Assembly: GCA_030530785.1 (NCBI GenBank)
Contig: JAUMUJ010000022.1
Coordinates: 1-35,519, forward strand
Source of the DNA: Moraxella sp.
GTDB lineage: Bacteria; Pseudomonadota; Gammaproteobacteria; Pseudomonadales; Moraxellaceae
DNA: 35,519 bases
Direction: 5' to 3'
Under the pieces are notes generated by a model. It did no database searches. It was not told the DNA's origin and saw only the letters and a list, made by a program, of their open reading frames with translations. The translations under genes were made by a program, and so were the position numbers. Every line of letters starts with the position of its first letter. Within the stretch, counting starts at the first letter, position 1. Positions 1 through 35,519 of this stretch are shown here, piece after piece.

Positions 1-50
1 TCGGACTGTTAATCCGTGTGTCCCTGGTTCGAGCCCAGGTTGGGGAGCCA
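1..50 (+). tRNA. tRNA-Asn (GTT), 3' part only
   Basis: The window opens inside a tRNA. The anticodon stem CGGA/TCCG encloses the loop CTGTTAA, giving anticodon GTT (asparagine). A perfect 5-bp T stem (CCTGG/CCAGG) encloses TTCGAGC, and the encoded CCA end is at 48-50. The acceptor 5' strand and D arm lie before base 1. Identity follows from the anticodon and the close match to bacterial tRNA-Asn as I remember it. Confidence 0.93.
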
Positions 51-60
51 TATTTCAAAA

Positions 61-87
61 GCCCTTTCTTAGTGAAAGGGTTTTTTT
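61..87 (+). terminator. Rho-independent terminator after tRNA-Asn
   Basis: CCCTTTC (62-68) pairs with GAAAGGG (74-80) around a 5-nt loop, followed directly by seven T. It lies 11 nt after the tRNA CCA end and before the phoH-like gene. Confidence 0.85.
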
Positions 88-163
88 ATTTTGCTGTCTT
101 GATTTTTTTGTACAGATAAGCATATAATCTGTTATCATTTTTAACCCAGATAAGGATAACCAT

Positions 164-1252
164 TTGAGCCTTTCACACACCCTGACTTTTGAACTGACCC
201 CAAGCGAACTTCGTACCATGCTTGGTGAGTACAATGCCCACCTAAAATACCTACAAAACCGCCTTGACATCAACATCATCAATCGTGGCAACGAATTTGT
301 CTTAACTGGTGATTCATCACAAGTTGAAAAAGCCAAATATGTGCTAGATGAACTGTGCCAGCTTGCCAAAACCACAGATGACATCACGGGCGAAACCCTA
401 CATTTGCTTATCCAAGCCAGCATCGCCAATGAAGAACCCATTAGCCAAACCGCCACTCCCATCAGCCTATCTACCCGCAAAGGCAAAATTACCCCCAAAG
501 GACACAACCAAGCCCAATACATCAAAAATATCCTACTGTCTGACATTTCATTTGGGGTAGGACCTGCTGGCACAGGTAAGACCTATTTGGCGGTGGCAGC
601 TGCGGTGGATATGTTAGAGCGTGGCGAGATTGAGCGGATTTTGCTGGTGCGTCCTGCGGTGGAAGCAGGTGAAAAATTGGGCTTTTTACCCGGTGATTTG
701 ACCCAAAAAATTGACCCCTACCTACGCCCTTTATATGACGCTTTATACGAAATGTTGGGCTTTGAAAAGGTGGGCAAGCTCATAGAACGTCAAATCATTG
801 AGATTGCCCCACTTGCTTATATGCGTGGGCGGACACTCAATAACAGCTTTGTGATACTAGATGAAGCTCAAAACACCACGCCTGAGCAGATGAAAATGTT
901 TTTGACACGGTTAGGTTTTGGCTCTCGGGCGGTCATTACGGGCGACACTTCACAGATAGATTTGCCTCGTGGTCAAAAATCAGGGTTGGTTCAAGCCTTA
1001 CAAATCTTAGAAAACATTGACAACATTCACATCACCCGCTTTGTCAGTCGTGATGTGGTGCGACATCATTTGGTGCAAAAAATCGTTGATGCTTATGATG
1101 CTTATGATGCCCAAGAAAGCGAACTTGAAAATCAGCGTCAAGAGATTCGCAAAAAAGAACGCCAAGAACAAGAGATGAACCGCACCTTAAATGCTTTGTC
1201 TTTTTTAAACGACCTAAAAAAAGCACAGATGGGCAATGACGACAATGAATGA
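164..1252 (+). CDS. ybeZ: PhoH-like ATPase (YbeZ type)
   Basis: Cytoplasmic P-loop ATPase of the PhoH family, 362 aa, near the usual YbeZ length. Visible motifs are Walker A GPAGTGKT (about residues 133-140), the RPAVEAGEKLGFLPG segment, and Walker B with FVILDEAQN (about 230-238), then ITGDTSQIDLP. The N-terminal ~100 residues resemble the RNA-binding-like domain of YbeZ. The start is TTG at 164, supported by AAGGA 7-8 nt upstream; no ATG fits as well. The gene overlaps ybeY by 17 nt, and ybeZ-ybeY linkage is conserved in proteobacteria, where the pair acts in rRNA processing. The C-terminal tail is charged and contains a 9-bp tandem repeat (1088-1110) encoding DAYDAYDA. Confidence 0.93.
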   Translation: MSLSHTLTFELTPSELRTMLGEYNAHLKYLQNRLDINIINRGNEFVLTGDSSQVEKAKYVLDELCQLAKTTDDITGETLHLLIQASIANEEPISQTATPISLSTRKGKITPKGHNQAQYIKNILLSDISFGVGPAGTGKTYLAVAAAVDMLERGEIERILLVRPAVEAGEKLGFLPGDLTQKIDPYLRPLYDALYEMLGFEKVGKLIERQIIEIAPLAYMRGRTLNNSFVILDEAQNTTPEQMKMFLTRLGFGSRAVITGDTSQIDLPRGQKSGLVQALQILENIDNIHITRFVSRDVVRHHLVQKIVDAYDAYDAQESELENQRQEIRKKERQEQEMNRTLNALSFLNDLKKAQMGNDDNE

Positions 1253-1796
1253 CATAACGGTCAGCTTTGGCGACGACACAGCATCACTGACCCATCTTGT
1301 GATGTATCAAGATGAGCCACTGACACAGATTTTTAATCACACTTTGGCGGTCATGTGTGATAAAGTCAGTGGCGGGCTTGTGTTGCCATATTTTGCTTTT
1401 AGGGCAAATTTTAGTCATCAAGACTGGATAAACCTACCAAAATCTCTAGATGTCTATGTCTGTGGCACGCACGAAGGGCAAGCCTTAAATCTTGATGCAC
1501 GGGGCAAGGACTACGCCACCAATATTCTATCCTACCCAAGCGGTTTGCCCCTAGACGTATGCGTGATGATGAACAAAATACCGCTTGGCGAGCTTGTCAT
1601 CTGTCATGATGTGGTCATGCGTGAAGCTGATGAGCAACACAAAACCCCAACCCACCATTTAACGCATTTGTTGGTGCATGGGATTTTACATCTGCTGGGC
1701 TTTGACCATGAGCTTGGACAAGATGAACAAGATGAGATGGAGAGCTTTGAGATACAGATTTTACAAGGCTTAGGGATAGATAACCCCTATGAATAA
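1236..1796 (+). CDS. ybeY: Endoribonuclease YbeY (rRNA maturation factor)
   Basis: Zinc-dependent endoribonuclease of the UPF0054 family, used in 16S rRNA 3' maturation and ribosome quality control. The signature HGILHLLGFDHE near the C terminus (about residues 148-159) supplies the three histidine zinc ligands (HxxxHxxxxDH). The 186-aa length is slightly above the usual ~155-160 because the N terminus is longer. Start codons at 1236 and 1245 are both in frame inside the 3' end of ybeZ, so translation is probably coupled. The stop is 3 nt before the next gene. Confidence 0.93.
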   Translation: MTTMNDITVSFGDDTASLTHLVMYQDEPLTQIFNHTLAVMCDKVSGGLVLPYFAFRANFSHQDWINLPKSLDVYVCGTHEGQALNLDARGKDYATNILSYPSGLPLDVCVMMNKIPLGELVICHDVVMREADEQHKTPTHHLTHLLVHGILHLLGFDHELGQDEQDEMESFEIQILQGLGIDNPYE

Positions 1797-1799
1797 GCC

Positions 1800-2531
1800 A
1801 TGTCAAATGAGATTTATTTAGGCGTTATCAACTTTTTTACGTCCGCTTTGGCAGGTATTACAGGGCTTGGCGGAGGGACGATTTTGCTTGGGCTGATGCC
1901 GATGTTTTTGACCGCCAGTGCTATCATTCCTGTACATGGGGTCGCCCAACTGTCCAGCAACATCAGCCGAGTATGGTTTGGACGGCGTGATTTGGATTTG
2001 ACCCACTTTCGCCCCTTTATCATCGGAGCGGTGGTGGGCGTGGTATTTTTTGGTACGGCGGTAAAATTTGTCAAGCTAGACCTAATCCCCCTATTTATTG
2101 CGGTTTATATTTTACTCACCCAATGGTCAAAAACCGTCAATCGCCTGCTAAGAAGTTTTGAAAGTTTCTATCTTATCGGCTTTTTGCAAACAGGTATTGG
2201 GCTTTTTGTGGGGGCACCAGGTCCTTTACATATGCCCCTACTCATGAAAAAATACGACAACAAAGACATCGTGGTAACGGTCGGCTCACTCATGATGACT
2301 TTGGTGCATACCCTAAAATTGGTGGTGTATGTGGCGTTGGGTTTTAGTTTTATTGAGTACTGGCAAGTGATTGTTTTTATGGTGGTTTCTGCATCTTTTG
2401 GGTCGTGGGCAGGCGTACAACTTCGCAACCGATTGCCCACGTCATGGCTAAAAACTGCCCTGCCCTACCTACTGACCATCATTGCCTTAAAAATCATTTA
2501 TGACAATGCGATTAAATTTGGTTGGCTTTAA
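1800..2531 (+). CDS. TauE/SafE-family membrane permease
   Basis: Polytopic inner-membrane protein, 243 aa, with about eight hydrophobic segments. The N-terminal glycine-rich GITGLGGGTILLG and the later second copy-like GAPGPLHMPL segment fit the TauE/SafE (formerly DUF81) family, whose members export or import sulfite, sulfoacetate or related organic anions. The substrate cannot be told from sequence. It starts 3 nt after ybeY with no clear ribosome site of its own, so it is probably co-transcribed with it; its place here is not the ybeX/corC position seen in enterobacteria. Its last 20 nt overlap the 3' end of the convergent mscS-like gene. Confidence 0.8.
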   Translation: MSNEIYLGVINFFTSALAGITGLGGGTILLGLMPMFLTASAIIPVHGVAQLSSNISRVWFGRRDLDLTHFRPFIIGAVVGVVFFGTAVKFVKLDLIPLFIAVYILLTQWSKTVNRLLRSFESFYLIGFLQTGIGLFVGAPGPLHMPLLMKKYDNKDIVVTVGSLMMTLVHTLKLVVYVALGFSFIEYWQVIVFMVVSASFGSWAGVQLRNRLPTSWLKTALPYLLTIIALKIIYDNAIKFGWL

Positions 2532-3495
2532 TTTTATCCAAATTAGCAATCTGCACTGTACGATGCGGAAAGGGAATGTTAATGCCCCGCTCATCAAAAG
2601 CGTATTTAATCGCTTCCAACAAATCGCATTGCATGGCAAACCAAGTGTCGTTGGTCGTCCAAAGATACATGGTCAGATTGACCGAACTGTCCGCCAGCTC
2701 AGTAACACGCACGATGGGTTCGTCAGGGTGTTGCAACACATCAGCATGAGCGTTGGCAATCTGCAACATGACATCACGAGCGGTCTTAATGTCGCTGTCG
2801 TAGCTGATGCCTACCATCACTTCAATCCGCCGATTGGGGTATGAGCTAAAATTGGTACTGGGCGTGGTCATGATGTCGCCGTTAGGAATGATGACTTCAT
2901 GATTATTGATGGTGCGAATGCGAGTATTAACCAACGTAATCTCTTCTACCCGACCCGTTTTGCCCGCTATCTCTACATTGTCCCCCCGCCGAAACGGGCG
3001 AAAAATCACAATCAACACCCCTGCTGCCAAGTTAGACACTTGGTCCTTTAAGGACACACCGATGGCAACGGTTAAAGCCCCAAGCACCGCCACAAAGGAC
3101 GTGGTACTGATACCAAGCTGATTTAAGGACGCCAGCACCACTGCCGCCAGCACCACGCTGTATAACAGGTTAGTCAAAAAACTGACTGCTGTGCCATCAA
3201 GTGAACTTCGTTGCATGGCTTTTTTGGCGACATTAACGATGCGTTTGCCTATCCATTTGCCCACAAAAAAGATAATCACAGCCAATAAAAATTTGACGGC
3301 AAAGGTGGTGGAATTATCAAGCAAAGTTACAGTATCAATCGGAATGCCCAGTAAACTTAGGGTGTAATCACCCGCTTGGGTAAGATTTTCGGCGGTATGA
3401 GCCACCACCTCTTCGGCAGTCTCTTTAACGACTTCACCAACTTGTATCGCTTCATCAGCGGTTTTGTCTGTCAGGTCTGTGGGTGTGCTTGTCAT
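2512..3495 (-). CDS. mscS: Small-conductance mechanosensitive channel, MscS family
   Basis: Inner-membrane tension-gated channel, 327 aa. After a ~45-residue hydrophilic, Glu/Thr-rich N terminus come three hydrophobic segments. The pore helix and beta domain follow, with [18 protein letters not shown], then [11 protein letters not shown] and [10 protein letters not shown], all close to E. coli MscS (which has [20 protein letters not shown] by memory). The role is release of osmolytes on hypo-osmotic shock. It starts one nucleotide after the stop of the tonB-like gene on the same strand, so it is the last gene of a three-gene run. It converges with and overlaps the TauE/SafE gene by 20 nt with no terminator between them. 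Confidence 0.92.
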   Translation of the reverse strand: [327 protein letters not shown]

Positions 3496-3496
3496 A

Positions 3497-4354
3497 TCAG
3501 TAAGTTACTTCCAGTTGGTCGCTATATCGCCATGTACGAATGATACGCAGTTCACTAAGCTCGCCCATATCTTGGGTAAACCTGCCATAAGGAGCAGACT
3601 GACGCACTGACTGTTTGGCTGCTTCATCTAAAATGGCAGAGCCTGATGATTCTAGCATTTTTATGGCTTTAACATGACCGTCAGGCGACACCACCACCAG
3701 CAAGCGCACATCGCCTGTAATGCGATTGGCACGAGCTTGTTCAGGATAGTGCTGATTTGCCACCCGCTCTACATGACGGCGAAAATTTTCTAAATAAACG
3801 GCAGATTTACCATGCGTGGTGGCATTAGAATTGACCGTTTGCACGTTGGTTTTGGACGCAAAAACCTGCTGTTTTTGGGAAAGCTGAGCTTCTAGGGTGC
3901 GGATTTTTTTGCGAACCCGTTCTTCTTGAATGTCTAACTCGTCTTGTTTGTTTTCGTTGCTATTATTACCACTGCTATTGACATAACGCACCGATAAGGT
4001 GGTTTTTAGGTAGCTTTGTTGATACGCCTGCTGGCGGGTTTGTTTTTGTAGGTCTATGATGTCTTGGGCATCTTCTATTTCGTCAGAGACATCAGGGCTT
4101 AGGTTGGTCGTCTCTTGGCGAAGCTGTTGGCGAACCTCCCCACCCCCTTCTTGGCTGGCATTGGCGATAAAGCGAGCATCGTCATTTTTTTGGGTGTTGG
4201 TGGTCAAAGCGATGGCAACATCTTGCGCCATTTCATCAGGAGCAACCCCCACACCAAAACTTATCCCGAAAATTAAAAAAGCGTGCAACGCCACCGATAC
4301 GGCGGTTGCCATCGGAATGTCGGGGTTGGAAAATTGATTGAATTTTTTAAGCAC
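3497..4354 (-). CDS. TonB-like energy transducer (TonB C-terminal domain)
   Basis: 285-aa periplasm-spanning protein. A single N-terminal membrane helix (about residues 15-36, ATAVSVALHAFLIFGI) leads to a hydrophilic, Gln/Asn-rich spacer with a likely coiled coil (about 130-170). A C-terminal domain follows (about 185-285) with YPEQARANRITGDVRLLVVV and a GSAILDEAA segment typical of the TonB C-terminal fold. It would couple proton motive force to outer-membrane receptors, or act in envelope integrity like TonB/TolA hybrids. No exbB/exbD lies nearby, and the spacer lacks the Pro-Lys/Pro-Glu repeats of classical TonB, so which receptors it serves is unknown. Translation starts at GTG (4352-4354). 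Confidence 0.8.
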   Translation of the reverse strand: MLKKFNQFSNPDIPMATAVSVALHAFLIFGISFGVGVAPDEMAQDVAIALTTNTQKNDDARFIANASQEGGGEVRQQLRQETTNLSPDVSDEIEDAQDIIDLQKQTRQQAYQQSYLKTTLSVRYVNSSGNNSNENKQDELDIQEERVRKKIRTLEAQLSQKQQVFASKTNVQTVNSNATTHGKSAVYLENFRRHVERVANQHYPEQARANRITGDVRLLVVVSPDGHVKAIKMLESSGSAILDEAAKQSVRQSAPYGRFTQDMGELSELRIIRTWRYSDQLEVTY

Positions 4355-4366
4355 AACTTAATTCTC

Positions 4367-4669
4367 TTAATAACCATAAGGCGATTTTTGTTCATCAAGG
4401 CGATGAATATAACGCTCAAACCAAAACGGCATGAACGGTAACAGCGATGCCATAAAGCCAAGCAAAAAGACCTGAATGGACCAACGCTTGACCTGACACG
4501 CCACAAGCAACAACACCAAAAACCCCAAAAACATCACGCCATGAAACATGCCTGCATAAGGCACAAACTGTGGCATGTCCAACCAGTATTTAAACGGCAT
4601 GGCAATACCAAGCAATAATAAAAACGACACTCCTTCTAAAAAACTCATCAAACGCAATACTTTAATCAT
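4367..4669 (-). CDS. Small integral membrane protein, DUF3817-like
   Basis: About 100 aa, beginning MIKVLRLMSFLEGVSF, with three to four hydrophobic segments. The EGVSFLLLLGIAMPFKY segment and the H-G motif (GMFHGVMF) fit the DUF3817 membrane family, whose function is not known. An upstream in-frame ATG (4717) would add 16 residues of poor character, so I prefer 4669, although neither start has a strong ribosome site. It ends 12 nt before the tonB-like GTG, so it probably opens the run DUF3817-tonB-mscS. Confidence 0.7.
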   Translation of the reverse strand: MIKVLRLMSFLEGVSFLLLLGIAMPFKYWLDMPQFVPYAGMFHGVMFLGFLVLLLVACQVKRWSIQVFLLGFMASLLPFMPFWFERYIHRLDEQKSPYGY

Positions 4670-4769
4670 TTGGTCATGCCCAAAAATCACACAAATATAA
4701 TGAGAATAATAACACAAACTTTATACATACCATAAAAATTTTAGATGATTATTTACATAAAGTTACAAT

Positions 4770-6806
4770 TTAACCACCATTTAGAGCATGGATAAAGTCC
4801 GTCCGTTTGGTTTCACCAAGTAAGATATTTTTAAGCTGACCTTGATGATAAATAAGCAATGCAGGGGGACCAAATAAGCCATAACGAGCCAGCAATGCCC
4901 GACTGTCATCAGTGGTGTTAGTGATGTCAAACTTCACCACTTGATAAGCAGACAATTCACTTGGACGGTTGGCAAACAGTGTCCGCTCCATAATGCGACA
5001 CTCTACGCACCATGTGGCAGTAACGTCCACAAGCACTTTGTCAGTTTTAACCAAAATATCATCAAGCTCACTTAGTGTGGTAACGGTCAAATCACGATGG
5101 TTTTGTAAGGTGCTGTGTGCTGACACCGCCAAAGGTCGCCAAGCGTCCGTATTGCCCATACCCGCTCCCACCATCAAACACACCGCCCACACGCCTGCCA
5201 AAAAACTCATCGCTTTTGCAGGCAACACGGTCAGCCGATACAGCCACACGGCAGACAGGCTAAACCACACCGCCCACAGCACCAATATCACGCCAGACGA
5301 CCACATACGCTCCATGAGACTGACTGCCACCGCAAGCAATAACAATCCACAAAACTCCTTAACAGACACCATCCATACCCCTGATTTTGGCATGAATTTG
5401 CCCTGCATTGTCCCCATGATCACAAGCGGAACAGACAATCCTAGCCCCAACATAAACAACGCTACAAAACCAAGCAGAGCATTGCCCGTAGTCGCCACCG
5501 CTGATAATGCTCCTGCCATTGGCAAAGACACACAAGGCGACACCACCAAAGCAGACAACAACCCCACCAAAAAACTCCCACTCATACTGCCCAAATGCCT
5601 GTCGGCAGATTGGGATTTTTTTTGTAAAGTTTGGGCGATGGTGCTTGGCAATTTTAGGCGAATGACATCAAACATACCCAACGCCAACACCACAAACACC
5701 AACGCAAATCCACCCAAAACATAGGGGTTTTGCAAATGGTTCATGACACCAAGCGTCTGCCCAAACCATGCAATAATCATGCCCAGTAGCCCATAAGCGG
5801 TCGCCACGCCCACCCCATAACTGGCGGATAACAGCAAGCCCTGCTTAGCATCAGTAGCATTATGACGAGCCACGATGTTTGCAACTATCGGTATCATCGG
5901 ATAAACGCACGGCGTCAAAGCAAGTAGCAACCCCAACAAAAACAACAGTCCCACCGCCACCACAGGGCGTTTTGTTATGCCAAAGGGGTCAGTAGGCTTA
6001 TCCGTCAATGTGTGATTGATGGTGGCACTTGGGGCGGTCGGCTCATGAGCAAGCTCTTCACGGTCAAGTGTACCATCATCTTGCCCCATGTCAAACACGC
6101 TTGGTAAAGGCTCAGGGTCATTTGACAATCCAAAACCATCACCCCCCATCACCTCAGGTGGTGCGGTTTGCACGTCTGACAACTGCACAAGTGGCGAAGG
6201 TGGTATGTCTGTGGTAGCAGACGGCGTCTCTTGGGGATTTGGGGGGGCAGGAGCGTCTTGATAAGATGGCTCTGTCTGCACTACGGCTTGTGGTGTGCTG
6301 ACCGATGGCAGGTCTGATGGTAAGACGGGTGTTTTTTTGGCGTGCATGGCGATATTGGCATTTAAGGTCTCGGGCGGATAGCACAGACCTGCTTTGGCAC
6401 AGCCTTGCCATTTAATGCCAATGGGTGCGGTTATCTCTCTATCTGATGTCAGTACCACGCTTGCCACCATGTCTTCTTCAAAGACTGCCACCTGACCAAA
6501 GGTTGGGTCGTCTATCATGGTGGGCGTTTTGTCAAATTGCCACGCACTTGCCGTTACCCCATCGGGCAACACCAACGCCAATTTGTCCTGATAAACATAA
6601 TGCTCGGGCGTAACCCTAAACACCACTGACAACACGTCGCCATCTTGTTTGGCATTTACCCCAAAGGCTTGATGAACGGGTAAAAACTTGGTCTTTTTTT
6701 GTCCAAATAATTCAGACAGACTTTTGTTTTGGCTTGGCGGGGCTTCTTGGGCATATGCAGGCATGACTGCAAGACATAAACCGATGATGAGTGCGTGTTT
6801 TGTCAT
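4770..6806 (-). CDS. dsbD: Thiol:disulfide interchange protein DsbD
   Basis: Carries electrons from cytoplasmic thioredoxin across the inner membrane to periplasmic reductases such as DsbC and the cytochrome c maturation thiol proteins. 678 aa. A signal peptide (MTKHALIIGLCLAVMPAYA) is followed by the alpha domain with CAKAGLC (Cys136, Cys142). The eight-helix beta domain has TPCVYPMIP and SPCVSLP, and the C-terminal thioredoxin-like gamma domain has WCVEC (Cys600, Cys603). All six expected redox cysteines are present. Unusual is a ~115-residue Pro/Thr/Ser/Asp-rich linker (about 153-268) between alpha domain and membrane domain, longer than in E. coli, which explains the excess over the usual ~565 aa. 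Confidence 0.95.
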   Translation of the reverse strand: MTKHALIIGLCLAVMPAYAQEAPPSQNKSLSELFGQKKTKFLPVHQAFGVNAKQDGDVLSVVFRVTPEHYVYQDKLALVLPDGVTASAWQFDKTPTMIDDPTFGQVAVFEEDMVASVVLTSDREITAPIGIKWQGCAKAGLCYPPETLNANIAMHAKKTPVLPSDLPSVSTPQAVVQTEPSYQDAPAPPNPQETPSATTDIPPSPLVQLSDVQTAPPEVMGGDGFGLSNDPEPLPSVFDMGQDDGTLDREELAHEPTAPSATINHTLTDKPTDPFGITKRPVVAVGLLFLLGLLLALTPCVYPMIPIVANIVARHNATDAKQGLLLSASYGVGVATAYGLLGMIIAWFGQTLGVMNHLQNPYVLGGFALVFVVLALGMFDVIRLKLPSTIAQTLQKKSQSADRHLGSMSGSFLVGLLSALVVSPCVSLPMAGALSAVATTGNALLGFVALFMLGLGLSVPLVIMGTMQGKFMPKSGVWMVSVKEFCGLLLLAVAVSLMERMWSSGVILVLWAVWFSLSAVWLYRLTVLPAKAMSFLAGVWAVCLMVGAGMGNTDAWRPLAVSAHSTLQNHRDLTVTTLSELDDILVKTDKVLVDVTATWCVECRIMERTLFANRPSELSAYQVVKFDITNTTDDSRALLARYGLFGPPALLIYHQGQLKNILLGETKRTDFIHALNGG

Positions 6807-6841
6807 GATTATCAGGTCATCAAATTTTTATAAAATGGCAT

Positions 6842-6847
6842 ATTATA
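6842..6847 (-). promoter_or_regulatory. Likely -10 box of the dsbD promoter
   Basis: On the minus strand a perfect TATAAT preceded by GGG lies 36 nt upstream of the dsbD ATG. No good -35 hexamer is seen at 16-18 bp. This suggests a short leader of about 30 nt. Confidence 0.5.
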
Positions 6848-7197
6848 CCCAAAAAATGTGTACAAATTGTAGTAATTTATTAGAGCATATTGAACATTGA
6901 TAACATTTATTAACGTTTAATGAAAATATTCAATTTTTGCATGAAAAATGGCTGTCTGACCTCTTAATTTTAAATTTAGGCTAAAATTTTAAAAGTTTAA
7001 CCGCTTTAAGTGGTCGGATTGTTTTTCTTTGTCAAAAACTTACCTGACAGAAGACTATCAGTCTGCGATTTTTCGCGATTTTCATTGCAAATACCGAAGG
7101 CAGGCACACCCTAGACAACACTCACAAAATTCGCATTGAGCCACCATCGGCTTTATTGTATCATAAAACGATGACAATCACCGAACACGGAGACACC
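6848..7197. other. 350-nt intergenic stretch between dsbD and the EcsC-family gene
   Basis: AT-rich DNA between two divergent genes, with no convincing coding frame. It holds two adjacent small stem-loops, AGACT/AGTCT (7052-7064, 3-nt loop) and GCGA/TCGC (7065-7076, 4-nt loop). Their role is unknown; they could belong to a leader RNA or a small RNA. Confidence 0.4.
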
Positions 7198-7884
7198 ATG
7201 AGCGACCCCATCAATGGCGAAAAAATACACGAAATCATGGAATGGGCTTATGATAAAGCCATCAGTGGCATTGGGCTTGGCAGTGCCGTAGACATGGCAA
7301 ATGACTACTTGACACAAAGTGGCTCACTAGAAGATAAAATCAACGCCCTCATTCGTTGGCAAAACACCAAAGCAGGCACGGCAGGATTTGCCACAGGCAT
7401 GGGTGGCATGATTACTTTGCCTGTCGCCCTACCTGCCAACATCACATCTACATTATACATACAAATTCGCATGATTTGTGCCATCGCTCACATGACAGGG
7501 TGCGACATTCGCCACGACAAAGTAAAAACGCTCGTTTATCTGTGTTTGCTTGGTAACGGCATAGGCGAAGTCTTAAAAGATGTGGGCGTAACCGCCACCA
7601 CCAAATTTGCCGAACACCTTATCATGAAAAACGTTACAGGGGCAATGCTGACCAAAATCAACAAAGCCGTTGGATTTCAGCTACTGACAAAGGCGGGCAG
7701 TACAGGGCTTATCAACCTAAGCAAGGTCGTGCCGATTTTGGGCGGGGTTGTCAGTGGTGGCTTTGATGCTTTGACCACCAACATCGTGGGCAACAAAGCC
7801 AAAGACGTATTTTTATCCATTGATTATCCCAAGTTGGTCGGACAAATTCCGCCCGCCAAAGGCAATGTTTATGAACACGAATAA
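7198..7884 (+). CDS. EcsC-family protein
   Basis: 228 aa from ATG at 7198, chosen over an ATG at 7156 because GGAG lies 5 nt before it and the extra 14 residues look non-coding. The body is Gly/Ala-rich with hydrophobic stretches (GFATGMGGMITLPVALPANI; LLGNGIGEVLKDVGV; VVPILGGVVSGGFDAL), the pattern of the EcsC domain named after the third gene of the Bacillus ecs operon. No molecular function is established for this domain. It stands alone, 100 nt before glyA on the same strand. Confidence 0.75.
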   Translation: MSDPINGEKIHEIMEWAYDKAISGIGLGSAVDMANDYLTQSGSLEDKINALIRWQNTKAGTAGFATGMGGMITLPVALPANITSTLYIQIRMICAIAHMTGCDIRHDKVKTLVYLCLLGNGIGEVLKDVGVTATTKFAEHLIMKNVTGAMLTKINKAVGFQLLTKAGSTGLINLSKVVPILGGVVSGGFDALTTNIVGNKAKDVFLSIDYPKLVGQIPPAKGNVYEHE

Positions 7885-7984
7885 AGCCATTCAAACAAGC
7901 ATGAATTTTTATCATGAAAATCCCCCCTGTTATTTTTAGCAAAATGTGCTACACTTATGTTTTTTTAATAGCTAAGGTACTTTC

Positions 7985-9241
7985 ATGTTTAAAGACATCT
8001 CCCTACACGCTTATGACCCCGAACTTGCCGTTGCCATTGATGCTGAGTCTCGCCGTCAAGAAGACCACATTGAGCTGATTGCCTCTGAAAACTACTGCTC
8101 ACCTGCGGTCATGGAAGCACAAGGCTCTGTGCTGACCAACAAATACGCCGAAGGCTATCCCGCCAAACGCTACTACGGTGGCTGTGAGCACGTTGATGTG
8201 ATTGAGCAGATTGCCATTGACCGTGCCAAAGAGCTGTTTGGGGCAGACTATGCCAACGTACAACCTCATTCAGGCTCAAATGCCAACAGTGCGGTTTATC
8301 TTGCTCTGCTAGAAGCAGGCGACACCGTGCTTGGCATGAGCTTGGCTCATGGTGGGCATTTGACACATGGGGCAAGTGTGTCATTTTCTGGCAAAACTTA
8401 CAACGCCGTGCATTATGGCATTACCGATGATGGCTTGATTGATTACGAAGAAGTCGCTCGCTTGGCTCGTGAGCATAAACCTAAGATGATTATTGCAGGG
8501 TTTTCGGCTTACAGTCAGGTCATGGATTGGCAGAAGTTTCGTGAGATTGCCGATGAAGTCGGAGCCTATCTGATGGTAGACATGGCTCATGTGGCAGGAC
8601 TTGTGGCAGCGGGTGTCTATCCCAGCCCTGTACAGATTGCGGACGTAACCACCACCACCACCCACAAAACCCTACGGGGACCACGCTCGGGGCTTATCCT
8701 TGCCAAAGCCAATCCCGACATTGAGAAAAAACTCAACTCTGCCGTTTTTCCTGGTTCACAAGGCGGTCCTTTAATGCACGCCATCGCAGGTAAAGCGGTG
8801 TGCTTTAAAGAAGCGATGAGCGATGAATACAAAGCCTACCAAGCCCAAGTCATCAAAAACGCCAAAGTCATGGCACAAACCATCATCGCTCGTGGCTATG
8901 ACGTGGTATCAGGTGGCACAGAAAACCACTTAATGCTTATCAGCCTTATCAAGCAAGGCATCACAGGCAAAGAAGCCGATAAATGGCTTGGGGACGCTCA
9001 CATCACCGTGAACAAAAACTCCGTACCAAACGACCCCAAATCGCCCTTTGTAACAAGCGGTATCCGCCTTGGCACGCCTGCTGTTACCACTCGTGGCTTT
9101 AAGGAAGCTGAATGCGTGGAGCTTGCCCATTGGATTTGTGATATTTTAGACGCTCGTGGTCAAGAAGAAGTCCTAGAAGCGGTGCGAGCCAAAGTTGCCA
9201 CCGTCTGCGACCGACTGCCTGTGTATGAACGCAATGCCTAA
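7985..9241 (+). CDS. glyA: Serine hydroxymethyltransferase
   Basis: PLP enzyme interconverting serine and tetrahydrofolate with glycine and 5,10-methylene-tetrahydrofolate; main cytosolic source of one-carbon units. 418 aa, the expected length. Visible motifs are the N-terminal [20 protein letters not shown], the substrate loop [15 protein letters not shown], and the PLP lysine in [13 protein letters not shown] (about residue 229). The GSQGGPLMH segment and the C-terminal VTTRGFKE follow. AAGG lies 7 nt upstream of the ATG. A weak stem-loop after the stop and a strong one at 9327-9360 may end its transcript. Confidence 0.98.
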
Positions 9242-9326
9242 TTGTAGGTTTTAGGTTAAAATTTGTGGTAATTTTTCACAAAAACTTGCAAGGGATATTG
9301 GTGGTAGTTATACTTAACTTGCTTAT

Positions 9327-9360
9327 AAATGCCATCAATATCAAGCAGTTGATGGCATTT
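9327..9360 (+). terminator. 12-bp perfect hairpin between glyA and the lipoprotein gene
   Basis: AAATGCCATCAA (9327-9338) pairs perfectly with TTGATGGCATTT (9349-9360) around a 10-nt loop. Only a short T stretch follows. It could end the glyA message or form a structured leader for the lipoprotein gene that starts 38 nt later. Confidence 0.6.
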
Positions 9361-9397
9361 TAACCTTAAAAAACCACCTACATGAAAGGAGTGTGTG

Positions 9398-9841
9398 ATG
9401 AGTTCTCTTAGATGGTGTGCGGTTGTTGTCGCATTAAGCAGTATGCTATTGGCAGGCTGTATGAGTACCATAGGTCAGGGTCGGCGTGATGCTCGTCAGT
9501 TAAAAAACGTACACATTGACCGTGTGATTGCGGTGAATGGCAACCCTATGGACGTCAAAAAACGCATGACCACCACTTCCTATATTTGGTACAGTCATAC
9601 TGACCGATACTACACCAACAACTACTGCGGAACAAGTCGCTCATCAACAGGCACAACCGACTACTACTGCCGCACACTCAACGAGCGTGATATGTGCACC
9701 GCTTATAATGTAGATAAAGAAGGCTACATCAAAGGCGTTGAGCACGGCAGTTGCGAACTGACCAGCGAAGGCATCAGAAGTCGTACCGCTTGGGGGCTGT
9801 TATACATCGGAGCCATGGCCGCACTTGGGCTAAGCAAATAA
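9398..9841 (+). CDS. Small predicted lipoprotein, function unknown
   Basis: 147 aa, starting at ATG 9398 with AAGGAG six nt upstream; the GTG three nt earlier is less likely. A lipoprotein signal with the lipobox LAGC (Cys21) is clear. The mature part contains charged residues, a Tyr/Thr-rich segment (TSYIWYSHTDRYYTN) and five or so cysteines, then a C-terminal hydrophobic segment LLYIGAMAALGL. I do not recognise the family. It sits between glyA and the convergent glyS and is probably a single-gene unit. Confidence 0.75.
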   Translation: MSSLRWCAVVVALSSMLLAGCMSTIGQGRRDARQLKNVHIDRVIAVNGNPMDVKKRMTTTSYIWYSHTDRYYTNNYCGTSRSSTGTTDYYCRTLNERDMCTAYNVDKEGYIKGVEHGSCELTSEGIRSRTAWGLLYIGAMAALGLSK

Positions 9842-9907
9842 CCCAAATACAGCTCTGCACTACCACCAAGTCCTTTGATTGGCGGTTTTTATCATCAACA
9901 TCAAAAT

Positions 9908-9929
9908 AGGGACGTAACGTTACGTCCCT
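9908..9929. terminator. 22-bp perfect palindrome, likely bidirectional terminator
   Basis: AGGGACGTAAC followed by its exact reverse complement GTTACGTCCCT. It lies in the 104-nt gap between the convergent lipoprotein and glyS genes, the place for a terminator acting both ways, with A/T-rich flanks rather than a pure T tract. Confidence 0.65.
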
Positions 9930-9945
9930 GTCATATTTTAATAAA

Positions 9946-12021
9946 TCAGCTTTGTAGCACCCCAATATCCGCCACACTCAAAAACAGCATACGCACTTCA
10001 TTGAGCAAAGCCAGACGGTTGTTTTTTAGGCTCTCATCATCGGCATTGACCATGACATTATCAAAAAAGTCGGTCAATGGGCTTGCCAAGGCAGTCAAGG
10101 CGGTCAATACCCCCTGATAATCCGCCTTATCCTGCAAGGGTTTTACCATCTCTTTGGCAGTCAAAACCGCCTGATACAATGCCTTTTCTGCCGTCTCGGT
10201 CAATAGGCTCTCTTCTGCACTCTTGCCCACATTATCGGCTTTGGCAAGGATATTGGCAACACGTTTGTTATTTTCTGCCAAAACCTGTGCTTGTGGCAAC
10301 GCACGAAACTTCTCAACCGCACGGATACGCTCATCAAAATCAAGCGGACTTTGTGGATTTATCGCTTGCACCGCTTGAATGGTATCCACCGCTACACCCT
10401 GCTCGGTGTACATGGCACGATAGCGTGAACCGATAAACTCCATGACATCATCAAAGGTGTTATCATTGGTCAATTTATCATCAAAATTTGCCACCGCTTC
10501 ACGCACAAGACCTGCCAAATTAAGCGGTAATTTATTTTCAATCAAAATACGCAAAACGCCAATGCTCGCCCGTCTTAGGCTAAACGGGTCTTTTGAGCCT
10601 GTCGGAGCTTGGTTGATGCCAAAAATCCCCACCAAAGTATCTAAGCGGTCGGATAAGGCAAGGGCGATACCAATGGGTGTTTTTGGTAAATCATCGCCAC
10701 TAAATTTGGGCAGATATTGCTCACTGATGGCATTCGCCACGTCCGTATTTTCGCCTGATGTGCGGGCGTAATACGTCCCTGCAATGCCTTGCAATTCAGG
10801 GAACTCACCCACCAATGCGGTCGCCAAATCCGCTTTTGCCAAAATCCCCGCTCGGGTGGCGTTATCTGGATTTGCACCGATTTGTGTGGCGATAAAGGCG
10901 GATAATTTGGCGATACGCTCGCCCTTTTCCCAAATCGTGCCAAGTTTGTCTTGGAATACCCGTGTTTTTAGGGTTTCGGCAAAGTCGGCAAGCGGGCGTT
11001 TTTGGTCTTGCAAAAAGAAAAATTCAGCGTCTGATAAGCGCGGACGTACCACTTTTTCATTACCCAAAATCACCGCAGATTTATCAAGGCTATCAATATT
11101 GCTGATAAAGATAAAGTTGGGTTTTAGTTTGCCGTTGTCGTCCGTCAGACAAAAATATTTTTGGTCGGACTGCATGGTGCTGATAAGGGCTTCTTGGGGA
11201 ACGGCTAAAAACCGCTCGGGGAAACTCGCTCTTAGGGCAACAGGATAATCCACAAGGGCGGTAACTTCATCAAGCAAATCATCAGGCACAATGGCGGTTG
11301 CACCAATCTCATCAGAGAGTTTTTGGACTTGAGCGATGATGTTCGCTTGACGTTTGGCGAAGTCTGCCACCACAAACCGCTTTTCAAGCAGGCTTTCATA
11401 ATGCTTGGCGTGGTCAATCACAAAAAAGTCAGGAGCGTGATAGCGATGACCACGAGACTGATTGCCTGTGTCATGCCCCAAAATGCGTGCAGGAATGATG
11501 GCATCGTCTGCCATCAGCACCACCCATTGCACAGGGCGGACAAACTCGTCCTTGCTCGCCCCAGAACGCATACGTTTGGCAATCGGCAAATCGTCCAACG
11601 CCTTTTGGATAAGGCTGGGCATCAGTTCGGTAACTTTTTTGCCTTTGATGGTAAGCGTATAGGCGATGTACTCGCCTTTTTTGTCGCTGATGGTGATTAA
11701 ATCATCTTTGGTAAGCGTTAAACCATTTGCATTTAACCCCTGCAAAAAGCCCTGCCCTGCACGAGACAGATTGCCGTCAGCATCAAAACTTGCCTTAACA
11801 TTAGGGCCTTTTTTGGTTTCGGTGCGGTCGGGCTGATACTCACCCACACCCGTGATGAGTAGTGCCAAACGGCGTGGAGCAGAAAATGCCTTGATGTCAT
11901 CAAAAGCGATGTTTTGCTCACCCAATGCCGTTTTGACGTGGTCGCATAGGGCGTTTTGTAGGGTTTTTAGGGATTTTGGAGGCAACTCTTCGGTGCCAAG
12001 TTCAAATAGGATTGTGCTCAT
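9946..12021 (-). CDS. glyS: Glycyl-tRNA synthetase beta subunit
   Basis: Beta subunit of the bacterial alpha2beta2 glycyl-tRNA synthetase, which binds and positions tRNA-Gly for charging. 691 aa, close to the E. coli 689. It opens MSTILFELGTEELPPKSL, the family signature, includes the internal FLAVPQEALISTMQSDQKYF segment and an HD-like middle region, and ends in an anticodon-binding DALR-like domain. AAGG before the ATG supports the start. It follows glyQ by 36 nt on the same strand, so the two are co-transcribed. Confidence 0.97.
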   Translation of the reverse strand: MSTILFELGTEELPPKSLKTLQNALCDHVKTALGEQNIAFDDIKAFSAPRRLALLITGVGEYQPDRTETKKGPNVKASFDADGNLSRAGQGFLQGLNANGLTLTKDDLITISDKKGEYIAYTLTIKGKKVTELMPSLIQKALDDLPIAKRMRSGASKDEFVRPVQWVVLMADDAIIPARILGHDTGNQSRGHRYHAPDFFVIDHAKHYESLLEKRFVVADFAKRQANIIAQVQKLSDEIGATAIVPDDLLDEVTALVDYPVALRASFPERFLAVPQEALISTMQSDQKYFCLTDDNGKLKPNFIFISNIDSLDKSAVILGNEKVVRPRLSDAEFFFLQDQKRPLADFAETLKTRVFQDKLGTIWEKGERIAKLSAFIATQIGANPDNATRAGILAKADLATALVGEFPELQGIAGTYYARTSGENTDVANAISEQYLPKFSGDDLPKTPIGIALALSDRLDTLVGIFGINQAPTGSKDPFSLRRASIGVLRILIENKLPLNLAGLVREAVANFDDKLTNDNTFDDVMEFIGSRYRAMYTEQGVAVDTIQAVQAINPQSPLDFDERIRAVEKFRALPQAQVLAENNKRVANILAKADNVGKSAEESLLTETAEKALYQAVLTAKEMVKPLQDKADYQGVLTALTALASPLTDFFDNVMVNADDESLKNNRLALLNEVRMLFLSVADIGVLQS

Positions 12022-12057
12022 TGTTTACCTTAATATTTTTAATCTTTGTCGTTTAAC

Positions 12058-12996
12058 TTAATCTTCTTTGGGTAGCCACTTCTCCAACGCTTGCACCTTA
12101 TGCTCATCATCGGCAAGCGGAAAGCCCAATTTGGCACGAGCTTGCACATAGCTGACCGCCACTTTGCGAGCCAATGTCCGCACACGCAAGATAAAGCGTT
12201 GGCGTTCGGTAACCGAAATCGCCCCACGAGCATCTAATAGGTTAAAGGTATGGCTGGCTTTTAGCACCATTTCATAGGCAGGCAGTGGCAAATCCACCCC
12301 CACCAATCGGTCGGCTTCATGCTCATAAAAGTCAAATAATTCAAAGAGCTTGGCAACATCTGCATATTCAAAATTATAGGCAGACTGCTCCACTTCATTT
12401 TGATGAAACACATCGCCATAAGTAACACAGCCAAACTGCCCATCTGCCCACACAAGGTCATAGACACTGTCCACACCCTGAATATACATGGCAAGGCGTT
12501 CAAGCCCATAAGTAATCTCGCCTGTAACGGGGAAACACTCAATCCCGCCCACCTGCTGAAAATAGGTAAACTGGGTAACTTCCATGCCGTTTAGCCACAC
12601 TTCCCAGCCAAGCCCCCACGCCCCAAGCGTTGGACTCTCCCAGTTATCCTCCACAAAACGCACGTCATGGGTTAGAGTATCAATGCCCAGAGCCTGCAAA
12701 GAACCCAAATACAACTCTTGAATATTGGCAGGATTTGGTTTTAACACCACTTGAAACTGATAATAGTGTTGTAAGCGGTTGGGGTTGTCGCCATAACGAC
12801 CATCCGTGGGACGGCGAGACGGCTGAACATAAGCGGAATTCCATTTTTCGGGCGTTAAAGCACGCAAAAATGTGGCGGTATGAAACGTCCCTGCCCCCAT
12901 CTCCATATCATAAGGTTGTAAGACCACACAGCCACGAGAAGCCCAGTAGTTTTGTAAAGTCAGAATAATGTCTTGGAAAGTGAGTGTTTTTTTCAT
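12058..12996 (-). CDS. glyQ: Glycyl-tRNA synthetase alpha subunit
   Basis: Catalytic alpha subunit that makes glycyl-adenylate. 312 aa, near the family's ~300. Signature segments are [55 protein letters not shown] and [19 protein letters not shown]. It is the first gene of the glyQS unit. The ribosome site is weak. The upstream gap holds the terminator of the PspC-domain gene on the same strand. Confidence 0.97.
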
Positions 12997-13050
12997 GATA
13001 ATGTCATCTGCTAAAAAACGGCTATTTTAACACAAACACCCCCCACAAAA

Positions 13051-13083
13051 CAAAAAACCACACAAGTTTTGTATGGTTTTTTG
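13051..13083 (-). terminator. Terminator after the PspC-domain gene
   Basis: CAAAAAACCA (13051-13060) pairs with TGGTTTTTTG (13074-13083), with further inner pairing ACAA/TTGT. It starts about 10 nt after the pspC-like stop. The A/T tracts on both sides allow termination in either direction. Confidence 0.7.
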
Positions 13084-13092
13084 TGATAAAAA

Positions 13093-13350
13093 TCAGTTAA
13101 TGCGTCTTGGGGCGTTAGGGTCATGCTCAATGTATGATGATGGCGTGGCTTCGGGCATCATCACCCACATCACAGCATATGCCACCATCGCCACCCACAG
13201 GCTGACTGTTACGGTAAGCGGAATGGATAACACAAAAAGCAGTCTTAGCATATTTGGCGACCACCCCAAATACTCCCCAATGCCCCCAAACACCCCAGCA
13301 AGCATACGGTCGTTTTTTGAGCGGTGAAGTTTGACCAATTTTCTTTGCAT
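13093..13350 (-). CDS. PspC-domain membrane protein
   Basis: 85 aa from ATG at 13350, preferred over the ATG at 13362 because GGGGGA then sits as ribosome site just before MQRKLVKL. The PspC domain is clear: RSKNDRMLAGVFGGIGEYLGWSPNMLRLLFVL, followed by one long hydrophobic segment and a short hydrophilic tail. PspC proteins sense or respond to inner-membrane stress, in enterobacteria by binding PspA. No pspA/pspB gene is beside it here, so a stand-alone role is possible. Confidence 0.85.
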   Translation of the reverse strand: MQRKLVKLHRSKNDRMLAGVFGGIGEYLGWSPNMLRLLFVLSIPLTVTVSLWVAMVAYAVMWVMMPEATPSSYIEHDPNAPRRIN

Positions 13351-13454
13351 ATTGTCCCCCATTTGATAAATATTTTGATAAGATCATGAAGTTATTATGC
13401 CTTAAAATCAAGGGCATTACTCAACAGCTTTGTTAAAGTTTGTTGTATTTTAAT

Positions 13455-13484
13455 AAAAAACAGACCGCTTAGGGTCTGTTTTTT
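13455..13484 (-). terminator. Terminator after pta
   Basis: AAAAAACAGACC and GGTCTGTTTTTT form a strong stem with T tracts in both directions. It lies 14 nt after the pta stop codon. Confidence 0.85.
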
Positions 13485-13497
13485 GGGTGAGTGGTGC

Positions 13498-14970
13498 TTA
13501 GGCTTCATCACCAACCGCTTGAATGGCAGTCAGAGCAATGGTATAAACGATGTCGTCCACCAAACAGCCACGAGATAGGTCATTAACAGGCTTGTTTAAG
13601 CCTTGTAGCATGGGACCGACACTAATCACGCCTGCGGTACGTTGCACTGCTTTATAAGTGGTGTTGCCTGTGTTCAAATCAGGGAAAATAAACACGTTGG
13701 CTTCACCTGCCACCGCTGAATTTGGGGCTTTTTGTTTGCCCACGCTTGGCACGCTGGCTGCGTCAAATTGCAACGGACCATCAACCTTTAATTCAGGAGC
13801 TTTTTCACGAACAATCTCTAAGGCAGATTTGACCGTATCCACATCAGGACCTGAACCCGAATTCATGGTGGAGTAGCTAATCAGGGCAACTTTGGGGTCA
13901 ATACCAAAAGCCTTAGCAGACTGTGCCGACTGAATGGCAATCTCAGCAAGCTGTTCGGCGGTGGGGTTGGGGTTCACCGCACAGTCGCCATACACCACCA
14001 CCTGCTCGGGCAGTAGCATAAAGAACACGCTAGATACCAAGCTGTACTGTGGGGCGGTTTTGATAAGCTGGAACGCTGGGCGAATGGTGTCAGCGGTGGT
14101 GTGTACCGCACCCGATACCAAGCCGTCCACATCACCCACCTGTAACATCATCGTACCAAGATACACGGTGTCTTGTAGGGCAACTCTTGCTCCATCTTCG
14201 TCCAGTTTACCCTTACGGCGTTCTACCATTGGGACAACATATTTTTCAATGACATCAGATGGCTCAATAATCTCAATGCCATCAGGCAAAGTAATGCCAC
14301 GCTCATCTGCCACCGTGCGGATTTTAGCAGGGTCGCCAAGCAGAACGCATTGGGCAATACCACGACTTTGGCAAATCACCGCCGCCTCAATGGTACGTGG
14401 CTCATCACCTTCGGGCAGGACAATGCGTTTTTTGGCATTTTGGGCAAGGCGAACCACTTGGTTGCGAAACGCATACGGAGAGAGTTTTTGGGTGCGTTCG
14501 GCAGTTTTGTAACTGTCAAATGCCCCACCATCAATCTCGGACAGATGACCGCCTTTATCGGTGCGTGCCACCACTTGTACTTTACCCGACAATTCAGCCG
14601 TACCAATCACACCCCAAATGCGTTTGCCCTTTAATCCACCAAACAAAGATGCAAACACAGGCAAGCGTGCCTCGCTGTCGCCCACCAACAGCACATCAGC
14701 GTCAAAACCTGTGGCAAGCTCACGGTTTACTCGGTTGGCGTAAGGACGGCTTTCGTCAGCAAGCACCCCGACCACCACACTTACAGAAGCAGACTGCTTG
14801 GCAATGACTTTTTCTAATAAATCATCAAGATTGTTGTCGCTGATGGCCACACAAAGCTCATCATGGCTTGGAATGGCAACAATCTCACCACCGACCAGTT
14901 TTGCGACATTTTGAGCCAAAGTTTCCATGTTAATCTGGCTGGTGGTTGGGATAACCAATAATGTTTTCAT
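13498..14970 (-). CDS. pta: Phosphate acetyltransferase, short form
   Basis: Interconverts acetyl-CoA plus phosphate and acetyl phosphate plus CoA; with AckA it forms the acetate pathway. 490 aa from ATG 14970, which has AGGAAA upstream; the longer frame from 15012 would run back into the hairpin after ackA. The C-terminal PTA_PTB catalytic domain (about residue 165 on) is well conserved, from [13 protein letters not shown] through [14 protein letters not shown] to the [16 protein letters not shown] segment. E. coli Pta is 714 aa; here the N-terminal P-loop-like part is reduced, the glycine-rich loop is not seen and the DRTGG regulatory domain is absent. Allosteric control is therefore probably different. 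Confidence 0.95.
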
Positions 14971-14991
14971 GATATGTTTCCTAAAAATAAT

Positions 14992-15022
14992 AAAAAGCTG
15001 GGCGATATGCACCCAACTTTTT
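14992..15022 (-). terminator. Intercistronic terminator-like hairpin between ackA and pta
   Basis: On the minus strand AAAAAGTTGGG pairs with CCCAGCTTTTT (one G-U pair), loop of 9 nt, then a T-rich run leading into the pta ribosome site. It starts 5 nt after the ackA stop. It looks like a partial terminator that would lower pta relative to ackA. Confidence 0.65.
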
Positions 15023-15027
15023 GATGA

Positions 15028-16215
15028 TTATAGACCCAAAACGGTGCGAGTTTCGCTCATGATTTGGAACTCTTCGTCCGTTGGGATTACCCAAAGCTCT
15101 AATGCCGAATCATCGGCATGAAAACTGCCTTCTGCCCCACGAGACAGCGTGGTGTTTTTGGTTTCGTCCACCTTAACACCAAAATGACGCAAATGCGATA
15201 AAATCTTAGCACGCATTTCTACGGCATTTTCGCCCACACCGCCTGTAAAGGCAATCCCTGTTAAAGTCGGCAAAGCACAGCTTAGACTGGCTAAATATTT
15301 GGCAACCCGATAAGCGAACATATCAAGGGCAAGAATGGCATCTTTGTTGCCTTCTTTGGCGACCTGCTCTACTGTTCTCATGTCATTAGAAATGCCTGAC
15401 ACACCCAAAAGACCGCTTTTTTTGTTTAATAATGTGTCAATCTCTTCTATAGACAACCCCAATGTACGATGCAGATGAACGTGTAAACTTGGATCCACAT
15501 CGCCAGAGCGTGTTCCCATCATCAAGCCTTCAAGCGGGGTTAATCCCATGCTGGTATCTAGGCTTTTACCATCATAGACTGCCGTTGCCGAACAGCCATT
15601 ACCCAAGTGAGCCACCAGCCAACCATGTTTACCGTCTTGGGCGGTTAGCTCGCTGGCACGATTGGACACATAAGCGTGTGATGAACCGTGAAAACCATAA
15701 CGGCGAATGCGGTCGTTTTCGTACAGCTCTTTTGGGGTGGCATAACGATACGCCACATCGGGCATACTTTGATGAAATGCCGTATCAAAAATCGCCACTT
15801 GGGGCAAATCAGGATAAATGGCATTGATTGCTTTGATGCCCGATGCGTTTGCAGGGTTATGAAGTGGGGCTAGGCTTGCCAGCTCCTCAATGGTTGCCAA
15901 AACCTCTGGCGTAATGATGGTGGCGGATTTAAATTTATCCCCCCCATGCACCACACGATGACCCACCGCCACAGGCTGATGCTCAGCGATGAGCTCGCCT
16001 AAAATAATCTGTAACGCTTCGGTGTGAGCCCCTGAATTGGGGATATTGATTTCTACTTTTGAGCCATCTAAGTTTTTATGTTTAATGCGGGCATCGTTAT
16101 TGCCCAATGCTTCGGCAAGACCCTCAATACGGGTATTACCATCTTCGCTAATGAGAGCGTATTTAAGAGACGATGAGCCACAGTTTAGGACTAAGGTTGG
16201 GTTGGTTAAAGTCAT
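15028..16215 (-). CDS. ackA: Acetate kinase
   Basis: Makes ATP and acetate from acetyl phosphate and ADP, or the reverse during acetate activation. 395 aa, usual length. Motifs are the N-terminal LVLNCGSSSLKYAL, HRVVHGG, the FDTAFHQSMP catalytic segment, RRYGFHGSSHAYV, HLGNGCSATA and the C-terminal FTGGVGENA. The start ATG at 16215 has AGGAAA upstream. It is the first gene of ackA-pta, with a good promoter at 16275-16304 and a hairpin between the two genes. Confidence 0.98.
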   Translation of the reverse strand: MTLTNPTLVLNCGSSSLKYALISEDGNTRIEGLAEALGNNDARIKHKNLDGSKVEINIPNSGAHTEALQIILGELIAEHQPVAVGHRVVHGGDKFKSATIITPEVLATIEELASLAPLHNPANASGIKAINAIYPDLPQVAIFDTAFHQSMPDVAYRYATPKELYENDRIRRYGFHGSSHAYVSNRASELTAQDGKHGWLVAHLGNGCSATAVYDGKSLDTSMGLTPLEGLMMGTRSGDVDPSLHVHLHRTLGLSIEEIDTLLNKKSGLLGVSGISNDMRTVEQVAKEGNKDAILALDMFAYRVAKYLASLSCALPTLTGIAFTGGVGENAVEMRAKILSHLRHFGVKVDETKNTTLSRGAEGSFHADDSALELWVIPTDEEFQIMSETRTVLGL

Positions 16216-16274
16216 GAAATTTCCTTGTTTAGGCGTTAATTACTCATATTGCCTTAAAGCGTTAAGACATCAGC

Positions 16275-16304
16275 ATTATAGCATACCTAAACCCACCTTG
16301 ACAA
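16275..16304 (-). promoter_or_regulatory. Promoter of ackA-pta
   Basis: On the minus strand TTGTCA (16299-16304) and TATAAT (16275-16280) are separated by 18 bp, a near-consensus sigma-70 promoter. It predicts a start near 16268 and a ~50-nt leader. Confidence 0.75.
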
Positions 16305-16387
16305 AACGCATTTTTATATTGAATGTGATTGAAAAGTCCCAAAACATGATGTATGATTTTTAAAAAAATAAACATTGACTCAAAAAA

Positions 16388-17128
16388 ATGAAAACATCAC
16401 ACATCATCATGGCTTGCTTAGGCATTATCATGTCATCTTTGGTATGGGCAAATCACAACAGCGAACTTGATGTGGCACTCACACACCACAAAGCCCAAAA
16501 CTACCAACAAGCCCTAGCCATCTACCAAAAACTTGCCGACATGGGCGATCCCACCGCCCAAAATAACTTAGGCACGCTGTACGAATACGGTCAAGGCACA
16601 GCCCAAGATGACAAACAGGCATTTTTTTGGTACACCAAATCCGCCAATCAAGGATACGCTGTCGCACAAAATAACTTAGGGGCGATGTATGCCAACGGTC
16701 GTGGCGTGGACAAAGACCACAAAAAAGCGTCCGAGTGGTATACCAAATCCGCCAATCAAGGCAACGCCCAAGCCCAAAACAGCCTAGCGACCCTGTATTT
16801 TTATGGTCATGGCGTAGAAAAAGACGACAAAAAGACCGTTGAACTGTTCTTAAAATCCGCCAATCAAGGCGACAGTTTCGCCCAAAATAATCTTGGCATC
16901 ATGTATTTGCGTGGCATTGGTGTGGACAAAGACCCCAAACAAGCCTTTAAATGGCTGTCAAAATCCGCCGAGCAAGGTCAAGCGGACGCTCAATATTATC
17001 TGGGCGAGATGTACGAGCAAGGCATTGGCGTAAACAAAGACATCGCCAAAGCCCAAGAATATTACAAAAAGTCCGCTGAGCAAGGACACGTCCGAGCCAT
17101 CAGAAATTTATCCGACAATGCCAAATAA
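16388..17128 (+). CDS. Exported Sel1-like (TPR-type) repeat protein
   Basis: 246 aa with a signal peptide (MKTSHIIMACLGIIMSSLVWA). About five tandem ~36-residue Sel1 repeats follow, with the pattern AQNNLGxxYxxGxGVxxDxxKAxxWYxKSAxQG. Sel1 repeats form alpha-helical solenoids that bind other proteins; in the periplasm they often take part in envelope or host-interaction functions, but nothing here fixes the partner. It stands alone, divergent from ackA. The ribosome site is weak (A-rich only). A second, more divergent Sel1-like gene lies at 25710. Confidence 0.88.
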   Translation: MKTSHIIMACLGIIMSSLVWANHNSELDVALTHHKAQNYQQALAIYQKLADMGDPTAQNNLGTLYEYGQGTAQDDKQAFFWYTKSANQGYAVAQNNLGAMYANGRGVDKDHKKASEWYTKSANQGNAQAQNSLATLYFYGHGVEKDDKKTVELFLKSANQGDSFAQNNLGIMYLRGIGVDKDPKQAFKWLSKSAEQGQADAQYYLGEMYEQGIGVNKDIAKAQEYYKKSAEQGHVRAIRNLSDNAK

Positions 17129-17175
17129 CCCCACGCAGTCGCCATCAAGGGATGGTACTATTTGGCTGTGATTTT

Positions 17176-17622
17176 TTAACTCTTTGGATTTTTAATGCCA
17201 AAACCGTCTTTCATTGACAAAAACATCAGCCGTAAATTAACCGCCCCTGCCAACAGCTCCACACCTTGCACAGCATAAAAAACGGTGTCAAATTCGCCAG
17301 CGTTCGCCTTGTGGCACAGATAAAACGCACAAGGCAATAAAATCAACAGCCCATTGATGGCAATCATTGGTATGCGTTTTTTCTTGGCAAGGATTTTGGG
17401 GTGTTTGGACTTTGCCCCCATTTTCATACCGCTTGCCCCAGTCATCGCCATTGCCAACATCAGCGAAAACACGCCATAAGCAATCGCATTTTTGACCCAA
17501 ATCACCGCCCCTTCTGACAAAAAAATCTCGCTGATTAAAGTGCTTGTCCAAAAAGTGCCAATCAATAACGTGGCGGTCATCGCCGTGATTTTGTGTAGGG
17601 TACGAAGGGTGTCTCGTGTCAT
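17176..17622 (-). CDS. Four-helix membrane protein divergent from a MarR regulator
   Basis: 148 aa from ATG 17622, where GGAG precedes; the longer frame from 17646 would run into the operator. Sequence MTRDTLRTLHKITAMTATLL then about four membrane segments separated by a Lys-rich loop (KHPKILAKKKR). I do not recognise a named family with certainty; it looks like a small DUF-type integral membrane protein. It is transcribed away from the MarR gene through a shared control region with three palindromes, so it is the likely repression target and may be an efflux or membrane-stress factor. That last step is inference. Confidence 0.72.
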   Translation of the reverse strand: MTRDTLRTLHKITAMTATLLIGTFWTSTLISEIFLSEGAVIWVKNAIAYGVFSLMLAMAMTGASGMKMGAKSKHPKILAKKKRIPMIAINGLLILLPCAFYLCHKANAGEFDTVFYAVQGVELLAGAVNLRLMFLSMKDGFGIKNPKS

Positions 17623-17639
17623 CTTGGTCTCCAAAAAAT

Positions 17640-17651
17640 ATAGCAAGCTAT
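17640..17651. promoter_or_regulatory. MarR-type operator, site 1
   Basis: ATAGC-AA-GCTAT, a perfect inverted repeat with a 2-bp centre. It is 18 nt upstream of the start codon of the minus-strand membrane gene, just after its predicted transcription start. Confidence 0.7.
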
Positions 17652-17663
17652 TAAATTAAAGAC

Positions 17664-17693
17664 AGCATAGCACGCTATGCATTTATATAGCAA
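17664..17693 (-). promoter_or_regulatory. Predicted promoter of the membrane protein gene
   Basis: Minus strand TTGCTA (17688-17693) and TATGCT (17664-17669) are separated by 18 bp. Both hexamers are made of operator sequence: the -35 lies in site 3 and the -10 in site 2. Confidence 0.5.
17665..17680. promoter_or_regulatory. MarR-type operator, site 2 (longest)
   Basis: GCATAGC-AC-GCTATGC, a perfect 7-bp inverted repeat with a 2-bp centre. It has the same ATAGC-NN-GCTAT core as sites 1 and 3. Centre-to-centre distances are 27 bp to site 1 and 20 bp to site 3. Confidence 0.72.
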
Positions 17694-17698
17694 GCTAT
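17687..17698. promoter_or_regulatory. MarR-type operator, site 3
   Basis: ATAGC-AA-GCTAT, identical to site 1. It lies just upstream of the TATAAT box (17707-17712) of the MarR gene, in the -35/spacer region, where binding would block the regulator's own transcription. Confidence 0.7.
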
Positions 17699-17706
17699 TT
17701 TTATGT

Positions 17707-17712
17707 TATAAT
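17707..17712 (+). promoter_or_regulatory. -10 box of the MarR gene
   Basis: Perfect TATAAT 41 nt upstream of the MarR ATG. The -35 region is poor (an AT run at about 17684-17689) and overlaps operator site 3. Confidence 0.6.
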
Positions 17713-17752
17713 GACAAAAATTTTATGATTGATTGTTTTACAAGGAAATTTT

Positions 17753-18241
17753 ATGCAAAGAACTGCATCTGCAGGCTACCTGATGAACCACATTGCTCGT
17801 CAATTCGCCATTTTGTTAAACGAAGGGTTAAGCCCCTTGGGGGTGTCGCCCGCCCAATTCCCCATTTTGCTTACCCTGTGGGAAAAAGACGGATTGAGCC
17901 AAAACGAGCTGGTAGAAATTGCCGATTTAAAGCAAGCGACCATTGCCAACACGCTTTCCCGCATGGAAAGGGACGGCTTGATTGTGCGAGAACCGCACCC
18001 AACGGACGCACGTATTCGCCTGATTATGCTGACCGACCACGCCAAAGCCCTGCAAGAGCAAGCCACCGCCATTGCCCAAAAAATCAACCAAACCGCCCTG
18101 TCAGTACTGACGGACGATGAGCAAGTAGCGTTTATCCAAATGATGAATAAAGTTGTGGCACAGCAGAAAGTGATGATAAAAAATAAATCCAATCAACCCA
18201 TCAAAAACATCACTGATTTGGGTTTTTGTACACACTTTTAA
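17753..18241 (+). CDS. MarR-family transcriptional regulator
   Basis: 162 aa from ATG 17753 (AAGGAAA upstream), a dimeric winged-helix repressor that normally releases DNA on binding a phenolic or other small ligand, or on oxidation. The DNA-binding core is visible as PAQFPILLTLWEKDGLSQNELVE, then the recognition helix DLKQATIANTLSRMERDGL and the wing DARIRLIMLTDHAK. It probably represses itself and the divergent membrane gene through three palindromes in the shared promoter region. The broken ydhR-like gene follows 72 nt downstream on the same strand and may be in the same unit. Confidence 0.93.
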   Translation: MQRTASAGYLMNHIARQFAILLNEGLSPLGVSPAQFPILLTLWEKDGLSQNELVEIADLKQATIANTLSRMERDGLIVREPHPTDARIRLIMLTDHAKALQEQATAIAQKINQTALSVLTDDEQVAFIQMMNKVVAQQKVMIKNKSNQPIKNITDLGFCTHF

Positions 18242-18313
18242 AAAATAAACAAGATTGTTTTTACAAAATGTTTTGACTACAATAACTCACTTTATCATCA
18301 AAAAGAGATTATC

Positions 18314-18613
18314 ATGTTTATCTTACAAGTAGATTTTGCCTATCACGGTCCGTTTGGCGATGAAATGGCCCAAGCCATGCAAGATTTGGCACACGACATC
18401 GCCACCGAACAAGGCTTGATTTGAAAAATTTGGACAGTCAATGAGACCGCCCAGCAAGCAGGGGGCATTTATTATTTTGACAACGAACAAGATGCCAAAC
18501 ACTATCTTGACAAGCATACCACACGACTGCAAGGCTTTGGTATTGAACAAATCAATGGTAAAATTTTTGGGTCAATGCCGAATTATCCCACATCAACAAA
18601 GCCCCCCATCTGA
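18314..18613 (+). pseudogene. ydhR: ydhR-like monooxygenase gene interrupted by TGA
   Basis: From ATG 18314 the frame reads MFILQVDFAYHGPFGDEMAQ... to GLI, then TGA (18422-18424), then KIWTVNETAQQAGGIYYFDN and on to a TGA at 18611. Both halves match E. coli YdhR as I recall it (GPFGD, EPGFLWKVWTE, GGIYLF), a small antibiotic-biosynthesis-monooxygenase-fold protein of ~101 aa. The TGA replaces the tryptophan of that motif, so a single TGG to TGA change explains the lesion. The product would be cut to 36 aa. Everything after the stop is intact, so the change is recent or an error in the sequence. Confidence 0.82.
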
Positions 18614-18619
18614 CACTTT

Positions 18620-18649
18620 AACACCACCCCTTTGGACGGTGTTTTTTTT
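18620..18649 (+). terminator. Terminator after the ydhR-like gene
   Basis: AACACC (18620-18625) pairs with GGTGTT (18638-18643), followed by a run of T. It lies 7 nt after the final stop and directly abuts the convergent azlD gene. Confidence 0.75.
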
Positions 18650-18977
18650 ACACAAACACCTTTTGCACCAATATCATATACAGCACCGTCCCCGCCCCAA
18701 TGGAGATAAACATATTTTTTCGCCACAGGTGCAGTCCCACCACCACCGCCCCTGCGATAAACTCTGCCATGCCGTGATATTGCCCCAAAATATCCACGTT
18801 TTTATAACAATACACCACAAGCAAACCAAACACTGCAGATGGCAAGGCTTTACCCAAATATTGCACAAAATCAGGGACTTTTTTATGAGCAGGAAACACC
18901 CAAAACGCCACCCAACGGCACAGCTGAACGGCAACGATGGCGGTCAAAATGGTCAATACTTGTTCTGTTAGGGTCAT
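18648..18977 (-). CDS. azlD: AzlD-family small membrane subunit
   Basis: 109 aa with four hydrophobic segments. It matches the AzlD pattern (short, basic loop RWVAFWVFP, GKALPSAVFGLLVVY). AzlD pairs with AzlC to export branched-chain amino acids; in E. coli the pair is YgaZ/YgaH, exporting valine. Its ATG overlaps the azlC stop by 4 nt (ATGA), so translation is coupled. Confidence 0.88.
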   Translation of the reverse strand: MTLTEQVLTILTAIVAVQLCRWVAFWVFPAHKKVPDFVQYLGKALPSAVFGLLVVYCYKNVDILGQYHGMAEFIAGAVVVGLHLWRKNMFISIGAGTVLYMILVQKVFV

Positions 18978-19714
18978 TTTGCCACCCGATGGGTCAGTTT
19001 GTCATGCAGTGCCGAGCGTCTGATGGTCAAATACCCCAAAATCCCAAGCATGGCAGGGATTAAAAAATTACTTTTACCAAACACCATAAGTGCAACCATC
19101 GTCATGCCAATACCCAAAAGTGAGCTTTCGTGGGTGGCTTCTCTACGCCATTGCTCCACAAAAATCACCAAAAACAGTGCCGTCATCGCAAATTCCGCCC
19201 CCTTTAAATCAAAGGGCAATGTCGCCCCCATGAGTGCCCCAAGTGCCGACCCTGCCACCCAGTAAATGTGCAAAAACAGCGTAACCAGCACCATAAACCA
19301 CGCCTTATCCACGCCCGCTTTGTCCGTGTCGGCGGTATGGTTAATGGCAAAACTTTCGTCCACCATGCCTGCAATAAGATACCAACGTTTCCACCCTGTA
19401 ATACCCTGAAATTTATCCAGCATGGAAATGGCATAAAAAATCTGTCTGGCACTAATCATCATCACCAGCAAAAACACTGATGACGGATTAAACGCCATGA
19501 TGAGCATACCCGCTAAGATAAATTCCACCGACCCTGCAAAAATCAGCATCGCCATGATGGCAGGATACCACACCGAAAAACCGAGCGAGTGCATATACAT
19601 ACCGTACGCCATACCCAAAAACAAAAAGCCCGACAAAATGGGCAAACTCTGGATAAAAGCGTATTTGGCAGTGGTTTTCAAACAATAATCAGTGGTCATG
19701 GCATGGCAAGACAT
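18974..19714 (-). CDS. azlC: AzlC-family branched-chain amino acid exporter, large subunit
   Basis: 246 aa, several membrane segments. Typical AzlC features are the N-terminal FIQSLPILSGFLFLGMAYGM, the MLIFAGSVEFILAGML segment and RQIFYAISMLDKF, then GMVDESFAI. It works with the overlapping azlD product to export branched-chain amino acids or analogues; the exact substrate is inference. Start codons at 19714 and 19699 are both possible and neither has a clear ribosome site. No Lrp-type regulator is adjacent. Confidence 0.9.
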   Translation of the reverse strand: MSCHAMTTDYCLKTTAKYAFIQSLPILSGFLFLGMAYGMYMHSLGFSVWYPAIMAMLIFAGSVEFILAGMLIMAFNPSSVFLLVMMISARQIFYAISMLDKFQGITGWKRWYLIAGMVDESFAINHTADTDKAGVDKAWFMVLVTLFLHIYWVAGSALGALMGATLPFDLKGAEFAMTALFLVIFVEQWRREATHESSLLGIGMTMVALMVFGKSNFLIPAMLGILGYLTIRRSALHDKLTHRVAK

Positions 19715-19871
19715 TAAAAGATAAATATTTTACTTGAAAATATGGTGCTTTGTCATGACAAATTATTATTCTTAGATAAGATAAAAGTTATCACATCAAG
19801 CTGTCGGTAAATCAAGCGATTTTGGCAAAATTATGTTAGAATAATACATTTATCTTTAATAAAGCCATATC

Positions 19872-20015
19872 ATGAAAACAGCAATTTTATTTAGCCTGAT
19901 ACTGATACTGACAGCGTGTGGACAAAAAGGGGCATTATACCTGCCAGAAAAACCCACCACCGTCCACACCACTGACATCAGCCCTGTGGCAGATGACGAC
20001 CCCAATGATTATTAA
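19872..20015 (+). CDS. lptM: LptM-like small lipoprotein (YifL type)
   Basis: 47 aa. Signal MKTAILFSLILILTAC with the lipidated Cys16, followed at once by the family signature CGQKGALYLP, then an acidic tail ending in DDDPNDY. LptM (YifL) binds the LptD translocon at the outer membrane and assists its oxidative maturation. In many gammaproteobacteria it lies before lysA; here it lies 33 nt before map on the same strand. Confidence 0.85.
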   Translation: MKTAILFSLILILTACGQKGALYLPEKPTTVHTTDISPVADDDPNDY

Positions 20016-20048
20016 CCCATTGATTTTAAATCCAAAAAAGAGAAACTT

Positions 20049-20840
20049 ATGAGCAAAGTCATTCCCATATTAAACCAAGACGGCATAGAAAAAATGAAAG
20101 TGGCAGGTCAGCTTGCCTCCGAAGTCTTGCAAATGCTAGACCCCCACGTCAAGGCAGGGGTCAGCACGGGATTTTTGGACGATTTGGCGTATAAGCACAT
20201 CACCGAAGTACAAAACGCCATCCCTGCCTGCCTAAATTATCACGGCTACCCCTACACCCTATGCACATCTATCAACCATGTCGTCTGTCATGGTATGCCC
20301 GACCACGAGCGTGTTTTAAAAGACGGCGACATCATCAACATTGACGTAACTGTCATCAAAGACGGCTATTATGGCGACACGTCCGCCATGTGGATTATCG
20401 GCAAAGGCTCTATCATGGCAAACCGCCTATGTAAAGTCGCCAAAGACGCTCTGTATGCAGGCATCAGCGTGGTCAAAAACGGAGCAAAACTAGGCGATAT
20501 CGGAGCAGAGATTGAAAAGGTCGTCCTGCCCGAACGGTTTTCTATCGTGCGTGAGTTTTGTGGTCATGGCATTGGTACACAGTTTCATTGTGAACCCCAA
20601 GTGCTACATTACGGCAAAGCAGGAACAGGCGTAGAGCTAAAAACAGGTATGGCTTTGACCATAGAACCCATGATAAATCAAGGCGTATGGCAAACCAAAA
20701 TCCTAAAAGACGGCTGGACAGCCATCACCAAAGACCGCAAACTCTCCGCCCAATGGGAACATACACTCATCGTAACCGATAACGGCTGTATTATTACCAC
20801 AGGAAGACCTGATGAAGATTTAAGCTGGGTAAAAAGCTGA
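20049..20840 (+). CDS. map: Methionine aminopeptidase, type I
   Basis: Removes N-terminal methionine from nascent proteins. 263 aa, standard length. The metal ligands can be seen in order: two Asp (INIDVTVIKDGYYGDTS), His (FCGHGIGTQFH), Glu (LTIEPMI) and Glu (QWEHTLIV). The HGMPDHERVLKDGDI segment is also typical. AGAGAAA upstream of the ATG supports the start. It follows the lptM-like gene and ends at a clear hairpin. Confidence 0.97.
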   Translation: MSKVIPILNQDGIEKMKVAGQLASEVLQMLDPHVKAGVSTGFLDDLAYKHITEVQNAIPACLNYHGYPYTLCTSINHVVCHGMPDHERVLKDGDIINIDVTVIKDGYYGDTSAMWIIGKGSIMANRLCKVAKDALYAGISVVKNGAKLGDIGAEIEKVVLPERFSIVREFCGHGIGTQFHCEPQVLHYGKAGTGVELKTGMALTIEPMINQGVWQTKILKDGWTAITKDRKLSAQWEHTLIVTDNGCIITTGRPDEDLSWVKS

Positions 20841-20849
20841 TTTGGCGTT

Positions 20850-20871
20850 AGGGCGTATATTACGCCCTTTT
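20850..20871 (+). terminator. Terminator after map
   Basis: AGGGCGTA (20850-20857) pairs with TACGCCCT (20861-20868) around a 3-nt loop, followed by TT and an AT-rich stretch. It begins 10 nt after the map stop. Confidence 0.75.
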
Positions 20872-21021
20872 AATTTGGCTTGTTTTTATTGGCAGAATTT
20901 TAATGACATTTATTTTTTAACTTATTATTCACCCCCTCCAATAATCCATTCTTTTATATCAATAAAAACCGTCTATTTATTCTTTTTAGTTAATCATATA
21001 CATTCCAAATAAGTCTTATTG

Positions 21022-21049
21022 TATAATACACCAAAATTTATTTGGTGTA
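21022..21049 (+). promoter_or_regulatory. -10 box and overlapping inverted repeat before the carbonic anhydrase gene
   Basis: TATAAT (21022-21027) shares its last base with a perfect 9-bp inverted repeat, TACACCAAA/TTTGGTGTA, 5-nt centre (21027-21049). It covers the likely transcription start, so it could be an operator or a 5' stem-loop of the message. The -35 region is poor. Confidence 0.55.
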
Positions 21050-21077
21050 CTTTAATGTACTTTTTATCGGAGACGTT

Positions 21078-21863
21078 ATGAAAAGGCTCAGTATTAGCGT
21101 TTTGGCGTTTAGTCTTATGATGTCAGGTTGTACCATTATCCCAAAATCTCACACACAAACACACAACCATCATCACGACCACAGTCATGGCTGGGATTAT
21201 GAACACCCAGAAAAATGGGGCGACCAAGAAGTTAATAAACTTTGTACAGCAGGTCAAAAACAATCACCGATTGACGTTAAAAAAGTAACCAGACCTTTAC
21301 CCGACAGCAATAAAATCATCAAACTTGACGAAAACCATCAAGCCCAAGATTTTAGCGTTAAAAATAATGGACACACCATCATATTTGATGTCAAAGACCA
21401 AAACCAAAGCTCCATATCCGTCAATGGTATAAATTATCATTTATTACAATTTCACTACCACATTCCCAGCGAACACACTGTGATGAACACAAATTATCCT
21501 TTGGAAATTCATTTTGTCTATAAAAGCAACACAGACGATTTGGCGGTGGTTGGTGTGTTGGCAAACTTGGGTAAGTACAATGCTTCATTGCAACAAATCA
21601 TCACCAATCTGCCGAATAAGAAAAAAGACAATACCACTTTAACAAACTTTAATATCGGCTCACTCATGCCAAAAGGCGGTGGCGTATATACTTATGATGG
21701 CTCACTGACCACCCCACCTTGCTCAGAAAAAGTGCAATGGCTATTAAAATCAGAGCCTATCCAAGCCGACAAAACCCAATTGAACACTTTATCCAAACTG
21801 TATAATGGCAATAATCGCCCTGTGCAACCACAAAACGACCGAGAGATATTGCTCATTAACTAA
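21078..21863 (+). CDS. Alpha-class carbonic anhydrase, predicted lipoprotein
   Basis: Hydrates CO2 to bicarbonate outside the cytoplasm. 261 aa from ATG 21078, with GGAGACG directly before it; the ATG at 21057 has no ribosome site. The lipobox LMMSGC gives Cys18 as lipid anchor. The alpha-CA fold is clear: YEHPEKWG, KQSPIDV, the zinc ligands His126 and His128 in FHYHIPSEH and His145 in EIHFVYK, and the SLTTPPCSE active-site segment. Cys56 and Cys215 probably form the family disulfide. A His-rich linker (residues 25-37, HTQTHNHHHDHSH) sits between lipid anchor and catalytic domain and could bind zinc. Confidence 0.95.
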   Translation: MKRLSISVLAFSLMMSGCTIIPKSHTQTHNHHHDHSHGWDYEHPEKWGDQEVNKLCTAGQKQSPIDVKKVTRPLPDSNKIIKLDENHQAQDFSVKNNGHTIIFDVKDQNQSSISVNGINYHLLQFHYHIPSEHTVMNTNYPLEIHFVYKSNTDDLAVVGVLANLGKYNASLQQIITNLPNKKKDNTTLTNFNIGSLMPKGGGVYTYDGSLTTPPCSEKVQWLLKSEPIQADKTQLNTLSKLYNGNNRPVQPQNDREILLIN

Positions 21864-21870
21864 TCAACCC

Positions 21871-21900
21871 AAAAAGCCAAGTGATATCGCTTGGCTTTTT
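21871..21900 (+). terminator. Terminator after the carbonic anhydrase gene
   Basis: AAAAAGCCAAG (21871-21881) pairs with CTTGGCTTTTT (21890-21900). The T tract and the position 8 nt after the stop make it a clear intrinsic terminator. Confidence 0.88.
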
Positions 21901-21978
21901 AAGTAAGCACTAATTTTAGATGAAATCAAGCGTGATTTTTATTAAAATAATCACATCATCACAAACATCATTCACGTC

Positions 21979-24603
21979 ATGACCCTACCCCCCCACTCCC
22001 CCACCGCTTACAAATCTTATTTGGCTAAACTAAATGCCGACATTGATGACCAGATTTGCAAGGCAGGCATACACGCCACAGACATGATAGAAAGCCAAGT
22101 CGCCAAAAGAACACAGGCGGTAGATAATATGCTCATTGGTATGTTTCATGAGCGGTTCGGGGCAGACAGTGAACTTGGCTTATTTGCCATCGGTGGTTAT
22201 GGACGGGGTGAACTGTTCCCCCGTTCAGATGTAGACATACTGATACTGGGCGATGATGCAGACAGCCACAAAGATAAGATAGAACAGTTTGTGGCAAGCC
22301 TATGGGACATCGGCATCACGCCTGCCATCAGTGTACAAAGCGTGGCGGATTTGTCCCGACACGCCAAAGAGCAAACAGTCGCCACCGCCTTATTAGACGC
22401 TCGTTTTTTGGTGGGCAGTCGCACGCTGATGGACATACCAAGCCTTACCGTTAAAAGAGCGTGGACACTTGGGCAATTTTATCACACCAAAATCAACGAA
22501 GCCAAACAACGACACCTTGCCCATCACGCCACCGAATACACCCTAGAACCCAACATTAAAAACGGCGTGGGCGGACTTCGAGACATTCACATCATCGGCT
22601 GGCTACACCGATTTTATGGCATTCATCACCCACCCACCCCCGATCCCAACATCGCCCACCACGCACCCACCTTGACCCATGCCAAGCGATTTTTTTGGTT
22701 AGTGCGCCATCATCTGCACACGTTGGCGGTGCGTGAAATGGACAAACTTGCCTTTGACACCCAAAAACCCATCGCCGAACGGTTGGGATTTTTGGACAAT
22801 CACAGCCCCAACGCCCAAGCCGAAGCACTCATGCGACAATACTATCATCACGCCATGACCACAGCAAGCCTATCGGAGCTTTTGAGTGATGATTTTGCCG
22901 AACGTTATTTAGGCGTGCCACATCAACGGACAGATTTAGATGATGATTTTTGTCAGCTTATCTGTCAAAATGATGCGTTTATCGCCATACAAGATACTGA
23001 TTTATTTATTAACAAACCGTCTGCCATGCTCACTTTATTTTTAAAAATGGGCAAATACGGCATTAAAAAAATCCAAGCCACCACGCTTACTGCCTTATCC
23101 TCAGCGGTGAGACAGATTGACGACACCTACCGAGCTAACCTTACCCACAAAGCCCTATTTTTAGCAAACTTACAAGAAAATAACTACCTGTTTCATCGTT
23201 TGCGTCTGATGAAACGTACGGGCGTACTGGGAGCGTATCTGCCCGCCTTTGGGCAAATCATGGGGCTTATGCAATTTGATTTATTTCATCGCTATACGGT
23301 GGATGCTCACACCTTATATCTCATTCGCATTTTGCACCGCTTTGGCGACAGCTGTCATGATGAGTACCAACAAAAATTTGACCTAGTCAGCCAGATTTAT
23401 CAGCACATACACCGAAAAGACATCTTAGCCATCACCGCTTTATTCCACGACATCGCCAAAGGGCGTGGGGGCGACCATAGCGAGCTTGGGGCGGTGGACG
23501 CTCATGAGTTTTGTGCATCACACGGCATGAGCGATGACGATACCGCCTTTATCTCATGGCTGGTTCGCCACCATCTGACCATGTCTTTGACCGCCCAAAA
23601 AAAGGACATCTACGACCCTGATGTTATTGGCGAATTTGCCCGCTTGGTCGGCAGTGTCAGTCGCCTAAATCATCTGTACGTCCTGACCGTTGCTGACATG
23701 AACGCCACCAACAGCCAGCTTTGGAACACATGGCGAGCCAGCCTACTAAAACAGCTTTATCTTAGCACCCACAAAGCCCTAACGCAGGGCGAAACCGACC
23801 CCACCAGAGCCATCAAAGAGCGAAAAGAACGTGCCAAAGGACTGCTAAACGTCCCGTCTGATGAGATTGACAAACTGTGGGCAGGTTTTGGCGATGAGTA
23901 TTTTTTAACCCAAAAATCATCGGACATCGCTTGGCAAACAAGCGAGATTATCACCCATAAACATCGCCTAAATCACACCCCCATCATCAGCCTAAAACCA
24001 CACAGTGATTTGGCACTGGACGCTGTATTGGTGTTCATTTGTACGCCCGACCAAGCCAATTTATTCGCCACCAGTGTCTGCGTACTGGACAAGCTGGGGC
24101 TGTCGGTGCTAGACGCTAATATTTTGACCGCCGACATTGATGGTAAATCCTACGCCCTAGACAGCTACATCGTCATTGACCGCTTTGCCAAACGAGATGA
24201 CAAGGGCAGGCTGAACAGCGATTTTTTGACCGACCGCCACCGCCAAGATGAACTCAGACGCACACTCATGGACGCATTTTGGCAAGGGCATTGCCAAGTA
24301 GCAAGCACCCTGTCCGACCCTGCCTTAAAGCATTTTAGCGTACCGACCAAGATAGAATTTAGCCCCGCCACCACGCACGCCCACATCGGTCATCATCTGA
24401 TGCATCTCATCACCAAAGACCGTCCCGCCCTGCTTGCCAAAGTCGGACAGGTGTTTTGTCGGCATAATATCAAGGTGCATGGGGCTAGGATTACCACGCT
24501 TGGCGAGCGAGCCGAAGACATTTTTTATATCAGCTCAGACACCGCCCTTGATGATGGCGTGCTTGATGAGCTAAGGGCGAGCTTGATTGCAGTTTTGGGT
24601 TAA
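21979..24603 (+). CDS. glnD: Bifunctional PII uridylyltransferase / uridylyl-removing enzyme
   Basis: Senses glutamine and adds or removes UMP on PII proteins, setting nitrogen assimilation. 874 aa against ~890 in E. coli. Domain order: nucleotidyltransferase with GGYGRGELFPRSDVDIL (about residues 72-88), the PII-UTase helical part (EPNIKNGVGGLRDIH), the HD domain with ALFHDIAKGRGGDHSE (about 487-502), and two C-terminal ACT domains (about 675-760 and 800-874). All catalytic motifs are present. No glnB/glnK is nearby, which is usual. The start has no strong ribosome site. Confidence 0.97.
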   Translation: MTLPPHSPTAYKSYLAKLNADIDDQICKAGIHATDMIESQVAKRTQAVDNMLIGMFHERFGADSELGLFAIGGYGRGELFPRSDVDILILGDDADSHKDKIEQFVASLWDIGITPAISVQSVADLSRHAKEQTVATALLDARFLVGSRTLMDIPSLTVKRAWTLGQFYHTKINEAKQRHLAHHATEYTLEPNIKNGVGGLRDIHIIGWLHRFYGIHHPPTPDPNIAHHAPTLTHAKRFFWLVRHHLHTLAVREMDKLAFDTQKPIAERLGFLDNHSPNAQAEALMRQYYHHAMTTASLSELLSDDFAERYLGVPHQRTDLDDDFCQLICQNDAFIAIQDTDLFINKPSAMLTLFLKMGKYGIKKIQATTLTALSSAVRQIDDTYRANLTHKALFLANLQENNYLFHRLRLMKRTGVLGAYLPAFGQIMGLMQFDLFHRYTVDAHTLYLIRILHRFGDSCHDEYQQKFDLVSQIYQHIHRKDILAITALFHDIAKGRGGDHSELGAVDAHEFCASHGMSDDDTAFISWLVRHHLTMSLTAQKKDIYDPDVIGEFARLVGSVSRLNHLYVLTVADMNATNSQLWNTWRASLLKQLYLSTHKALTQGETDPTRAIKERKERAKGLLNVPSDEIDKLWAGFGDEYFLTQKSSDIAWQTSEIITHKHRLNHTPIISLKPHSDLALDAVLVFICTPDQANLFATSVCVLDKLGLSVLDANILTADIDGKSYALDSYIVIDRFAKRDDKGRLNSDFLTDRHRQDELRRTLMDAFWQGHCQVASTLSDPALKHFSVPTKIEFSPATTHAHIGHHLMHLITKDRPALLAKVGQVFCRHNIKVHGARITTLGERAEDIFYISSDTALDDGVLDELRASLIAVLG

Positions 24604-24641
24604 ATCTTTTAAAATACGCCCTTTCATCAGTCAGATTTGCC

Positions 24642-25394
24642 ATGAAATATCTTATCCGCCTTTTTATCCTATTTAGCCTGACCGCCCATGCTCACGACAG
24701 CGACCAAGCCACCTGCGAGCATGGCATTCATCTGCCACAAGGTTATGAGTTTGTAGAATTTACCACCGATTGCAACCACAACGAAAACCTAATTCCCATC
24801 AAGCACGCCAACCGTTATGGCTACGCCAACACCAAAGGCGACATCGTCATCAAACCTGCCTTTGAGATGGCGTATGGCTTTGATGAGGGCTTGGCACTCA
24901 TCAAGCAAAACGGCAAATACGGCTTTATTGACAACACAGGTAAAATCATCGTCAAGGCGGTGTACGATGAAGCATGGGGATTTTTAGATGGGCGGGCAAA
25001 TGTCGTGATAAACGGCAAATACGGCTTTATTGACAAAACGGGCAACATGGTCATCAAAGCGATGTATGATAAAACGGGACAATGGTTTGAAAGCGGTCTT
25101 GTTCCTGCCAAACAAGGCGACAAATGGGGATATATAAACCATCAAGGCATACCAATAATCCCCTTTATCTACAATGTGGCTGATGATTTTAGTGAAAATC
25201 TGGCGGTGGTCGCCCAATACAATAACGACACGCTAAAATTTGGCTACATAGACACAAACGGCAACACAATACTGCCCCTAGCCTATGACAGAGCTTTTGG
25301 GTTCGTTGGTGGCACAGCAATGGTCATTACCAAAGACGAGCTGTATCACATCAATCCCAAAGGCGAAAAAGTCGCCCCATCGCTCACAAACTAA
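24642..25394 (+). CDS. Exported WG-repeat protein
   Basis: 250 aa with a signal peptide (MKYLIRLFILFSLTAHA) and at least five WG beta repeats, each of the form KYGFIDxTGxxVIKxxYD followed by a GF/W-x-G segment. WG repeats are found in exported or surface proteins of many bacteria; no enzymatic role is known. It starts 38 nt after glnD on the same strand. The same reading frame continues open for 64 codons after the TAA. Confidence 0.88.
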   Translation: MKYLIRLFILFSLTAHAHDSDQATCEHGIHLPQGYEFVEFTTDCNHNENLIPIKHANRYGYANTKGDIVIKPAFEMAYGFDEGLALIKQNGKYGFIDNTGKIIVKAVYDEAWGFLDGRANVVINGKYGFIDKTGNMVIKAMYDKTGQWFESGLVPAKQGDKWGYINHQGIPIIPFIYNVADDFSENLAVVAQYNNDTLKFGYIDTNGNTILPLAYDRAFGFVGGTAMVITKDELYHINPKGEKVAPSLTN

Positions 25395-25709
25395 CCACCC
25401 TCAAAAATCATACATCTCTTTAAACCCACCCGACCGCTCACACATCCGACATGTTCGTCTTTGCCCAGCCTTGCTCATCACTTAGGGCAAAGCAACAGCC
25501 TTGAATTGTCTTATGACCAGCACGCACAACTGCCCACCACCCTTGCCACACGCATCAAGACCGTTATTTTAAATGGCATGACCACATAAAAAGCAAAAAT
25601 CACCGCTCACTAAACATAACTCTTTGATATATTAGTCATTTTGTCTTTTATTATTTTTTAAAAACTGCTAAAATACCTTGTCTTTTTAGATTTTAAACCA
25701 GCAAATGCC
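25395..25709 (+). other. 315-nt gap, possibly holding a gene remnant
   Basis: Immediately after the WG-protein stop the same frame stays open for 64 codons to TAA at 25587-25589, without a good start. It reads, among others, LAHHLGQSNSLELSYDQ and TRIKTVILNGMTT. It may be the 3' remnant of a lost gene; I do not recognise it. The rest (25590-25709) is AT-rich leader of the next gene, with a possible -10 TAAAAT at about 25669. Confidence 0.35.
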
Positions 25710-26690
25710 ATGAAAAAATCACTCTCTGTTTTCGCCCTAGTCCTGATTGGTTCTACCGCTCATGCCGAGCTGACAGACCACTCCACAAGTGCCAAGCCTG
25801 ACATTATCCGCACCGACATGGGTGAGCTTGATGCTTTTGGCGTACCACTGGGTAGCACCAAAAAAAGCCTTCAACGCATGGATTTTGATACCGTTCGCAC
25901 CCAAGCGAATAACGGCAATGCGACCGCCCAGTTTTATCTTGGTAAGATGTATCAGATGGGCATTCACACCGACACCGACATCAATCTTGCCAAATCGTGG
26001 TATCAAAAATCGGCAAACAACGGTCATCTGTATGCCATGAATAATCTTAGCATACTGCTGATGGACGATGCGACAGACGGCGACCATGAACAAGCCCTAG
26101 CACTCTTAGAGCAAGCGTCCGCCAACAATCTGCCCCACGCCATGACCAACCTTGCCCAACATCATTTCATGCAGTACAAACAAGACCCCGTCAATAACAC
26201 CCAAGCCCATGATAAAGGCATGGAACTGCTTTATAAAGCAAGCAAAATGGGCTTTGCTCCTGCTGATTATCATTTGTATTTATTTTATGGTGATGTCAAT
26301 CCAAATCACAAAACCGATGAACAAATCCATACCAAACGCCTAGAATATCTTACCCAATCTGCCAACATGGGCTTTGCTCCTGCTCAGCTTGCCTTGTCTG
26401 ATTATTATCAAATGAATGGCGTGATGAGCTTTGATAAAAGCGTGCGTCCGCTTGGCATTGTCCAAAGCCACAAATGGGCAAAACGAGCCTGCACCAACGG
26501 CATAGAGCGTGGCTGTGATGTGGCGGATTATTTTGGCGTGTATGGCATGATAGAACTAGAACCTTATGAAATGGCTTGCCGTGAGAGCCAAAAATCTGAC
26601 AAAGCCCCCAAATCATCAGACAACACCCTAAGTAAGTGCCAAGAATATGAAGTGATGAAAGACATCAAATCCGCCATGTTATCCATATAA
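25710..26690 (+). CDS. Exported Sel1-like repeat protein, second copy in the window
   Basis: 326 aa with signal peptide MKKSLSVFALVLIGSTAHA. Sel1-type repeats begin near residue 70 (ATAQFYLGKMYQMGIHTDTD..AKSWYQKSANNG) and continue with weaker copies (MGFAPADYHLYLFYGD; MGFAPAQLALSDYYQMNGV). The C-terminal third has four Cys in CTNGIERGCD, MACRES and SKCQEY, likely disulfide-bonded in the periplasm. Function is unknown. It is less regular than the 16388 protein and not a recent duplicate. Confidence 0.82.
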   Translation: MKKSLSVFALVLIGSTAHAELTDHSTSAKPDIIRTDMGELDAFGVPLGSTKKSLQRMDFDTVRTQANNGNATAQFYLGKMYQMGIHTDTDINLAKSWYQKSANNGHLYAMNNLSILLMDDATDGDHEQALALLEQASANNLPHAMTNLAQHHFMQYKQDPVNNTQAHDKGMELLYKASKMGFAPADYHLYLFYGDVNPNHKTDEQIHTKRLEYLTQSANMGFAPAQLALSDYYQMNGVMSFDKSVRPLGIVQSHKWAKRACTNGIERGCDVADYFGVYGMIELEPYEMACRESQKSDKAPKSSDNTLSKCQEYEVMKDIKSAMLSI

Positions 26691-26739
26691 TCACAAATAC
26701 AAATTGAAGGTCATGTCGCTCACACAACCATCATTGGGT

Positions 26740-26755
26740 ATTTTATGCATAAAAT
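26740..26755. promoter_or_regulatory. 16-bp perfect palindrome before the zinc-ribbon gene
   Basis: ATTTTATG followed by CATAAAAT, 43 nt upstream of the next ATG. Possible operator or part of the promoter; an AT-rich palindrome of this size can also arise by chance. Confidence 0.35.
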
Positions 26756-26798
26756 GGGTTTTGGCGATTGATATTTATCATAAAATGGAGAATAACTC

Positions 26799-27005
26799 AT
26801 GACTTTATTTGACTGTCCTGCCTGTCATCGGCAAATCTCAAAAGACGCTGTCAGTTGCCCTTGGTGTGGACACCCTATTTGGCACGGCACAAAAAACATC
26901 ATCAAAGGCGCGGGCATCGTTGGTGCAGTCATCGCATTTGGCTGGCTCATCAAAGCTGTCGCCTTGATTGCAGGATTGGTATTTTTGTATTTTTTACTTC
27001 GCTAA
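26799..27005 (+). CDS. Small zinc-ribbon membrane protein
   Basis: 68 aa. The N terminus is a zinc ribbon with two CxxC knuckles, CPAC and CPWCG, spaced 14 residues apart; the C-terminal half is one or two membrane helices (AGIVGAVIAFGWLIKAVALIAGLVFLYFLL). GGAG before the ATG is a good ribosome site. Proteins of this build are widespread with unknown function. It ends at a bidirectional terminator shared with ohr. Confidence 0.8.
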   Translation: MTLFDCPACHRQISKDAVSCPWCGHPIWHGTKNIIKGAGIVGAVIAFGWLIKAVALIAGLVFLYFLLR

Positions 27006-27044
27006 AAAACACCCGCCCACCTGTGAGATAAGCGGTGTTTTTTT
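27004..27044. terminator. Bidirectional terminator between the zinc-ribbon gene and ohr
   Basis: AACACC-C-GC and GC-GGTGTT form a stem with one bulged C, flanked by an A run on the left and a T run on the right. It fills the gap between two convergent genes. Confidence 0.75.
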
Positions 27045-27045
27045 A

Positions 27046-27477
27046 TTATAAATCAAAGGTTTGAATAACATTCACGTGCAAACGTACGTCCACATTGCCA
27101 CGCACAGCATTAGAATACGGACACACAGCGTGAGCCTTTTCAATCAAGGTTTTGGCTTCGTCTTGGGTTAAGCCTTTGACAGTAATAGTAATATCCAAAT
27201 CCAAGCCAAATGCACCGTCTGGCTTTTGACCGATACCGACCGCCACTGTGGTGCTAGACTGCTCAGGCTTAATACCCAAACTTGGAGCAACGTGGTTCAT
27301 CGCACTGTCAAAGCAAGCGGCATAGCCCATCGCAAAAAGCTGTTCTGGGTTTGTGCCAACTTTACCGCTGTCATTTTGAAAGCCAACCAAATCAAAGCCG
27401 ATAGAGCCGTCATCTACTTGGGTGCGACCATCTCTCCCACCTGTGGCGGTGGCTGAGGTGTGATAAAAAATTTTCAT
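27046..27477 (-). CDS. ohr: Organic hydroperoxide resistance protein Ohr
   Basis: Thiol peroxidase that reduces organic hydroperoxides, usually recharged by lipoylated proteins. 143 aa. OsmC/Ohr fold with the two catalytic cysteines in YAACFDSA (Cys55) and AHAVCPYSN (Cys119), the Arg18 of GGRDGR and Glu45 of GTNPEQLFA; these match Ohr rather than OsmC. AAGGAG lies before the ATG. It is the last gene of a five-gene minus-strand run that starts with the ferritin-like gene and is probably under OhrR control from a promoter more than 2.5 kb upstream, since the 40-nt gap before it holds no operator. Confidence 0.97.
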   Translation of the reverse strand: MKIFYHTSATATGGRDGRTQVDDGSIGFDLVGFQNDSGKVGTNPEQLFAMGYAACFDSAMNHVAPSLGIKPEQSSTTVAVGIGQKPDGAFGLDLDITITVKGLTQDEAKTLIEKAHAVCPYSNAVRGNVDVRLHVNVIQTFDL

Positions 27478-27517
27478 AAAATTGCTCCTTAAAAGCAGTT
27501 TAAAAAATAATGATTAA

Positions 27518-28135
27518 TTAAAATTTACCCATATCCAACACCAACGCTTTTTCGTTGGCTTTTTGGTAGGCAGGGTGATTGTCCACTTGCACAAGATAGC
27601 GAGCGATGTTTGGGTAGTTTACCATGTCCACAAAATTTTGACCCCACTGCAAAGGAAAGCACAAGGCAAAATCCGCCCCTGTCAGCTCATCGCCCACAAT
27701 CCACGTTTTGTCAGACAGTGTTTGTTCTACATGGTCAAAATAAAGCGGGGTTTGTGTTTTTGCATAATCGCCAAACACCCCCAAATCAGAGCGACCAGCC
27801 AACATACCAAGCAAATTTGCCGAAAACATGGACGCTGACACCGCAAGCCAATATTGATACATACTATACTCATCAGTTTGGCGAGCAGGCTCAAATCTGC
27901 CTTGCCCATAGCGGTCAAGCAAATGCAAAATGATGGCATTACCTTCGGCAAGTAGTACATCACCATCTTGTAGCACAGGAGCTTTACCCAAAGGGTGTTG
28001 GGCTTTTAATGCACTTGGGGCAAAGCCTGTCTCTTCACGATGATAAATCTTCAACTCATAATCCAACCCCAACGCTTCTAGTAGCCAAACAATACGATGT
28101 GAACATGAGTTATTTAGATAATGCAAAGTAATCAT
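27518..28135 (-). CDS. Glutathione S-transferase family protein
   Basis: 205 aa cytosolic GST fold. The N-terminal thioredoxin-like domain has NSCSHRIVWLLEALGLDYEL, the cis-Pro segment LGKAPVLQDGD and the glutathione-binding LAEGNAIILHLLDRYG. The alpha-helical C-terminal domain has LTGADFALCFPLQW with the conserved Asp of the N-capping box. The catalytic residue is probably Ser/Cys near residues 10-12 (NNSCSH). Its place next to ohr suggests clearing peroxide-derived electrophiles, which is inference. GGGAG before the ATG gives a strong ribosome site; 42-nt gap to the nitroreductase gene. Confidence 0.92.
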   Translation of the reverse strand: MITLHYLNNSCSHRIVWLLEALGLDYELKIYHREETGFAPSALKAQHPLGKAPVLQDGDVLLAEGNAIILHLLDRYGQGRFEPARQTDEYSMYQYWLAVSASMFSANLLGMLAGRSDLGVFGDYAKTQTPLYFDHVEQTLSDKTWIVGDELTGADFALCFPLQWGQNFVDMVNYPNIARYLVQVDNHPAYQKANEKALVLDMGKF

Positions 28136-28177
28136 GACATTTCTCCCTTAAAATAAACATTCAGCACTGACTCACAC

Positions 28178-28864
28178 TTACCAATGCAACACAGCACTCT
28201 CCCCCACAGGCACACGCCCCAGATGATGTTTGTTTTGCATGGCACCCCAATCAGGGTGTCCAAATGAGATGCCGTGTAATAGCTTATATTCTTTTGAAAT
28301 GCCAAGCTCTTCACGAATGTCATCGGCAAACATGGCAAGGGCAAGCTGTGGAATGCCACCAAAGCCACGAGCGGTCAAGGACAACAAAAAGGTCTGTGAA
28401 TACATACCGACATCAGAGGCAATATTAACATCATGATTATCAATGCTTGGCATGAACAAAAATGCCATGTGCGGTGCTCCGTAACCATCAATATTGTCAT
28501 CATACACCACTTGACGACCCGCCTTATCTTCACGAGCAATACCATAACTTGTGGTAAAAACATGGGCATATTGGTTACGCCAGCGTGGCTCATAATCGCC
28601 TTTGTATTTTTCTTGGTTAAATTCAAAATCAGCAGTATTACGACCTTCGCTAAACGTCTTTTTAAAGCGTGCTTTTAGGCGTGCCAATGTCTCACCTGAT
28701 GCCACATGAACCAGCCACGGCTGGGTGTTGCAAGCCGATGGGGCATTTTGGGCATCAGCAAGGATTTGCTTGATTTCAACTTCACTCATCGGTGTCGGTA
28801 AAAATTTGCGAATAGACTGACGAGTGCGGACGGTTGTTTCAAAATCTAAGATTGGGGCGGTCAT
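28178..28864 (-). CDS. Nitroreductase-family flavoenzyme
   Basis: 228 aa, FMN-dependent oxidoreductase of the nitroreductase superfamily. The FMN site is seen in RTRQSIRKF near the N terminus and in NAPSACNTQPW; a second FMN segment is RGFGGIPQLAL. A C-terminal GISFGHPDW motif, frequent in this group, is present. Likely substrates are quinones, nitro compounds or other electrophiles. AGGAG precedes the ATG. It lies in the middle of the OhrR-linked run, with short gaps of 42 and 44 nt on either side. Confidence 0.93.
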   Translation of the reverse strand: MTAPILDFETTVRTRQSIRKFLPTPMSEVEIKQILADAQNAPSACNTQPWLVHVASGETLARLKARFKKTFSEGRNTADFEFNQEKYKGDYEPRWRNQYAHVFTTSYGIAREDKAGRQVVYDDNIDGYGAPHMAFLFMPSIDNHDVNIASDVGMYSQTFLLSLTARGFGGIPQLALAMFADDIREELGISKEYKLLHGISFGHPDWGAMQNKHHLGRVPVGESAVLHW

Positions 28865-28908
28865 GTGTACTCCTAGTGGCTTGGAATTTATATTTGTTAA
28901 AAGTCAAT

Positions 28909-29463
28909 TTACAAACTTTGAATCTGTTTGATTAAGCGGTCGGCATGGTCATCGGCTTTGGCTTGCACTTGAACTAAATCGTCTGCCGAGCTTACATTTG
29001 GAATATAAATCATGCCACTGCTATGCACGGGGGTTTGCCACACCAAGCCTGCAAATTTTGCCGTGTCTTTGAGCGGGGCCAACAAATCATCAAGATGATG
29101 AAACAGCTCACCATTGTAACCGTCTTCTGCACCACCCACGGTGTACGAAAAAATCACTTTTTTACCGTGCAGTTTATCACCACCTGCGCCATAGGCAAAA
29201 CCATAGGCGAACACATCATCAAAATAGCGTTTTAAAATGGCAGGAATGCTGTACCAGTACATCGGGTATTGAAAAACAATCACGTCCGCCTGCTCCAACG
29301 CCGACTGTTCGGTGGCAACATCAATCGCTTGGTTGCCATAAAGCCCCGCCAAATCACGAATTTGCACATTGCCAATTTCGCTCTCTAAGCGCTTTAAAAT
29401 GCGGGCATTGGCGTTTGAGTAAGATAAGTTACCATGACCTGAGATGACTAATACATTTTTCAT
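28909..29463 (-). CDS. Flavodoxin-fold NAD(P)H oxidoreductase (quinone reductase type)
   Basis: 184 aa from ATG 29463, with AAGAGAG upstream; the 29505 start would add 14 residues with no ribosome site. Features of the NQO1/KefF/MdaB group are the N-terminal VLVISGHGNLSYSNANARIL, the FQYPMYWYSIPAILKRYFDDV segment and the following FAYGFAYG. It would reduce quinones by two electrons and so limit radical formation, which fits the peroxide-defence context. It lies 46 nt after the ferritin-like gene. Confidence 0.93.
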   Translation of the reverse strand: MKNVLVISGHGNLSYSNANARILKRLESEIGNVQIRDLAGLYGNQAIDVATEQSALEQADVIVFQYPMYWYSIPAILKRYFDDVFAYGFAYGAGGDKLHGKKVIFSYTVGGAEDGYNGELFHHLDDLLAPLKDTAKFAGLVWQTPVHSSGMIYIPNVSSADDLVQVQAKADDHADRLIKQIQSL

Positions 29464-29509
29464 TGCTATACTCTCTTCGTTGATGGATAAATGCGTTTTT
29501 ATCAAGTAA

Positions 29510-29962
29510 TCACATTCTTTTTGATAAATACAAGGGTTCGCCTAATTTTTCTAGCAAATTTAGCTCTTGTTCTAGCCACGCCAAATGCTCTTCTTCATCT
29601 GCTAAAATTTCTTCAATCAAAATGCGGGTGGTTGCATCATGCTCAGCTGTGGCAATCTCCACCCATTGGTTAATGCCGGTGCGAGCATTCTTTTGTAGCT
29701 CATAATCGTTTTGCAAGGCTTCACGCAAATTTGTGCCGATGTTGGGCTGTTTGACTGTGAAGCGAATCTCCCCGCCCAAATCCAGCAGGCGATTTTGTAA
29801 TTTGATAATCGTCTCTGGCTCATCGGCGATTTTGTCTTCCATTTCGCTGGCAAGCAGGTTCGCCCCTTCACTTGCGATGATGGCAACATGGCTACGATGC
29901 TGAATGCTTGCCGACCAATAAATCGCCAACATCTCGTTTAATAACGCATGGATTTTGTTCAT
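29510..29962 (-). CDS. Bacterioferritin-like protein with altered ferroxidase site
   Basis: 150 aa four-helix ferritin-like protein. The C-terminal half aligns without gaps to bacterioferritin (PNIGTNLREALQND, then ILADEEEHLAWLEQELNLLEKLG). Against E. coli Bfr, from memory, Glu18, Glu51, Glu127 and His130 have counterparts (Glu10, Glu48, Glu123, His126). However, His54 becomes Thr51, Glu94 becomes Gln90 and the haem-ligand Met52 becomes Pro49. It may bind iron differently, lack ferroxidase activity, or pair with a normal Bfr subunit. It is the first gene after the OhrR-type promoter module at 30001-30038; GGAG precedes its ATG. Confidence 0.78.
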   Translation of the reverse strand: MNKIHALLNEMLAIYWSASIQHRSHVAIIASEGANLLASEMEDKIADEPETIIKLQNRLLDLGGEIRFTVKQPNIGTNLREALQNDYELQKNARTGINQWVEIATAEHDATTRILIEEILADEEEHLAWLEQELNLLEKLGEPLYLSKRM

Positions 29963-30000
29963 GACTTACTCCAATTGGGTTAAGTTGTGTTGTTGGGATT

Positions 30001-30038
30001 ATTATAGTATAAAATTAAATTGTGTACAATATATTTTT
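30001..30038 (-). promoter_or_regulatory. Promoter with OhrR-type operator, before the ferritin-like gene
   Basis: On the minus strand TTGTAC (30024-30029) and TATAAT (30001-30006) are 17 bp apart. The -35 and spacer lie inside an AT-rich element whose core is ATTGT-GT-ACAAT (30019-30030), resembling known OhrR operators built from AATTAAATTGT repeats. It is 39 nt upstream of the ferritin-like ATG and is nearly identical to the module before ohrR. Confidence 0.8.
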
Positions 30039-30070
30039 GTAAAATTTATCTAAAATACCAAAAATAAATG

Positions 30071-30487
30071 CTAACCATTTAATTTTAAAACAATTTTTTG
30101 CAAACTTACCACTTCATCATCGGACAGATTGAGACACTCTGCCATTTTTTTGGGAATGTCCACTGCTTGGTTTTTTAACGCTTGCCCCTGTTCGGTGAGC
30201 GTAATGATGACGGTGCGTTCGTCCGTTTGACTTCTAGTGCGGGCGATTAACTCTTTACTTTGTAAGCGTTTTAAAAGCGGGGTTAAAGTACCGCTATCAA
30301 GGTGCAATTTATCGCCAATCTCGCCCACGCTTTGAGAACCAAACTCCCACAGCACCAGCATTACCAAGTATTGCGGATAGGTCAAATCAAGCTCTCGTAA
30401 CAACGGCGTATAACGGCGCGTGATTTCTTTGGAGATGGCATACAGCGGAAAACACAGCTGATTGCCCAGTTTTAGTTGGTCATACAT
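30071..30487 (-). CDS. ohrR: Organic peroxide-sensing repressor OhrR (MarR family)
   Basis: 138-aa winged-helix regulator. The sensing cysteine is Cys12 in the OhrR signature NQLCFPLYA, and the conserved Tyr residues that hold its thiolate are present. A second Cys at 118 (MAECLNLSDDE) sits where the 2-Cys type (as in Xanthomonas) has its partner, so oxidation to an intersubunit disulfide is likely. Recognition helix LHLDSGTLTPLLKRLQSKELI and wing RSQTDERTVIITLT are clear. GGAAAA lies upstream of the ATG. It has its own promoter/operator module at 30589-30626 and should repress itself and the downstream five-gene run. Confidence 0.96.
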   Translation of the reverse strand: MYDQLKLGNQLCFPLYAISKEITRRYTPLLRELDLTYPQYLVMLVLWEFGSQSVGEIGDKLHLDSGTLTPLLKRLQSKELIARTRSQTDERTVIITLTEQGQALKNQAVDIPKKMAECLNLSDDEVVSLQKIVLKLNG

Positions 30488-30588
30488 GATTGATTTTCCA
30501 AAAAAATTTGGGCAGATAATAGCACAAAATTACATGACACACAACCAAAATGACCCCACACACAGACCGATTTGTCTTAATTTATCAT

Positions 30589-30626
30589 ATTACAGTGTAA
30601 AATTAAATTGTGTTCAATATATTTTT
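30589..30626 (-). promoter_or_regulatory. Promoter with OhrR-type operator, before ohrR
   Basis: On the minus strand TTGAAC (30612-30617) and TGTAAT (30589-30594) are 17 bp apart, with core ATTGT-GT-TCAAT. It matches the 30001-30038 module at 35 of 38 positions, 28 of 29 within the operator part. Its predicted leader to the ohrR ATG is about 95 nt. Confidence 0.8.
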
Positions 30627-30678
30627 AAAAATTTGATAAATTTATTTAATACTTTATTGATTGATTTTCAAAAGGTTA

Positions 30679-31371
30679 TCAATCTTTTAAAATAAAATCC
30701 ACCGCCATTTGGGCATGAAGTTTGGCGGTATCAAACATCAAAATATCCAAGTCGTTTTGATTGACAAGAAGCCCAATCTCAGTACAGCCCAATATCACAG
30801 CATCCACCCCTTGTGATTTTAAGTCATTGATGACATTAAGGTAAATCCGCTTTGATGCTTCACAAACCTTACCCACACACAGCTCATCAAAGATAATGCG
30901 ATGAATGTCGTCTTGGTCTTTGGCGTTGGGGACAAGGCTTTGAATGCCGTATTTTGCCAAGCCGTCCTGATAAAAACTCTCGCTCATCACAAACTTAGTG
31001 CCAAGCAATGCCACTTTATGGATATTTTGGGCGATAATGGCATGGGCGGTGGCGTCCACAATGTGCAAAAACGGCACACAAATGCCCGCTTTAATGACGG
31101 GAGCAACCTTGTGCATGGTGTTGGTCGCCAGCAAAATCCCGTCTGCCCCAATCTGCTCCAACCTTTGAGCGATGTTTGTAAGCAACTCGCCTGCGGTCTG
31201 CCAGTCGTTTTGGCGTTGGCATTGGACAATTGGCTCAAAATCCACACTATACACAATCAAAGGAGCGGTCGTGTTCGCTCCCTTTGCCTGATTGACAGCT
31301 TGATTAATCTCATTATAATAAGTTGCGGTGCTTGCAGGCGACATACCGCCAATTACTCCCAATGTTTTCAT
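30679..31371 (-). CDS. Aspartate/glutamate racemase family protein
   Basis: 230 aa from ATG 31371, chosen because MKTLGVIGGMSPASTATYYN is the family N terminus; the upstream extension to 31419 is not typical. Both catalytic cysteine regions should be checked: the second is clear (VILGCTEIGLLV), while the first, usually NT-x-H preceded by a Cys or Thr, reads LLATNTMHKV. That Thr in place of Cys is found in YgeA-type broad-specificity racemases. It probably makes D-amino acids for the wall or signalling. It ends upstream of the ohrR control region. Confidence 0.9.
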   Translation of the reverse strand: MKTLGVIGGMSPASTATYYNEINQAVNQAKGANTTAPLIVYSVDFEPIVQCQRQNDWQTAGELLTNIAQRLEQIGADGILLATNTMHKVAPVIKAGICVPFLHIVDATAHAIIAQNIHKVALLGTKFVMSESFYQDGLAKYGIQSLVPNAKDQDDIHRIIFDELCVGKVCEASKRIYLNVINDLKSQGVDAVILGCTEIGLLVNQNDLDILMFDTAKLHAQMAVDFILKD

Positions 31372-31532
31372 CAATGCCACTCTCACATTAAAAATACCAT
31401 TATAGCATTTAACACCCAAAATTCACACTCGGTAAAACCCTTATGATAAATAGCCAGGTTTCCATTTTATGTCTGACACAACCTTAACAGACGTAGTCTT
31501 ACCACATTATGAGCACGGTTCATCACTGACCG

Positions 31533-31994
31533 TCAGTCGTACACTTCCATCGCTCTTTGAAAGGCCGACCACGCTCTTGGACCACCCACATAAAACGCCA
31601 AATGCGTAATCAGCTCTGACATCTCTTGTTTGGTTACGCCATATTCTTTGGCACGCTCCATTTGAAATTTTAACTGCTCAAAGTCCCCATGTGCCATCAT
31701 TGCCGAAATGGTAATCATGGAACGCTCTCTTAGGGGTAACTCTTGCTGGCGAGACCAAATTTGACCATACACCAAATTATCGTTAATGTCAGCAAATTGT
31801 GGTGCAAATGCCCCCAATCTTTCTTGACCGATGGTTACTTGGGTGGGAGCTTGGGAAGCTAGGCGGTTTGGAGCTGTGTTAAAAACAGATGCGGGCGTTG
31901 GTGCTTGATTGGTTTGCACCTGACTGGTGCGGGCATGAGCCTGATGAAACAACGCACAGCCAACAAGGCTTGTGATTAAAATCAATTTTTTCAC
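31533..31994 (-). CDS. Exported carboxymuconolactone decarboxylase-like protein
   Basis: 153 aa, GTG start (31992-31994) supported by AGGAG. A signal peptide (MKKLILITSLVGCALFHQAHA) and a low-complexity Thr/Gln/Ala segment lead to a CMD domain (about 60-150) with LPLRERSMITISAMMAHG and THLAFYVGGPRAWSAF. It lacks the CxxC of AhpD, so peroxidase activity is unlikely; it resembles gamma-CMD, but a periplasmic location points to another role. It is divergent from an HxlR regulator with 123 nt between them, a pairing often seen for this family. Confidence 0.85.
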   Translation of the reverse strand: MKKLILITSLVGCALFHQAHARTSQVQTNQAPTPASVFNTAPNRLASQAPTQVTIGQERLGAFAPQFADINDNLVYGQIWSRQQELPLRERSMITISAMMAHGDFEQLKFQMERAKEYGVTKQEMSELITHLAFYVGGPRAWSAFQRAMEVYD

Positions 31995-32056
31995 AAAAAT
32001 CTCCTAGATGATAAAAACAAAATCAGTATAATACAAAAAATTCCCACAAAAAATAC

Positions 32057-32090
32057 GTTACCCAAAAGTCTGATGGGTACACTTAGGTAA
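32057..32090. promoter_or_regulatory. Candidate HxlR operator
   Basis: In the divergent gap, GTTACCC (32057-32063) faces GGGTAC (32075-32080), and TTACC faces GGTAA (32086-32090). HxlR-family operators often use such TTAC/GTAA half-sites. The match is imperfect. Confidence 0.4.
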
Positions 32091-32117
32091 TTTTTTAATA
32101 AAAACATCAGGTTAAGC

Positions 32118-32477
32118 ATGAAAAAAATGTCAGCCATTGATTTGGCAATGAAGCTTATCGGCGGTAAATATAAGTGTTTGATTTTATATCATTTGCATAC
32201 GGGAGATAAACGCCCCCGTGATTTATTGCGACTTATCGCAGGCATCAGCCAAAAGGTACTCACCGAACAACTACGCCAACTTGAAGCTGATGGTCTCATT
32301 GAACGGCACATCTACGCCGAAGTGCCACCACGAGTGGAATACCGCTTGACCAATGATGGAGCATTGCTAGAACCTGCTCTTAGAATGCTGTGCCAATGGA
32401 GCAAAGACTACGACAGTCGGCACGGCAGATGCATACAAATACACTTAAACAACACAGAACAACGAAAAGCCACCTAA
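32118..32477 (+). CDS. HxlR-family transcriptional regulator
   Basis: 119-aa winged-helix protein. It has the family start (IDLAMKLIGGKYKCLILYHL), then the helix-turn-helix (DLLRLIAGISQKVLTEQLRQLEADGLI) and wing (PPRVEYRLTNDG), typical for HxlR. Cys20 near the N terminus occupies the place of the redox-sensing cysteine in HypR/YodB-type members, so it may respond to electrophiles or disulfide stress; that is inference. It probably controls the divergent CMD-like gene and itself. Its stop codon lies inside the terminator stem. Confidence 0.92.
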   Translation: MKKMSAIDLAMKLIGGKYKCLILYHLHTGDKRPRDLLRLIAGISQKVLTEQLRQLEADGLIERHIYAEVPPRVEYRLTNDGALLEPALRMLCQWSKDYDSRHGRCIQIHLNNTEQRKAT

Positions 32478-32503
32478 CATTTTAGGTGGCAACTTGCTTT
32501 TTT
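32469..32503 (+). terminator. Terminator after the HxlR gene
   Basis: GCCACCTAA (32469-32477) pairs perfectly with TTAGGTGGC (32482-32490), 4-nt loop, and a run of T follows at 32498. The left arm includes the HxlR stop codon. Confidence 0.85.
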
Positions 32504-32508
32504 TGAGA

Positions 32509-32850
32509 TTATCTATTTAACGGACGGTCGTCATCGTAAAATTTTTGGGCATTCATCAGCCCCTCTTCATCACCAAAATACAGCACTCTTTGCACTTCAT
32601 CAACAAAAAACCTAAGCTCAACCCCCTTATCATTATACATCACTAAGGTCTGCACCAATTCACGCCACAAAACGATAATCTCATCAGTGTGCTGACTGAC
32701 ATTTAAGGTGGGTTTGGTGATGTGGGTCAGTTGCTCTTTTTGGACATCATTTAAAAAACCGTACTTTTTGTCATAATCTAAGATACGTTGGGCTTTTATT
32801 TTAGCTTCTGGCAGGGTGATATTATCTATCGGTAAAGTTACAAATAACAT
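32509..32850 (-). CDS. Hypothetical protein, 113 aa
   Basis: Soluble, charged protein (MLFVTLPIDNITLPEAKIKAQRILDY...DEVQRVLYFGDEEGLMNAQKFYDDDRPLNR), mixed alpha/beta by eye. No signal peptide, membrane segment or motif that I recognise. AAGAG before the ATG is a moderate ribosome site. It follows the DUF1269-like gene by 49 nt on the same strand and may be in one unit with it. Confidence 0.65.
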   Translation of the reverse strand: MLFVTLPIDNITLPEAKIKAQRILDYDKKYGFLNDVQKEQLTHITKPTLNVSQHTDEIIVLWRELVQTLVMYNDKGVELRFFVDEVQRVLYFGDEEGLMNAQKFYDDDRPLNR

Positions 32851-32899
32851 GGTAACACTCTTAAAAAATAGTTCTCTTGTAAGACTGCTTAGGCTTGAT

Positions 32900-33526
32900 T
32901 TATGATTTGTTAAATTTGTTTGTCAAATCGTCCAATTTTGTCTGTATTTCAGCTCTTAATTCATCAAATTTTGCTTTTCGCTCTTTGGCTTTTTGGGCTT
33001 TTTCGGCAGATTGTTCAGCATGATGTTCACTGATTTGGGCATTTAACCTGTCTTCTATAACCGCTTGCACCGCCTTGACATCGCGCCGAACCACCACCGT
33101 ATCGTATTGCCCAAAAAACGCATCTAACGTATTTTCGTCCTTTTCTTTGGTAAGCACCAAAATGACCGTGTCGCCATCTTGCATTCTGTCCACCGTGTTA
33201 TAAAGCAATCCTATCTCGCCCAATGTCTCTCTTGCACCCAGACTGCCACCAAATAACGCACCCATTGAACCACCTAACAAAACTCCAAAAGGTCCGCCAA
33301 ACACACCCAATAAAGAACCAATGAGACCGCCTGCAATGAGCTTGTTGCCATATTCGTTAGAAAAATCATAATTATCCAACGATGTGATAACTCCGTTTTC
33401 TTTTTTAAGCAATACGGCTTGGGCGATAATGGTATCAGCAGTTTGGCGATAGGCTTTTAGCTCACTAAATGCTTGAAAGGCTTGGGGCTGATTATTAAAC
33501 AAAGTAGCAATGATATTTTGTTTCAT
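32900..33526 (-). CDS. DUF1269-like protein with glycine-zipper membrane segment
   Basis: 208 aa. An N-terminal alpha/beta part (QAFQAFSELKAYRQTADTIIAQAVLL) is followed by a Gly-rich hydrophobic hairpin (IAGGLIGSLLGVFGGPFG, then LLGGSMGALFGGSLGA) and a C-terminal half ending in a Lys/Glu/Ala-rich probable coiled coil (about 165-208). This fits the DUF1269 pattern, with no known function. GGAG lies before the ATG. It is divergent from the AraC-type gene with 125 nt between them. Confidence 0.78.
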   Translation of the reverse strand: MKQNIIATLFNNQPQAFQAFSELKAYRQTADTIIAQAVLLKKENGVITSLDNYDFSNEYGNKLIAGGLIGSLLGVFGGPFGVLLGGSMGALFGGSLGARETLGEIGLLYNTVDRMQDGDTVILVLTKEKDENTLDAFFGQYDTVVVRRDVKAVQAVIEDRLNAQISEHHAEQSAEKAQKAKERKAKFDELRAEIQTKLDDLTNKFNKS

Positions 33527-33651
33527 CAGGTTACTCCGATTGGTTAAAAGATATGCTTATTATAAATTTTTAGACAAAATACACTTGCCAAATCGTCCAA
33601 AAAATTTGCCCAAAACTCCAAATATGCTAAAATACATAAAAAGGAAAATCC

Positions 33652-34518
33652 ATGAACCTAAACACTCTTGACATCGTTCTACACCACACCACTCGATATA
33701 ACAAACCTTGTCCCACCAATATTGATGGCATCATCATCAATGCTGTCAAACCACCGATTTACTTGAACAAACTGATTGAATATACCGTAATTTCATTTGT
33801 GCTGTCAGGGGATGACCATCGGGTCATCTTAGGGGGTCAGTCCTATTTGATACAGGCAGGTCATGCATATTTTGTACCGTTTGAGATGCCCATCACCGTC
33901 CAATTTAAAAACCAAAATCAGCCCAAATTTTTAAGCATTAGCATGATTTTACAAGAAACATGGCTTAGTCAGATTATCCAAAAGTACCACCTAAACACCC
34001 CCAACAAACATCACGCCACGCCACCATCAGGTGTGGCGGTCAGCGCCATGAACCAAGCCACAAAAAACTGCCTTGTGCGACTAATTGAACTATTAGACAA
34101 CCCCAACCCCGCTCTGTCGGAGCTTTATAAACAAGAACTCGTCATCCATCTACTTGGCACACCGCTGGGGGAACATCTCATTGCCTTTACCAACCAAAAC
34201 AGCCAACTACAAAAAATTAAACGAGTCAGCGACCACCTACAAAAACATTGGGCGGACAAATTGGTCATGGCAGATTTGGCACATCTTGTTGGCATGGGTG
34301 AGTCATCTTTTTTTAGTCATTTTAAAGCCATCACAGGTTTTAGCCCTCTACAATACCAAAAATCATTGCGACTTAATTACGCCAAAGAGATGATTTTAAA
34401 GGGAGATTTATCCATCAGCCAAATCGCCTATAATGTGGGCTATGAAAGTATGAGCCAGTTTAGTCGTGAATACAAAAGGCAGTTTGGGGTCAGCCCAAGC
34501 GACACACATCAGCCCTAA
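33652..34518 (+). CDS. AraC-family transcriptional regulator
   Basis: 288 aa, AAGGA upstream of ATG. The N-terminal part (about 40-90: SFVLSGDDHRVILGGQSYLIQAG) looks like a cupin-type effector domain of the AraC_N / PF06719 kind. The C-terminal DNA-binding domain (about 190-285) has both helix-turn-helix motifs: MADLAHLVGMGESSFFSHFK, and SISQIAYNVGYESMSQFSREYKR (broken here for length as SISQIAYNVGYES and MSQFSREYKRQFG). Its target is unknown; it could act on the divergent DUF1269-like gene. Its last 4 nt overlap the end of the convergent membrane-protein pseudogene. Confidence 0.92.
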   Translation: MNLNTLDIVLHHTTRYNKPCPTNIDGIIINAVKPPIYLNKLIEYTVISFVLSGDDHRVILGGQSYLIQAGHAYFVPFEMPITVQFKNQNQPKFLSISMILQETWLSQIIQKYHLNTPNKHHATPPSGVAVSAMNQATKNCLVRLIELLDNPNPALSELYKQELVIHLLGTPLGEHLIAFTNQNSQLQKIKRVSDHLQKHWADKLVMADLAHLVGMGESSFFSHFKAITGFSPLQYQKSLRLNYAKEMILKGDLSISQIAYNVGYESMSQFSREYKRQFGVSPSDTHQP

Positions 34519-35343
34519 ATCTCCACCCTACCCCCAATGTCTTTGAGTTCTGAAAATTTTTCTACCAATCTTGGCATATCATCAATGCTCATCGCAAAGC
34601 CCCATAAATACGTCATCACGGCATAAATATGCCCCGCTTGCACCGTTTTGTTTGCCAAAATCACCAACGTCGTCCCAAACAGCACCGCCAATGTCATACC
34701 AATCACAAAAAAGCTCATCGCTTCACGGTTAGAAATACCGATACGGATTTTAGCCAAGAACCAGCTCGCCTGCTTGCCCGTGCTCAATCACATTCACCTC
34801 ATTTTCAATACGGTTGTTTAATTTAAAATAAAGGCGGTCGTTCATTTTGGTATATGTTGGCAAAATAGCCATAAACATCAATAAAATCAACAAAGTAATC
34901 AACCCAGCCCAAAACTCAATGATGATAAGCATCACCACTGAGCCAACAATATTAAACCCTGCGGTGATAAGCATTGGTAAATGCTCTTCAAAAAAATCCA
35001 CAAATTGTCGTGCCAGATTGGCGTGGGCGGTGGCAGTAGAAGTTGTGCCTTTTTGTTTTTGGTTTAAAATTGCAGGGACAGCAAGACTGGCATAAATCCG
35101 CACAAATGCTCGTGTGTCCACCGCTCGCCGTGCCGAACCCACCGCCCATATCACAAAAACCATAAGTGCATATGCCAACGCCTTAATTGTCTCACCCGCC
35201 AACACCGCATTGACAGCAAAACTGCCCACCAAAGGATACAGTACAAACAAAAGGTTTTCGGTCGCCACAAGGGCAAAAGTCGCCATAAGTTTGTGGCGGT
35301 GCGTACGTGCAATGTGCGTTAAAGTATGAATCACATTTGCCAT
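34515..35343 (-). pseudogene. ABC-type six-helix membrane protein, frameshifted
   Basis: The 5' frame (35343 down to 34750, 197 aa) carries about five membrane segments and the typical RIENEVNVIEHGQAGELVLG end, then stops at TAA. The family then continues in another frame (FLAKIRIGISNREAMSFFVIG to GGRVEI, ending TAG at 34515). Together they make ~275 aa, the size of stand-alone ABC transmembrane-domain proteins (PF13748 type, no ATPase domain). The shift is near 34750-34765. It may be real inactivation or a sequencing error. The start lies 3 nt after a MarR-like regulator gene on the same strand. Confidence 0.75.
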
Positions 35344-35346
35344 TTT

Positions 35347-35519
35347 TTACTCCAAATGCTTGGCAAGTACGTCTTGTAATGCCTTAAATTCATTTAACAA
35401 AAATTCCACCCTCTGTACGCCAAATTCAGCGATTGCCTTGTTTTCTTGGGCAAGCAAATCGGTGATGATAGGCTCGGCAAAGGCTCGCCCCCTATCGGTA
35501 AAATGCAACACCTTTTGGC
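35347..35519 (-). CDS. MarR-like regulator, C-terminal part (runs off the window)
   Basis: 56 codons are seen: QKVLHFTDRGRAFAEPIITD, then LLAQENKAIAEFG and a helical end VLAKHLE. The FTDRGRAFA segment is the end of a MarR-type wing followed by the dimerisation helix. The 5' part with the DNA-binding motif is beyond base 35519. It is the first gene of a pair with the frameshifted membrane protein (3-nt gap), so it may regulate it. Confidence 0.75.
   Translation of the reverse strand, partial: QKVLHFTDRGRAFAEPIITDLLAQENKAIAEFGVQRVEFLLNEFKALQDVLAKHLE

Follow-up and report, generated by a model that had tools for sequence, protein, structure and literature searches.

Six genes on the minus strand of a Moraxella sp. 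contig (35,519 nucleotides, the whole of which was analysed and is referred to as the window) probably constitute an OhrR-repressed operon directed against organic peroxides and electrophiles, which includes a bacterioferritin-like protein that is atypical and whose chemistry is unproven; judging from sequence and comparison, we place the probability of this reading at about 0.75. The same two lines support the extended operon put forward in the preliminary description, in which ohr would be the last gene of a transcript of approximately 3 kb starting before the ferritin-like gene. OhrR circuits are usually viewed as a repressor and one peroxidase. Here, the same operator fronts a small, shuffling gene set, which includes a ferritin-fold protein seemingly unfit for normal ferritin chemistry, yet under purifying selection. 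If this reading is correct, iron handling would be tied directly to organic-peroxide sensing, and the locus would provide a compact test case for regulon assembly and for passage between genera. In the open-licence literature no such operon was found described.

Gene organization and family assignment

The places and gaps previously given to ohrR, the ferritin-like, KefF-like, nitroreductase and GST genes and ohr were confirmed by an open reading frame check, the gaps measuring, from ohrR on to ohr, 108, 46, 44, 42 and 40 nt. The features of the region are, all on the minus strand:

30599..30618, minus: predicted distal OhrR operator, exact core match, 111 nt upstream of the ohrR ATG
30526..30545, minus: proximal promoter of ohrR, which aligns with its counterpart in Moraxella genome G001 and contains a decayed operator with 6 mismatches to the core
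30071..30487, minus: ohrR, MarR-family repressor of the OhrR type, with Cys12 and Cys118
30011..30030, minus: predicted OhrR operator upstream of the ferritin-like gene, overlapped by a promoter of sigma-70 type whose second hexamer, TATAAT, ends at 30001
29510..29962, minus: ferritin-like gene, bacterioferritin-like protein of 150 aa in which three of the six ferroxidase ligands are missing, as is the haem Met, and His stands for the redox Tyr
28909..29463, minus: KefF-like gene, flavodoxin-fold NAD(P)H/quinone oxidoreductase, ATG at 29463
28178..28864, minus: nitroreductase gene, Nitroreductase family
27518..28135, minus: GST gene, GST family (GST_N/GST_C)
27046..27477, minus: ohr, organic hydroperoxide reductase, with Cys55 and Cys119
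27013..27035, minus: terminator-like stem-loop and T-run just 3' of ohr, suggestive only (see the shuffle counts below)

An in-frame TTG at 29505 is an alternative start of the KefF-like gene. The gene families named in the preliminary description agree with the Pfam and NCBIfam profile matches, which are MarR, Ferritin (PF00210), Flavodoxin_2, Nitroreductase, GST_N/GST_C, OsmC and TIGR03561 (Ohr); for the KefF-like protein the nearest NCBIfam model is KefF, with a score below the cut-off of that model. The repressor passes PF01047 (MarR; 62.4 bits against a cut-off of 24.6), its top Pfam match being the related PF22381 (80.2 bits), and it falls below the cut-off of the NCBIfam OhrR equivalog NF052638, a model named for Vibrio (174 bits against 200), the second-best NCBIfam family reaching only 49.4 bits. 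Cys12 and Cys118 reproduce the spacing of approximately 105 residues between the sensor and partner cysteines of two-Cys OhrR proteins, and both are present in eight of the nine OhrR sequences compared, the protein of G001 being the one without Cys118. Ohr itself passes TIGR03561 (156.1 bits against 88.85), its two conserved cysteines being Cys55 and Cys119, and in a tree that took in G001 and both G004 copies it clusters with the Ohr of G001 (94% identical) and three Neisseria sequences with a support of 0.94.

Operator and promoter elements

Both ohrR and the ferritin-like gene are preceded by the operator ATTGNACACAATTTAATTTT, which contains the OhrR core AATT-N-AATT, and the two elements are the same over 26 bp except for one base. 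The earlier statement that operator-like elements occur solely before these two genes held: at three mismatches or fewer no others were found in the window (mean of 0.00 in 100 shuffles), and for the 20-base core at two mismatches or fewer these were the only matches in the whole genome (86.92% complete), both exact. A reversed-pattern control in the same genome returned 2 matches, at a mismatch level not given. The AT-rich inverted repeat expected of operators at ohr/ohrR promoters is placed in the window upstream of ohrR and of the ferritin-like gene, not directly before ohr, and the four inner gaps hold no element resembling it. In the excerpts of PMC6034001 and PMC3469484 the published OhrR box is TACAATTNAATTGTA, from which CACAATTTAATTTTA differs at 2 of 14 fixed bases, and the core is AATT-N-AATT. 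Terminator-like stem-loops are likewise absent from the inner gaps; over the region such sites number 10, against 5.0 (sd 2.4) in shuffles, and promoter-like matches show no excess (10 against 10.8). One weak terminator-like stem-loop lies within the nitroreductase gene.

Among 22 genomes of the genus Moraxella, an operator with no or one mismatch occurs in 7/7 genomes that carry a close ohrR (at least 67% identity) and in 1/15 of those without (Fisher p = 4.7e-5, kinship between genomes ignored). All eight exact and five of the six one-mismatch operators in these genomes precede ohrR, ohr, a nitroreductase or a ferritin-like gene (13/14 overall). No operator was found at either ohr gene of G004 or at that of G006, genomes which lack a close ohrR, the best sites having 6-7 mismatches; this absence, together with the shuffle mean of 0.00, rules out the exact operator as a chance AT-rich motif. 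The one-mismatch site in G010, a genome without a close ohrR, lies 8 nt before a gene that we take to be AMP-ligase-like and was set aside as probably due to chance, as were two-mismatch sites in general; genus-wide, at two mismatches or fewer, 32 operator sites represent a modest excess over the 21 of the reversed control. In 46 Neisseria genomes, both exact sites but only two of the seven one-mismatch sites are found at such genes, and no such gene was seen within the 3-kb loci of the other five.

The gene set is modular, operator-bearing genes being scattered or regrouped in relatives. The ohrR, ohr and nitroreductase genes of G021 lie on three contigs with a one-mismatch operator at each, and the nitroreductase relative has an OhrR operator of its own in both G017 and G021. 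The G001 nitroreductase homologue (48%) has no operator, its best site having 4 mismatches.

The ferritin-like protein

A ferritin-like domain is present (PF00210, 74.9 bits against 24.5), and the protein falls below the cut-off of the bfr equivalog TIGR00754 (64.9 bits against 125.55). In all six intact close relatives the positions of the bacterioferritin ligands E18, E51, H54, E94, E127 and H130 carry Y, E, T, Q, E and H, respectively, the position of the haem Met52 is occupied by Pro49, and the Tyr-25 equivalent is absent. The divergent protein of Neisseria G369 displays L, E, F, S, E and D at the six ferroxidase positions and Met at the haem position. The preliminary description had proposed that the protein stores iron, a role left unsupported since three of the six ferroxidase ligands, the haem methionine and the Tyr-25 equivalent are missing; an ordinary iron-storage bacterioferritin is ruled out by the missing ligands and the unmet equivalog cut-off. 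A decaying pseudogene in this genome is contradicted by dN/dS values of approximately 0.04-0.16 in 14/15 pairs with finite dS, which are rough, as many dS values exceed 1. A His stands at the redox Tyr position in 7/7 ohr-linked ferritins examined, in contrast to the Tyr found in 42/42 other Bfr-family proteins, and the E51 and E127 equivalents and the new His22 are retained in the same 7/7.

One possible account, to which we give well below even odds, is that the protein is a third subunit of the ordinary mixed bacterioferritin shells that performs no metal chemistry itself and, under peroxide stress, joins these shells and alters their iron uptake or release. Two Bfr genes are indeed found in 19/19 aligned Moraxella and Neisseria loci (a subset of the genomes searched), one encoding a subunit that has all six ferroxidase ligands but lacks the haem Met and the other a subunit in which the haem Met is present and the ferroxidase site broken; in Magnetospirillum, shells mixed from Bfr subunits of distinct function have been described (PMC6529640), and solved relatives include entries with two distinct ferritin-type chains (9h1u, 9iig and 9bts). 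However, the protein is only about 30% identical to either Bfr subunit, its gene sits with ohr and not beside the Bfr genes, and the two glutamates and His22 shared by the ohr-linked ferritins suggest a retained site. Still more tentatively, and with considerable doubt, we hypothesize that the ohr-linked proteins might form a separate ferritin-fold class for organic-peroxide defence, in which the normal ferroxidase centre has been swapped for a rebuilt site at E48, E123 and the new His22. Such a site could bind Fe2+ or another metal and either react with organic hydroperoxides or keep iron from them, and the class, together with ohr, would move between the two genera as a module under OhrR control.

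Ohr-linked ferritin loci in relatives

Close relatives of the ferritin-like gene were found in 4/348 Moraxellaceae and 4/46 Neisseria genomes. In all eight loci ohr is encoded downstream of it on the same strand, as the immediate neighbor in six, and an operator with 0-2 mismatches stands in front; the ferritin-like gene is interrupted or eroded in N. weixii (G361) and in G400. A ninth, very divergent ohr-linked gene is found in an OhrR operon of Neisseria G369 with the same gene classes, where ohrR, the ferritin-like gene, an aldolase, a nitroreductase, a 117-aa protein, a GST, ohr and a second GST follow one operator with gaps of 10-85 nt. In Neisseria G404 and G369, the loci with the ohr-linked ferritin also contain GSTs 63-65% identical to that of the window. 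Conservation of gene order, proposed earlier as a check, gave a divided answer: related sets recur, in other arrangements, in Moraxella relatives and in Neisseria, and the exact order recurs in 0/8 of the other ohr-linked ferritin loci. We infer a probable transfer of the ferritin-like gene and of ohr between the two genera, and any direction given to it would be inferred likewise. For G400 and G404, ohrR was looked for within 12 kb of the locus. Some relatives hold nitroreductase or KefF-like homologues elsewhere in the genome, and the locus of the window is the only one to suggest that the KefF-like gene is co-regulated.

Searches of 398 phylum and 369 class genomes at E <= 1e-20, a limit too strict to detect proteins of the divergence seen in G369 (first met at 5.9e-9), returned the window's own copy alone, and a protein search over 72,556 plasmids gave no match. 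A scan of contigs with two short peptide patterns, which is not exhaustive, yielded 3 loci. Other weak ferritin matches were examined by alignment alone.

Proposed mechanism and its alternatives

Under the OhrR-controlled operon that we favor, reduced OhrR (sensor Cys12, partner Cys118) would occupy the operators overlapping the ohrR and ferritin-like promoters and, upon oxidation by an organic hydroperoxide, would leave the DNA. A single transcript from the ferritin-like promoter would then yield the ferritin-like protein, the KefF-like quinone reductase, the nitroreductase, the GST and Ohr. Ohr would reduce the hydroperoxide, and the removal of quinones and carbonyl products probably falls to the reductases and the GST. 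The ferritin-like protein, which probably binds Fe2+ at its altered site or joins ordinary Bfr shells, would limit iron-driven alkoxyl radical formation and not act as a self-sufficient ferroxidase. The clearance of secondary electrophiles suggested by the preliminary description is plausible, since the related loci again pair with nitroreductases, GST-type proteins, a thioesterase and aldolases.

The presence of reductases and GST-type proteins among the partners would also suit an OhrR-like repressor which senses mainly an electrophile, a quinone or sulfane sulfur, the operon being chiefly electrophile-directed, and sulfane sulfur sensing is reported for MarR-type proteins (PMC11211675). This is unlikely, as Ohr is the constant partner, Cys12 and Cys118 fit the two-Cys OhrR type, and the operator resembles the boxes given in the excerpts of PMC6034001 and PMC3469484. 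That the genes are chance neighbors or have separate promoters, with a functional link limited to ohrR and ohr, is very improbable: this precise gene order was seen in a single genome and some relatives keep the nitroreductase or KefF-like homologues elsewhere, but the 40-46-nt gaps contain no operator, the ferritin-like gene has ohr downstream of it in 9/9 loci from two distant families, G369 places the same gene classes behind one operator, and the lone nitroreductase of G021 retains its operator.

Comparison with known systems

The operon proposed here would resemble the ohrR-ohr systems described for Chromobacterium violaceum and Acinetobacter baumannii (PMC3469484, PMC8002998) in having an OhrR repressor that binds the ohr promoter region. 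In C. violaceum, OhrR has Cys21 as sensor and Cys126 as partner, operators are found at both promoters and ohrR-ohrA is transcribed as a bicistronic messenger. In contrast to both systems, the window has four extra genes between ohrR and ohr, and its main operator precedes the ferritin-like gene; the word "ferritin" is absent from the text of the A. baumannii paper (PMC8002998).

With the two-subunit bacterioferritins (Magnetospirillum Bfr1/Bfr2 and the Bfr pair of Neisseria and Moraxella) the ferritin-like protein shares the Bfr fold family, with PF00210 above its cut-off, and PMC6529640 offers a precedent for the loss of haem or ferroxidase residues in one Bfr subunit. Unlike those subunits, the protein has neither the haem Met nor a complete ferroxidase centre, carries a His for the redox Tyr, is only about 30% identical and is linked to ohr and an OhrR operator. 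Dps and MrgA, under OxyR or PerR, are peroxide-induced ferritin-fold proteins limiting iron-driven damage, from which the system of the window differs in regulator and peroxide class. The ferritin-like protein aligns over its full length with Bfr, with a far lower score against a Dps-like chain.

Organization of the predicted operon and of related loci

In the window, six genes on the minus strand extend from ohrR to ohr, separated by gaps of 108, 46, 44, 42 and 40 nt, and the open reading frames, protein families and measured distances confirm the same-strand run with short gaps proposed in the preliminary description. On inspection, purine-rich runs resembling ribosome-binding sites precede all starts downstream of ohrR, and a terminator-like stem-loop lies 3' of ohr; a terminator scan of the region found no such site in the gaps and one weak candidate within the nitroreductase gene. 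The placement of operators only before ohrR and the ferritin-like gene likewise held, these being the only two sites in this genome (1.91 Mb, 57 contigs, 86.92% complete), so the OhrR regulon is predicted to comprise this single locus. Based on comparison of the following loci, the extended operon and its predicted link to OhrR are well supported.

Gene order at the loci compared (operator, predicted OhrR site with a 20-base core; mismatches are relative to the window core)
Window, minus strand: ohrR, ferritin-like (150 aa), KefF-like flavodoxin-fold oxidoreductase, nitroreductase, GST, ohr
Moraxella G017: ohrR, operator, nitroreductase, two-mismatch operator, ferritin-like, HpcH/HpaI aldolase, operator, ohr
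Moraxella G009: ohrR, YiiD-type thioesterase, operator, ferritin-like, ohr
Moraxella G001, G002 and G007: ohrR, operator, ohr
Moraxella G021: ohrR; nitroreductase (90% identical); ohr; on three contigs, with a one-mismatch operator at each
G185, another Moraxellaceae genus: ohrR, GST-family protein, operator, ferritin-like, ohr
Neisseria G378: ohrR, operator, ferritin-like, ohr
Neisseria G404: GST (65% identical), two-mismatch operator, ferritin-like, ohr; an operator-like site in opposite orientation before GST
N. weixii (G361): operator, interrupted ferritin-like, ohr
Neisseria G400: two-mismatch operator, eroded ferritin-like remnant, ohr
Neisseria G369 (locus L133, 5083-11623), about ten genes on one strand behind a one-mismatch operator: ohrR (67% identical), ferritin-like, HpcH/HpaI aldolase, nitroreductase (46%), 117-aa protein, GST (63%), ohr (87%), second GST, second nitroreductase, NmrA-like gene

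Searches found close relatives of the ferritin-like protein in 4 of 348 Moraxellaceae genomes at E <= 1e-20, and in Neisseria in 4 of 46; in all eight loci the gene lies upstream of ohr, adjacent to it in six, and is preceded by an operator with 0-2 mismatches. Gaps in the OhrR-type operon of G369, between ohrR and the second GST, measure 10-85 nt, and its 117-aa product matches TfoX_N below cut-off; this operon is an independent repeat of most gene classes of the window. What seems new here is the ohr-linked, ligand-poor ferritin type and the predicted modular regulon.

Operator sequence and distribution

Both window elements share the exact stretch ATTGNACACAATTTAATTTT, and TATAAT follows the one ahead of the ferritin-like gene. 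The consensus of 21 sites with at most two mismatches, from which 11 further stretches with 3-7 mismatches were excluded, reads ATTg.a.ACAATtTAATTTT, then TAtAAT; published passages give TACAATTNAATTGTA for the OhrR boxes of Bacillus and Agrobacterium (PMC6034001) and AATT-N-AATT as the core (PMC3469484). Among 22 Moraxella genomes, all eight exact sites and five of the six one-mismatch sites precede ohrR, ohr, a nitroreductase or a ferritin-like gene, and a site with 0-1 mismatch is present in 7/7 genomes having a close ohrR vs 1/15 of those without; the two ohr genes of G004 and that of G006 have neither close ohrR nor operator. At up to two mismatches the pattern becomes noisy (32 sites vs 21 in the reversed control). 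The 46 Neisseria genomes contain nine sites with at most one mismatch, vs two in the reversed control: both exact sites precede a ferritin-like gene, and of the seven one-mismatch sites one lies before the G404 GST, one before the G369 ohrR, and five have none of these genes inside their 3-kb loci. One and the same operator-like 20-mer, with two mismatches, is present in five Moraxella genomes (G002:C4:432901, G005:C1:107491, G007:C1:112619, G011:C319:9888, G018:C37:7078), three of which (G005, G011, G018) are without a close ohrR.

The exact operator upstream of ohrR sits 111 nt from its start and resembles the ferritin-like/ohr promoters, while the nearer promoter can be aligned with its G001 counterpart, its box having decayed to six mismatches. 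This distal copy may have stayed behind as a duplicate when the locus was rearranged.

The ferritin-like protein

Ligand, haem Met and Tyr-25 positions follow E. coli Bfr numbering, which is consistent with the alignment to solved relatives and with published passages. Among solved structures the protein matches bacterioferritins best (E 2.8e-18), and the Bfr match spans its length, the bfr equivalog cut-off not being reached. In all six intact close relatives E18, H54 and E94 are replaced by Y, T and Q, the haem Met by P and Tyr-25 by His, and E51, E127 and H130 are retained. Among 42 other Bfr-family proteins aligned, 22 carry all six ligands (two of them with the haem Met) and 20 lack some ligands and have the haem Met, a split much like that of two-subunit bacterioferritins as described in PMC6529640. 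The G369 protein, only 24-28% identical to the window type, has L, E, F, S, E and D at the ligand sites and retains the Met. His at position 25 is found in 7/7 ohr-linked ferritins vs 0/42 others, and E48 and E123, in the numbering of the ferritin-like protein itself, are also retained in those seven. Since Tyr-25 is described, in the published passage, as feeding electrons to the ferroxidase centre of E. coli Bfr, its loss argues against standard mineralisation, and with ligands and haem Met missing the iron storage initially proposed finds no support.

Descent and probable transfer

In 14 of 15 pairs the ferritin-like gene shows dN of 0.03-0.21 and dS of 0.74-2.11 (one pair is saturated), which indicates constraint. 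The G369 protein joins the other ohr-linked ferritins with support of 0.94; given its very long branches, common descent is likely, not firm. The window protein is 86-89% identical to two intact Neisseria copies vs 76-79% to other Moraxellaceae copies, from which a quick tree splits it (0.89), and a larger quick tree joins it to the Neisseria copies (0.999). Furthermore, the window Ohr clusters with Moraxella G001 and three Neisseria sequences (0.94), and the G378 OhrR falls among Moraxella OhrRs (0.89). Exchange between Moraxella and Neisseria, in either direction, is likely on these trees and identities.

In both Moraxella G009 and N. weixii the ferritin-like/ohr pair is bordered by similar genes, presumably diaminobutyrate aminotransferase/decarboxylase-like, whose order differs between the two (L044 7114-10141; L055 2744-5649); they perhaps mark a shared transfer site. 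In N. weixii an interrupted ohrR lies beside a nitroreductase gene, ~30 kb from the ferritin-like/ohr locus; ohrR and the ferritin-like gene are both frame-interrupted in the deposited genome (L111 5286-5642; L112 4400-4848) and ohr is intact, which would reflect either joint decay or sequencing error.

Other features of the window

The gene at 17729-18241 encodes another MarR-family protein, which aligns with OhrR over part of its length at 34% identity; the operator scan found no OhrR-type operator nearby. At 31533-32477 a carboxymuconolactone-decarboxylase-like protein, the start of which resembles a signal peptide, is encoded divergently from a regulator of the HxlR family; the NCBIfam models closest to this regulator, under cut-off, are the redox sensors RrpA/RrpB. 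G006, G007 and G021 likewise have HxlR genes in the vicinity of ohr or of KefF-like homologues. A promoter matching the sigma-70 consensus at 12/12 positions, with 16-nt spacing, lies at 31292-31319 within the coding region of an Asp/Glu racemase, pointing against the gene.
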